The notes under the pieces: model-generated | The model's input: the letters and a program-made list of their open reading frames with translations, nothing else | What the model was told of the DNA's origin: nothing | The model's database searches: none | Assembly (NCBI GenBank): GCA_023251775.1 | Contig: JAHEYC010000019.1 | Location: 1-46,667, forward strand | DNA length: 46,667 bases | Direction: 5' to 3' | Origin: Sphingobacteriaceae bacterium | GTDB lineage: Bacteria; Bacteroidota; Bacteroidia; B-17B0; Aurantibacillaceae | Program-made: the position numbers and the translations under genes | Shown: positions 1 to 46,667 of the stretch, one piece after another | Layout of the letters: each line of letters opens with the position of its first letter | Numbering within the stretch: the stretch's first letter is position 1

Positions 1-630
1 GAATGAACCCGGAAATGCACTTACTGTTCCGGTGTTAATGTCTTTTACTAAAGTTGTTCCAGCCAATGTTCCGTCTGATGTCCATAATTCTGCACCAACA
101 ACACCATCGTTCGCATTAAAATAAATATTTGAACCCATCACAGTTATTTCACTTGGCGATGCGCTTGTTGTGCCTGTGTTAATGTCCTTTACCATCATTG
201 TTCCTGCTAATGTTCCGTCGGTTTTCCATAGTTCAGCACCATTTGTAGATGTGGTAGCGCTGAATAATATGTTTGTACCAAGGATCCTAAATCCAAAAGG
301 ATTGCTAGAAAGTGTTCCAGTGTTGATGTCCTTAAGTAAAATGGTTCCTGCTGTGGTCCCGTCACTTTTCCATAACTCAGTTCCATTTACACCGTCGTTG
401 GCTGCGAAATAAAAATTACTTCCCATTACTGTGAATGCATTAGGATTAGAAGAAACAGTTCCGGTACCGATATCCTTTACCAAAACCGTATTGGCTAAAG
501 TGCCATCGCTTTTCCATAATTCGTTTCCGGTAGCAGCCTCATTAGCTCTGAAATAATAGAAATTCGCCATAGTGGTAAAACTTCCGGGATTTGAGCTTAA
601 AGTACCGGTGTTGATGTCTTTTACCATCGA
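1..630 (-). repeat. 144-bp tandem coding repeats
   Basis: The anchor tccata (the Trp-Lys/Met-containing part of ELWxS, read in reverse) recurs at 81, 225, 369 and 513. The spacing is 144 bp each time, with no indel. The units have diverged at the nucleotide level but keep exact length and frame. The array continues beyond the left edge. Confidence 0.9.
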
Positions 631-708
631 GGCAACCTGCGCTGAACAAGGATCTGTGGCGATCAATTGACCAAACGCGCAAAGAACAAGTGTGTAAATT
701 TTTTTCAT
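1..708 (-). CDS. Exported ELWxSDGT-repeat protein (5' part; continues beyond the left edge)
   Basis: The frame is open from an ATG at 708 to the window edge (236 codons), so the C-terminus is missing. It starts with Met-Lys-Lys and a hydrophobic stretch, read as a signal peptide ending near the Ala-Gln of CSAQ. The rest is a repeat of exactly 48 residues with the core ELWKSDGTxAGTxLVKDINTG, followed by a SNPxxFTVMGSNxYFxAND segment. Such repeats occur in long secreted Bacteroidota proteins, often with a C-terminal T9SS tail, and are thought to form beta-propeller-like blades. No catalytic domain is visible in this part. A role at the cell surface or in adhesion is inference. A minus-strand ORF at 542-850 overlaps in another frame and is rejected. 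Confidence 0.85.
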   Translation of the reverse strand, partial: MKKIYTLVLCAFGQLIATDPCSAQVASMVKDINTGTLSSNPGSFTTMANFYYFRANEAATGNELWKSDGTLANTVLVKDIGTGTVSSNPNAFTVMGSNFYFAANDGVNGTELWKSDGTTAGTILLKDINTGTLSSNPFGFRILGTNILFSATTSTNGAELWKTDGTLAGTMMVKDINTGTTSASPSEITVMGSNIYFNANDGVVGAELWTSDGTLAGTTLVKDINTGTVSAFPGSF

Positions 709-958
709 TAGTTAGTGTTTTAAAAATTAATAAAATAGGTGCTGTCGACATACCAAAACGAAATACAATTGTTAAAGGTTGGGTGGAATTGAAGAAAAAG
801 AAGCGAAAATTATCTTTTTGTGGATAAGGCTTTATCAGTTTCCGGATCAAACTTTAATTAACCCTCTCAATTCTCTGATTTTCCAATTGTTAGTAAAAGT
901 CAAACTTATTCAATTCCAATGAGGATTTTACTATATTTAGTTTCTAAAACAAGCTCAA

Positions 959-2191
959 TTGGACCTCCTCCTCCTCATATCTATTCTAGTTGCCATGTGT
1001 GCGGTGTTCTCGTACATCAATATTCGTTTTCTTAAACTGCAGCCCTCTATTGGTCTAATGCTTATTTCACTTATTTGTTCGCTTTTGATAATTGCCGAGA
1101 GTAAAGTGAGTAGTACATTTTATCATCACGTTGAACATTTAGTAAGAAGCATAAATTTTTCGGATACACTTTTAAATGTGATGTTAGGATTTTTACTTTT
1201 CGCCGGAGCGCTTCATATTAATCTCGGAGAATTAAAAAAACAACGAGCGGCCGTTCTTTCATTTTCAACCTTAAGTGTTGCACTTTCTATTTTCTTTTTT
1301 GGATCGATCATGTGGGGCGTTTTTAAATTATTTAATTACCCGGTTGATTTTATGTATTGCCTATGGTTTGGCGCCCTTGTTTCGCCAACCGATCCCATTG
1401 CAGTAATTGGCATATTACGAAAATCAAATATGCCCAAAGAGATCGAAGCAACCATTAATGGAGAATCGTTATTTAATGATGGAATTGGTGTTGTATTTTT
1501 TGTTACCATAGGACAAGTGATCAAATTAGGAATTGAAAATCTTTCATCGTTGGATGTTCTTCTTCTTTTTGGAAGAGAAGTTGTTGGCGGTATTGCGTTA
1601 GGACTCGCTTTAGGTTATGGTGCTTATTATTTTATTCGGAAAATAGATCATTATCAAACCGAAGTTCTTTTATCGCTTGCCTTGGTGATGGCCTGCGGCG
1701 AAATTGCACATTTCTTTCATGTGAGCGGTCCGCTTGCTGTAATTGTAATTGGATTGATATTAGGAAATAAAGTAAGCAAAACTGCTATGTCTGATACCAC
1801 GCGCGATTACCATAATAAATTTTGGGAGCTCATTGATGACTTTTTAAATGCCATTCTTTTTGTTTTGATCGGTTTACAAATGGTGTTGTTGCCATTTATT
1901 ACGAATTATCTTTTAATTGGTGTACTTGCTATTGTTTTACTTTTAGTATGCAGATATCTTTCTCTTTCGATCCCTATTCTTTTCTTAAAAGACAAAAAAC
2001 TTTTCAATAGCCGAACTGCGTTAGTTATGACCTGGGGAGGATTAAGAGGGGGTTTATCTATTGCTTTAACTTTATCGTTGCCCGATAGTCCTTACAAAGA
2101 AATAATTGTATCTATTACCTACATTATTGTGATCTTCTCAATTTTAGTTCAGGGATTAACTACGGGAAAACTGGTGAAGAAATTATACTAA
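959..2191 (+). CDS. Na+/H+ antiporter, CPA1/NhaP type
   Basis: This is a 410-residue polytopic inner-membrane protein with about 11-12 hydrophobic segments. Family landmarks are GALVSPTDPIAV, the ESLFNDGIGVV segment holding the Asn-Asp pair expected to bind the exchanged cation, SGPLAVIVIGLILGN and WGGLRGGLSIAL near the C-terminus. It should exchange cytoplasmic Na+ (or K+) for H+ for pH and salt homeostasis. There is no long cytoplasmic regulatory tail, and the length is typical of short bacterial members. The longest frame begins at a TTG. An ATG 12 codons later (995) would cut into the first membrane helix, so I prefer the TTG. The gene stands alone, convergent with the sirtuin gene. Confidence 0.9.
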   Translation: MDLLLLISILVAMCAVFSYINIRFLKLQPSIGLMLISLICSLLIIAESKVSSTFYHHVEHLVRSINFSDTLLNVMLGFLLFAGALHINLGELKKQRAAVLSFSTLSVALSIFFFGSIMWGVFKLFNYPVDFMYCLWFGALVSPTDPIAVIGILRKSNMPKEIEATINGESLFNDGIGVVFFVTIGQVIKLGIENLSSLDVLLLFGREVVGGIALGLALGYGAYYFIRKIDHYQTEVLLSLALVMACGEIAHFFHVSGPLAVIVIGLILGNKVSKTAMSDTTRDYHNKFWELIDDFLNAILFVLIGLQMVLLPFITNYLLIGVLAIVLLLVCRYLSLSIPILFLKDKKLFNSRTALVMTWGGLRGGLSIALTLSLPDSPYKEIIVSITYIIVIFSILVQGLTTGKLVKKLY

Positions 2192-2199
2192 AAGAGAAA

Positions 2200-2895
2200 T
2201 TATTTCAATTTCATTAAAACATCTTGAAGCTTTTTCATGCCACTCACTGCAGTATCCTTAATATGCTCGATGTTTTGAATATGTTCTAAATTAAAATCTC
2301 CCGGATCAACCAACCATTTTTTAATAGCGCTTGGTGTATAATTTACTAATCCCGCGGCCGGATAAACATTTAATGAGGTTCCTATAACAGTGAACAGATC
2401 GGCTTTTCCAACCATATCAATGGCTGTTTCCATCATGGGCACCATTTCACCAAACCAAACAATATAAGGACGTAATTGCGAACCTAATTCACAGGTATCT
2501 CCAATTTTAATTTCCCAATGTTTTAAATTATAAACTTTTGAAGGATCGATAGAGCTTTGTGCTTTTACAATTTCACCATGCAAATGGATCACATGTTTAC
2601 TCCCTGCTCTTTCGTGCAAATTATCAACGTTCTGCGTAATAACTGTTACATCAAATACTTTTTGAAGATCGGCAATTATTTTATGCGCTTCATTTGGTTG
2701 CGCTTCCATTACCTGCTTTCTTCTTTGATTATAGAACTTGGTCACTAATTCTTTATTCTTTTCCCAAGCTTCCAATGTTGCTACATCCTCAACTTTATAT
2801 TCTTCCCACAAGCCGCCGCTATCACGGAATGTTTTTATCCCGCTTTCGGCACTCATACCTGCACCACTGAATATGATCAGCTTTTTTTTGGACAC
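2200..2895 (-). CDS. cobB: Sir2-family NAD+-dependent protein deacylase (CobB/SIRT5 type) without zinc-knuckle cysteines
   Basis: The 231-residue protein has the sirtuin landmarks GAGMSAESGI (11-20), FRDSGGLW, TQNVDNLHERAG (87-98), catalytic His106 in LHGE, WFGE and GTSLNVYPAAGLV. Tyr55 and Arg58 form a YxxR pair like that of SIRT5 and E. coli CobB, where it binds succinyl- or malonyl-lysine. Desuccinylase or desmalonylase activity is therefore likely besides deacetylation. Only one Cys (135) lies in the region that normally holds four zinc ligands, so the zinc knuckle looks lost; I recall the same in other Bacteroidota sirtuins. The start is GTG at 2895, needed for the first beta strand KKLIIFSG. 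It begins one base after the upstream peptidase stop, so the two are probably translationally coupled. Confidence 0.92.
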   Translation of the reverse strand: MSKKKLIIFSGAGMSAESGIKTFRDSGGLWEEYKVEDVATLEAWEKNKELVTKFYNQRRKQVMEAQPNEAHKIIADLQKVFDVTVITQNVDNLHERAGSKHVIHLHGEIVKAQSSIDPSKVYNLKHWEIKIGDTCELGSQLRPYIVWFGEMVPMMETAIDMVGKADLFTVIGTSLNVYPAAGLVNYTPSAIKKWLVDPGDFNLEHIQNIEHIKDTAVSGMKKLQDVLMKLK

Positions 2896-2896
2896 C

Positions 2897-5074
2897 TTAT
2901 AGATTCTCCTTTACAAATTTGAATATCTTATTATACACATGAAGGCGAGTTGGTCCGCCATAAATACCATGATTCTTATTTGGATAGATCATCATATCAA
3001 AAGGAATATTTTTTCCTACCATTGCTTTTATCATTTCCATACTATTTTGTACATGCACATTATCATCAAATGCGCCATGTATAATTAGGAATGGATGTTT
3101 GATCTTATCTACAAAATTAACAGGAGAGTTATCTTCGTATCCCTTTTTATTGTCTTTTGGTTTACGCATAAAACGCTCGGTATAAATATTATCATAGTAT
3201 TTCCAATTTGTTACAGGCGCAACAGCAATGGCAGCTTTAATAAATTCGGCCCCTTTGGTGATCATCAAACAAGCCATATATCCACCGTAACTCCATCCTT
3301 GAAAACCAATACGCGTTCTATCAACATAAGTTTGATCGCCCAACCATTTTGCTACATCAATTTGATCGGAGGTTTCTAATTTACCCAAATGTAAATACGT
3401 ACAATGTTTAAATTGTCTTCCTCTTCCTAATGTTCCTCTTCCATCCACACAACATACAATATATCCTTCTTGCGCTAATAACTGATGCCACATATACTCT
3501 GTTCCTTCCCAATTATTATTAACTTCATTGGCGCCGGGACCATTATACGCATACATATACACAGGGTATTTTCTTCCCGCATCAAAATTTGCCGGCTTTA
3601 TCATAAATCCATTCAATTCTACACCTTCCGAATTCTTCATGGTAAAGAATTCTTTTTTTCCCAAACCAAATTCTTTTATTTTATCTCTTAGTGCAATATT
3701 ATTCTCCAATAATTTTACCGAATTACCTTCGCCATCACGCAATTCGTAAACCGGTGGTGTATTAGCATCACTCCACGATGAGATATAATATTTAAATCCT
3801 GTTATGAATTCGGCATCGTTAAAGCCCGTCATGGTGCTCATTCGCTTTTTATTCTTCCCATCAATTTTTACTGAATACACATCGCGGTTAATTACCCCGT
3901 TTTCGGTAGAGGTATAATATACGTTCCTTGTTTTTGGATCGTATCCTTTAAATGCTATCACATCCCATGGTCCACTGGTGATCTGTTTCACTAATTTTCC
4001 CGTAAGATCATAATGATATAAATGATTGTACTCATCGCGCTCGCTTGAAATAATAAATCCTTTATCGCTCACAAACGTCAGATCATCGGTGATATCCACA
4101 TACGTTTTTGCTGAATCGACATACGTTACTTTTGCCGACCCATTTTTTGCATCTACAAAAAGTAGTTCCAATTTATTTTGTAAACGATTTAAACGTTGCA
4201 CCGAAAGAATTCCATCGTTATTTGTGAATTGTAAACGTGGAATATAAATATCTGTATTCTCTCCAAGATCAACTTTCACTGTTGCATTAGCTGAAACAGA
4301 ATTTGCATCAAATATATGACACGTAACTATCGAATTATCTTCGCCTGCTTTTGGATATTTATAAGTGTATTTATCGGGATATAATTCGCCCTTATAATAA
4401 TTCAACGTAAAATCCTTCACGTTTGTTTCATCAAATTTTACATAAGCCAAATATTGCGAATTATTACTCCAACAAAAATAATCGGCTTTGCTAAATTCCT
4501 CTTCATACACCCAATCGCCCCAGCCATTCTTGATCTTATTCATACTCCCGTCTTTTGTTACAGCTATTTCTTTAAGCGTTACAAGATCCTTGATGTATAA
4601 ATTATTATCTCTTACAAAAGCGATCTTTTTTCCATCGGGCGAAAATGCAGGGAACATTATTTTTCCGCTTTCACACACAGGGATAGTTGTTTTTGCTTTT
4701 ATATCAAACACATAATAATCTGCTTTACCTGAGCGCCGATAAATTGGTTCGAAATTTTCGGTGAAAAGTAATTTATGTTCATCTGGACTAAATTGATAAT
4801 TCGAGATCTCAATTGATCTTTCTTTGTATTTTACATCTTTTGCACTTACAAGATCACCAACTTTAGTACCATTTTTTATAAGGAATTTCGAGATCTCATA
4901 ATAGCCGTCCTTTTCAATTACATCGGTATAACTTAAACCATCTTGCATGGCGTTGAATCCTTGAATACCTTTTGCGCCGTAGGTACTTTTCGACCAAATA
5001 TCTTCCAGGGTTATACGTTGCGACCGCACATTAAATGTTAGTAAGAGAACCGGAATAAGCAGAAACTTTTTCAT
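2897..5074 (-). CDS. S9B dipeptidyl-peptidase IV-type serine peptidase
   Basis: This 725-residue protein has a signal peptide (about residues 1-18), an N-terminal DPP IV beta-propeller and a C-terminal alpha/beta hydrolase. The triad is Ser595 in GWSYGGY, Asp670 in GAFDDNVH and His702 in NHGIYGG, with spacings close to human DPP4. Glu191-193 in DWVYEEEF correspond to the double-Glu motif that anchors the free N-terminus of the peptide. It should remove N-terminal dipeptides (X-Pro or X-Ala) from peptides in the periplasm or at the surface. It is the first gene of a pair with the sirtuin gene, with one base between them. Length is normal for the family. Confidence 0.93.
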   Translation of the reverse strand: MKKFLLIPVLLLTFNVRSQRITLEDIWSKSTYGAKGIQGFNAMQDGLSYTDVIEKDGYYEISKFLIKNGTKVGDLVSAKDVKYKERSIEISNYQFSPDEHKLLFTENFEPIYRRSGKADYYVFDIKAKTTIPVCESGKIMFPAFSPDGKKIAFVRDNNLYIKDLVTLKEIAVTKDGSMNKIKNGWGDWVYEEEFSKADYFCWSNNSQYLAYVKFDETNVKDFTLNYYKGELYPDKYTYKYPKAGEDNSIVTCHIFDANSVSANATVKVDLGENTDIYIPRLQFTNNDGILSVQRLNRLQNKLELLFVDAKNGSAKVTYVDSAKTYVDITDDLTFVSDKGFIISSERDEYNHLYHYDLTGKLVKQITSGPWDVIAFKGYDPKTRNVYYTSTENGVINRDVYSVKIDGKNKKRMSTMTGFNDAEFITGFKYYISSWSDANTPPVYELRDGEGNSVKLLENNIALRDKIKEFGLGKKEFFTMKNSEGVELNGFMIKPANFDAGRKYPVYMYAYNGPGANEVNNNWEGTEYMWHQLLAQEGYIVCCVDGRGTLGRGRQFKHCTYLHLGKLETSDQIDVAKWLGDQTYVDRTRIGFQGWSYGGYMACLMITKGAEFIKAAIAVAPVTNWKYYDNIYTERFMRKPKDNKKGYEDNSPVNFVDKIKHPFLIIHGAFDDNVHVQNSMEMIKAMVGKNIPFDMMIYPNKNHGIYGGPTRLHVYNKIFKFVKENL

Positions 5075-5272
5075 GCGTTTTTCGTTATAATTAGTAATTA
5101 GTTAACACTATTATTCAAAGCCAAAGCATTTGCCTTAGGCCCTTATTTTTACCGTGTGAATATAGCTATTTACCCGTAAAATTGATAGTTTTACTCAATA
5201 TTTGCAAGAAATATGAACAATTACTACCCTTTTAGAAAATAAAATTGTTAGATTAGTAGAAAAATAAGAACC

Positions 5273-6016
5273 ATGCAAAAATATCGCGCTGTAATTATAG
5301 ATGACGAAGAGGATAGCCGCAGCAATACCAAGAGTATGCTCGAGAATTATTGTCCCGAAATTGAGGTTGTTGGCGAAGCTGCCAATGGAATGGATGGCAA
5401 GGTAAAGATCCAGGAATTAAAACCTCACGTTGTTTTTTTGGACATTAATATGCCAGGAATGAATGGTTTCCAAATGTTGGAAGGTATTTATAACCGTGAT
5501 TTTTGCGTGATATTTTTAACTGCCTATAGCGAGCACGGAATTACAGCCGTAAAAGCAGGCGCCGTTGATTATCTTTTAAAACCTTTAATGCTAAGCGAAT
5601 TGCAAGGTGCCATTAGAAAAGTGGTACAACATTACGAAACGGTTGGTAAAGGTGGTCCGGGTAAATCGGAAAAAGATAAGAACCTTGTATTGATCAATCA
5701 CAGTAAAGGATTTACCCTTGTAGATTATAAAGATATTGTTTGGTTAGAGGCCAGCGATAATTATACCAATTTATTTTTAGTGGGCGGTAAAAAAATAGTG
5801 GCCAGCAAAACTTTAAAAGAGTTTGAAACTATTTTACCCGATACCATTTTCTTCCGCATTCATCGTTCGGCTTTAATAAATGTAGCTTTCGTAAAAGAAT
5901 ACAGTCACAACGAAGGTGGCGTTATTTTAAGCGATGGAACTCATGTTACCGTTAGTAAAGCAAGAATACACGAGTTTGCAGATTTTATTAAATCGAAATC
6001 AGTTTCTCCTAAATAA
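5273..6016 (+). CDS. LytTR-family response regulator
   Basis: A 247-residue cytoplasmic regulator. Residues 1-120 form a receiver domain with acidic Asp11/Asp12, phospho-acceptor Asp57 in FLDINMPG and Lys103 in LLKP. Residues about 140-240 form a LytTR DNA-binding domain (IVWLEASDNYTNLFL, then FFRIHRSALIN and VILSDGTHVTVSKAR). It ends 12 bases before the start of the sensor kinase gene, so the pair forms one operon. This matches the common LytS/LytR organisation of Bacteroidota, in which the kinase phosphorylates the LytTR regulator. Target genes cannot be told from the sequence; the CHU_C protein gene downstream is a candidate only by position. Confidence 0.95.
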   Translation: MQKYRAVIIDDEEDSRSNTKSMLENYCPEIEVVGEAANGMDGKVKIQELKPHVVFLDINMPGMNGFQMLEGIYNRDFCVIFLTAYSEHGITAVKAGAVDYLLKPLMLSELQGAIRKVVQHYETVGKGGPGKSEKDKNLVLINHSKGFTLVDYKDIVWLEASDNYTNLFLVGGKKIVASKTLKEFETILPDTIFFRIHRSALINVAFVKEYSHNEGGVILSDGTHVTVSKARIHEFADFIKSKSVSPK

Positions 6017-6028
6017 ACGGTGCTCCAT

Positions 6029-8938
6029 ATGCCATCAAAAAAGGTTTTTTGGCTATGCGTAGTTGTACTCATCAGCCAAATTTACCGTTCGCAAAACCTT
6101 AATTTCAATTACTATAAAGTTGGGACCGAAGAAGGCATGAACAGCCTCAACGTTTTTAATTTGCAGCAAGATTCTAATGGCTTGATGCATGTAACAACGG
6201 ATAATGGGGTTTATATTTATAACGGTTATAGCTTTACACTGGTAAAGGACGATCTTTCAAATAACCCGACCATCATTTCTTCTTTCATAAAAGATAATTC
6301 TACCATTTATCTATCAACGAACGAAAATGGAATTACGGAACTTAATTACAAACAGCGGAAACAAAAGCAAATTGGTCCGCGAAAACTAAACAGTTCGATC
6401 GACCAGATCATTACAGCTGAAAACTATATGTACATTTTGAGTTCTACTATACGTTTACAGATAATTGATCTCAAAACGAATGAACTCATAGTTGACGCGA
6501 TCAAGGAAAAAGATAAAAACAATCAAGCTCACTGTATTTATAAAACGAAGGATGGCAGAGTATTAGTTGGAAGAAGTGATGGTTTGTATGAAATGCAAGG
6601 AACTACTCCAAAAAAATTAGACCTTATAAAAAACCTTCCGGCCTATTCTCTTGCCGAGAATACTAAAGGCGAATTACTTATTGGCTCAGCATCCAAGATC
6701 TTTTTTGCAAAGGATAATAAATTATTAAAAGAAATTGTGCCTTTATACAAAACAACAACATTCTCTATGGGTGGCGAGAAAAGCATCAATAAAATGGTTT
6801 GTGATAATTTCGGACGCATTTGGTTCTCATCGGCGCCCAATCAAAATATTTATGTTTATTATAATGGAGTTACGCATGATATATTCAATGAATTGAACAT
6901 TACTCCTCTTTTGATCTCGTGTATTTATAAAGATCAGGAAGAGAATATTTGGATAGGAACAATGGAAGATGGGGTTTACGTGATACAAAATTCTTTTTTT
7001 ACGAATGTATCCATCAACCCCGACAATAAACCTTTGAGTGTAAATAAAATTCACTTTAAGAATGATCTTATTTTTACAGCTACCAGCAATGGATTTTATG
7101 CATACAACTTTGTGCTGAATGAAGTAAAGACCATTTCGGCACCGGATAATTTTTTGAATCCTGTGTTTGACATCAACGATGTTGGAAATACGATCTACTA
7201 TACCAAACGCAGCCAATTCGATCTTTCCGGAAGTCTCATCTTATCTGGAAGTAATTCTTATAAATTCAAACCCATTTACGGTAAACTTGTATATAAATTA
7301 CCTAATGGAAATTTAGTTCTTAGCGATTGGATGGCCAATGTGCTTTTAACCAATAGCGATGGATCAAAAACATTGGATACGCTTATTTCATTTCCCGATT
7401 TTTCTCAAAATGTTGCTTCCGTTTATTCGCATGGCGATTCACTTCTTATTGCAACAAATAAAGGATTATATCTATCGCGATTCAAATCAAAGCAATATAC
7501 TTCCACCGGAAAGAATCCTGATAAAAAAGTTAATCACATAAGTGTTATAGGTGGGCAATTGGTTGTTTGTCACGAGGACGGAATTGAATTCCTAAATACC
7601 GGCGAAGAAATAAAAAAGCTTGGAAGTAAGCCACTCAACGGCGTAAAAAAGATCCGCGAAATGAACGATATGATCTGGATTATTACTGCCGACGGATTAT
7701 TTATTTGCGATAAAAATTTAAATCCGGTTAAGATCTATAACCGTTCTAATGGCGTATCCTCGAGTTCTATTAACGATATCTCATTTAATGAGCGTTACAC
7801 ATGTATTTCAAGCTCTAAAGGAATTTCCTTTGCGTTAACTAATGATATCATTCAACATTCAAATACGCTTAATGCAGTTACCATTGATATGGTTAAGATC
7901 AATGAGCGTAATAATTACTATGATGGAAAAACCATTGCCTTAGGCGCGAACGATAACGATGTTACTGTATTCTTTAATAGCCCTTATTATAACAGCTATC
8001 GCTACAAACAATATTACCGTTATAAATTAGATAATAATAATTGGGCACCATTGGAAAATACAGCGTTTAATATTCCTGCGTTGGCTGGTGGTATAACTCA
8101 TAAAATCATCATTGAAGCTTCGACCGATAATATCAATTGGAGTGCTCCAACAGTTATTGAATTTAAAAAAGAAGAAAAATTCACTGAGTCAAGATACTCT
8201 TACATTATTATCATTGGGCTTGCAACCCTCATTGCTACGTTAATAAGCTATTTATTAATTAAACGTGTCAAAAGAAGAGCTATGAAGCGGATCGCCGATG
8301 AACAACAAGTAAATCTTTTGAAACATCAAGCTATGAATTCGCTGTTGAGTCCGCATTTTATTTTTAATTCCTTAACCTCCATTCAAAATTATATTAACTC
8401 CAATAATAGTTTAAAAGCAAGCGAATACCTCGCTAAATTCTCGCGCTTAATTAGAATGATCATTGAAAAAGCGGCTCAGAGTGAAATTTTATTAAAGGAC
8501 GAGATCACACGTTTAACTTATTATTTGGAATTAGAAAAAGAGCGTTTCAAAAATAAATTTGATTATAAAATTACGGTGGACGAAAAATTGGATGTGAATA
8601 CAGTTGCTATTCCAAACATGATCATTCAACCGCATGCCGAAAATTGTATCATCCATGGCATTTTACCAAAATTAGAGCATGGTAAACTGGATATTACATT
8701 CACAAAAACTGAAAAAGGAAAATTACTGATCACTATAGAAGATGATGGTATTGGTTTAATAAAAGCAAAAGAGCATTCAAAAACGGGACATAAGAGTTTA
8801 GGAACAGCCACCATTAAAAATATTTTGGAGCTTAATTCTAAATTAACGGGTAAAACACAAGTAGTAACTATGGTAGATAAATCAACATTAGGGGATGGCA
8901 AGAACGGCACCATTATTACATTGGAGCTGGAATTATGA
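6029..8938 (+). CDS. Membrane sensor histidine kinase (propeller repeats, Y_Y_Y domain, LytS-type kinase)
   Basis: About 969 residues. There is a signal peptide, then about 600 residues of propeller-type repeats (NIWIGTMEDGVYV, RIWFSSAPNQN), a Y_Y_Y-like domain (YYRYKLDNNNW), one membrane helix at about 723-745, a His_kinase domain with His776 in SPHFIFNSL, and an HATPase region (IQPHAENCIIHG, then EDDGIG). The large sensor part is expected in the periplasm, as in hybrid two-component systems of Bacteroidota, but here the receiver is a separate LytTR protein just upstream. A GTG at 6020 is in frame four bases after the regulator stop. I prefer the ATG at 6029 because a clean signal peptide follows it. 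The ligand is unknown. Confidence 0.92.
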   Translation: MPSKKVFWLCVVVLISQIYRSQNLNFNYYKVGTEEGMNSLNVFNLQQDSNGLMHVTTDNGVYIYNGYSFTLVKDDLSNNPTIISSFIKDNSTIYLSTNENGITELNYKQRKQKQIGPRKLNSSIDQIITAENYMYILSSTIRLQIIDLKTNELIVDAIKEKDKNNQAHCIYKTKDGRVLVGRSDGLYEMQGTTPKKLDLIKNLPAYSLAENTKGELLIGSASKIFFAKDNKLLKEIVPLYKTTTFSMGGEKSINKMVCDNFGRIWFSSAPNQNIYVYYNGVTHDIFNELNITPLLISCIYKDQEENIWIGTMEDGVYVIQNSFFTNVSINPDNKPLSVNKIHFKNDLIFTATSNGFYAYNFVLNEVKTISAPDNFLNPVFDINDVGNTIYYTKRSQFDLSGSLILSGSNSYKFKPIYGKLVYKLPNGNLVLSDWMANVLLTNSDGSKTLDTLISFPDFSQNVASVYSHGDSLLIATNKGLYLSRFKSKQYTSTGKNPDKKVNHISVIGGQLVVCHEDGIEFLNTGEEIKKLGSKPLNGVKKIREMNDMIWIITADGLFICDKNLNPVKIYNRSNGVSSSSINDISFNERYTCISSSKGISFALTNDIIQHSNTLNAVTIDMVKINERNNYYDGKTIALGANDNDVTVFFNSPYYNSYRYKQYYRYKLDNNNWAPLENTAFNIPALAGGITHKIIIEASTDNINWSAPTVIEFKKEEKFTESRYSYIIIIGLATLIATLISYLLIKRVKRRAMKRIADEQQVNLLKHQAMNSLLSPHFIFNSLTSIQNYINSNNSLKASEYLAKFSRLIRMIIEKAAQSEILLKDEITRLTYYLELEKERFKNKFDYKITVDEKLDVNTVAIPNMIIQPHAENCIIHGILPKLEHGKLDITFTKTEKGKLLITIEDDGIGLIKAKEHSKTGHKSLGTATIKNILELNSKLTGKTQVVTMVDKSTLGDGKNGTIITLELEL

Positions 8939-9007
8939 AGACAGAAGGGCTAATAATTTCGATATATTCCCAAAAAACCTAAGTACGAATTTTGTAAATT
9001 AGCAAGA

Positions 9008-9994
9008 ATAGGAAAGAAACTCACATATATATTTATTGTTTTGGCAAGCTTTGCGTTTGGCCAGAGAGGTTATTTTCCTGATACAACGGGTGCCTGTATT
9101 GGCGATAGCATTTATTTAAATCTTCCTAACTCCATTGACAAAAAAGCAAAGATCACTTGGATAACGCCAAAAAATATTGAATACAATACCAAGCGCATTA
9201 ACGCCAGCAAACATACCGGTAAATATATTGTTACTGTAACTGAAGGCACAAAAACAACCAAGGATAGTACGGTGGTGATGTTCATGCCAAAACCAAATTT
9301 TAATATTCGCGATACAACAGTTTGTAAAGGCGTAAGTTTTTTGGTAGATCCAAAAGAATCTAAATACAAATACGTTTGGAATAGTGGCGAAACTTCGCAA
9401 CGTTTGCGCATTGATAATTCGGGGAAATATTGGGTGACTGCCAATAACAAAGGTTGTATGTATACCGATACGTTTAGAGTAAATGTAGCGCCGGGCGTGC
9501 AAGTATCATTTCAAAATGAGATAACGTTTTGTTTAAGTGACGAGCAAAAACCTTTGAGTGTGAAAATTCCTGCGGGCACAAAAGTATTATGGAACACAGG
9601 CGCAACAACCAATTCCATTAACGCCACCAAAGAAGGAAAATACTGGGTAAAAACCGAAAGCAAAGTTTGTGGCACGCGATTGGATAGTGTAAAAGTAATT
9701 TTAAAGGCCTGCGATTGCGAAATGATGATCCCGAATTCATTTACACCAAACGAGGATAACAAGAACGATTATTTTTATCCGGTACTGCAATGCGATTATA
9801 GTTTTTACGCATTTACCATTTTCGATAAATGGGGAAATCAAATTTATACCACCAATAGCATTAATGGTAAATGGGACGGACGCTTTAAGGGTAACTTTTG
9901 CGAAGAGGATATTTACGTGTACAAAATAGAAAGTACCGAGAAGGGTACGGAAAAAAAGGTGATCAGGAGTGGTAGGGTGAGTTTGATAAGGTAA
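9008..9994 (+). CDS. Secreted protein with Ig-like repeats and CHU_C (gliding-motility type) C-terminal domain; start codon unclear
   Basis: There are three Ig/PKD-like segments, each ending in a GKYxV strand (GKYIVTV, GKYWVTA, GKYWVKT). A CHU_C domain follows, with IPNSFTPNEDNKNDYF, FTIFDKWGNQIY and WDGRFKG. This C-terminal domain marks type IX secretion (type B sorting) substrates, so the protein is probably exported to the surface. No ATG, GTG or TTG precedes the signal peptide. The frame reads IGKKLTYIFIVLASFAFGQ from an ATA at 9008, and the next usable start (TTG 9041) would remove the hydrophobic core. Either ATA is used or an ATG has been lost by mutation or error. It lies 69 bases after the kinase gene. 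Confidence 0.85.
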   Translation: MGKKLTYIFIVLASFAFGQRGYFPDTTGACIGDSIYLNLPNSIDKKAKITWITPKNIEYNTKRINASKHTGKYIVTVTEGTKTTKDSTVVMFMPKPNFNIRDTTVCKGVSFLVDPKESKYKYVWNSGETSQRLRIDNSGKYWVTANNKGCMYTDTFRVNVAPGVQVSFQNEITFCLSDEQKPLSVKIPAGTKVLWNTGATTNSINATKEGKYWVKTESKVCGTRLDSVKVILKACDCEMMIPNSFTPNEDNKNDYFYPVLQCDYSFYAFTIFDKWGNQIYTTNSINGKWDGRFKGNFCEEDIYVYKIESTEKGTEKKVIRSGRVSLIR

Positions 9995-10049
9995 CAAACA
10001 AATTTCAAATAAATTTCTTATTTTTATATAAGAACCAAATCGGTCTTTC

Positions 10050-10658
10050 ATGAAAAAATATTTTGCACTTCTTTGTTTCTTATTCTTCATCAAACTTTCG
10101 TTCGGTCAGATCGACTCTGCAGACTATAAAGATCATTGTCTTTATTTATATAAGACCGAAGATGATTATTTCAATAAAAAAAGAGTTTACAGAGGGCAAT
10201 ATATAGAGTCGCCAAATTTAAAGGTGATCAAATACAAAACTGCTAGCGGTAAAAAAAAGGAATTGAAACTTGAAGATTCTTGCGCGTATTATTTTGGTTA
10301 CGAAGTAGGCGGTGACATTCAAATACGTCCGGATAAGAACCCGGGAAATTCTACGTATTATTCTTTTGGCGGTGGTACTAAAGACTTTTACTGTGTAGTT
10401 TACGGCACTTTACCGAATTACGATAAAAAGGGCTATTTATTAGGGCTCACTGCGCCAACCAATATCTTCCATATTTATTTTGTTGATAGAGTAAATAAAT
10501 TATACATGGTTCAGCTTCCTGAGTTTTTAAAATCGAATCCAAAATTACTGGAGCAATTCAAAGCCGAAAAAGCAAAAATGAGTAAGCAAAATTGGGAACG
10601 GAATAATTTAGTTGTTTCGATAAAGTATCTTAAGTTGTTTATTGGGGAGAGGAAGTAA
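10050..10658 (+). CDS. Hypothetical exported protein
   Basis: A 202-residue protein with a clear signal peptide (MKKYFALLCFLFFIKLSFGQ). The mature part has several short beta-like segments, ends in basic residues and has no membrane helix. I do not recognise a family. The gene is 55 bases downstream of the CHU_C protein gene on the same strand and may share its transcript, though an internal promoter is possible. It probably resides in the periplasm or outer membrane. Confidence 0.75.
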   Translation: MKKYFALLCFLFFIKLSFGQIDSADYKDHCLYLYKTEDDYFNKKRVYRGQYIESPNLKVIKYKTASGKKKELKLEDSCAYYFGYEVGGDIQIRPDKNPGNSTYYSFGGGTKDFYCVVYGTLPNYDKKGYLLGLTAPTNIFHIYFVDRVNKLYMVQLPEFLKSNPKLLEQFKAEKAKMSKQNWERNNLVVSIKYLKLFIGERK

Positions 10659-10708
10659 AGGTCTCATTGGGGTGTTCTCACTATATTCATCATTGGTGAT
10701 CCAGGAGT

Positions 10709-10740
10709 TTTGCACTTTATTCTAATTTTTTGTAAATTTG
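10709..10740 (+). promoter_or_regulatory. Promoter of the toxin-antitoxin locus
   Basis: TTTG at 10709-10712, a 20-base spacer, then TAAATTTG at 10733-10740. This is an exact match to the Bacteroidota -33/-7 consensus (TTTG, TAnnTTTG). It sits 17 bases before ATG 10758 and shows that the longer reading frame from the TTG at 10710 is not the real start. Confidence 0.75.
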
Positions 10741-10757
10741 CTTATATAATACATATC

Positions 10758-10988
10758 ATGACTGCAACCGCTTTAAAAAAACAATTCGACAATTATCTTC
10801 CATTATTATCATCAAAACAGCAAGAATTACTTCTTGAAATGGTAAAAAGTTTTTTAAACGTTGATAAAGGCACCAAACGTATCACCAAAAAACAATACAA
10901 CAAAGAAATTAACGATGCTGTTGCAAGTATCGAAAAAGGAAATGGGGTAAGTCATAAAGATGTTCTTAAGGAATTGTCTAAATGGTGA
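10758..10988 (+). CDS. Putative type II antitoxin
   Basis: A 76-residue, highly charged protein. Its helical N-terminus (LKKQFDNYLPLLSSKQQELLLEMVKSFL) is followed by a basic part ending KDVLKELSKW. Its size, position and seven-base overlap with the downstream RelE/ParE-type gene are those of an antitoxin. I do not see a recognisable HTH or ribbon-helix-helix, so the DNA-binding fold is unknown. The start is ATG 10758, directly after a strong promoter. The partner toxin carries a frameshift, so this may be an orphan antitoxin that is intact and still expressed. Confidence 0.75.
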   Translation: MTATALKKQFDNYLPLLSSKQQELLLEMVKSFLNVDKGTKRITKKQYNKEINDAVASIEKGNGVSHKDVLKELSKW

Positions 10989-11297
10989 AGCCTTTGTCTT
11001 TTAAATTGATCTGGAACCGAAAAGCATTAGATCATTTCAAAGAAATACTAGATCATCTCTCCAAAAAAAGCGATCAGGCTCCGGTGATCGTAAAGCAAGA
11101 GATCTTAACAAGGCTAGATCTCATAAAAACAAATCCTCTCATTTGCGAACAAGACAAATTAAAAGATCCTTCAAATAAAAGAGTATAGAGCTTTTGTTGT
11201 GTTTATTTACAGGGTAACCTATCAAATAAAAGTAGACAAACAGGAAATTCGAGTTCTTAGAATAAGGCACACTAGCAGAGAACCTTTAGGTTATTGA
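10982..11297 (+). pseudogene. RelE/ParE-family toxin, disrupted by a +1 frameshift
   Basis: The first 68 codons read MVKPLSFKLIWNRKALDHF and onward to DPSNKRV, then stop at 11186-11188. If one A of the four at 11177-11180 is removed, the frame continues as KEYRAFVVFIYRVTY, then EIRVLRIRHTSREPLGY, to a TGA at 11295-11297. That C-terminus, with IRHTSREP, is the hallmark end of RelE/ParE toxins and holds the residues that normally matter for activity. The gene would be about 104 residues, the usual size. The cause may be a real inactivating mutation in an A run, a sequencing error or a slippage site. As read, no functional toxin is made. Confidence 0.85.
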
Positions 11298-11989
11298 TCT
11301 TTATCCTTCTTATAAACATAATTGATCGTTATAGCATTATCCTCACGTTCATTCCCTGATGTAGGAAAATCTTCATCTTCCTTCTCATCTTCCCAATCAA
11401 ACTTTCGGGGTTGCGGGCCTTCTTTGCGATAATTAAATGCGGTAAGCAATCCTGCAATGGCGCCGAATAGATGTCCCTCCCAACTAATTTCTTCTTTTAA
11501 TGGAAAAATTCCCCACATAATGCTGCCGTATAAAAAAACAACGAGTGCCGAAACAACCATTAAGCGCAAATGTTTACGAAAAACACCGCTGAAAAATAAA
11601 AATGTTGCTAAGCCATAAATTAATGTGCTCGCGCCAATATGGTAAATGGGATGATACTCATTATTTCTTCCTCCTATCCACAACCAAATTCCGCTAACGA
11701 TCCAGATCCAAATAAAAGCAGGTTTCGCAATTTTTTTGTACCAAAAGAATAACATCATTCCCAAAATAAGAATCGGTAAACTGTTAGAAGCAATATGATC
11801 TAAACCTCCATGAATAAAAACCGACAAAAAAATTCCTTTTATACCTTCTAATGTTCGGGGAAGTACACCGTAAATTGCTTGGTTATCATTAGTGCTATAC
11901 CCGTATAAAAAAACGGTCCAAATGATCGCTAAAAATAATAAGGGCCATTTGGAAATACTGAATAGTTTTTTTGCGAGGTAATTCTTCAC
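11291..11989 (-). CDS. Rhomboid-family intramembrane serine protease
   Basis: A 232-residue protein with about six membrane segments. The catalytic dyad is Ser121 in HIGASTLIYG and His173 in WEGHLFGAIAG. The usual GxSG is GAST here, so the residue after the serine is Thr rather than Gly. HGGLDHIASNS lies at the loop normally reading H..xxHxxxN. A hydrophilic, strongly acidic C-terminal tail (WEDEKEDEDF) follows the last helix. Rhomboids cut single-pass membrane proteins within the bilayer. The stop codon overlaps the reconstructed 3' end of the toxin gene on the opposite strand by seven bases. The gene is monocistronic. Confidence 0.88.
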   Translation of the reverse strand: MKNYLAKKLFSISKWPLLFLAIIWTVFLYGYSTNDNQAIYGVLPRTLEGIKGIFLSVFIHGGLDHIASNSLPILILGMMLFFWYKKIAKPAFIWIWIVSGIWLWIGGRNNEYHPIYHIGASTLIYGLATFLFFSGVFRKHLRLMVVSALVVFLYGSIMWGIFPLKEEISWEGHLFGAIAGLLTAFNYRKEGPQPRKFDWEDEKEDEDFPTSGNEREDNAITINYVYKKDKDQ

Positions 11990-12080
11990 TTAATAAATTT
12001 AATCAATAAGAGTATAGCAAGGATTCGGCCAAGGAGGATTTGGTGACAGAGTGGCATGCTTTGAGGACAATTAATCCATT

Positions 12081-12219
12081 TTAACCACAGAGGCCCTCGG
12101 CTTCACAGAGGTAGGCACGGAGGATCATGGAGGATCACCAGTACCCAAAAACAAAAAAGAAAGCTCCGCTTTCTTTCTCTGTGTTCCTCTGTGCCTACCT
12201 CTATGTACTCCGTGGTTAA
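12081..12219. repeat. Long imperfect inverted repeat (TTAACCACAGAG type)
   Basis: The element begins ttaaccacagagg and ends with its inverse (ctccgtggttaa). The arms also share the words cacagaggtaggcac and gtgcctacctct. At the centre is a perfect hairpin, aaagaaagc (12156-12164) against gctttcttt (12168-12176). It is intergenic between two minus-strand genes and encodes nothing. I recall similar TTAACCAC-type elements scattered through genomes of several phyla. They look like small non-autonomous or REP-like elements. Confidence 0.75.
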
Positions 12220-12231
12220 AAAAACCTACAT

Positions 12232-12849
12232 TTATTTCACCGGCAACATCAATCGTGTTAACCATTGCTTTTTATCAGGCTGAGTGGATCCATCGGTAAT
12301 ATAAAATTCGCGCATGGGGCCTATGTGCTCTAATTTATTTTTTTTGCAATATTCGCTGATCTCACTGTAGGCGTTGAACAATCCGTTCGGGTCGCCATAA
12401 TAATTATAAACTAACATATTGCCTTCTTCTAAAACAACCAACCTACTGTTCTTTGGCTGAATTTTTGGCATTTGCTCTATAGGAACTACGCATTCGAAAA
12501 TAAAATTTGCAGTATCGTTATTATAATAAATTGCTCCGGGTGCGCCGTTGATCTTGGCTTTTATAAAAGCAATATCCTTATTTACTGTTTCATAACCTTT
12601 GGTCATTTTTTCGGTAACATGATACATATTGCACGAATCCATTTTAGTTACCGTAAGCATTTCGGGTACAAAAAATATTCCTAACATACCTTTTGCATCG
12701 GTTAGATCTTTTGGATCTTTAACTGCCAAATGTTTTGCTTCTACGGTGTACGACGAATCATTTTTATCTTTTTGCTTTATACCATACGTATCATCCGGTC
12801 CGCACGACACAATCACAATACAACAAATACTGTATACTAATTTTTTCAT
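12232..12849 (-). CDS. Lipoprotein with a GyrI-like effector-binding C-terminal half
   Basis: A 205-residue protein with a lipoprotein signal (MKKLVYSICCIVIVSC; lipobox VIVSC), so it is probably anchored in a membrane on the periplasmic side. The C-terminal half (LVVLEEGNMLVYNYYGDPN through PMREFYITDGS to WLTRLMLPVK) resembles the GyrI-like small-molecule binding fold; this is pattern recognition only. The start at ATG 12849 is chosen over an upstream in-frame ATG at 12894 because the signal peptide begins here. It also overlaps the aminotransferase stop by one base (TAATG), implying translational coupling. Confidence 0.7.
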   Translation of the reverse strand: MKKLVYSICCIVIVSCGPDDTYGIKQKDKNDSSYTVEAKHLAVKDPKDLTDAKGMLGIFFVPEMLTVTKMDSCNMYHVTEKMTKGYETVNKDIAFIKAKINGAPGAIYYNNDTANFIFECVVPIEQMPKIQPKNSRLVVLEEGNMLVYNYYGDPNGLFNAYSEISEYCKKNKLEHIGPMREFYITDGSTQPDKKQWLTRLMLPVK

Positions 12850-14048
12850 TAATTTGTTTTGCCTGGATAAACTTTTAATGCTTCTGCTAAACAAACAAGC
12901 GCATTTTTAAGATCTGTTCTATTTAAAACATACGCTATTCGCACTTCATTTGAACCCGCACCGGGTGTAGAATAAAATCCCGTGGCAGGAGCAAGCATCA
13001 CTGTTTGTTTATTATAATTAAATTCTTCTAATAACCACTGACAAAACTTATCGGCATTATCAATTGGTAATTTGGCAATGCAATAAAACGCACCACTTGG
13101 TTTTGGACAAAACACACCCGGAATTTTATTGATGGCTTCAATTACAAAATCTCTTCGTGCAATATATTCTGTTTTTACTTCTTCAAAATAACTTTTTGGT
13201 GTATCTAAAGCAGCCTCTGCTCCTATTTGTCCGTAACTTGGCGGACTCAAACGCGCTTGTGCAAATTTCAGTGCGGCTGTCATTATTTCTTTGTTCTTGC
13301 TTATCATAGCGCCAATACGCGCACCGCAAGCACTATAACGTTTACTGATAGAATCTAATAAGATCACATTATTTTCGATGCCTTGTAAATGCATCACGCT
13401 AATGTATTCTTTTCCGTCGTAACAAAATTCGCGGTACACTTCATCGCTCAATAAAAAAAGATCGTATTTCAATACCAATTCTCGCAAAGCATTCAATTCT
13501 TCTTTAGAATACAAATAACCTGTAGGATTTCCCGGATTACAGATCATGATGCCTTTTGTTTTTGGCGTAATAAGTTTTTCGAACTCACTTATTGGAGGTA
13601 ATGCAAAACCGCTGTCAATAAAACTGCGAATAGGAATTACTTTAACATCGGCTGCCGTAGAAAATCCATTATAATTGGCATAAAATGGTTCGGGAATAAT
13701 AACTTCATCACCAGGATTAAAACAGGTCATCATTGCAATAGAAATGGCTTCGCTTCCTCCACACGTAATGATCACTTCCGAAGCATCAATATTGATATTA
13801 TATTCTTTATAATAATTACATAATTTTTTACGATAACTTTCGTTACCCGCACTGTGCGAATACTCAAGCACCTTTATATCAGCGTTCTTAATAGCGTTAA
13901 TGAAAGTAGGCGGAGTTTCAATATCAGGCTGGCCAATATTTAAATGGTAGATCTTAATCCCTTTTTTCTTGGCCGCATCGGCAAAGGGTACCAGTTTGCG
14001 AATTGGCGATGAAGGCATGGTGTTGGCCTTTGTGGAGATCTTTGGCAT
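12849..14048 (-). CDS. PLP-dependent aminotransferase, class I/II (AspC-like)
   Basis: A 399-residue cytoplasmic fold-type I enzyme. Lys236 in SISKRYSACGARIG should bind PLP. Asp202 in LSDEVYREF and Asn171 in CNPGNPTG contact the cofactor, and Arg389-type residues near VRIAYV bind the substrate carboxylate. It fits the broad aspartate/aromatic aminotransferase family, and the exact amino acid cannot be fixed from sequence. It is divergent from the helicase gene (113 bases between them) and heads a two-gene unit with the lipoprotein gene. Confidence 0.9.
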   Translation of the reverse strand: MPKISTKANTMPSSPIRKLVPFADAAKKKGIKIYHLNIGQPDIETPPTFINAIKNADIKVLEYSHSAGNESYRKKLCNYYKEYNINIDASEVIITCGGSEAISIAMMTCFNPGDEVIIPEPFYANYNGFSTAADVKVIPIRSFIDSGFALPPISEFEKLITPKTKGIMICNPGNPTGYLYSKEELNALRELVLKYDLFLLSDEVYREFCYDGKEYISVMHLQGIENNVILLDSISKRYSACGARIGAMISKNKEIMTAALKFAQARLSPPSYGQIGAEAALDTPKSYFEEVKTEYIARRDFVIEAINKIPGVFCPKPSGAFYCIAKLPIDNADKFCQWLLEEFNYNKQTVMLAPATGFYSTPGAGSNEVRIAYVLNRTDLKNALVCLAEALKVYPGKTN

Positions 14049-14137
14049 GGCTTGTTGATTAAAAAAACAGTAAAGATAAGCAAAATTTATTGGGAATTTT
14101 TGTAGTTATTAACAGCCTAGATACATCAAAAATGCCT

Positions 14138-14145
14138 TATATTTG
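14138..14145 (+). promoter_or_regulatory. -7 box of the helicase gene
   Basis: TATATTTG is an exact match to TAnnTTTG and lies 16 bases before the ATG at 14162, giving a leader of only about a dozen bases. No TTTG is seen at the -33 position. Confidence 0.6.
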
Positions 14146-14161
14146 ACGGTTACATTTTTTT

Positions 14162-15673
14162 ATGGCAGGTGAACCAAAAAGCTTAGTAGAACAACGCAAA
14201 CTTTATCCCTTTCAGGAAGATGCAGTGAATACCATTTTTGGGAAACTGGTAAGTATGCCCTCAAATGCCAACCTGCTTTTTCAATTACCTACGGGTGGTG
14301 GTAAGACCATTATTTTTAGCGAGATCGCCAGGCGTTATATAAAGCAATTCAATAAAAAGATCCTTATTCTTACGCATAGAATAGAATTGAGTCGTCAAAC
14401 TAATGATGTACTTACCGAATTAGGTATTTCCAATAAGGTTATTAATAGTGAAGTAAAATCATTGCCATCACAAACAGAATTTCAAAGTTTTACTGCTTTA
14501 GTGGAAACATTGAATAACCGTTTGCAAGAGAATGATCAATTTTTGGAAGATATTGGATTGGTAATTGTGGATGAGGCGCATAATAATTCGTTCCGCAAGA
14601 TCTTCCATTATTTTAGTGATGTAAATATTTTAGGAGTTACCGCAACGCCTTTAAGCAGCAATAAAAAATTACCGCTTTATCAAACTTACAATGATCTTAT
14701 CATTGGAGAAAGTATTGCAACGCTTATTGAAAAAGGCTATTTGTGCGAAGGTGTAACATTTTCGTATGATGTGAATTTAAGTTCGCTTCGTGTTGGTAAT
14801 AATGGTGAATTTACAGTTGGCTCGCACGAATTATTGTATACGCAAGCCATTATGCAAAGTAAATTGGTGGAGGCTTATGAAGAAGTTGGTAAGGGCACAA
14901 AAACATTGATCTTTAATGCCGGTATTCTTACCAGCAGAGCTATTTACGAAACCTTTAAAAAGAAAGGTTATCCTGTAAAACATTTAGATAGTACATTCAG
15001 CGATAAAGAACGCGCCGATACATTAGAATGGTTCCGCAATACCAAAGATGGTATTTTAACGTCGGTGAGTATCTTAACTACAGGATTTGATGAACCGGAA
15101 GTAGAAACCATTATGTTGAATCGCGCTACAAAATCGTTAACGCTTTATCATCAAATGATCGGTCGTGGCAGTCGTGTTTTACCAAACAAAAAACAATTCA
15201 AGATAATTGATCTTGGAAATAATTCGCGCCGTTTTAATTTATGGCAATATCCTATTGATTGGAAACACGTTTTTGCAGCGCCACATTTATATTTAGAGCA
15301 TCGTTACAAAGATGAATGGGATTATGAATTGGAGAACGATTATGATCTGCCTGCAGAAATAAAAGAACGCTTTTTGAATTCGAGTGCAGAGTCTTTCATT
15401 ATTCGCGATAAATATTTATTGGCTTTACGTAAAGGGATAAAACCCGGAACTGTATTGGATGATAGTTTAGAAGATCACTTTAACCGAATAAAAGATAATG
15501 CCTCCGAATATGCCGAAGCAATGGAATTATATAATTTACTTACCGAAGAAATGAAATACCGCATCAAACAATTTGGAAGATGCATTAATGCCACAAATAA
15601 TTATAACGATTGGCAATTCCAGAATTATAGCAGTAAACTACGTCGTAAATTAGGGAATTTCTTTGTAGAATAA
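14162..15673 (+). CDS. DEAD/DEAH-box SF2 helicase
   Basis: A 503-residue ATPase. Q-like LYPFQEDAV is followed by Walker A GGGKT at 45-49, motif II DEAH at 137-140, motif III GVTATPL at about 158-164, and the C-terminal helicase motifs LTTGFDEPEVETIML and QMIGRGSRVLPNKK. It belongs to the ResIII/UvrB-like branch that unwinds or translocates along nucleic acid. No nuclease or methylase domain is attached and no restriction-modification gene lies next to it, so it is probably a stand-alone repair or RNA helicase. Its last base is shared with the next start codon (TAATG), so the small membrane protein is co-translated. Confidence 0.9.
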   Translation: MAGEPKSLVEQRKLYPFQEDAVNTIFGKLVSMPSNANLLFQLPTGGGKTIIFSEIARRYIKQFNKKILILTHRIELSRQTNDVLTELGISNKVINSEVKSLPSQTEFQSFTALVETLNNRLQENDQFLEDIGLVIVDEAHNNSFRKIFHYFSDVNILGVTATPLSSNKKLPLYQTYNDLIIGESIATLIEKGYLCEGVTFSYDVNLSSLRVGNNGEFTVGSHELLYTQAIMQSKLVEAYEEVGKGTKTLIFNAGILTSRAIYETFKKKGYPVKHLDSTFSDKERADTLEWFRNTKDGILTSVSILTTGFDEPEVETIMLNRATKSLTLYHQMIGRGSRVLPNKKQFKIIDLGNNSRRFNLWQYPIDWKHVFAAPHLYLEHRYKDEWDYELENDYDLPAEIKERFLNSSAESFIIRDKYLLALRKGIKPGTVLDDSLEDHFNRIKDNASEYAEAMELYNLLTEEMKYRIKQFGRCINATNNYNDWQFQNYSSKLRRKLGNFFVE

Positions 15674-15939
15674 TGTACACACGACTCATTTATAAATTAT
15701 CAGGTTGGCTTTCGCTTATTATTGGTTTAGTGTGCACCTTAAGCATTTACCAAATAAGATATGTGTATTACGGTGTGATGTTAGCCATTTTAGGATTTAT
15801 TTTTGCGGGCATCAATATCTTTCTGAATCAAAAATTTGAATTTGATGACGTAAAATGGCCAAAAGGTTATATTGGGATGTTACTTTCTTCTATTCCTATA
15901 TTATTCCTTCTTTTCGTAATTTTAAAATTTAAACGATAA
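15673..15939 (+). CDS. Small membrane protein, translationally coupled to the helicase
   Basis: An 88-residue protein with three hydrophobic segments (about 12-32, 34-52 and 66-84) and a short charged loop (NQKFEFDDVKWPKGY). Its ATG overlaps the helicase stop by one base. No family is recognised. The overlap suggests production in step with the helicase, but a functional link is not shown by the sequence. Confidence 0.75.
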   Translation: MYTRLIYKLSGWLSLIIGLVCTLSIYQIRYVYYGVMLAILGFIFAGINIFLNQKFEFDDVKWPKGYIGMLLSSIPILFLLFVILKFKR

Positions 15940-15981
15940 ATAGGAGCCTTCAAAAAAATATCCATTGCGGAATTGCGCACA

Positions 15982-17097
15982 ATGATAGCGGTAAAGAACG
16001 ACCGCAAGCTGTCGAAGTTCAATCGCTTTATGTTATGGATCAATTATTTTGTTGTTGTAGCACTTATTGCTGCGTGTTTTGCTAAATATATATCACCGTT
16101 AATTTTTTGGCCAATTGCATTCGCCGGTTTAGCTTTTCCTTTCATTTTTTTATTCAATTTAGCTTTTGCATTATATTGGCTGGCACAATTCAGAAGGGCT
16201 TTTATGATATCACTTGCCGTAAGCGTTTTTGCTTATCCTACTGCAAAAAAATATATACAATTTAATAATTCGGAAGGAAGCACTGTAAAAAGTTTTAAGA
16301 TCACGTCGTATAACAGCATGTTGTTTGACCTTTACAATTGGCGACATAATAAAGAAACCCGCGAAAAGATATTTGGGAATTTAGCGGATATAGATTCGGA
16401 TATTATTTGTCTGCAAGAATTTTATACCTCCGAAGAAGAAGGTGATTTCAATAATATAGATTCGCTCACAAAACTTTTGAATATGCCGAATTACCATGCG
16501 GAATACACTACTACACTTCGCCAATATGATCATTGGGGAATTGCCACATTTAGCAGGTTTCCAATTGTGAACAGAGGAAAGATCATTTTTCAGACGCGAA
16601 GTAATAATATGTGTATTTATACCGATGTGGTGATACGAAAAGATACAGTTAGAATTTACAATTTGCATTTACAATCGATAAGCTTTAGCAAAAAGGATAA
16701 TAAATTTTTGGAAGATATTAAAAACGGGACCGAAAGTGAAGAAGATATTGAAAAAAGCAAGAATGTATTGCGTCGTTTAAAACGCGCTTTCACCAAACGC
16801 GCAAAGCAAGTGGAAGCTATAAAGACACATATGTCCACTTGCAAATACAAGATCATTTTATGCGGCGATTTTAATGATACCGCTGCTTCATACGCCTATA
16901 AGCAATTAAGCGAAAAACTTAATGATGCCTTTATTGAAAAAGGCTCAGGCTTTGGAAGAACATATGCCGGCGAATGGCCTCAGTTTAGAATAGATTATAT
17001 TTTATTTGGCGAACAATTAGGCTGCGACCGCTTTACCAGGGCCGAAGAGACCTTTACCGACCATTTTCCTATTACGGCGCATCTCTATTTAAAATGA
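15982..17097 (+). CDS. Membrane-anchored endonuclease/exonuclease/phosphatase (EEP) family protein
   Basis: About 371 residues. The first 85 or so contain two or three membrane helices, and the rest is an EEP domain. The catalytic pattern is visible: TSYNSMLFDL (Asn), IICLQEF (metal-binding Glu), LHLQSI, CGDFND (Asp and Asn) and TDHFPI (the terminal Asp-His). Enzymes of this fold cleave phosphodiesters in nucleic acids, inositol phosphates or sphingomyelin; membrane anchoring in Bacteroidota suggests an extracytoplasmic substrate. An in-frame TTG lies at 15973, and I prefer the ATG at 15982. It follows the small membrane protein by about 40 bases and is probably in the same transcript. Confidence 0.85.
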   Translation: MIAVKNDRKLSKFNRFMLWINYFVVVALIAACFAKYISPLIFWPIAFAGLAFPFIFLFNLAFALYWLAQFRRAFMISLAVSVFAYPTAKKYIQFNNSEGSTVKSFKITSYNSMLFDLYNWRHNKETREKIFGNLADIDSDIICLQEFYTSEEEGDFNNIDSLTKLLNMPNYHAEYTTTLRQYDHWGIATFSRFPIVNRGKIIFQTRSNNMCIYTDVVIRKDTVRIYNLHLQSISFSKKDNKFLEDIKNGTESEEDIEKSKNVLRRLKRAFTKRAKQVEAIKTHMSTCKYKIILCGDFNDTAASYAYKQLSEKLNDAFIEKGSGFGRTYAGEWPQFRIDYILFGEQLGCDRFTRAEETFTDHFPITAHLYLK

Positions 17098-17187
17098 TCG
17101 CATTTCAAATTCTTCTACAAAAATTTTAATGTAAGGAATAGGTCGCTATTTTTTTACTGCAGTTGAATGCTCTTTTTACCAAACTGC

Positions 17188-17397
17188 CACGCCCGGGACA
17201 GAGGCGATAGCCCAACGAAGTAAAGCATTAGTGCCGCAACGTGGCACGGCAAAAGTCCAGTGGACTTTTGAGCGAGCTCGTGCGTAAGCTTGCCCCTAAG
17301 GGCAAAAGACCCCGCACACGTTAGCGAGGAAATGTGCGGTGGCGCGGCACTTATGCTTTACGAGTTGGCTAAAGCCGAAGGCCCGATAAGGCGCATA
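17188..17397. other. GC-rich structured intergenic element (long stem with internal hairpins)
   Basis: The 415-base gap 17098-17511 has no credible gene, but this section is clearly richer in G+C than its flanks. An outer stem pairs 17220-17237 with 17344-17361 (17 of 18 bases; gtaaagc against gctttac). Inside are four perfect hairpins: aaaagtcca/tggactttt (17251-17269), cgagctcg (17273-17280), ttgccc/gggcaa (17290-17305) and ccgcaca/tgtgcgg (17312-17339). I recall similar elements between genes in other Bacteroidota, with no assigned function. It could be a structured RNA or a mobile non-autonomous repeat. The remaining bases of the gap show nothing else. Confidence 0.65.
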
Positions 17398-17511
17398 CTA
17401 ATAAATGAAAAAACACTTGTTGAACGTTAACTTAATAGATGTGGATAATTTTTGTTTCGTAAGATGCTTTAGCAACCAAAGAATTTTTACATTTAAACAA
17501 AATTAAACCCT

Positions 17512-18093
17512 ATGAAAAAGATCATTGCATTAATTGCCATTTTTGGCATCGTTTTAAGTTCGTGTAACGGAAGATACACTATTGCCAAACGTAAATACAA
17601 CAAAGGATTTTATGTGAGTAAAAGCGGTAACTCAAGCACAAAACCGGCAGTAGCTCATACAAAAGCAACAAAAATTAGCGCACCTGAAGAAAAAGTGGAG
17701 ACTGTTGTGATCGCAAAAGAAAAAACAATAGACATAGCTCCATTAAAAACAGTTTCACAACCTTTAATGAATGAGCAAGTGCCACAAATTAAAAATTCGG
17801 CTCACGGTGTTGCCATTGCATCTACTTCAAGAAATAATTACACGCCAACAAGCGAAATAAAACCAGTAAAGATCAATAGCTCTAAATCAAATTCGACTAA
17901 AAAAGGAAGTGACAGTAACCTTATTCTTATGGTGATCTTATGTTTTTTATGGTTCTTTAATCTCATTGCTGTTCATATGCATGATGGGGGTATAACCACT
18001 AATTTTTGGATAACTTTATTGCTCGACTTTACCTTTATTGGAGGAGTTATCTTCTCTTTGTTAGTGGTATTGGATGTAATTGACCTTGCTTAA
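17512..18093 (+). CDS. Lipoprotein with C-terminal membrane module resembling YqaE/Pmp3
   Basis: A 193-residue protein with lipoprotein signal MKKIIALIAIFGIVLSSC (lipobox LSSC), a basic segment (CNGRYTIAKRKYNKGFYVSK), a long low-complexity linker, then two membrane helices separated by HDGGITTNFW (about 137-190). The C-terminal part resembles the small Pmp3/YqaE stress-related membrane proteins, whose hallmark is a similar GITxxFWINLLL stretch. The fusion to a lipoprotein head seems typical of Bacteroidota from memory. Function is unknown; a role in membrane potential or envelope stress is inferred only from the Pmp3 likeness. Confidence 0.7.
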   Translation: MKKIIALIAIFGIVLSSCNGRYTIAKRKYNKGFYVSKSGNSSTKPAVAHTKATKISAPEEKVETVVIAKEKTIDIAPLKTVSQPLMNEQVPQIKNSAHGVAIASTSRNNYTPTSEIKPVKINSSKSNSTKKGSDSNLILMVILCFLWFFNLIAVHMHDGGITTNFWITLLLDFTFIGGVIFSLLVVLDVIDLA

Positions 18094-18188
18094 CACTAAT
18101 AAGACCAATATTTTACAATTTTAACAGATTTTCTATCATATTAATCATTAACTTTAGCCTACAAATTCAATCTAAAACTAAAACACAC

Positions 18189-18446
18189 ATGAAAAAAGTA
18201 TTATTAGCATTAGCACTTACAGGTTTATTAGCCGGTACTGCAGTAGCAAACACTAAAGGTGACGATAAAGACAAAACAAAAGCAAAAAAAGAATGTTGCA
18301 AAAAAAGTGGCGATTCTAAAGCTTGTGCAGGTGACAAAAAAGAAACTTGTGCAAAAGGCGAAAAATCTACGTGTTGCAAAAAGAAAGCAGAAGCAAGTAC
18401 TGCAACTGCAGCAGCTGATACTAAAGCAGAACAACCTAAAAAATAA
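18189..18446 (+). CDS. Small exported Lys/Cys-rich protein
   Basis: An 85-residue protein with signal peptide MKKVLLALALTGLLAGTAVA. The mature part is about one-third Lys and has six Cys arranged as CC, C, C, CC (KKECCKK, KACAGD, ETCAKG, STCCKKK). The tail is Ala/Thr-rich. Cys pairs in a short, charged periplasmic peptide suggest metal binding or disulphides, but no family is recognised. Other reading frames across this Lys-rich DNA are also open (18167-18475 minus, 18259-18456 plus) and are rejected, as they lack a signal and a plausible composition. A strong terminator follows. Confidence 0.75.
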   Translation: MKKVLLALALTGLLAGTAVANTKGDDKDKTKAKKECCKKSGDSKACAGDKKETCAKGEKSTCCKKKAEASTATAAADTKAEQPKK

Positions 18447-18465
18447 TAAAGTTTAATTTTTTTAG

Positions 18466-18496
18466 AGGCTGTCAATTTAATTGGCAGCCTTTTTTA
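18466..18496 (+). terminator. Rho-independent terminator
   Basis: Arms aggctgtcaa (18466-18475) and ttggcagcct (18481-18490) pair along 10 bp with one G-U, with a five-base loop, followed by a run of six T. It lies 20 bases after the Cys-rich gene. Confidence 0.9.
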
Positions 18497-18527
18497 TTAT
18501 CCTTACCTTTGGCAAGCGAGTGTTTTT

Positions 18528-18641
18528 GCCACGAATTTCACGAATTTGCACTAATCTGGGTTTAGAAAAATTACACTAAACTGTGTGTAAACATTTATGT
18601 TGAATAAACACAGATTAGTGAAAATTAGTGTAAGTCGTGGC
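18528..18641. repeat. Imperfect inverted repeat (GCCACGAATTTCACGAA type)
   Basis: It starts gccacgaatttcacgaattt and ends with the related inverse (gtgtaagtcgtggc). The words cactaatct and agattagtg pair nearer the centre. It is intergenic and non-coding. The design (long outer arms of short direct words such as cacgaatt) parallels the element at 12081-12219. I recall similar sequences scattered in many bacterial genomes. Confidence 0.7.
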
Positions 18642-18688
18642 TAAAAAAATGTGAGCAGCGTAGCTGCGAAATTATTTAGATAAAATCT

Positions 18689-19819
18689 ATGCCGGAAACG
18701 CAAGAACATAAAGCAATATTGGATTCGAACATCCTACCCGAACTAAAAGAAATTGCGCATAAGGTTTTCTCCGGAAAGCGCATTTCGTTTGAGGATGGCG
18801 TTAACTTATACAAGCATGGTTCATTAGGTTTTGTAGGAAGTTTGGCGGATCATATTCGCAAACAAAAAAATGGCGAGCATGTATTCTTCAATCATAATTT
18901 TCATGTGGAGCCAACTAATGTTTGTGTTTACTCCTGCTCCTTTTGCTCTTACTCGCGCTTGATAAAAAATCGTGAGCAAGGTTGGGAGTTAAGTGTTGAT
19001 CAAATACTCGATATCATAAAAAAATACGATGATCAACCTGTTACCGAAGTGCATATTACAGGAGGAGTTGTTCCAAAACAAGATCTTGCTTTTTATAGCG
19101 AATTATTTAAACGTATTAAACAACACCGACCATCGCTTCACATCAAAGCATTAACACCGGTGGAGTTTCATTATATCTTTAAAAAAGCAAAACTTACTTA
19201 CGAAGAAGGATTAAAAGTTTTTAAAGAAGCAGGATTGGATAGCATTCCCGGCGGCGGTGCCGAAATATTTGATAAAGATATTCGCGATCAAATTGCAGGA
19301 GGAAAATGCACAACGGAAGAATGGTTGCAATTACACGAGATCTGGCATAAAATGGGACATCATTCGAATGCAACCATGTTGTATGGACATATTGAAACCT
19401 TTGAGCACAGAGTTGATCACATGAACCGTTTGCGGGAATTACAAGATAGAACAAATGGTTTCAATGCATTTATTCCTTTAAAATTTAGGAATAAGGATAA
19501 TCAAATGTCGCACGTACCTGAAGTAAGTATTATTGAAGATCTTAGAAATTACGCCATCAGCCGAATTTACCTTGATAATTTTATGCATATAAAAGCTTAT
19601 TGGGCCATGATAGGAAGAAGCACAGCGCAATTGGCACTAAAATTTGGCGCCGATGACCTAGATGGAACCATTGATGATACCACCAAAATATACAGCATGG
19701 CAGGATCGGAAGAACAAAATCCTAAATTAACTACGCAACAATTGGTTGATCTTATAAAGGCAGTTGGAAGAACGCCTGTAGAAAGAGATACACTTTACAA
19801 TGTTGTGAAAGCCTATTAA
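18689..19819 (+). CDS. mqnE: Aminofutalosine synthase (radical SAM)
   Basis: A 376-residue radical-SAM enzyme with the 4Fe-4S motif at Cys79, Cys83 and Cys86 (CVYSCSFC). Family stretches are HNFHVEPTNVC, EVHITGGV, SIPGGGAEIF, NATMLYGHIE, FIPLKFRNKDN, DDLDGTIDDTTKIYSMAGSEEQ and ERDTLYN. MqnE joins 3-enolpyruvyl-oxybenzoate to SAM, giving aminofutalosine, in the futalosine menaquinone pathway. The related MqnC also has this fold, but HVEPTNVC with the DDTTKI ending favours MqnE. A UbiX-type flavin prenyltransferase lies three genes downstream, which fits the late decarboxylation step of the same pathway. The other mqn genes are not in the window. Confidence 0.92.
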   Translation: MPETQEHKAILDSNILPELKEIAHKVFSGKRISFEDGVNLYKHGSLGFVGSLADHIRKQKNGEHVFFNHNFHVEPTNVCVYSCSFCSYSRLIKNREQGWELSVDQILDIIKKYDDQPVTEVHITGGVVPKQDLAFYSELFKRIKQHRPSLHIKALTPVEFHYIFKKAKLTYEEGLKVFKEAGLDSIPGGGAEIFDKDIRDQIAGGKCTTEEWLQLHEIWHKMGHHSNATMLYGHIETFEHRVDHMNRLRELQDRTNGFNAFIPLKFRNKDNQMSHVPEVSIIEDLRNYAISRIYLDNFMHIKAYWAMIGRSTAQLALKFGADDLDGTIDDTTKIYSMAGSEEQNPKLTTQQLVDLIKAVGRTPVERDTLYNVVKAY

Positions 19820-19832
19820 TAAAATCATACTT

Positions 19833-20798
19833 ATGAAAAAGATCATTTTTTGTTTATTGATGCTTAACGCCTATTCCATTTTTGCACAAGATTCGCTCGT
19901 ACCGCAAAAAGACACCTCCTGGAAGATCCATGGTTTTTTAGGATTAACTGCGAGTCAAACTTCGCTTAATCATTGGCAAGGTGGCGGACAAAATAGTATA
20001 GCTCTTAATACCCTTTTTAATTTTGAAGCTAATTATGCAAAGGATAAAACCTCTTGGGTAAACAAAATAGATGCGCAATATGGATTAATAAAATTAGGAA
20101 GTTCGAAATTAGCTGTAAACCCAAAATTGTTTCGCAAAAATACCGATCAGTTATTTGCCATGTCGAAGTTTAATTTGGATGCATGGAATAAATATTGGTT
20201 CTATACTTTAGTTGCCGATTTTAGATCACAATTTGCACCGGGTTATAATTATGAAAATGATACTATTTCCGGAAAAGCAACATCTGATCTTACATCACCT
20301 GTTTACATTCAATTAGCTCTTGGTTTTGATATAAAGCCAACAAAATACTTTAGTATCACCATGGCACCCTTAGCAGGTAAGATCACCCATGTAGATCGAC
20401 AATATTTGGCGGATGAAGGCGCTTATGGTGTTGAACCCGCGGTTTACAACGATAGTACGGGCGCGCTGATCAAGAAAGGTAAAAAAACACGTTATGAGTT
20501 TGGAGGAAGGATAACACTTAAATTTAAAAAAGAAATTACCAAAAATGTAAGTTGGGATTCTTATCTCGATCTATTCTCAAATTACAATCATAATCCGGGC
20601 AATATTGATATGGTGTTCAATAATTTCATCATTTTTAAAGTAAATAAATTATTTACATTCAATATCAATAGCCAAATGATATACGACGACGATATTATTA
20701 TTAAAGAAGGTCAACAGGCCGACGGATCGTATAAAGTTAATGGTCCGCGCCTACAAGCCCTTACCACTCTTTCGTTCGGCTTTGGATATAAATTTTAA
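19833..20798 (+). CDS. DUF3078 exported protein
   Basis: A 321-residue protein with a signal peptide ending at FAQ. The mature start WKIHGFLGLTASQTSLNHWQGGGQNSIALN is the typical opening of the Bacteroidota DUF3078 family. The body alternates beta strands and ends in an aromatic residue (SFGFGYKF), as outer-membrane barrels do. It is probably an outer-membrane protein of unknown role. It starts 13 bases after mqnE and is likely in the same transcript. Confidence 0.88.
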   Translation: MKKIIFCLLMLNAYSIFAQDSLVPQKDTSWKIHGFLGLTASQTSLNHWQGGGQNSIALNTLFNFEANYAKDKTSWVNKIDAQYGLIKLGSSKLAVNPKLFRKNTDQLFAMSKFNLDAWNKYWFYTLVADFRSQFAPGYNYENDTISGKATSDLTSPVYIQLALGFDIKPTKYFSITMAPLAGKITHVDRQYLADEGAYGVEPAVYNDSTGALIKKGKKTRYEFGGRITLKFKKEITKNVSWDSYLDLFSNYNHNPGNIDMVFNNFIIFKVNKLFTFNINSQMIYDDDIIIKEGQQADGSYKVNGPRLQALTTLSFGFGYKF

Positions 20799-20839
20799 TT
20801 TCTCCAATAAAAACCATACCTTAAACCTTGCGCTATAAA

Positions 20840-21517
20840 ATGAAACTAACAAGGTTAACATACTTAATTGCTTTTGTAAGCTTGAACTTTTTTTGTAACG
20901 CACAATCTACCGAACCTGTTTTTATTTTTAAACCTGTATTGGGAATGACCGCTTGTCAAATTCATGGTGATAATGCAAGTGGTTATAATAAACCAGGACT
21001 TACCGGAGGCATCATGGTAAATTCTCGTTTATCAAAAAAATTGTCGCTCGACCTCGGTATCATATACAGTCAAAAAGGCGCATGGAAAAATCAAAACCCT
21101 AAGAATGGTGATTATACTTTTTTTAGAATAAACATTGATTATATTGAGCTTCCTCTACTTTTAAATTTGAAAGCCAATTCAAAATATTTTATTACTCTTG
21201 GTCCTTCGCTTGCTTACCTTTTTAATTATAATGTAAATATCAATGGGATCGATTATGGTTATCTTTATCATTTCAATAAATTTGAGTACAGCGTTAATTT
21301 TGGATTGGGTAGAAGAATAAAGGGCAAATGGTTAGTGGAAGTTCGAACCAATAATTCATTTTTACCAATTTTAAATTACGGACAAACAGCAAATCTTGTT
21401 TTCTATCCAAATCCTGTGGCGCGATTTTTTAATAAGGGATTATACAATAATATTTTGAGCGCCTATATCATTTACGAAATTCATCCAAAAAAGAAAAGTG
21501 AGCCAGTTGTCCAATAA
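20840..21517 (+). CDS. Outer-membrane beta-barrel protein (PorT-like)
   Basis: About 225 residues with signal peptide MKLTRLTYLIAFVSLNFFCNAQ. The body contains GLTGGIMVNSRLSKKLSLDLGIIYSQKG and YIELPLLLNLKANSKYFITLGPSLAYL, the signature run of the PorT-type eight-strand barrel family (PF13568-like). It is not the T9SS component PorT itself as far as can be told. An in-frame TTG at 20828 is possible, but ATG 20840 begins the signal peptide. The gene overlaps ubiX by 20 bases. Confidence 0.82.
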   Translation: MKLTRLTYLIAFVSLNFFCNAQSTEPVFIFKPVLGMTACQIHGDNASGYNKPGLTGGIMVNSRLSKKLSLDLGIIYSQKGAWKNQNPKNGDYTFFRINIDYIELPLLLNLKANSKYFITLGPSLAYLFNYNVNINGIDYGYLYHFNKFEYSVNFGLGRRIKGKWLVEVRTNNSFLPILNYGQTANLVFYPNPVARFFNKGLYNNILSAYIIYEIHPKKKSEPVVQ

Positions 21518-22070
21518 AATAATCATCGCCATCACAGGCGCAAGCGGAAGTATTTATGCCAAAGTATTATTGGATAAACTCAGCAAGATACCTCAGCAAT
21601 ACCAAGAGATAGGAATTGTATTAAGCGATAATGCCAAAGAAGTTTGGAAATTAGAATTGGATAATGAGGATTACAAAAATTATCCTTTTAAAATTTGGGG
21701 TAAGAGTGATTTTATGGCTCCCTTTGCTTCGGGCTCTGCAAAATATAACATGATGGTTATTTGTCCTTGCAGCATGGGAACATTAGCACGCATTGCCAGC
21801 GGCATGAGCAACGACCTTATTACCCGCGCAGCCGATGTAGTATTAAAAGAGCGACGGAAATTAATTTGCGTTACACGCGATACGCCTTTGAGTTTGATCC
21901 ATATCAATAATATGAGAACCGTAACAGAAGCCGGTGGAATTATTCTCCCCGCTTCTCCTTCCTTTTATTCAAAACCAAAAACCTTCGAAGATCTGGCAGC
22001 AACGGTTGCTGATCGCATCATTGATATTTTGGGATTGGAACAGCAGAGTTATCGGTGGAATGATAAATAA
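21498..22070 (+). CDS. ubiX: UbiX-type flavin prenyltransferase
   Basis: A 190-residue flavoprotein. The N-terminus IIIAITGASGSIYA (GASG at about 14-17) binds the flavin phosphate. CPCSMGTLARIASGMSNDLITRAADVVLKERR and RDTPLSLIHINNM are the family core. UbiX attaches dimethylallyl phosphate to FMN, producing prenyl-FMN for UbiD-type decarboxylases. With mqnE nearby, the product is probably used for the decarboxylation in futalosine-derived menaquinone synthesis. The start is GTG 21498, inside the end of the barrel gene. No ATG precedes the GASG strand. Length is normal. Confidence 0.93.
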   Translation: MSQLSNKIIIAITGASGSIYAKVLLDKLSKIPQQYQEIGIVLSDNAKEVWKLELDNEDYKNYPFKIWGKSDFMAPFASGSAKYNMMVICPCSMGTLARIASGMSNDLITRAADVVLKERRKLICVTRDTPLSLIHINNMRTVTEAGGIILPASPSFYSKPKTFEDLAATVADRIIDILGLEQQSYRWNDK

Positions 22071-22077
22071 TGTTGAA

Positions 22078-22381
22078 ACCAACATGTCGCCCCTACGGGG
22101 CTTTAAAAAATAAACAAACTTTGTTTCTACCAATATGTCGTCCCTACGGGACTCAACCATATTGCGAAATTTTAAAATATATTTCCTAACGCTATATACT
22201 TTGGCTAAGCGGGTCGAAAAGTTTACTCTAACAAAACAGATCACTAACAACGATATATCGACCCTACGGGACTCTTTAGTTTTTTATTTACAAATGATGA
22301 TCTTTTAGTCCCGAAGGGACGACATATTGGTAAAACCTAAAATAGAGAAAAAACAAAGCCCCGTAGGGGCGACATATTGGT
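22078..22381. repeat. Cluster of five CCAATATGTCG-CCCTACGGG repeats in opposed orientation
   Basis: The 408-base gap 22071-22477 has no gene. Three copies read forward (22078, 22129, 22249; ACCAAyATGTCG plus a CCCTACGGG hairpin), and two read in reverse (22307-22331 and 22357-22381). Each copy has a 6-8 bp hairpin of the form AGTCCC/GGGACT or AGCCCC/GGGGCT joined to an ATGTCG tail. The opposed arrangement lets the whole block fold on itself. The elements are REP-like; similar GTCGCCCCTACGGGGC sequences occur in Bacteroidota from memory. No transposase is attached. Confidence 0.8.
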
Positions 22382-22395
22382 ACATCGTATGTTTT

Positions 22396-22465
22396 GCGGG
22401 ACAAAATGTCCCGCTCAACTTGAGAGAAGGCCTACTGCTTTGGTTGAACGGGACATTTTGTCCCG
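22396..22465. repeat. Pair of GGGACA-hairpin palindromes
   Basis: Copy one at 22396-22414 is gcgggaca, loop aaa, tgtcccgc. Copy two at 22449-22465 is cgggaca, loop ttt, tgtcccg. The copies are inverted relative to each other and flanked by ctcaact and ggttgaac, which extend the outer pairing. This is the architecture of REP doublets mobilised by TnpA-REP (RAYT) proteins. Confidence 0.75.
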
Positions 22466-22477
22466 CTAGAAAAAAGA

Positions 22478-22981
22478 TCAAAACGTTTTCCTATACAACA
22501 TCAACTCCTCTCCTTTCAAAACAATATTCTTTTCGAAAGAGAAGCCCAATCGTTCTAATAATTTTATGGATGGTTCATTAATTCGCATGGTGATGGAATC
22601 TAATCCTGGTAATTTTAATTTTTCTTTTGCGAATTCAACAACAGCTACCGAAGATTCGTACGCATATCCTTTTCCGAAGTTCTCAGGTAAAAAAGCATAG
22701 CCAATATCCACATTCTCTAAGCCATCGCGTTTTACCAAACCACACATTCCTAAACGTTCCTTTGTACTTTTTGATTCCACAACGTAAAATCCAAAACCAT
22801 GTTCGGTATAACTTGGTCTTAATCTTCCTTCAATAAATTCTTCTGCTTGTTTTGGATCTTTCACTCGCCGATCACCAATATAACGCAACCATCCCTCTGT
22901 ATTTAAAAGTTTGATCACAAATTCGCTATCGTTGATGTCAAATTCTCTTAGGATCAAGCGTTCGGTCTCTAATACGTTCAT
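22478..22981 (-). CDS. GNAT N-acetyltransferase (RimJ/RimL type)
   Basis: A 167-residue single-domain acetyltransferase. It opens with LETERLILREF, then RLGMCGLVKRDGLENVDIGYAFLPENFGKGYAYESSVAVVEFA (acetyl-CoA loop ENFGKGYA), and ends NEPSIKLLERLGFSFEKN. The RimJ/RimL branch acetylates N-termini of proteins or small molecules; the substrate cannot be deduced. Its ATG overlaps the upstream gene's stop by four bases (ATGA). Confidence 0.9.
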   Translation of the reverse strand: MNVLETERLILREFDINDSEFVIKLLNTEGWLRYIGDRRVKDPKQAEEFIEGRLRPSYTEHGFGFYVVESKSTKERLGMCGLVKRDGLENVDIGYAFLPENFGKGYAYESSVAVVEFAKEKLKLPGLDSITMRINEPSIKLLERLGFSFEKNIVLKGEELMLYRKTF

Positions 22982-23427
22982 TTTTTGCGGACAAATACAC
23001 GTGTATAACAGTCATGACACTCATTCTTCAAAATAAGTGTGTCCTTACCTTTAAATTCAAATGAATCGGAAATGATATTTGCTTTAGGATCAGCCTTAGA
23101 CTTGTAACTAATAATTGAGGTTGGTCCACTTGATAACATACTATTTCCCATGGTAATCGAAAACTTATAGCAATGTACCAGTTTGTTATCTTTCCACTCA
23201 TTGTAAATACCTTTCTTAGTGAAATCAACTTGCAGTTCGAAATTTTCGGTCTTTGGGTTTGTTATTTGTCCGGCAAATCCTCCCGAGGATTCTATCCATT
23301 GCCATTTTCCAATTAATTGATGCGGCACATTTGAGCCTCTTGCAAATCCGATCATAACCTGTGAGTTAATGATCCCAAAAGAAAAAATGAAACTTAATAA
23401 AATGTGTATGCGTCGAGTTTTGATCAT
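22978..23427 (-). CDS. Hypothetical exported protein, lipocalin-like start
   Basis: A 149-residue protein with an N-terminal hydrophobic signal (HILLSFIFSFGIINSQ). The mature part begins LIGKWQWIESSGGFAG, the kind of GxW start seen in lipocalin-like periplasmic proteins, followed by short beta strands and a late Cys pair (NECHDCYTRVF). I cannot assign a family firmly. It is coupled to the GNAT gene by a four-base overlap. Confidence 0.7.
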   Translation of the reverse strand: MIKTRRIHILLSFIFSFGIINSQVMIGFARGSNVPHQLIGKWQWIESSGGFAGQITNPKTENFELQVDFTKKGIYNEWKDNKLVHCYKFSITMGNSMLSSGPTSIISYKSKADPKANIISDSFEFKGKDTLILKNECHDCYTRVFVRKK

Positions 23428-23446
23428 GCATTGAAATTAAACAAAT

Positions 23447-24841
23447 TTAATCATACTGTTCTAAGTTGCTTTTCTTAAGGACAATTTTCTTTACATTATT
23501 CCTTTTAAGCCATCCCCTTACAAGATCATCTGTATCAGGGTAATATTTCACATTAGTGATATAACTTTTTGCTTCCTCCAAATTACTGAAGGTATCCGAT
23601 TCACCAATAAAACCATAACCTGCAAAATGGCCATTTTCTATAAGCACAAGCGATCGTTCTTCGTTGTTACGTCCTTTATCTACAAGCACAAAATCCGGTT
23701 CTTTAAAAATATACTCTTCTAAAATTTCTGTGGTGCGTTTATTATAATCCTGAATTTCCTCTTCCCCATTACAAATGCCATTGCATTTTTTTATTTGATG
23801 GTTAAAACATACGGCATCATCACTTGTTAAACCGGCATATCGCATACAAAGTTTATGGTCATCGATCCACGATTCCAATTTTTCGCGCGCGCTTAGATAA
23901 CTTACAAACGAACAAAGCGCATTTTCCGAATCATCGCTTTCCACAATTTTAAAGCATATGATCTCTTCATCATTCTTGAACCAATCGATACAATGTGTAA
24001 AAAGATCGGCTTTGCGCATTCGGTTATATTTTGGTTTGTGTTTTTTTATCTCTTCCGCTTCCATTAATAAAGCTATCAATTCGCTTCCTGCAGGTTTAAA
24101 ATCGGCTTGGTAAAGATCGTTAAGCATTTTTTTGCTTTTATGCTCTTTGCTATTGAAATGTCCGAGTGCTCGTGTATAAACATTCACGCTTTTCCCAATA
24201 TAAATGATCTCGTGCTTTTTATTAAAGAAATAATACACCCCGCATTCATCGGGTAATTTATCGAGGATATATTGTTTCATTTTATCAATACGCCTGGTCA
24301 TAAGTTCCTGCACCCCTTGATTTTTGTATTGGGGATCCATGGTTTTAAGGTGAAGTAACAGATCAAATAACTTGGCGGTGGCCACGGCATCACCTTCGGC
24401 TCTGTGTCGCGCTTCGTTCTCAATACCAAGAGAAGAGCATAAAGTGCCAAGGCTATAAGATATCTTGCCCGGGATGAGTTTTCGGCTTAATCTAACGGTA
24501 CAAAGAGTTTCACGTTTGTATTTAGCACCTAAAGAGGCGAATTCATCTTTAATGAAACTATAATCAAAACCAACATTATGTGCTACAAAAACGCGATTCT
24601 CGGTCATCTCCCAGATCTTTTGGGCTATCTCATGGAATTTAGGAGCGCCGGCAACCATATCGTTAGTGATGCCGGTAAGGTTTGTGAAAAATGGTGTGAT
24701 ATTACACTCAGGATCGATGAGTGTGGTAAATTTATCGGTTACCTGCAAACCGTCATGTAAAAGAATGCAAATTTCAGTGATCCTGCCTTTCCTGAATTCG
24801 TACTTTCCTCCGCATGTTTCTATGTCGATTATGGCAAACAT
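23447..24841 (-). CDS. DEDDh exonuclease fused to GIY-YIG nuclease (DnaQ-Cho type)
   Basis: A 464-residue protein. Residues 1-165 are a DnaQ-like 3'-5' exonuclease with DIET (Exo I), HNVGFDYSFIKDEF (Exo II) and HRAEGDAVATA (Exo III, DEDDh His). Residues about 195-280 are a GIY-YIG endonuclease (CGVYYFFNKKHEIIYIGKS, with conserved Arg and Glu following). The rest resembles the UvrC/Cho region, with CFNHQIKKCNGIC. Cho-like proteins make the 3' incision in nucleotide excision repair, and an attached exonuclease could trim the cut strand. The start is ATG 24841. The same fusion is known in other phyla. It is convergent with nothing and lies 19 bases downstream of no other minus gene. Confidence 0.88.
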   Translation of the reverse strand: MFAIIDIETCGGKYEFRKGRITEICILLHDGLQVTDKFTTLIDPECNITPFFTNLTGITNDMVAGAPKFHEIAQKIWEMTENRVFVAHNVGFDYSFIKDEFASLGAKYKRETLCTVRLSRKLIPGKISYSLGTLCSSLGIENEARHRAEGDAVATAKLFDLLLHLKTMDPQYKNQGVQELMTRRIDKMKQYILDKLPDECGVYYFFNKKHEIIYIGKSVNVYTRALGHFNSKEHKSKKMLNDLYQADFKPAGSELIALLMEAEEIKKHKPKYNRMRKADLFTHCIDWFKNDEEIICFKIVESDDSENALCSFVSYLSAREKLESWIDDHKLCMRYAGLTSDDAVCFNHQIKKCNGICNGEEEIQDYNKRTTEILEEYIFKEPDFVLVDKGRNNEERSLVLIENGHFAGYGFIGESDTFSNLEEAKSYITNVKYYPDTDDLVRGWLKRNNVKKIVLKKSNLEQYD

Positions 24842-24933
24842 CGCGTTTTTGTATCTGTAAAGGTATTTAAAAAAGGGTCCAATTGTTTTTTTGTTAGGGT
24901 ATTTTTACTATATTCGTTATAAATATTTTTAAA

Positions 24934-26322
24934 ATGAAAAAACTTTTACTTCTCACACTTCTTGCGATATCGACCGGTTCTTTTTCGCAAAACACAAAAA
25001 AACTTATTGAGATCATTAAGGCAGGCGGCAAAGTTGACTTTGAACTCCTAAAACCAAAAAGTGCTCAAGCGGCAAAAACCAATGCTATTATTCAAAAGAT
25101 AGATAGCGTTCTTCACTGGGGCTTTAATACTTCTAGTGGCGGATGGTATTCTACTCCTAATAATAAGAGCACTCTATACCTTTATGATGCCAACAATAAT
25201 AATACCGGTTTTACATCCCAATACTTCTTTTCTTCGTGGATGAATAGTTCAAAGCAAGATATAACCTACAACGCTTCTAATAAAATGACCCAAGACCTTT
25301 ACTCTACATGGAATGGGAGTTCGTGGGATAACGATTATAATAAGACATATACATACAGTGCTCAGCAAAATCTAACCAATGAATTAGGGGTAGACTGGGT
25401 AAGCAGCGCATGGCAAAACGATTGGAAAGCCACCTATACCTACGATGCTAATAACAATATGCTAACAAAAGCAAGAGAAACGTATACGCTTTCGGCATGG
25501 GTAAAAGACTATAAGGATATTTACACCTATAATGCGGCTAATTTACCTATCACTTACACTTATCAAACAGGTAATGGCGCTTCGTGGTTAAACAGCAGTA
25601 GAGAGACCTATGTTTATGATATGAGCAACAACCCTGTTCTTTTTACATTGGAAACCTGGAGTAATAGTGCATGGGTGAATGATCTTCAGGCTACTTTTAC
25701 GGTTGTTGCGAGTAATGTTACCGCTATATTAGTACAGACATGGACAGGAAGCACATGGGCCAATGATACAAAAGGAACTATGACCTATAATGCCGCTAAT
25801 AAGCCTTTGATAGAAACCTATCAAACATGGAGCGGTAGCACCTGGGTAAATGATTATAGATATATACATACTTATGATGCTAATAATAATGAGACCTCAC
25901 AATCGTATCAAGAATGGCTGAGCGGCACTTGGAAGATCTCGAATTACTATGGAAAGGTTTGGGATGCCAATAACTTTTATTACGTAAATGTTCAAAGATT
26001 TTATAATAGTGGCGGCGGACCGGTAAACTATGGAGATAGCGCCATTACCTATTATAAAACCGTAGTTGGTATTAAAGAGAATCTATCTTTAAGTAATCAT
26101 CTTTCGATCTATCCTAACCCTAGCAAAGGTGTTTTTACCATAGAGAACGCAACAGATATCACTTCAATAAACGTGTATAATACTCAGGGAACTCAGGTGT
26201 TTGAGACCAAAATTGAAAGCAGAAATGCTAAGCTTGATCTATCTAATTTACCTTCGGGAATGTATTTTATTAGGGTAAATGAGGGTAATTCGCACATAAT
26301 TCGCAAGGTTATTATAGAGTAA
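24934..26322 (+). CDS. T9SS type A cargo protein with RHS-like tandem repeats
   Basis: A 462-residue protein with a signal peptide ending at SFSQ. The middle has about eight units of roughly 36 residues with the cores YTYDANNN and QTWSGSTWVND. Tyr and Trp spacing is regular, as in RHS/YD-type repeats. The last 80 residues (SIYPNPSKGVFTIEN, then LPSGMYFIRVNEG and HIIRKVIIE) form a type A T9SS sorting domain, so the protein is exported and probably anchored at the surface. Function is unknown; adhesion or matrix roles are inference. A terminator follows. Confidence 0.9.
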   Translation: MKKLLLLTLLAISTGSFSQNTKKLIEIIKAGGKVDFELLKPKSAQAAKTNAIIQKIDSVLHWGFNTSSGGWYSTPNNKSTLYLYDANNNNTGFTSQYFFSSWMNSSKQDITYNASNKMTQDLYSTWNGSSWDNDYNKTYTYSAQQNLTNELGVDWVSSAWQNDWKATYTYDANNNMLTKARETYTLSAWVKDYKDIYTYNAANLPITYTYQTGNGASWLNSSRETYVYDMSNNPVLFTLETWSNSAWVNDLQATFTVVASNVTAILVQTWTGSTWANDTKGTMTYNAANKPLIETYQTWSGSTWVNDYRYIHTYDANNNETSQSYQEWLSGTWKISNYYGKVWDANNFYYVNVQRFYNSGGGPVNYGDSAITYYKTVVGIKENLSLSNHLSIYPNPSKGVFTIENATDITSINVYNTQGTQVFETKIESRNAKLDLSNLPSGMYFIRVNEGNSHIIRKVIIE

Positions 26323-26388
26323 ATACCTCAAAAACTTTTTTCTAACAATTCAGTCAAATATAAATTCGTTGTTCGAACATGTTATTTT

Positions 26389-26421
26389 AAGGCGTTTCCC
26401 CAAGGGAAAACGCCTTTTTTG
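26389..26421 (+). terminator. Rho-independent terminator
   Basis: Left arm aaggcgtttccc (26389-26400), loop caa, and right arm gggaaaacgcctt pair along about 12 bp with one bulged base, then a T run. It lies 67 bases after the T9SS cargo gene. Confidence 0.85.
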
Positions 26422-26509
26422 TTGTGTTTTACTTGGGTAAAATGATGCATCCCCAAGGGCAAAATAGTTGATAACGTTGATTTTAGTTGATAAACTTTTT
26501 TTGAACTTT

Positions 26510-26541
26510 TTTGTTTGTATTGGAGAAATCATATATATTTG
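26510..26541 (+). promoter_or_regulatory. Promoter of the SWIB-domain gene
   Basis: TTTG at 26510-26513, a 20-base spacer, then TATATTTG at 26534-26541: a full match to the Bacteroidota consensus with the same spacing as the promoter at 10709. Three GTTGAT words, 9 and 10 bases apart (26467, 26476, 26486), lie just upstream and could bind a regulator. Confidence 0.72.
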
Positions 26542-26580
26542 CTCACAATAAAGTTCTCACTAATTTAAAAAAACCAAATT

Positions 26581-26967
26581 ATGGCAAAAAAAGCAAAGAA
26601 AGCAGCAAAGAAAGTTGCGAAAAAAGGAGGAAAGAAAGCTCCAAAAAAAGCGGCTAAGAAAGCTGCAAAAAAAGCTCCAAAAAAAGCTAAGAAAGCAAAA
26701 AAATCTGGCGCAAAGCGTAAAGCAAATCCAGCATTATTAAAGCCTTATCAACCAAGCGCTATCCTTGGTGCAGTAGTAGGTAACAACCCAATTCCTCGCA
26801 GTCAAGTTGTGAAAAAAATGTGGGTTTACATCAAAGCACACAAATTACAAGATTCAAAAAATCGTCGTATGATCAACGCTGACGAGAAATTGAAGCCGAT
26901 CTTCAGTGGCAAGAGTCAAGTATCAATGTTTGAAATGGCAAAACACCTTTCAAAACATTTGAAATAG
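26581..26967 (+). CDS. Histone-H1-like / SWIB domain DNA-binding protein
   Basis: A 128-residue basic protein. Residues 1-50 are Lys/Ala-rich with KKAxKKA and KKAPKKA repeats, like bacterial H1 homologues. Residues about 55-128 form a SWIB/MDM2 domain (YQPSAILGAVVG, VVKKMWVYIKAHKLQDSKNRRMI, MFEMAKHLSKHL). It probably binds DNA as a nucleoid-associated protein, and the SWIB part may recruit partners such as topoisomerase, as proposed in Chlamydiae. A strong promoter and flanking terminators mark it as a single, well-expressed gene. Confidence 0.88.
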   Translation: MAKKAKKAAKKVAKKGGKKAPKKAAKKAAKKAPKKAKKAKKSGAKRKANPALLKPYQPSAILGAVVGNNPIPRSQVVKKMWVYIKAHKLQDSKNRRMINADEKLKPIFSGKSQVSMFEMAKHLSKHLK

Positions 26968-26986
26968 TAGAAATTTAATTTCTTTG

Positions 26987-27016
26987 AAAAGGGCGTCGAA
27001 AGGTGCCCTTTTTTTT
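26987..27016 (+). terminator. Rho-independent terminator
   Basis: aaagggc (26988-26994) pairs with gcccttt (27005-27011), with a 10-base loop and a run of T behind. It sits between the convergent SWIB and MBL genes and has A on the other side too, so it may work in both directions. Confidence 0.8.
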
Positions 27017-27023
27017 ATTTTCC

Positions 27024-28394
27024 TTAGATCTCGAAGGCTTGTCCCGCTCTTGGGATCACTGATGAGTAACCAAAAGTTTCTTTTATTTTATTCTTCAATC
27101 CTTCGGCCCCTGCTTTTTCGCCATGAACAATGAATATATGTTCAGGAGCTTCTTTAAGATCAGACAACCAATGAATCAGCTCCGTTTGATCGGCGTGTGC
27201 CGAAAGACCATCTATTTGCGCTATAGTGGCTTTTACAGGAAATAATTTTCCATGCAGTTTTATTTCCTTTGCTCCTTCTAATAATGATCTTCCTCTTGTG
27301 CCTTCGCCTTGATATCCTGCCAATAAAATAGTAGCATTAGCATTACCCAAGTACTCCTCAAAATACGTCAGCACCCTTCCACCTGAAGCCATTCCGCTTG
27401 CTGCAATAATTATTTTGGCCGACTTATCTTGCGCCACTCTTCCTGTTTCTTCAAGCTTCTTCACCATTTTTATTTCCTTTGTTATTTGAGCGCATTGTTC
27501 GGCCGATAGCTTATGCCAATCTTCGTAACGTTTAAATACATCAAGTACACTCACACCCATAGGACTATCCAAATAAATCTGAATTGCAGGTATTTTTCCT
27601 TCGTGCTTTAATTGCCACAAATAAAACATTAGCAATTGTGCCCTTTCAACAGCAAAACTTGGAATAATGATTGTTCCCTTCTTTTGCATCGCTAAATTCA
27701 AGATCTCAGCTAATTTCTCTTTTGTTCCGGAAGGATGTATGCGATCGCCATAAGTTGATTCAATGACGATAACATTAGCTTTAGTGGGCCTTTGAGGATC
27801 TCGGAGTAAAGGATCATCTCCCCGGCCAATGTCGCCCGAAAAAACAATTATCTTTTCACCGATCTTTATTTCTACAAACGTTGCCCCCACAATATGTCCA
27901 TTGTATCGATACCTAAACGATATTCCCGAAAATAATTCTATCCATTCATCCAACTTTTCCGATCTGAACAAAGGAAAAACAGCCTCTGCTTCCTTTACGG
28001 TATAAAGTGGTTTAGCTGGTTTGTGTTTGCTGTATTTATAATGCTCGGCTCTTTCGGCATCTTCTTCCTGTATCCTTGCACTATCGGTTAAAATGAGTTT
28101 AGCGATATCAATGGTTGGTTCGGTAGCGTGAATGATCCCTTTAAAACCCTGTTTTACTAATAAAGGCAAATGGCCAACATGATCTAAATGACCATGCGTT
28201 AAGATCACATAATCCAACGCAGGAACATCAAAAGGCAATGGTTCCCAATTACGAAGGCGCAATTCTTTTAAACCTTGGAATAAACCACAATCGATAAGTA
28301 TTTTCTTCCCATCGATCACTATCAAATGCTTTGACCCCGTTACAGTGCCTGCTGCTCCAATAAATTTGATCTTTATTTTTTGCTCTTCCTTCAT
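27024..28394 (-). CDS. MBL-fold beta-CASP nuclease
   Basis: A 456-residue enzyme. Metallo-beta-lactamase motif II is THGHLDH (66-72). SGDIGRGDDP and VIESTYGDR follow, then a beta-CASP insert and the RMMBL-like end (IIIAASGMASGGRV, GLSAHADQTELIHWL, IFIVHGEKAGAEGL). This is the CPSF/YSH1-like branch that cuts or trims RNA with two zinc ions. It is the last gene of the long minus-strand run. Its ATG overlaps the ATP-cone gene's TGA by four bases, so the two should be made in step. Confidence 0.92.
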   Translation of the reverse strand: MKEEQKIKIKFIGAAGTVTGSKHLIVIDGKKILIDCGLFQGLKELRLRNWEPLPFDVPALDYVILTHGHLDHVGHLPLLVKQGFKGIIHATEPTIDIAKLILTDSARIQEEDAERAEHYKYSKHKPAKPLYTVKEAEAVFPLFRSEKLDEWIELFSGISFRYRYNGHIVGATFVEIKIGEKIIVFSGDIGRGDDPLLRDPQRPTKANVIVIESTYGDRIHPSGTKEKLAEILNLAMQKKGTIIIPSFAVERAQLLMFYLWQLKHEGKIPAIQIYLDSPMGVSVLDVFKRYEDWHKLSAEQCAQITKEIKMVKKLEETGRVAQDKSAKIIIAASGMASGGRVLTYFEEYLGNANATILLAGYQGEGTRGRSLLEGAKEIKLHGKLFPVKATIAQIDGLSAHADQTELIHWLSDLKEAPEHIFIVHGEKAGAEGLKNKIKETFGYSSVIPRAGQAFEI

Positions 28395-29269
28395 TTGATC
28401 TCCTCACTTTTCTCCTTCACAACGTTTGCTCCACCCAAGGCCAAATTTCGCACTTCGTTGATCACTGCAAGGAGACGATTTCCTTTGATGCCGATCTTTT
28501 CCAAAATTTGTTGGTCCTCATTTATATCCTTCGACATTACAATTTTAGCATCGAGCAATCTTTGTTTTTCAATTTTTGATAGAGTGGTTAAGCAGGTTAT
28601 TGGGTATAGCCCAGAGTTATCGATCAGATCTTTTAATCCCTTTCCTTTAGGATGATCCCAACTCAATAAGGTTAAACCGGCACACGTTCCGTATTTAACC
28701 GCATCGCTTGTAAATTTTGTATTGGTAACAACCCATCCTTGATGTGTCATTTTATCGTGCCCGGGCAATGTTTTCCAAAATTTCTCAACGTCTTTGAACC
28801 TGGCTTGAATATACAATGGTATTTTCACATCGCTCATAGTTCCGGGTTGATTATGATATTTACACTCGATCATACAATATCTATTATCCTTTTCGGCTAT
28901 CACATCTATTTCGTGATTTACACATTCGCCCGCAACGATCTGACTTACTTTGGTTATGTATCCTTGATGTTGTAATATCTCTGCCACAAAACTCTCAAAT
29001 GAATATCCCGAAGGACCAAGTTCCATAATGGCATTTTTAAGTTTGTATTTTGCAGCAACATGTTTTGATCTTTGTTTTAAAAGATGAAAGGCCATTCCGT
29101 AGATCTTTTTAGTAGTGATCCCCTCAAATAATTTTGATTTTATTTCTAACAATATCGAATCAATAACATCCTTACTTGCTCCTGATCTTTGCAGTGAGGT
29201 TCGAAGTTTTTCTTCCGAAAAAGGAACAACAGCTCCAGAAGTTTTGGTGATAAGTGTTTCTCTTTTCAT
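28391..29269 (-). CDS. ATP-cone / Mrr-like restriction endonuclease fusion
   Basis: A 292-residue protein. Residues 1-85 match an ATP-cone (ITKTSGAVVPFSEEKLRTSLQRSGAS), the nucleotide-sensing module of ribonucleotide reductases and NrdR. Residues about 88-210 form a PD-(D/E)xK nuclease of the Mrr type: FESFVAEILQHQGY, HEIDVIAE with Asp122, and IECKYH with Glu135 and Lys137. A helical C-terminus follows. An ATP/dATP sensor on a nuclease suggests activity tied to nucleotide levels. No methylase is nearby, so classical restriction is unlikely. It is coupled to the beta-CASP gene and may act with it on nucleic acids during stress. Confidence 0.87.
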   Translation of the reverse strand: MKRETLITKTSGAVVPFSEEKLRTSLQRSGASKDVIDSILLEIKSKLFEGITTKKIYGMAFHLLKQRSKHVAAKYKLKNAIMELGPSGYSFESFVAEILQHQGYITKVSQIVAGECVNHEIDVIAEKDNRYCMIECKYHNQPGTMSDVKIPLYIQARFKDVEKFWKTLPGHDKMTHQGWVVTNTKFTSDAVKYGTCAGLTLLSWDHPKGKGLKDLIDNSGLYPITCLTTLSKIEKQRLLDAKIVMSKDINEDQQILEKIGIKGNRLLAVINEVRNLALGGANVVKEKSEEIK

Positions 29270-29307
29270 TTGTACCTATTTATTATGCATGATCGATAAG
29301 ATCACAT

Positions 29308-29757
29308 TTAATGATCCTTTTTAGTATACTTCGCTTTGTGAAGCTGAACGGCTTCCTCAATGGAATGTGAAGCCGATAATGTTTTTTCTTTTTTTGCCAT
29401 TTCGGCTAATGTAGAGTAATAACTGCTTAGGATCGAGATCTCTTGTTCGTTAAGATTCTCAACATCTATTAAGCGATTGCTTGGTCCGTTAAGCGCCGCT
29501 ACTAATTCATTTAATTTAAGATGCACAGCTCTCGAATCTTTGTTTTGCATTCTTTGGATAAGGAACACCATTAAAAAAGTTACAATTGTGGTGCCGGTAT
29601 TGATCACCAATTGCCATGTGTCTGAAAATTTAAAATACGGCCCTGTAATAAGCCACACGATAATAATAAAAAAGGCAACCATAAATGCCGCGGTTGAACC
29701 GCTAAACGTTGTTGCTTTATGCGCCAAGGTTTCGAAGAGATTGTTTTTTGTTTTCAT
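29308..29757 (-). CDS. Low-affinity iron permease-family membrane protein
   Basis: A 149-residue protein of the family named after the yeast low-affinity iron permease (PF04120-like): FETLAHKATTFSGSTAAFMVAFFIIIVWLITGPYFKFSDTWQL, then INTGTTIVTFLMVFLIQRMQNKDSRAVHLKLNELV. It has two membrane helices and a cytoplasmic helical tail. The family's transport role in bacteria is unproven. It lies 38 bases before the ATP-cone gene and 25 after the LOG gene, inside the minus-strand operon. Confidence 0.85.
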   Translation of the reverse strand: MKTKNNLFETLAHKATTFSGSTAAFMVAFFIIIVWLITGPYFKFSDTWQLVINTGTTIVTFLMVFLIQRMQNKDSRAVHLKLNELVAALNGPSNRLIDVENLNEQEISILSSYYSTLAEMAKKEKTLSASHSIEEAVQLHKAKYTKKDH

Positions 29758-29782
29758 GTTATCTAATTATTATTTTTAATTT

Positions 29783-30529
29783 TTATTTACGTTCGCCAAG
29801 CCAAGTAACAGGTTTATATTCCTTTTTTCTTTTAAGGCTAAATTTCTTTACGGCATTTTCTTCTATAAAAGTCATTGCTTCTTCAATGGAATCGGTTAAC
29901 AAGTATAGATCAATATCGCTTTTTTTTATGGTTCCATTTTGAGCCAAATTTAAAATATGTTCATGAAGTTGTTTGTGATAGTCTTTACCAATTAAAACTA
30001 CAGGAAAATGTTTGATCTTTTCAGTTTGGATCAAAGTAATTGCTTCAAAAAATTCATCTAATGTTCCATATCCTCCCGGAAGAACAACAAATGCATAGGA
30101 GTATTTTGATAAGAGAACCTTTCTTACAAAGAAATAATTTATGTTTACCCATTTATCTAAATACGGATTTGGATGTTGTTCGGTTGACAAAGTGATATTA
30201 CATCCAATGGATCTTCCTCTCACATCTCTTGCTCCTCTGTTTGCCGCTTCCATTAAACCCGGTCCGCCACCTATCATTACCGTAAATCCTAATCGTGAAA
30301 CTTCTTGCCCGATCTTTCGCCCTACTTCATAAAAAGGATGACCTTCATTAAATCTTGCCGAACCAAATATGGTAACACAAGGACCTAAAAAATGAAATGC
30401 TCGGAAGCCTCTGATAAATTCCCTGAAGATCTTGATGGCAAAAAAAAGTTCACTGGGTCTTGATCGAGGTCCCTGCAGGAATTCAACTTCGTCGGCAGTG
30501 CTTTTTGATGCATTTACAATTTCGGACAT
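29783..30529 (-). CDS. LOG-family (TIGR00730) nucleotide phosphoribohydrolase
   Basis: A 248-residue protein with the LOG signature: GSARF, MIGGGPGLMEAANRGARD and the phosphate/catalytic motif LPGGYGTLDEFFEAITLIQT. These enzymes split ribose phosphate from cytokinin nucleotides or from AMP-like nucleotides (pyrimidine/purine nucleotide monophosphate nucleosidases). The bacterial substrate is probably a nucleotide monophosphate. An N-terminal extension of about 40 residues and a basic C-terminus are present. It follows mlaD by four bases, an unusual partner for a lipid transporter. Confidence 0.9.
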   Translation of the reverse strand: MSEIVNASKSTADEVEFLQGPRSRPSELFFAIKIFREFIRGFRAFHFLGPCVTIFGSARFNEGHPFYEVGRKIGQEVSRLGFTVMIGGGPGLMEAANRGARDVRGRSIGCNITLSTEQHPNPYLDKWVNINYFFVRKVLLSKYSYAFVVLPGGYGTLDEFFEAITLIQTEKIKHFPVVLIGKDYHKQLHEHILNLAQNGTIKKSDIDLYLLTDSIEEAMTFIEENAVKKFSLKRKKEYKPVTWLGERK

Positions 30530-30533
30530 ATGA

Positions 30534-31487
30534 TCATTTTTTCTTTCGCTTATAGTATTTTTTGAAAGGCCAAGAATATTTCAAGGCTTCCATATTCTCA
30601 TTAAAATTTCCAGCACCTACTTTTAGTGTTTCAACGCTTTTGTTAAGATTATGAATAAGCATGGTATCATTTAGAAGAACACCAACTGTGCCCTTTCCTT
30701 GTTTCAATCCTTTTATCACATGGTTAAGATCTCCGGTTATTACTGCTGCGGTATCACTTAATTTCTCGAACTTAACCACGGTTTGGCGAATTTTTGACGA
30801 CAGTGTGGTATCGGTGATCAATGCACCCAAACTTCCTTTTCCATTTTTTATATCTCCTAAAATATTTCTTAGATCGCCGGTAACTAAAACACCTGCATTA
30901 CTCATGATCTTTAAATTAACGATAGATGTTTTTACATTTTCGGCAACCATGGTATCCATAAGGATGTTCCACAAACTGTTCTTGTTATTTATCTTATCGG
31001 TAATAGTACGAAGGTTTGACGAGATAACCATGATATTCTCGTTAGTAACATTCAATGTTCGTATCATTTCATCCATTTCAATTGGCCGTAGTGTTTGGAG
31101 AATGGCATCCTCTTCAATACTTGGCGCCGCATTTGTTCCCGAATTGATATTTACTAATTTATTTCCCATCAATCCATCGGTTCCAATACTAGCGATGGCA
31201 TTGGTCTTTATGTAAGGTTGCGCTTTCTTTTCAATGATCATGACAACATTAACGGACGAATCGCTAATGATATCAACAGATTCTACCGTTCCAACATCAA
31301 TTCCTGCAAAACGTACATTATTTCCTTTCATCAATCCGTTCACATTATGGAATCGCGCACTAATAGTAACGGTATCACTAAAAAGACTTTGTTTGCTTCC
31401 AATAAAGTAAAAAGCCGCTATAAGAAGAGAAGTTCCAACGATCACAAACAAACCTAATCTGGTATTTTTAAAATTTTCACCTTTCAT
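30534..31487 (-). CDS. mlaD: MCE-domain lipid-binding protein of an Mla-type ABC transporter
   Basis: A 317-residue protein with one N-terminal membrane helix (LGLFVIVGTSLLIAAFYFIG), an MCE domain at about 38-115 (RFHNVNGLMKGNNVRFAGIDVGTVESV, then GLMGNKLVNI) and a long helical C-terminus with two similar segments (NGKGSLGALITDTTL and QGKGTVGVLLNDTML). It should form a periplasmic ring that carries phospholipids between membranes. It overlaps mlaF by four bases (ATGA). Confidence 0.92.
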   Translation of the reverse strand: MKGENFKNTRLGLFVIVGTSLLIAAFYFIGSKQSLFSDTVTISARFHNVNGLMKGNNVRFAGIDVGTVESVDIISDSSVNVVMIIEKKAQPYIKTNAIASIGTDGLMGNKLVNINSGTNAAPSIEEDAILQTLRPIEMDEMIRTLNVTNENIMVISSNLRTITDKINNKNSLWNILMDTMVAENVKTSIVNLKIMSNAGVLVTGDLRNILGDIKNGKGSLGALITDTTLSSKIRQTVVKFEKLSDTAAVITGDLNHVIKGLKQGKGTVGVLLNDTMLIHNLNKSVETLKVGAGNFNENMEALKYSWPFKKYYKRKKK

Positions 31488-32257
31488 ATAAAGAATTCTT
31501 GTATTTTTTTATCATTTGAGGTTTGTAATTCCTCGTATTTACCTTGTGCGTAACATTTCCCATCTATCAACATCACAATACTATCTGCTACAATTCTCAC
31601 ACAATTAAGATCGTGAGAAATAATTATGGCCGATGTATTATATTTCTTAGCCAATTCGCGCATGAGTTCGCTGATCTCTTTTCCGGTTATGGGATCGAGC
31701 CCCGTTGTTGGTTCATCGTACAAAATGATCTCGGGTTTTAAGATCAATGTTCGGGCAAGTGCAACGCGTTTTTTCATTCCGCCCGAAAGTTCCGAAGTGC
31801 GCATATCAATGGTGTGAGCAAGTCCAACATTAGTTAATGCTTCCACCACCAACTCATCAATTTGAGTTTTCGTCATTTTTGCTTTATGCCTGCGCAAAGG
31901 GAATTCGAGATTCTCGCGAACGGTCATTGAATCATACAAGGCATTGCTCTGAAATAAAAAACCAACTTTCGCGCGGATCTTATCTAATTCGTGATTATTA
32001 AGTTCCGGAATATTTTTTCCCAAAACATTTATACTTCCCGAATCGGGTTTAATGAGTCCGATGATACATTTGATCAACACCGATTTACCGGAGCCTGATT
32101 TTCCAAGCACCACAACATTTTCTCCCTTATTAAGATCAAAACTAAAATCTCTTAATACATCATTAGTTCCAAAAGATTTAGACACATTTCTCAACTGCAT
32201 CACCGGAACATCATGCTCCTGCCCTATTGGTCTATTTATTTCAGGTTGAGTTATCAT
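31484..32257 (-). CDS. mlaF: Mla-type ABC transporter ATP-binding protein
   Basis: A 257-residue ATPase. It has Walker A GKSGSGKS, Q-loop LFQSNALYDSMTVRENLEFPL, signature LSGGMKKRVALARTL, Walker B IILYDEPTTGLDP and switch His in IIISHD. The MKKR after the signature is usual for the Mla group. It powers lipid movement through MlaE. Four-base overlaps on both sides mark a tight mlaE-mlaF-mlaD unit. Confidence 0.94.
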   Translation of the reverse strand: MITQPEINRPIGQEHDVPVMQLRNVSKSFGTNDVLRDFSFDLNKGENVVVLGKSGSGKSVLIKCIIGLIKPDSGSINVLGKNIPELNNHELDKIRAKVGFLFQSNALYDSMTVRENLEFPLRRHKAKMTKTQIDELVVEALTNVGLAHTIDMRTSELSGGMKKRVALARTLILKPEIILYDEPTTGLDPITGKEISELMRELAKKYNTSAIIISHDLNCVRIVADSIVMLIDGKCYAQGKYEELQTSNDKKIQEFFI

Positions 32258-33021
32258 GTGAGATTTAACAGGTCAATTATTTGTACAGCTAACAGATCCA
32301 ATATAAAAACCAAAAGAGAAGAGATCACCACAGCAGAATTTGCAGAGCGGCCAACGCCTTCTGTTCCTTTATTTGAATTATAGCCTTTGTAACATCCAAT
32401 GGTACCAATTGCAAATCCAAAGAAAAAAGTTTTAAGAATAGAAGGAATTACATCGCTAAAAGCTAAGGTATCAAAAACCTGATTCCAATAAAGATCCCAA
32501 CTTACAACACCACGAATGTTAGCGCCTAAATATCCGCCGTAAAGCGAAACTGCGTCGGCTAACACCACTAAAATAGGAATAGTTAAGGTTGCAGTCATAA
32601 TGCGTGTAGCCACTAAATATTTAAAAGGATTTGTTCCCGAAACTTCCATGGCATCTATTTGTTCGGTAACTTTCATAGAACCTAATTCGGCGCCAATTCC
32701 CGAACCAATTTTTCCGGCGCAGATCAATGCAGTTATCACAGGAGCTATCTCACGCACAAGCGATACCGAGACCATTTTAGGAAGCCATGCTTCTGCACCA
32801 AATTCTACAAGTGTTGGACGGGATTGAATGGTGATAACTAAACCCATTATAAATGCTGTAATAGCTACTAATGGCAAAGATTTATAACCAATGAAAAAAC
32901 ATTGACGCAAAAATTCACCTATCTCATATCTAGGTTTAAAGGCCTCTTTAAAAAAGCGACCTGCAAAACGGGTGATATCTCCTGTTTCGTTCAAAAAACG
33001 CATAAGAACACCCTGTTTCAT
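32254..33021 (-). CDS. mlaE: Mla-type ABC transporter permease
   Basis: A 255-residue permease with the MlaE (DUF140) features: ITAFIMGLVITIQSRPTLVEFGAEAWLP, LVREIAPVITALICAGKIGSGIGAELGSMKVTEQIDAMEVSGTNP, and a glycine-rich cytoplasmic end (GTEGVGRSANSAVV). It moves phospholipid together with MlaF and MlaD. The start is ATG 33021; ATG 33003 is an alternative. It is the first gene of the minus-strand run that ends with the beta-CASP nuclease. No convincing promoter box was found upstream. Confidence 0.94.
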   Translation of the reverse strand: MKQGVLMRFLNETGDITRFAGRFFKEAFKPRYEIGEFLRQCFFIGYKSLPLVAITAFIMGLVITIQSRPTLVEFGAEAWLPKMVSVSLVREIAPVITALICAGKIGSGIGAELGSMKVTEQIDAMEVSGTNPFKYLVATRIMTATLTIPILVVLADAVSLYGGYLGANIRGVVSWDLYWNQVFDTLAFSDVIPSILKTFFFGFAIGTIGCYKGYNSNKGTEGVGRSANSAVVISSLLVFILDLLAVQIIDLLNLT

Positions 33022-33055
33022 ACTGATCCGCTAATTAGTTATTATTCTTGAATTG

Positions 33056-33142
33056 CTATTGCGGTAACTTCGAAACAGCTGCGTATTTATTTGCATTATA
33101 AGATGATGTTGAAAGATCGGTTCCTGAAATTATAGTTCTCAT
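33056..33142 (-). pseudogene. UspA-like N-terminal remnant
   Basis: A 28-codon frame from ATG 33142 to TAG 33056 includes TDLSTSSYNANKYAA, the typical start of universal stress proteins (TDFSxxSxNAxxYA), then runs into unrelated residues and a stop. The rest of a Usp domain is absent downstream. It is probably a decayed copy of a uspA gene. A genuinely short peptide is less likely. Confidence 0.55.
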
Positions 33143-33165
33143 AGTTTATAGTTTTATTCATAAAA

Positions 33166-33200
33166 AAAAGCCCAATCATGGAAGATAGATCGGGCTTTTA
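33166..33200 (-). terminator. Rho-independent terminator of hsp20
   Basis: aaaagccc (33166-33173) pairs with gggctttt (33192-33199). Read on the minus strand, the stem is followed by a run of T. It lies just after the hsp20 stop and separates hsp20 from the mla run. Confidence 0.85.
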
Positions 33201-33213
33201 TGTGATACCTTTA

Positions 33214-33654
33214 TTAAGCTACTTTGATATCCTTCTTGGGTAGAACTTTCGTTTCTTCCTTTTTAGGAATGCTTAACTTAAGGATCCCATTTGTGTATTT
33301 TGCATCAACGTTATCCATGCTCACCGATTCAGGCAAGGTAAAGGAACGCGAGAATGAATTGAAAGAAAATTCCCTTCTGGTAAATTTCTTATTTTCTTCA
33401 CTTTTTTCCTCCTTTTTCTCAGCGCTGATAGTAAGTATTCCATCATCGATGCTTATTTTGAAGTCCTCTTTTTTGAAACCGGGCGCAGCAAACTCCAGAT
33501 CGAATTGCTTGGTTGTTTCGTTAATATTAACGGCAGGTAAACCTTGCCCGAATTCTTTTTCAAACCAGTTCTTTCCAAACATCTTAGCATTGTCGAAAAT
33601 GTCGGTGAACAAGGCCGGTGTGAAACTCTCATTTTTTGATCTTACTTGTGTCAT
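33214..33654 (-). CDS. Hsp20-family small heat-shock protein
   Basis: A 146-residue chaperone. The alpha-crystallin domain spans about 42-130 (VNINETTKQFDLEFAAPGFKKEDFKISIDDGILTISAEKK, then FSRSFTLPESVSMDNVDAKYTNGILKLSIPKK). The C-terminal IxV-type tail (KDIKVA) normally caps neighbouring subunits in oligomers. It should hold unfolding proteins during heat, redox or dormancy stress. The promoter region has a TAAATTTG box without a -33 element and an FNR-like dyad at the same offset as at two other promoters in this window. It is a single-gene unit with its own terminator. Confidence 0.94.
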   Translation of the reverse strand: MTQVRSKNESFTPALFTDIFDNAKMFGKNWFEKEFGQGLPAVNINETTKQFDLEFAAPGFKKEDFKISIDDGILTISAEKKEEKSEENKKFTRREFSFNSFSRSFTLPESVSMDNVDAKYTNGILKLSIPKKEETKVLPKKDIKVA

Positions 33655-33697
33655 TTTTTTCGATTTTAATTGTTATACATTTATTTACTATCCGTTA

Positions 33698-33765
33698 CAA
33701 ATTTATAGTGGTAGCTTTCCATTTGTAATGATGAGACTCATCATTACAACTGATCTTTATCAGTT
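33698..33765 (-). promoter_or_regulatory. hsp20 promoter with FNR/Crp-like operator
   Basis: On the minus strand a -7 box TAAATTTG occupies 33705-33698. The operator AACTGAT-N4-ATCAGTT (33748-33765) has perfect 7-bp arms around cttt, centred at 33756.5, 58.5 bp from the last base of the box. No TTTG is present at the -33 position. If transcription starts about five bases after the box, the operator is centred near -63, the class I activator position. Confidence 0.65.
33725..33747. promoter_or_regulatory. 23-bp perfect palindrome in the hsp20 upstream region
   Basis: Arms gtaatgatgag (33725-33735) and ctcatcattac (33737-33747) are fully complementary around one A. It touches the FNR-like operator. 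There is no T run, so it is not a standard terminator. It could be a second operator or a hairpin in the tail of the transcript from the gene ending at 33765. Confidence 0.6.
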
Positions 33766-34157
33766 CACGCACTCATCTTACTTAAGGCTTCTCCTTGTCT
33801 ATTTTGTTCATCTAAGGTCCAACCATCAGTTACTGTAGTTTCAAGCCATGCTTTTCCCGACTTTCTAAAAACTTGAACTCCCAATCCATATACATCACCA
33901 AAATTTTGTTCAAGATCAGAAACGGTCATGTAGGGCGTGATGGTTATTTTTCCTTTATTATGAATTGTACGGCATTCCCCAAGGGTTTTGCTGTTATGTT
34001 TTATTATTTTCTTTGGAGATCCACCACCAACGGTGTGTGGCTTTGCGAAAAACTCCAGTTTAAGATATGGAAACATTCTGCTGAATTCTTCTTGGATCGC
34101 GAAGATCTTTCTGCTATCAGTAATTAGTATTTGCATGAGATGATTATTTGTGATCAT
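33765..34157 (-). CDS. Conserved hypothetical protein, last gene of the doxX-uspA unit
   Basis: A 130-residue soluble protein with the conserved-looking stretches IQEEFSRMFPYLKLEFF, KTLGECR, MTVSDLEQNFGDVYGLGVQVFRKSGKAWLETT and TDGWTLDEQNRQGE. I recall relatives in other Bacteroidota, often near stress genes, without a known function. No enzyme motif is visible. An alternative start is ATG 34136 (MQILITDSRKIF). It begins 11 bases after the uspA stop. Confidence 0.78.
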   Translation of the reverse strand: MITNNHLMQILITDSRKIFAIQEEFSRMFPYLKLEFFAKPHTVGGGSPKKIIKHNSKTLGECRTIHNKGKITITPYMTVSDLEQNFGDVYGLGVQVFRKSGKAWLETTVTDGWTLDEQNRQGEALSKMSA

Positions 34158-34168
34158 TGGTTTATAAA

Positions 34169-34996
34169 TTAATGTAAAGCTAAGAGAGGAACCTTTGTAT
34201 GAAATGCCATACGCTTTGAATTTGGCTCGTTGAACATATTTTTTAGGATAGAATGCTTCCTAGGGATCATCACGATCATGTCTATTTCGCTCATCTCCAC
34301 AAATTCATTTATTCCTTCAACCACATTCTCTGAAGTAATAAAGTGGAACGAATGATCGGTATTTGATAATGAATTTTGCAGTTTCATGAATCCCGATACA
34401 ACTTGCCCTGCAAAAACTACAGGTTCTAATTCGCGTTCAACATTTAAAACGTAAACATGGGCCTTGAACGATCGCGCCAGCGCTTTTAGAGGCTCAAGCA
34501 CTTTTTCATTCTCAATTTCGTTATAATCACAAGCCAATGCGATCTTTTTTGCGATCTTGTATTTCACATGTTCATCAATTGCCAATACCGGACATTTAGA
34601 TCTATGAATAAGCGACGTTGTAACACTTCCAATAAGTTTTTCGCTGATATAACCAGCACCCTGCATTCCCATAATAATTAGGTCTGCTTTGATACTATGA
34701 GCATACATATCGATCTCGTCGGTGGCAAATCCGCATTTACTTACACATTCTATCTTCAACTTGTTGCCATAACTTAACGCGAGTCTTTTTTCAACTTCTT
34801 TTAAGGCCGCCACACTTATTTTTTCGATAGTTTCAATATCAGGGATCACCGCGGGCGCATCCGTTACGGGTAAGGGCACATGATAAACATTCATCAATGT
34901 TATCTTTGCGCCCATTAACACGGCCATTTCTGCAGCATAATCCACTGCGTTATTCGACACCTTCGAAAAATCTGTCGGAACTAAAATGTTCTTCAT
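34169..34996 (-). CDS. Tandem universal stress protein (UspA family)
   Basis: A 275-residue protein with two Usp domains. Domain one (1-143) has ILVPTDFSKVSNNAVDYA and a complete G-2X-G-9X-GS nucleotide motif (GMQGAGYISEKLIGS), so it should bind ATP. Domain two (about 148-275) keeps the fold but lacks the glycine motif (RKHSILKNMFNEPNSKR). One active and one degenerate half is common in tandem Usps. These proteins support survival in stationary phase, low oxygen or redox stress. It is the third gene of the doxX-led unit, eight bases after the small membrane protein gene. Confidence 0.93.
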   Translation of the reverse strand: MKNILVPTDFSKVSNNAVDYAAEMAVLMGAKITLMNVYHVPLPVTDAPAVIPDIETIEKISVAALKEVEKRLALSYGNKLKIECVSKCGFATDEIDMYAHSIKADLIIMGMQGAGYISEKLIGSVTTSLIHRSKCPVLAIDEHVKYKIAKKIALACDYNEIENEKVLEPLKALARSFKAHVYVLNVERELEPVVFAGQVVSGFMKLQNSLSNTDHSFHFITSENVVEGINEFVEMSEIDMIVMIPRKHSILKNMFNEPNSKRMAFHTKVPLLALH

Positions 34997-35003
34997 GATC
35001 TAC

Positions 35004-35324
35004 TTATTGAAAAATTAATAATGCAATATCGATCAATACAGCAATAGAGCTAGCCCAAACTATTAAGCGCATTGGCATAACTGCAAGGATGAATGCAAGT
35101 GAAAGAATAGTTGGAAATACGATCAACGCTATCTTATACGCATTATCTTGAGCGCCATAAGAGGCTGCGAAGCCACCCATGCAGCCGATCACAACCAGAA
35201 TCAAGGCTATTACACCGTAGCGACTGAATTCCATTAACTGCCAAAAATTTGATGGTGTTGCATGTGTTGTTTCACTTTTTGTTGAAACATTGATCGATTG
35301 TTGTTTACTCATTGTTGTTTCCAT
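35004..35324 (-). CDS. Small membrane protein
   Basis: A 106-residue protein with a polar N-terminus of about 33 residues and three hydrophobic helices (VIALILVVIGCMGGFAAS, IALIVFPTILSLAFILAVMP and LIVWASSIAVLIDIALLIF). No family is recognised. It lies between doxX (13 bases) and uspA and is surely co-transcribed. Confidence 0.8.
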   Translation of the reverse strand: METTMSKQQSINVSTKSETTHATPSNFWQLMEFSRYGVIALILVVIGCMGGFAASYGAQDNAYKIALIVFPTILSLAFILAVMPMRLIVWASSIAVLIDIALLIFQ

Positions 35325-35337
35325 GATGTTTTGTTTT

Positions 35338-35763
35338 TTAAGGTTTAAAAATTAAATTGTCTAGTGATAAAGCGTTCCATGCCTGAGGCACAAATAATAA
35401 AAACAGTAATAATAATAATCTGGGAAGTACATAGCGCGTGTCCCACATTGGAGAAGTGATGCCAAAACCAATAGCAGCTATGATCAAATTGATGCCTAAA
35501 AGATAAAGTGCATAATATTCAAAAAGACCAATGATCAATAAGAAACCGCAAATCAGCTCAGTGTAAGATGTGAACCATGACGCAGTTGCCGTTAAAGATC
35601 TTGGTATGCCTTTGTTCGCAAAATTTGTTTCGAAGGTGGCCACCACATTCCTTACTTTAATATTGAACACAGCATCATATCCTTGAAAAAAGAAAAGCAC
35701 GCCCAAGAAGATCCTTGCGATTAGAACCGCTACTATTTCGTGGTATTGATTGATAGTGCCCAT
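35338..35763 (-). CDS. DoxX-family membrane protein
   Basis: A 141-residue protein with four membrane helices. It has ARIFLGVLFFFQGYDAVFN, the usual DoxX opening, then TASWFTSYTELICGFLLIIGLFEYYAL and PRLLLLLFLLFVPQAW. Members have been linked to thiol redox balance in mycobacteria and to quinol oxidase subunits in archaea. Exact function here is unknown. It heads a four-gene unit (doxX, membrane protein, uspA, 130-residue protein). Its promoter carries two FNR-like dyads. Confidence 0.88.
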   Translation of the reverse strand: MGTINQYHEIVAVLIARIFLGVLFFFQGYDAVFNIKVRNVVATFETNFANKGIPRSLTATASWFTSYTELICGFLLIIGLFEYYALYLLGINLIIAAIGFGITSPMWDTRYVLPRLLLLLFLLFVPQAWNALSLDNLIFKP

Positions 35764-35788
35764 TTTGTTTTTACTATTAAGTATGAAG

Positions 35789-35886
35789 CAAAGGTATAGA
35801 GGACATAGGGCGCAGGGAATGAGTGAGGTCAGAAACGGGGATGATTATTGTCAGTTTTTGAAGGACTGACGTAAGTCATAAATTTG
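35789..35886. promoter_or_regulatory. doxX / chaN-like divergent control region with two FNR-like dyads
   Basis: Minus strand: -7 box TACCTTTG at 35796-35789, with no -33 TTTG. Dyads are TGATtattGTCA (35842-35853, centre 35847.5, 58.5 bp from the last base of the box) and TGACgtaaGTCA (35867-35878, centre 83.5 bp away). Plus strand: TTTG at 35857-35860 and TAAATTTG at 35879-35886 form a promoter for the chaN-like gene, with the second dyad lying inside its spacer. A regulator bound there could activate doxX while blocking the other direction; this is inference. Confidence 0.6.
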
Positions 35887-35982
35887 AATAAAATAGCAAT
35901 GAATTTCGCCGTTCGTCGCGCTAAATGACCATTAAGGCTGAATTTTTGGTAGAACACAAGAAAACTCTTTAACTTGGCAAAC

Positions 35983-36846
35983 ATGAAAAAGATCCTATTT
36001 ATTATTCCTGCACTTTTACTAATGAATTTTGCAGTTACAATTGACAAACAACCCTATGTTTTATTTACAGGTAAAGGTGTTAAGACCAATTATGATCAGT
36101 TATTGGCGGAAGCAAAAAAAGCCGATATCATATTATTTGGCGAATTACACGATAATCCTATTTGCCATTGGTTGCAAAGAGAACTAACAGAAGATATGTT
36201 TGCCGAAAAGAAAAGCAACCTTGTATTAGGTGCCGAAATGTTTGAGGCAGATGATCAAATTGCGTTGAACGAATATTTAGCAGGTAAGGTCTCCGAAAAA
36301 ACAATGAAGGATGAAGTTAAACTTTGGACCAATTTTTCTACCGATTACAAACCTCTGTTAGACATTGCCAAAACCAATAAATTAAAGTTTGTTGCTTGTA
36401 ATATTCCGCGTCGCTATGCAAATATGGTGTATTCGCGCGGCGAAAAGGCACTTGATAGTATTGATGTAGAGGCAAAAAAATGGATAGCTCCTTATCCTAT
36501 AAAATACGATAGTACTTTAAAATGTTATAAAGAGATATTTGAAAATGCAGGCGGACATGGCGGGCAGAATTTACCGAAGTCGCAAGCTTATAAAGATGCA
36601 ACGATGGCGCATTTTATTTTAAAGAATTGGACCAAAGGAAAAGTATTTATACATTATAATGGGGCTTATCACAGCAATTATCATCAAGCAATTGAATGGT
36701 ATTTAAAACAGCAGAATCCGGATCTTAAGATCATGGTGATCTCGTCTAACGAACAAAAAGATAATTCTACGTTAGATGAAAAAGTAATGGATAGTGGTGA
36801 TTTTATAATTTGCACTCCTTCTACTCTTACAAAAACTTACAAATAG
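35983..36846 (+). CDS. ChaN-like exported protein (haem-binding uptake family)
   Basis: A 287-residue protein with a signal peptide (MKKILFIIPALLLMNFAVT) but no lipobox Cys, unlike Campylobacter ChaN. The family core is visible: IILFGELHDNPICHWLQREL, LVLGAEMFEADDQIALNEYLAG, FVACNIPRRYANMVYSRG, KDATMAHFIL and VFIHYNGAYHS. The ChaN fold binds haem through a dimer, and distant members are predicted peptidases. The start is ATG 35983, not the in-frame TTG at 35974, because the signal peptide begins there. It is convergent with the receiver-Crp gene, one base apart. Confidence 0.86.
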   Translation: MKKILFIIPALLLMNFAVTIDKQPYVLFTGKGVKTNYDQLLAEAKKADIILFGELHDNPICHWLQRELTEDMFAEKKSNLVLGAEMFEADDQIALNEYLAGKVSEKTMKDEVKLWTNFSTDYKPLLDIAKTNKLKFVACNIPRRYANMVYSRGEKALDSIDVEAKKWIAPYPIKYDSTLKCYKEIFENAGGHGGQNLPKSQAYKDATMAHFILKNWTKGKVFIHYNGAYHSNYHQAIEWYLKQQNPDLKIMVISSNEQKDNSTLDEKVMDSGDFIICTPSTLTKTYK

Positions 36847-36847
36847 G

Positions 36848-37906
36848 TCAGTTGCGCATATTCGCCAACTTATCGTAATTAATTACTGAGATCGTACTTC
36901 CTGAAACCTCAATAAGTTTCTCTTCCTTAAAATCACTAAGGGTGCGAATAACGGTTTCGGTGGCTGTTCCAACAATATTTGCAAGATCCTCTCGCGAAAC
37001 GTTCATGCTGAATTTAGTATCGCCTTCTTTTTTGTATTTATCAGAAAGTTTAACCAAGGCTTCTGCCACCCTTTTTCGCACCGAATTATAGGCGAGTTTC
37101 ACCAACTGATCTTCTCTTTCCAAAAGATTATTAGAAAGTATCTCAATGAATTTACGCGAAACTTCTGCATTCTTATAAATAAGGGCAGAGAAATCATCCT
37201 TAGGGATCATATAGATCTCCGAATCTTCAAGTGCCGTAGCAGAGCTCGTGTATTTTTCTCCTTGTAATAATGAAAGATATCCAAAAAAATCGCCTTCGTT
37301 ATGAAGTTCAGTGATCAACTCTTTTCCTGAATCGCTTGTATGCGCGACCTTTACTTTTCCTTTGCTCACAAAATATATTCCTTTTGGATAACCACCTTCC
37401 TTATAAATATCATCTTTCTTTTTGTAAGACCGAAGCTCCCTTTCTTCGGATAGTTTTTTAAGTGATTCTATTCCCTTAGCTTCATTAATAAAATCGTTGA
37501 TGCCCGAAACATTCTTTGCAAATTCTTTTTTAAGGATCTCGTTCTTTTTTAAACGACTTTCGACAGCATTTAATAATTCAACATCATCAAATGGTTTGGT
37601 CAAATAGTCATCCGCACCCATTTCCATTCCTTTTCTAAAGTCACTTCGTTCTGCTTTTGCCGTTAAAAAAATGAATGGTATGCTTGCAGTTTCTTCATTC
37701 TTCGAGAGTAAATGCAAAGCCCCGTGTCCATCCAATACAGGCATCATGATATCACAAATAATAAGATCAGGTTTTTCTTTTTGAGCGAATGCTACGCCTT
37801 CTTTTCCGTTGGTTGCGGTAATAACATTGTAATTGGCCAGACTTAATATTTCCGCAGTATTCTCGCGTACATCTTCATTGTCTTCAATTAAAAGGATCTT
37901 TTTCAT
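36848..37906 (-). CDS. Response regulator fused to a Crp/Fnr-type DNA-binding module
   Basis: A 352-residue protein. The receiver spans 1-120, with Glu8/Asp9, phospho-acceptor Asp52 in IICDIMMP and Lys104 in LTKPF. A linker leads to a cNMP-binding beta-roll at about 155-265 (DIYKEGGYPKGIYFVSKGKVKVAH, GDFFGYLSLL). The Crp HTH is at about 280-345. The recognition helix ATETVIRTL has Glu317 and Arg321 where FNR and CRP have the Glu and Arg that read TGA half sites. The roll lacks the Arg-Ser-Ala phosphate motif of true cAMP binders, so phosphorylation rather than cAMP is probably the input. No FNR-like Cys cluster is seen. It follows the PAS kinase gene by one base. Predicted operators are at 33748, 35842, 35867 and 39178. 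Confidence 0.92.
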   Translation of the reverse strand: MKKILLIEDNEDVRENTAEILSLANYNVITATNGKEGVAFAQKEKPDLIICDIMMPVLDGHGALHLLSKNEETASIPFIFLTAKAERSDFRKGMEMGADDYLTKPFDDVELLNAVESRLKKNEILKKEFAKNVSGINDFINEAKGIESLKKLSEERELRSYKKKDDIYKEGGYPKGIYFVSKGKVKVAHTSDSGKELITELHNEGDFFGYLSLLQGEKYTSSATALEDSEIYMIPKDDFSALIYKNAEVSRKFIEILSNNLLEREDQLVKLAYNSVRKRVAEALVKLSDKYKKEGDTKFSMNVSREDLANIVGTATETVIRTLSDFKEEKLIEVSGSTISVINYDKLANMRN

Positions 37907-37907
37907 T

Positions 37908-39113
37908 TTATTGCGGTATTATAATTGTAAATTTTGTGCCTTTATTTTCTTCGCTTTCAACATCCAAAGAGCCATTCATAAGCTCAGCATATTTTGCAAC
38001 AATGTTCAATCCCAAACCGGTTCCTTGAATATGAGTGGCATTATGTCCTCTAAAAAATCGCTCAAATAAATGTTGTTGATCCTCTTTAGAGATCCCTATT
38101 CCATTATCTTTAACCGAGATCTTTACCGATGTATCTGTTGCTTGCGAATTAACTTCTACTTTTCCTTGCTCCGGTGAGAATTTAATGGCGTTCGAGATCA
38201 AATTAAAAAGTACATTTTTCAACAATTTTTTATCTAGAGAAACTATTTCCTTTCCTGAATGTTCTTGAGTAAGAACTTGGCCTTGTGTTGCCATCCCTTT
38301 CATTTCGCTGATAACGTCCTTAATAAATGTTCTAAGATCGATTTCCTCAGGTAAATTCTCGATCTTCCCTTCTTCTAATTTACTTACCGACAAAAAATCA
38401 TTTAAGATATCTGTTAGATTATTAATGGAGGTCTTTATCTTACTTACATGTTTGGTTTGCTTTTCAATATCTTTTTGCTCGCCATATTTTGTAACTAACG
38501 ATAACGATGACATCATGGTTGTAAGCGCTGTTCTAAATTCGTGAGAGGCCATAGAAACAAAACGTGATTTGAGCTCGTTCAATTCTTTCTCTTTATCAAG
38601 AGCGTTATGGAGATCTTTTTTTGTCCGCTCAAGTTCCTGGATAGCCTCTTCTAAAATAAGTGTACGGTTCTTCACTTGTCTCTCTAATTCAAAAGAATAA
38701 TTCTTTAATTTTTCTTCAGCTTGTTTACGTACCGTTATATCCACAATAAAGCCTATAACGAATTTTCCTTCGGATGTTGTGTATGGACTCAAACTGATCT
38801 CAACAGGAAATTCTGTTCCGTCTTTTTTAAGACCAAATAGTTCTCTACCGCCTCCCATAGATCTGGCGTGAGGATCTTCGTTGAATTTTTCGCGGTGACC
38901 AACATGTTTAGCTTCTAATCTTTTGGGCACAAGAACTTCAATTCGCTTACCTAATAACTCATCCGTATCATAGCCAAATAATTTTTCCGCACTTGGATTA
39001 ACGCGAACTATCGCTCCACGATCATTTACAACTAAGATGCCCTCAGTGGCAAACAAAAACAGGGCATCTATTCCCTCTTTTCCTTCCATTACCTTGAAAT
39101 TTATGGTGTTCAT
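37908..39113 (-). CDS. PAS-domain soluble sensor histidine kinase
   Basis: About 401 residues. A PAS domain at about 12-128 (ILVVNDRGAIVRVNPSAEKLFGYD, then FPVEISLSPYTTSEGKFVIGFIVDIT) is followed by a coiled coil, a HisKA domain with His191 in SMASHEFRTALT, and HATPase_c with N, G1 and G2 boxes (NLISNAIKF, VKDNGIGIS, GTGLGLNIV). It has no membrane helix, so the signal is intracellular. The PAS type is like FixL or NifL, where haem or flavin reports oxygen or redox; the cofactor cannot be read here. An in-frame TTG lies at 39149, inside the -7 box. I use the ATG at 39113. Confidence 0.92.
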   Translation of the reverse strand: MNTINFKVMEGKEGIDALFLFATEGILVVNDRGAIVRVNPSAEKLFGYDTDELLGKRIEVLVPKRLEAKHVGHREKFNEDPHARSMGGGRELFGLKKDGTEFPVEISLSPYTTSEGKFVIGFIVDITVRKQAEEKLKNYSFELERQVKNRTLILEEAIQELERTKKDLHNALDKEKELNELKSRFVSMASHEFRTALTTMMSSLSLVTKYGEQKDIEKQTKHVSKIKTSINNLTDILNDFLSVSKLEEGKIENLPEEIDLRTFIKDVISEMKGMATQGQVLTQEHSGKEIVSLDKKLLKNVLFNLISNAIKFSPEQGKVEVNSQATDTSVKISVKDNGIGISKEDQQHLFERFFRGHNATHIQGTGLGLNIVAKYAELMNGSLDVESEENKGTKFTIIIPQ

Positions 39114-39146
39114 TGTAAATTTAATAGATTTTAATGACCTACGAAA

Positions 39147-39242
39147 CAAATGTAAATAGGCACTTTTTCATTAAATATGACAAAAATCATATACCCTTCT
39201 GAGCATCCTCAGAGGTCCAATTTCCCCTTTAACAGATATTTG
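39147..39242. promoter_or_regulatory. Divergent promoter with one shared FNR-like dyad (kinase/regulator and terB-like)
   Basis: The dyad TGACaaaaATCA at 39178-39189 (wider arms ATATGA and TCATAT) is centred at 39183.5. Leftward -7 box TACATTTG at 39154-39147 is 36.5 bp away, which predicts the class II position near -41.5. Rightward box GATATTTG at 39235-39242 (seven of eight) is 58.5 bp away, equal to the hsp20 and doxX offsets. Neither side has a TTTG at -33. The two distances differ by 22 bp, about two helical turns. Confidence 0.65.
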
Positions 39243-39277
39243 AAGTATAATTCTATAACTAATTAAAACTATATATC

Positions 39278-39688
39278 ATGACACCAACAGAAAATCTACA
39301 TTATGCTATAGGCGAGATAGCTTATGCCATTGCATGCGCCGACGGCCAAGTACAAAAAGAAGAACGTAAGAAATTTCACGACATTGTTGCAGCCGAGATA
39401 CGTTGCAAAGATTATGGATTTGATGTTTCTGACATTATTTTTAAGATCCTTGATAGAGATAAAATCTCTACCAAAGAAGCATATGAGGGGGCTATGAAGC
39501 AAGTTAGGGTCAATAGCCATTATTTAAGTCCTGAGCTTAAAGAAACATTCGTTAAAGTGATCGAAAAAGTAGCTAAGGCTTACAAGCCTGTAACAATCGA
39601 CGAAATGAATTTGATCGAGAGATTTAAAAAGGACATTGCACCGTTAAAAGGGGATCCAATTTATTATGGACAAGCACTTGTAAAGTGA
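39278..39688 (+). CDS. TerB-like protein
   Basis: A 136-residue helical protein. Residues 8-35 (HYAIGEIAYAIACADGQVQKEERKKFHDIV) have the acidic ADGxVxxEE pattern of the TerB/DjlA N-terminal fold, which is often metal-binding and linked to tellurite or membrane stress. The C-terminal extension (FKKDIAPLKGDPIYYGQAL) is unassigned. It is transcribed divergently from the kinase gene and shares its operator. The next gene starts 36 bases on. Confidence 0.8.
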   Translation: MTPTENLHYAIGEIAYAIACADGQVQKEERKKFHDIVAAEIRCKDYGFDVSDIIFKILDRDKISTKEAYEGAMKQVRVNSHYLSPELKETFVKVIEKVAKAYKPVTIDEMNLIERFKKDIAPLKGDPIYYGQALVK

Positions 39689-39724
39689 TCTAGTTGTTTA
39701 TCTGATAATTTAAAAAAAGAAAAC

Positions 39725-40108
39725 ATGGAAGTAAAAAAACAAATTGGCATATGGATGGATCATTCAACTGCACATATATTAGAACATAAAGGCGATAAGA
39801 TCATAACAAGTAATATAAATTCAGAATTTACGCATGAGCAAAGACAACATGCGTTGGGAAAAAATGAGAATTTAATGCATAATAAGGAACAGCATATGCA
39901 ATCGAAATATTACAAAACAATTGCAGATGTTGTTAAAGGGCATGATGAGATATTGCTTTTTGGACCCACTACTGCCAAAGAGGAATTGTCGAATTTACTT
40001 AAGGCCGACCATCATTTTTCGAAATCAAAGATCGATGTTAAGCACGCCGATAAAATGACCGAAAATCAGCAACACGCTTTTGTGAAAAAACATTTTCATT
40101 TGAGTTAG
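39725..40108 (+). CDS. Possible eRF1-domain-like (baeRF/host-attachment type) protein
   Basis: A 127-residue soluble His- and Lys-rich protein. IGIWMDHSTAHILEHKGDKI, then YYKTIADVVKGHDEILLFGPTTAKEELSNLL resemble the C-terminal domain of the bacterial eRF1/Pelota-like family, in which GPxxAKxxL is typical. Such proteins are proposed to act on ribosomes, so a role in translation arrest during stress is plausible but inferred. It is probably in one unit with the TerB-like gene, and its stop overlaps the convergent VOC gene's stop. Confidence 0.6.
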   Translation: MEVKKQIGIWMDHSTAHILEHKGDKIITSNINSEFTHEQRQHALGKNENLMHNKEQHMQSKYYKTIADVVKGHDEILLFGPTTAKEELSNLLKADHHFSKSKIDVKHADKMTENQQHAFVKKHFHLS

Positions 40109-40494
40109 TCGCTTTTTTTAGCGAGTGCGATAATATGTCCATCAGGATCGGCGAGGTATCCAACCGTATCTCCCCAATCCCTTGCTTGAATTTTACTGAT
40201 CTCTTTTGCTCCCGCTTTTATAGCAAGGTCGAAAGTTTGTTGTGTGTTCTCGCTAAAAAGATATAATTCGCAACGTGGAATTCCATTTCCTTTACTTGGA
40301 TGTGGTGTTTTATCTTCAAGGATCTTTGCAATGGAAGATTCTGGCATTATTCCTAACAACATATCATTTGTTATCTGAAATTCGGCCATGCCGGGAACAT
40401 TAAGTATGGGTTCTTTTTTGAGGATGACCTTGTAAAATAATGTACTCCGCTCTTGATCGGCCACATAAATAATTATCATTGGAAGTTTTGGCAT
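40105..40494 (-). CDS. VOC-family protein (glyoxalase-like)
   Basis: A 129-residue protein with paired beta-alpha-beta-beta-beta units. MIIIYVADQERSTLFYKVILKKEP and GDTVGYLADPDGHIIALAKK are the usual VOC ends. A metal-binding Glu equivalent may be at CELYLF. The substrate is unknown; related proteins handle glyoxal adducts or give drug resistance. It is the last gene of the surE-lpxB operon, two bases after the SpoIID-like gene. Confidence 0.85.
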   Translation of the reverse strand: MPKLPMIIIYVADQERSTLFYKVILKKEPILNVPGMAEFQITNDMLLGIMPESSIAKILEDKTPHPSKGNGIPRCELYLFSENTQQTFDLAIKAGAKEISKIQARDWGDTVGYLADPDGHIIALAKKSD

Positions 40495-40496
40495 GG

Positions 40497-41693
40497 CTAT
40501 TCGTCCTTGAAGAAACTTAATTTCTTCATGTCAATGATCTGAATATCCTTATAATAAAAATGCAAGATCTGCTCGTAGCTATACCCTTGTTTGCTCATGC
40601 GCATGGCGCCTTCCTGACACATCCCTAAACCATGACCATAACCTCTGCCCATAAAAAGAACAGAATCGTTATTCAACGGTTTTATACTAAAGAAAGTTGA
40701 TTTCAATTGAAGATCCTGACGAACAAATTTCAAGGGAACTTTTATATTACTTGCTTCCAAATAGGTTTTGCGTTCATTTTGTTTAAAATTCAAAGCAATA
40801 TCGCGTGCTAATGGATCGGTAGTTGGATAACCATGTTTTAATCTCAGGTACGTAAGCCAATCTTCCGTAAGCATTTTTCGTTGCCAATTAGAATTTGGCA
40901 TTTTTACACTAAAACTATCTGTTACACTTTTTAAATATGTGGTTTTTGCACCCCATACATCTTCACTGTTGGCTGTTTGTCCGCCACTATTACTATGAAA
41001 TGCCGCAATGATCAAATTTAATCCATCATCAACTACTACTTGTCCTTTTGTAGCTTCCACAGCGGTTGTGATACTTGCGTCTCTTGGTTTACCGTAATAC
41101 ACTTGGCAATGCACTTGATCGCATAAACTAAAACCTTCCAATACATGTTTGTTGATGTGTGCTAAAGCAAAAGTTCTTGCTAACACTGCTTGCACTTTAT
41201 AAAATTCCTGATTAGAACGACTGCCGGCCTCTGCCTCGGTAACTCCTGCAACATATCTGTCAACTTCAACATCATTAATTATTTTAATGGTGCTCTCAAA
41301 TGTAGAGAAGATCATATTTTGCGGATAAACGCGCGGTTTACGATCGGGATTGATGAGTTTTATTTTTAATTCGGCTGCAGGATTATTTTCGGCAATGAAC
41401 TTAATGTATTTATAGATCCCTATTTTTTTATCGGAAGAAATAACTTCAATGCTATCATTTTTATAAATAAGTTTGTAGGCCAACTCACCCGCGCTTTCCG
41501 AAATAAAATTTCCATCGGCAATTACTTTATACGTTCCTGTGTTTATGGAAATATTTGCTGAAAGAACTTTTAGATGCGTATACATCCTAACCATGATAGT
41601 TTCGGTTGGAATAAAGAAAGAACTGCACAGCAATGACCAGAATATGATCAGTTCTAAAAATAAAAATCGTTTATATAATTTTTTTAGTTTCAA
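40497..41693 (-). CDS. SpoIID/LytB-domain exported protein
   Basis: A 398-residue protein with an N-terminal membrane anchor or signal (FLFLELIIFWSLLCSSFFI). The SpoIID domain follows with VAGVTEAEAGSRSNQEFYKVQAVLARTFAL, HSNSGGQT and the C-terminal GRGYGHGLGMCQEGAMRM. In Bacillus SpoIID is a lytic transglycosylase that acts on peptidoglycan lacking stem peptides; in Gram-negatives the role is similar, by inference. The Glu of EAEAG is the catalytic candidate. It overlaps lpxB by four bases. Confidence 0.9.
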   Translation of the reverse strand: MKLKKLYKRFLFLELIIFWSLLCSSFFIPTETIMVRMYTHLKVLSANISINTGTYKVIADGNFISESAGELAYKLIYKNDSIEVISSDKKIGIYKYIKFIAENNPAAELKIKLINPDRKPRVYPQNMIFSTFESTIKIINDVEVDRYVAGVTEAEAGSRSNQEFYKVQAVLARTFALAHINKHVLEGFSLCDQVHCQVYYGKPRDASITTAVEATKGQVVVDDGLNLIIAAFHSNSGGQTANSEDVWGAKTTYLKSVTDSFSVKMPNSNWQRKMLTEDWLTYLRLKHGYPTTDPLARDIALNFKQNERKTYLEASNIKVPLKFVRQDLQLKSTFFSIKPLNNDSVLFMGRGYGHGLGMCQEGAMRMSKQGYSYEQILHFYYKDIQIIDMKKLSFFKDE

Positions 41694-42817
41694 TTCAGTT
41701 TCAAATAATTAAATAATTGCTCGGCCATTCGTTTTGATGCTCCAACTCCTCCTAGTTTATCATATAACGAAGCATAATCCTTTAAAATATCCTCACGATG
41801 TTGTTTATTGTTCAAAATCAGATCAAGTTCCGTTTTAATATTCTCCGAAGTAAGATCAGCTTGCACCAATTCTTTTACGGCGGGTTTATCCAAAATTAAA
41901 TTTACTAGTGAAATGTATTTGATATCCACTAACTGTTTTGCAATGGCAAATGATAGTCCGCCTGCTTTGTAGCAAACAACTTGCGGTAAATTGTATAATG
42001 CGCTTTCCAAAGTTGAAGTTCCCGATTTAATGATCCCAGCAATGGCGTAACTCATTAGTTCATATGTTTGATCGAATACCACACGAATATCTTTTTGTTC
42101 AAGTCCTTTATAATAATCCTTTGATAAATTATTGGAAGCGCCGATCACAAATTGATATCCGTTAAAACTTTCCTTCACATTCAACATTATTTGCATCATG
42201 CGCTCTATCTCTTGCTTTCTGCTTCCTGGTAAAACGGCAATAATTGGTTTTTCGGAGAGCTTATTACTACTAACAAATGTTTCCTTACTCACAAGACTTT
42301 TCTTTTTCTCTTCAATGGCATCTAACAAAGGGTGACCAACAAAATCAACATCGATGTTATGTTTGGCATAAAATGCTTTTTCGAATGGAAGGATCACAAA
42401 TAATTTTTTGGTATACTTTTTAATGATCTCTACCCTATTCTCTTTCCATGCCCAAACTGTTGGCGAAATATAATAGTAAACCTTGATGTTATGTTCAAAT
42501 GCCCATTTTGCCATGCGCAAATTAAATCCGGGATAATCTACCAATACCAATGCATCGGGTTTGAATTCTAAAATAGAATCTTTTACTTTTTTAAAATTTG
42601 CTTTAATGGTCCTGATATTTTTTAATACATCAACAAATCCCATAAAAGCCATTTCAGAGATATGGATCACAGGTTTTGTTTTACATACAGTTTCCATTAA
42701 TGGTCCGCCCGTGAACTCAACCTTCAAACCATTATCCAAACGTTGCAACTCCTTTATGCAATTAGATGCATGAAGATCGCCACTTGGTTCGCCCGCTATA
42801 AAAAATAGTTTCCTCAT
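41690..42817 (-). CDS. lpxB: Lipid-A-disaccharide synthase
   Basis: A 375-residue peripheral membrane glycosyltransferase (GT19). Motifs are FIAGEPSGDLHASNCIKEL at the start, GFVDVL, VDYPGFNLRMAKWA, YYISPTVWAWKENRV, FVGHPLLD, LPGSRKQEIERM and IKSGTSTLESALYNLPQVV. It joins UDP-diacylglucosamine with lipid X to form the lipid A disaccharide. Length matches the family. It sits between a small membrane protein (no gap) and the SpoIID-like gene (overlap of four). Confidence 0.96.
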   Translation of the reverse strand: MRKLFFIAGEPSGDLHASNCIKELQRLDNGLKVEFTGGPLMETVCKTKPVIHISEMAFMGFVDVLKNIRTIKANFKKVKDSILEFKPDALVLVDYPGFNLRMAKWAFEHNIKVYYYISPTVWAWKENRVEIIKKYTKKLFVILPFEKAFYAKHNIDVDFVGHPLLDAIEEKKKSLVSKETFVSSNKLSEKPIIAVLPGSRKQEIERMMQIMLNVKESFNGYQFVIGASNNLSKDYYKGLEQKDIRVVFDQTYELMSYAIAGIIKSGTSTLESALYNLPQVVCYKAGGLSFAIAKQLVDIKYISLVNLILDKPAVKELVQADLTSENIKTELDLILNNKQHREDILKDYASLYDKLGGVGASKRMAEQLFNYLKLN

Positions 42818-43114
42818 TTAAAAAAAGGTCAAGTAGCCTAATATTAATGCGTACACCATTACACTCCAAATAATTCCTTTGGCATAATTCACCATTCGCT
42901 TATTCATTCCTAAATAAAAAAATAAAAGATCAATGCCGCAGCAGATCTTAAATACATTCACCATCATTTCTTGATTGATCAAATAACGAACATCATCTTT
43001 AGGGATCTCTAAGTTGCGCTGAAAGAAGATCCAATAAATTCCCCACACTAACCACGGAGCCGTTAAGCCGGTTAGCAATCCTATCCACATTTTATTTAAT
43101 TTGCTAAATTCCAT
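42818..43114 (-). CDS. Small membrane protein between surE and lpxB
   Basis: A 98-residue protein with about three helices (MWIGLLTGLTAPWLVWGIYWIFF, FKICCGIDLLFFYLG and GIIWSVMVYALILGYLTFF). No family name is recognised. It adjoins surE and lpxB with no intergenic base on either side, so all three are co-translated. A role in lipid A synthesis or membrane placement of LpxB is guesswork from position. Confidence 0.82.
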   Translation of the reverse strand: MEFSKLNKMWIGLLTGLTAPWLVWGIYWIFFQRNLEIPKDDVRYLINQEMMVNVFKICCGIDLLFFYLGMNKRMVNYAKGIIWSVMVYALILGYLTFF

Positions 43115-43882
43115 TTAAAATGTTTTTTTTATTTCATTTAAATACGAGTGGGCTGTAAGATCGGCTTGCGTTGGTACAACCGAGATGTATCCATTTGCCA
43201 ATGCCCACTCATCTGTATCATTTGCTTCCGGTTCAAAATTAACGAACTCTCCTGTTAACCAATAATAACTTCTTCCGTAAGGATCTTTACGTTCATCAAA
43301 GCGTTCTACCCAATTTGCTTTTGCTTGTCGCACAAATTTTATTCCCTTGATATCATCTTCGCGCAATTTTGGAATATTTACATTGTAACAAACTCCCTTC
43401 GGCATTTTTTTAGTGAGCGCATGTTCTATCAATTGTTTTATGAATTTTGTTGAAGCATTAAAATCTGCTTCCAAAGCATAATCGCATAAGCTAAATCCCA
43501 TACTTGGTGCTCCTTCCAATGCACCTTCAATTGCGGCACTCATGGTTCCGCTATAAATAACATTAATGGAACTATTACTTCCGTGATTGATGCCACTTAA
43601 AACAAGATCGGGACGTTTTTTTAAAATGTTATTTACCGCCATCTTTACGCAATCAACCGGTGTTCCTGTACAAGCAAATTCGGTATGCGCCTGATGAAAA
43701 TTTGTTTTCTCTAATCGCAATGTTGAATTTATGGTGATGGCATGACCCATTCCGCTTTGCGGTTTATCGGGCGCAACAACTACAACATCACCAAAGGTTT
43801 TGGCAATAGAAACCAAATGTTTTATTCCGGGCGAAAAAACGCCATCGTCGTTAGTAACTAGTATAACGGGCTTTGTACTCAT
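43115..43882 (-). CDS. surE: 5'/3'-nucleotidase SurE
   Basis: A 255-residue metal-dependent phosphatase. It has VTNDDGVFSPGI (metal ligands Asp12, Asp13), VVAPDKPQSGMGHAIT, ACTGTPVDCVKMAV, LVLSGINHGSN, YSGTMSAAIEGALEG and VNIPK. It removes phosphate from 3'- and 5'-nucleotides and helps survival in stationary phase. It is the first gene of the surE, small membrane protein, lpxB, spoIID-like, VOC operon. Confidence 0.95.
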   Translation of the reverse strand: MSTKPVILVTNDDGVFSPGIKHLVSIAKTFGDVVVVAPDKPQSGMGHAITINSTLRLEKTNFHQAHTEFACTGTPVDCVKMAVNNILKKRPDLVLSGINHGSNSSINVIYSGTMSAAIEGALEGAPSMGFSLCDYALEADFNASTKFIKQLIEHALTKKMPKGVCYNVNIPKLREDDIKGIKFVRQAKANWVERFDERKDPYGRSYYWLTGEFVNFEPEANDTDEWALANGYISVVPTQADLTAHSYLNEIKKTF

Positions 43883-44011
43883 AAATATCCTCTAAATGTA
43901 CCTGAATAAATAACGCAACCTCAAGGCCTTAGCATATACTTTTTAGACCTCTTTTGTTAATTTTTAAGCATATTTAAGAGCGCTTTGGCGGCCTTTTACC
44001 GTTTTATAATG

Positions 44012-44019
44012 TAATTTTG
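44012..44019 (+). promoter_or_regulatory. -7 box of the zinc metallopeptidase gene
   Basis: TAATTTTG matches TAnnTTTG and lies 55 bases before ATG 44075. A TTTG at 43984-43987 is 24 bases upstream, a longer spacer than the 20 bases seen at two other promoters here, so the -33 assignment is weak. Two tacttggta words lie in the leader. Confidence 0.45.
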
Positions 44020-44074
44020 TCAGCAAATTGTACTTGGTACTCCTTTTGATACTTGGTATTTAAAACATAACACT

Positions 44075-44779
44075 ATGATGATGTATGATATGGGCTTAAT
44101 GGTGATCACAGGCGTTTTTATGCTTATTGGATTATTGGTTAGCTCTCGTTTAAAATCAAAATTTGCGAAATATTCGCAAGAACGCTTAACAAAAGGCATA
44201 AGCGGAAAAGAAGTTGCCGAGAAAATGCTAAAAGATAATGGCATTTACGATGTAAAAGTTGTGAGTGTACAAGGGCAATTGACCGATCACTACAACCCTG
44301 CCGACAAAACGGTGAATTTAAGTCATGATGTTTATAATGGACGTCACGTTGCTGCGGCTGCGGTTGCTGCTCACGAGTGCGGGCACGCCGTGCAACATGC
44401 TACAGCGTATGCATGGTTAACCATGCGAAGCAAAATGGTTCCTGCAACTCAAATAGCATCAACCATGATGGGATTTATTTCGATGGCACTTTTGTTTGGA
44501 TTTTATTTTATTCCAAGCATGGGAAATACATTAATGCTTGTGTTTATTATTCTCCAATCGGTAATTACGTTGTTCACTATTGTTACATTACCTGTTGAGA
44601 TCGACGCCAGTAAAAGAGCTATAGTTTGGTTAGACAGCGCGGGAATTACCTATGGTTCGGAACATGAAGATGCAAAAGACGCTTTAACTTGGGCTGCTTA
44701 CACGTATATTGTGGCTGCCTTAGGAGCAATTGCATCGTTACTTTATATGATCTTGAGATATACGGGAAGTAGGGATTAG
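44075..44779 (+). CDS. Membrane zinc metallopeptidase (YugP family)
   Basis: A 234-residue protein with a first membrane helix at about 6-23, a cytoplasmic segment, HECGH (His100, Glu101, His104) in a VAAHECGHAVQHATAYAW context, and two or three further helices. TVNLSHDVYNGRHVAAAAVAAHE is the family core. It should be a membrane-bound peptidase acting on unfolded or membrane substrates, like HtpX. The start is the first of three Mets. It is a single gene followed by a terminator. Confidence 0.92.
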   Translation: MMMYDMGLMVITGVFMLIGLLVSSRLKSKFAKYSQERLTKGISGKEVAEKMLKDNGIYDVKVVSVQGQLTDHYNPADKTVNLSHDVYNGRHVAAAAVAAHECGHAVQHATAYAWLTMRSKMVPATQIASTMMGFISMALLFGFYFIPSMGNTLMLVFIILQSVITLFTIVTLPVEIDASKRAIVWLDSAGITYGSEHEDAKDALTWAAYTYIVAALGAIASLLYMILRYTGSRD

Positions 44780-44811
44780 TTCTCAGTAGGCAGTGCTCAA
44801 ACACGGTTATT

Positions 44812-44844
44812 AAAAAAAGCAGGAGTTATTTTCCTGCTTTTTTT
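44812..44844. terminator. Bidirectional terminator
   Basis: aaaaaaagcagga (44812-44824) pairs with tcctgcttttttt (44832-44844), giving a 13-bp stem with T runs on both strands. It ends the metallopeptidase transcript. The minus-strand gene from 45065 has its stop codon inside the loop. Confidence 0.88.
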
Positions 44845-45065
44845 GTTTTGCCTGTAGACTCGTTCTTGTGGTCTAGATATTGTTGATGTTTTTTACTTTG
44901 TGTTCTACGAACATAGTAAACTACGCACGATAATATAGCAAAGGCAAAAAAGAAAAGCGCACTGTCATTATCTTTTTGCGTTAAAAAGAAGATGCAACCT
45001 AATATACCTAGTACAGCTCCTCCAAGCCATAGTTTCTCTAATATTTTAAATAAATTTTGATCCAT
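44826..45065 (-). CDS. Small two-helix membrane protein
   Basis: A 79-residue protein with two helices (GGAVLGILGCIFFLT and ALFFFAFAILSCVVYYV) and a basic, hydrophilic C-terminal tail. No family is recognised. It starts one base after lptC, so it is co-translated with it. Its stop lies within the terminator stem-loop, leaving essentially no 3' tail. Confidence 0.8.
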   Translation of the reverse strand: MDQNLFKILEKLWLGGAVLGILGCIFFLTQKDNDSALFFFAFAILSCVVYYVRRTQSKKHQQYLDHKNESTGKTKKAGK

Positions 45066-45066
45066 A

Positions 45067-45627
45067 TTATAATTCGTCGTTTTGTAATTGCACTGTTGCG
45101 GTTACTGTTTTTATTGAATATCTCGAAAAATCCTCATTACTCTCTAAACCTTTGCCACTAATGATCTGGGTTGCTGTGGTGATCTTAACAAATTCTTTAG
45201 TGTAAATACGTTTATTAGCTTCGTCCCAGGTTAATTTTTCTGTTTCCAATTTTTCGCCTTTATTATTTACTACCTCAACGGCGTAACGTGCTTCCATTCG
45301 TTTTGAAAGTTGGTAACGTATGGCATAATTTGCTTTTAAGGTGCTTGATACTTTTTCTTCATCGTCAAAAAAAGTAACGTTAACGCCATTTGTTAGGATC
45401 GTAAATGGCTCTGAAACATTTTTTTCGAATTGAATAAGCCGATTTGCTTTTATAACCACTTTTAATTGTGCGCTGTCGGTGTAGATCATCGATACGGTGT
45501 CGGCTGTTTGCGAAGGACTTAATTTATTCCTTGGGAGCGACATTACATCTTTAAGATCGTTGGTGCAGGAAAATGCAACTAAAGTAAGAGCGGAATAAAT
45601 AATAATATGTTTTCCTTTGATCTTCAA
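45067..45627 (-). CDS. lptC: LPS export periplasmic protein LptC
   Basis: A 186-residue protein with an N-terminal lipoprotein-like signal (IIIYSALTLVAFSC). The LptC beta-jellyroll contains VSMIYTDSAQLKVVIKANRLIQFEKN, VTFFDDEEKVSSTLKANYAIRY and LTWDEANKRIYTKEFVKITTATQIISGKGLESNEDFSRY, a clear LptC ending. It passes LPS from LptBFG to LptA in the periplasm. The lipoprotein-type anchor differs from the E. coli membrane helix but is common in Bacteroidota. It starts two bases after the outer-membrane protein gene. Confidence 0.9.
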   Translation of the reverse strand: MKIKGKHIIIYSALTLVAFSCTNDLKDVMSLPRNKLSPSQTADTVSMIYTDSAQLKVVIKANRLIQFEKNVSEPFTILTNGVNVTFFDDEEKVSSTLKANYAIRYQLSKRMEARYAVEVVNNKGEKLETEKLTWDEANKRIYTKEFVKITTATQIISGKGLESNEDFSRYSIKTVTATVQLQNDEL

Positions 45628-45629
45628 TA

Positions 45630-46667
45630 CTAATCATATTTGAATTTACGGAACCAAAGATCCTCGAAGTAAGTTGAGTTGAATGTAAAACCAAAATTAA
45701 TGCGAATAAAATTCTCCTTAATAAGATCATTACTTGTAGTACCTGTTACACCATATTGCACGCCAATGTTCACTAATCCTGTTCCTGTTCTAATTCCAAC
45801 CGGCAAACTTAATCCCGCAGTTACACCATAGGTTTTAATGAGTGTTTGGTTTATATCAAGATATCCTGAATTATAAAATGCTCCCGCTCTATATTGCGTG
45901 CGTTTAAAATAAGTTCCTCTTCCCAAAACATATTTATCGGGCACATAATTAAAACCGATGGATGTGCGCATATTATTTTTAAGTGTGTTGGTATAATCAA
46001 ACATTTTAAACTTGCTCCAATCGGTGATGGCATAATCTACTACCAAATTAAATTTCTCACCTTTTTTAAATCCAATACCAAAACCTTGTTCTAAAGGCAA
46101 AGTGATCTTTCCCGTTTGATCAATGAGTTTAAGGACCGTATCTTTTGGTACAATGGAGGTTCTATTTAAAAAATAATTATACGATATAAGATCGTACTTT
46201 GCTTTAATCGTATTGTTAAGTGCCATATAATATCCAAACGTGATCTTCACTTTTTCGCTTAGTGCTCTTTTACGGCGACCCGCGACCACATTACCAGTAT
46301 CTCTCTTCACCTTTACGCTATCAATTGTAAATGCAGTTTGAATACCAAAGTTGCCGGTAAAATCATTGATGCGAACTGTTTTTTCGCGAATGGTGTTGAA
46401 GTATGTTTGGGAATTAGGATAACGCACATCGGCATAATTAAGCGTGGAGCCAAACATATAATTTACATTTGTACCAATACTAAAATCGCTGGCGATCTCG
46501 CTCCAAAATTCTTTGAATTTATATGACCGCATTGAAATGTTGTACGCAGGATCCAATTCTTTTTTTGCTTGCTTTTTTCTGAATTTCATGAGGCGTTCTT
46601 TAAAAGGCATGGTCCCATATCCCAAGAACACTTTATTAAAACCGCCTTCGCCATTGTATTTGTAGGT
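45630..46667 (-). CDS. Outer-membrane beta-barrel protein (3' part; 5' end lies beyond the right edge)
   Basis: The frame runs open to the window edge, and the segment TYKYNGEGGFNKVFLGYG precedes the first internal start, so the N-terminus is missing. At least 345 residues remain. The body has many alternating strands (TNVNYMFGSTLNYADVRYP, KITFGYYMALNNTIKAKYDL, LVVDYAITDWSKFKMFDY, GVTAGLSLPVGIRTGTGLVNIGVQYG) and resembles FadL/OmpP1-type barrels of Bacteroidota. It sits two bases before lptC, as often seen for this family from memory. Its substrate is unknown. Confidence 0.8.
   Translation of the reverse strand, partial: TYKYNGEGGFNKVFLGYGTMPFKERLMKFRKKQAKKELDPAYNISMRSYKFKEFWSEIASDFSIGTNVNYMFGSTLNYADVRYPNSQTYFNTIREKTVRINDFTGNFGIQTAFTIDSVKVKRDTGNVVAGRRKRALSEKVKITFGYYMALNNTIKAKYDLISYNYFLNRTSIVPKDTVLKLIDQTGKITLPLEQGFGIGFKKGEKFNLVVDYAITDWSKFKMFDYTNTLKNNMRTSIGFNYVPDKYVLGRGTYFKRTQYRAGAFYNSGYLDINQTLIKTYGVTAGLSLPVGIRTGTGLVNIGVQYGVTGTTSNDLIKENFIRINFGFTFNSTYFEDLWFRKFKYD

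Follow-up and report, generated by a model that had tools for sequence, protein, structure and literature searches.

In many Bacteroidota, genes for low-oxygen respiration and stress appear to be switched on by two proteins, a sensor kinase and an FNR-like regulator fused to a receiver domain. Our analysis of a 46,667-nt stretch (the window) and of related genomes makes it highly probable that the receiver-Crp regulator, once activated by its kinase, binds paired FNR-type sites and thereby activates these genes. Direct computation established the paired sites and their constant spacing, the genes that follow them and their co-occurrence with the regulator.

Gene Content of the Cluster

The reverse strand of the cluster encodes an Hsp20 small heat-shock protein (33214–33654; Pfam), a 130-aa conserved protein of no named family (33765–34157), a universal stress protein (USP) with two stretches matching Pfam Usp (34169–34996), a 106-aa protein without Pfam or NCBIfam match (35004–35324) and a DoxX family protein (35338–35763; Pfam), the first gene of the doxX operon. 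On the same strand, a PAS-HisKA-HATPase_c sensor kinase (37908–39113; Pfam) lies 1 bp upstream of the 352-aa receiver-Crp regulator (36848–37906), and the two presumably form one operon. The forward strand carries a TerB-like protein of 136 aa (39278–39688), whose 22.4 bits fall below the Pfam cut-off of 24.4, followed by a 127-aa protein (39725–40108) with no Pfam or NCBIfam match, formerly read as eRF1-like. Joint regulation had been proposed for these two genes. The terB-like promoter has both operators; a homologue of the second gene turned up in only 1 of 80 related loci, so its membership in the regulon rests on its place behind terB. In locus L055, the promoter of the terB-like homologue has two strict operators and an exact box.

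Paired Operators at Four Promoters

The four TGAY-N4-RTCA dyads listed in the earlier note (33751–33762, 35842–35853, 35867–35878 and 39178–39189) are all present. Dyad number was rejected as evidence, as the window holds 5 against 3.17 expected and at least 5 arose in 23 of 100 shuffles. By itself, such a count would suit chance palindromes in AT-rich intergenic DNA, an explanation that deserves practically no credence because the spacing, tandem and conservation controls given below contradict it.

Each of the four promoters (hsp20, doxX-usp, kinase/regulator and terB-like) has a pair of operators spaced 22 bp apart; measured to the −7 box, their centres lie at exactly 58.5 and 36.5 bp. Single operators, class I or class II, had been assigned to them before; both positions are occupied at each promoter, since a degenerate TGA-N6-TCA site lies 22 bp from three of the strict operators. 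The window contains 3 copies of the tandem TGAN6TCA-N10-TGAN6TCA, whereas 100 shuffles produced none. At hsp20, the box TAAATTTG (33698–33705, reverse strand) has the degenerate class II operator at 33729–33740 (36.5 bp) and the strict class I operator at 33751–33762 (58.5 bp), the former assigned from the tandem and the latter from the dyad, both with the distance to the box. On the same grounds, the doxX box TACCTTTG (35789–35796, reverse strand) has its degenerate class II operator at 35820–35831 (36.5 bp) and its strict class I operator at 35842–35853 (58.5 bp). The dyad at 35867–35878 lies 83.5 bp from the doxX box, outside the layout.

The kinase-regulator box TACATTTG (39147–39154, reverse strand) and the terB-like box GATATTTG (39235–39242, forward strand) are 95 bp apart, the sum of 58.5 and 36.5, so that one operator pair serves both divergent promoters. 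The strict operator at 39178–39189 is class II (36.5) for the kinase and class I (58.5) for terB-like, and the degenerate operator TGAGCATCCTCA at 39200–39211 is class I (58.5) for the kinase and class II (36.5) for terB-like. The kinase/regulator operon, for which an operator of its own had been claimed, therefore has two. Previously given distances from TAnnTTTG are right for hsp20 and doxX (58.5) and for the kinase (36.5), but the terB-like box departs from that motif by one base. Symmetric divergent promoters of this kind were rejected as a general rule: with a strict operator in between, the 80 loci contain two near-matches only (L128, 94 bp; L129, 95 bp), with the register off by one. 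Exact 95-bp box pairs occur in L130 (17136/17231) and in contig C200 of genome G010 (8025/8120).

A missing TTTG element at −33 had been proposed as a further feature. It is indeed absent at the four promoters, but does not distinguish them, TTG or TTTG standing at 6 of 55 boxes with operators and 16 of 139 without, a weak comparison, as the control set may include many boxes that do not belong to promoters. Likewise, the TTTG-N20-box combinations at 10709 and 26510 exist, but 0.73 are expected by chance and at least two arose in 19 of 100 shuffles.

Activators of the CRP/FNR type work from class II positions near −41.5 and class I positions near −61.5. Palindromic sites would also suit repression or dual regulation, with the targets switched off on phosphorylation or dephosphorylation of receiver-Crp; this is very unlikely, because the two fixed positions, neither of them over the −7 box, are those activator places, and a repressor needs no fixed register to the box. 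It is from operator position that activation by receiver-Crp is deduced. In the Flavobacterium psychrophilum start-site map (PMC9723704), the −7 box lies at −12 to −5 from the start. With the box placed as in this map, the operators would be centred at −63.5 and −41.5, the predicted distal site lying 2 bp from the classical class I place under this borrowed placement.

Conservation of the Layout Across Bacteroidota

The comparison covered 1.43 Mb from other Bacteroidota, in 80 stretches that each surround a receiver-Crp gene. In these loci, TGAY-N4-RTCA stands at 58.5 bp from the box 58 times and at 36.5 bp 40 times, whereas other distances average about 0.7 and Markov-1 simulations give 0.15 and 0.1, respectively, at the two positions. 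Five altered dyads gave 0 at both distances, but formed only 5–11 pairs each. Spacing between dyads was 22 bp in 46 cases and 23 bp in 6, other values up to 100 bp occurring once or twice each. Neither an exact site pair nor a tandem was found in 20 of the 80 loci.

A second set comprised 120 genomes, 81 with receiver-Crp, 17 with a weak match only and 22 with no match. The 58.5 layout was counted 264, 15 and 12 times in these groups (control gap: 49, 10 and 3), and the 22-bp tandem 467, 39 and 5 times (control spacing: 48, 10 and 14). Both features track the receiver-Crp gene across the 120 genomes, while the mis-spaced controls do not; this was the check proposed beforehand, and it supports the idea of a regulon under receiver-Crp whose FNR-like operators keep a set place in the promoter. 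Exceptions exist in both directions: no more than one tandem was found in 8 of the 81 receiver-Crp genomes, and at least 2 occur in 8 of the 39 genomes without a strong match (8 in G110, 10 in G010). The 36.5 position, also common without a strong match (54 in the 17 weak-match genomes, 23 in the 22 without), was rejected as a signature when taken alone.

In the window's own genome, 15 dyad-box pairs with gaps of 20–50 were found, 4 at 58.5, 3 at 36.5 and 8 over the other 29 gaps. Six tandems occur there, two of them doubtful, one within an ORF (contig C98) and one between the ends of convergent ORFs (C24), with no box at the expected places. Single-operator sites at the exact distances, on C28 (YiaAB), C48 (a protein with a secretion tail) and C89 (an 86-aa protein), were not counted as firm.

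The Regulator and Its Kinase

Receiver-Crp comprises Response_reg (residues 4–116), cNMP_binding (159–243) and HTH_Crp_2 (278–349), all over Pfam cut-offs; PF00027, PF13545 and PF00325 mark the combination of cNMP_binding and HTH_Crp found in the CRP/FNR superfamily. D9, D52 and K104 of the receiver are invariant in 20 of 20 aligned receiver-Crp proteins. The same is true of E317 and R321 (i, i+4), to which the earlier note had drawn attention; Glu and Arg of this recognition helix read DNA in CRP/FNR. An FNR-type cysteine cluster was sought in residues 118–200, where 19 of the 20 aligned proteins have no Cys and one, L018, has a single Cys. Judged by eye, the equivalents of Glu72 and Arg82, presumably the cAMP-contact residues of CRP, seem replaced.

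A kinase match was present in 78 of the 80 loci; in the window, the presumed cognate kinase adjoins the regulator. FixL and DosP, both heme oxygen sensors, are among the solved structures nearest to the kinase PAS. Of 61 PAS kinases, 59 have the proximal His, that of the window included, and 10 the distal Arg; with the latter so rarely kept, FixL-type heme oxygen sensing was rejected as a demonstrated property. The aligned PAS is present in the kinases of 60 of the 78 loci and absent in 18, two of which, when checked, had a receiver domain instead.

Regulon Content and a Probable Oxygen Link

Among the first genes of 92 operator promoters are the kinase (15), CcoNO (15), the 130-aa family (12), USP (11), DoxX (7), HemN (6) and Hsp20 (4); homologues of the 130-aa protein occur in 36 of the 80 loci, and one homologue of the 106-aa protein is a first gene. 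From this content, the conserved regulon appears to unite low-oxygen respiration (cbb3, HemN) with stress proteins. The F. psychrophilum study (PMC9723704) reports cbb3 oxidase and heme genes as up at limiting oxygen, in a passage that names no regulator for them. No FixO match was found in the window's own genome, so cbb3 control was rejected there and its oxygen link is one of homology only.

The signal could conceivably be nitric oxide, quinone redox state or general energy limitation instead of oxygen. The variable kinase input, the poorly conserved distal Arg and the general stress character of Hsp20, USP and TerB make this a real, if less favoured, possibility, against which stand CcoNO and HemN as frequent targets, the kinship of the PAS to FixL and DosP and the widespread proximal His. 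We infer a low-oxygen or redox signal, together with phosphorylation of the regulator and activation rather than repression.

Under the proposed mechanism, the sensor kinase would phosphorylate the receiver of receiver-Crp, and the active dimer would occupy two FNR-type sites 22 bp apart, a distal TGAY-N4-RTCA and a proximal, often looser TGA-N6-TCA. Bound at about −63.5 (class I), at about −41.5 (class II) or at both, it would activate sigma-A promoters. Predicted low-oxygen targets are cbb3 oxidase, HemN, a metal P-type ATPase and the kinase/regulator; putative stress targets are USP, DoxX, Hsp20 and TerB-like, the window's own genome probably retaining the stress part.

Stand-Alone Relatives and a Possible Sensor Exchange

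Stand-alone Crp genes in G074, G076, G099 and G110 have a tandem immediately downstream, followed by genes for a USP-like protein (by eye), hemerythrin or a metal P-type ATPase, so the layout also occurs outside the receiver fusion; in G110, receiver-Crp was not found. These cases would fit a separate stand-alone FNR/CRP protein as the reader of the sites, with the receiver-Crp gene a mere neighbour. That is unlikely, since the window's own genome (98.5% complete) yielded no HTH_Crp_2 protein other than receiver-Crp and 7 of the 15 instances of the 58.5 layout in weak-match genomes come from one fragmented genome, G010. Receiver-Crp itself is the preferred reader.

The stand-alone FNR-like proteins L168–L171 and L077 are 37–45% identical to receiver-Crp over the Crp part. 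They differ in having about 237 aa and N-terminal CxxC cysteines in place of the receiver; next to the L168–L171 genes, as at receiver-Crp loci, lies a 22-bp tandem. In a tree of the Crp part, the 20 receiver-Crps and the long-branch stand-alone L123 share one 96/99 branch, the tree leaving root and sister group unsettled. Because stand-alone relatives, most with FNR-like cysteines, share the tandem, receiver-Crp gives the impression of an FNR in which a receiver took the place of the iron-sulphur input. We give an even chance to a sensor swap within a Bacteroidota FNR clade, in which one promoter code, a pair of FNR sites 22 bp apart at −63.5 and −41.5, and one low-oxygen regulon would be read in some lineages by a cysteine-bearing FNR-like protein and in others by a receiver fusion, with FixL-FixJ-FixK folded into two proteins and the kinase PAS replaced by a receiver in part of the phylum. 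It would exemplify a regulon that persisted through a change of sensor.

Comparison With Known Systems

A literature search, mostly without subscription journals and preprints, returned no description of the regulator or the tandem layout among the matches listed. The layout provides a candidate regulator open to test and a sequence code for predicting regulons in many genomes. Among solved Crp-type chains, 2gau, a 232-aa Crp/Fnr family regulator, scores best against the Crp part.

DosR, a mycobacterial two-component regulator with a LuxR/NarL-type HTH, controls USP and Hsp20-type proteins at low oxygen. The present system resembles it in being two-component and in these proteins, but has HTH_Crp_2 and cbb3 genes among its targets. 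The DosR-like dormancy regulon first suggested has accordingly been set aside, as a regulon of cbb3, HemN and stress proteins is nearer to FixL/FixK or FNR. With FNR of E. coli and relatives, it shares an operator that fits the consensus TTGAT-N4-ATCAA, the recognition-helix Glu and Arg, and low-oxygen targets, whereas receiver-Crp has a receiver domain in place of the cysteine cluster before the cNMP domain. As in the rhizobial FixL-FixJ-FixK cascade, there is a PAS kinase with FixL among its nearest solved structures, a response regulator, a Crp/FNR output and cbb3 and HemN targets; unlike that cascade, the functions of FixJ and FixK lie in one protein, the promoters are those of Bacteroidota with tandem class I and class II sites, and stress genes are prominent.

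Operators in the window and its genome

The predicted regulon of the receiver-Crp regulator (36848..37906, minus strand) is, as judged from sequence, real and conserved. All four strict dyads (TGAY-N4-RTCA) claimed in the earlier note are present in the window sequence (33751-33762, 35842-35853, 35867-35878, and 39178-39189). The number of strict dyads is near chance (5 seen versus 3.17 expected), but their placement is not; the tandem TGAN6TCA-N10-TGAN6TCA occurs three times in the window and in none of 100 shuffles. The claimed spacing, measured between the middle of the operator and the final base of the −7 box TAnnTTTG, holds at 58.5 bp for hsp20 (33214..33654, minus strand) and doxX (35338..35763, minus strand) and at 36.5 bp for the kinase (37908..39113, minus strand), but the box of the terB-like gene (39278..39688, plus strand), GATATTTG, is one base off TAnnTTTG. 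A loose dyad, TGA-N6-TCA, overlooked previously, lies 22 bp away from each of the three strict dyads that fit this layout, so that all four window promoters carry operators at both 58.5 and 36.5. The kinase and terB-like boxes are 95 bp apart; hence, one operator pair would serve both directions.

Unlike the other three, dyad 35867-35878 is not within the 58.5/36.5 layout, and because of this position it may serve in repression or have arisen by chance. It abuts a plus-strand TAAATTTG box (35879-35886) ahead of a ChaN/Tiki-type gene (35974-36846), with its centre 13.5 bp from that box; the neighbouring dyad lies 38.5 bp from the same box.

The window's own genome contains six tandems, and none when the pattern is read backwards. 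A fourth convincing tandem, on contig C69, has an exact −7 box at 58.5, and its promoter (L175:1018-4716) leads into genes for a thioredoxin-like protein, a small protein, a universal stress protein (USP), and the large chain of ribonucleotide reductase. Among the 15 dyad–box pairs of this genome with gaps of 20-50, four fall at 58.5 and three at 36.5, with eight spread over the other 29 gaps. The receiver-Crp is the sole HTH_Crp_2 protein found there.

Conservation and promoter anatomy

Genome contigs were scanned for receiver-Crp genes, and the best 80 of at least 588 relatives were retained (1.43 Mb in total; 6 shorter than 10 kb), with exact repeats removed before counting. Strict dyads numbered 58 at 58.5 and 40 at 36.5, against Markov-1 simulation expectations of 0.15 and 0.1, although independent events are fewer than these counts because the 80 loci include close relatives. 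The remaining 118 distances total 81 dyads (mean 0.7), the highest being immediate neighbours (9 at 59.5, 6 at 37.5, and 5 at 35.5). Five altered dyads gave none at 58.5 or 36.5, though with just 5-11 pairs apiece. Dyads were 22 bp apart in 46 cases. One or more exact site pairs or tandems occurred in 60 of the 80 loci, and none in the other 20.

Allowing one base of slack, 99 promoters were collected from these loci. A strict distal site is present in 70, 50 of which also have a proximal TGA-N6-TCA; 27 have the strict proximal site alone and two combine it with a loose distal one. Class I and class II sites lie near −61.5 and −41.5. Because TAnnTTTG is placed at −12 to −5 in F. psychrophilum, according to an excerpt of PMC9723704, the predicted sites would lie at −63.5 and −41.5. 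Further divergent pairs share tandem operators between boxes 95 bp apart, as in the kinase/terB-like pair (L130:17136-17231 and G010:C200:8025-8120), and others share one dyad between boxes 73 bp apart (2 × 36.5), for example G001:C1:3689135-3689208.

Distribution across genomes

In a set of 120 genomes (the window's own and 119 relatives), 81 matched the receiver-Crp strongly (E of 1e-60 or below, with some matches truncated by contig ends), 17 weakly, and 22 not at all at 1e-20; the set is not independent of the 80 loci, since some contigs appear common to both. The earlier note had proposed asking whether the spacing tracks the receiver-Crp gene in relatives, and it does: across strong, weak, and no-match genomes, the 58.5 layout gave 264, 15, and 12 matches (control gap 49, 10, and 3) and the tandem 467, 39, and 5 (control spacing 48, 10, and 14). 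Taken by itself, the 36.5 layout discriminates less well (370, 54, and 23). Exceptions include G053, where a tandem shares a contig with a 103-aa Crp frame lying close to the contig start; G010, a fragmented genome of 630 contigs with six Crp-type matches; and G110, 98% complete, with eight tandems and exclusively stand-alone Crp frames.

Predicted target genes

An ORF rule assigned a first gene to 92 of the 99 promoters (seven had none), each group being named from one member: kinase 15, CcoNO (COX1 plus FixO) 15, 130-aa family 12, USP 11, DoxX 7, HemN (above the NCBIfam cut-off) 6, Hsp20 4, P-type ATPase 2, ATP-cone protein 2, receiver-Crp 2, and others 16. The window's hsp20, doxX, usp, 130-aa, 106-aa, and terB-like genes all have homologues among these first genes (one apiece for the 106-aa and terB-like genes); the 127-aa protein (39725..40108, plus strand), called eRF1-like in the earlier note, has no homologue among these first genes. 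The 120-130 aa protein (window 33765-34157; L109:11188-11556) has homologues in 36 of the 80 neighbourhoods, stands first behind 12 operator promoters, and matched no Pfam or NCBIfam family; it is a predicted core regulon member without a family name. Because FixO has no match in the window's own genome, this genome seems to have kept the stress part of the regulon alone.

Receiver-Crp copies in loci L130-L139 (genomes G001 and G030) are surrounded, over tens of kilobases, by groups of operator promoters that precede USP, BON-type, Hsp20-like, P-type ATPase, and CcoNO-like genes (named by eye from protein starts). This grouping resembles a low-oxygen island.

Regulator and sensor kinase

The proposed recognition residues E317 and R321 proved invariant in 20 of 20 aligned receiver-Crp proteins, as are receiver residues D9, D52, and K104. 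A cysteine cluster was not seen at the FNR ligand region (residues 118-200), where a single Cys occurs in one of the 20 rows. Six stand-alone relatives share 37-45% identity with the Crp part, and four of them have CxxC-x(5-14)-C near the N-terminus; in that of L169 the CxxC pair is present and the following Cys lies farther along, and that of L078 has none. The stand-alone protein of L170 has 2gau as its best solved relative, followed by FNR (aligned from residue 13 on). In L077, a stand-alone FNR-like gene (7613-8329), whose product has cysteines near its N-terminus, comes straight after the receiver-Crp gene (6547-7602). These side-by-side genes and the cysteine-bearing relatives suggest that the receiver may have taken the place of an iron-sulphur input.

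Genomes G110, G074, G076, and G099 each have one tandem immediately downstream of a stand-alone Crp gene (235-237 aa). Six tandems were retrieved from these genomes, and each has a −7 box on one side where the layout predicts it (two exact, four with one mismatch); one precedes a CcoNO-like gene (named by eye). Hemerythrin-domain proteins (L171:3886-4434 and L170:6834-7448) follow a tandem beside stand-alone FNR-like genes.

The best solved relative of the kinase PAS domain is FixL (1.3e-13), closely followed by 10jx, another multi-sensor kinase, and by the DosP family. The proximal His is present in 59 of 61 PAS kinases, window included, and the distal Arg in 10. Of 78 loci, 18 have a partner kinase without an aligned PAS; they come from Pontibacter, Rufibacter, Adhaeribacter, and other taxa and are L083, L088, L091, L095, L096, L103, L104, L115, L120, L122, L128, and seven more; in L104 and L077, the two examples checked, a receiver domain precedes the kinase. 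Oxygen sensed via heme is a plausible signal.

Comparison with known systems

The literature searched yielded no description of the receiver-Crp regulator or the tandem layout. Bacteroidota homologues are tentatively assigned to MalR in an excerpt of PMC8510549, and oxygen limitation raises cbb3 and heme genes in PMC9723704, whose excerpted text names no regulator. The system is predicted to work like FixL-FixJ-FixK or FNR. It differs from FNR in that the receiver-Crp has no cysteine cluster, and from DosR, to whose regulon the earlier note likened the gene content, in having another HTH.
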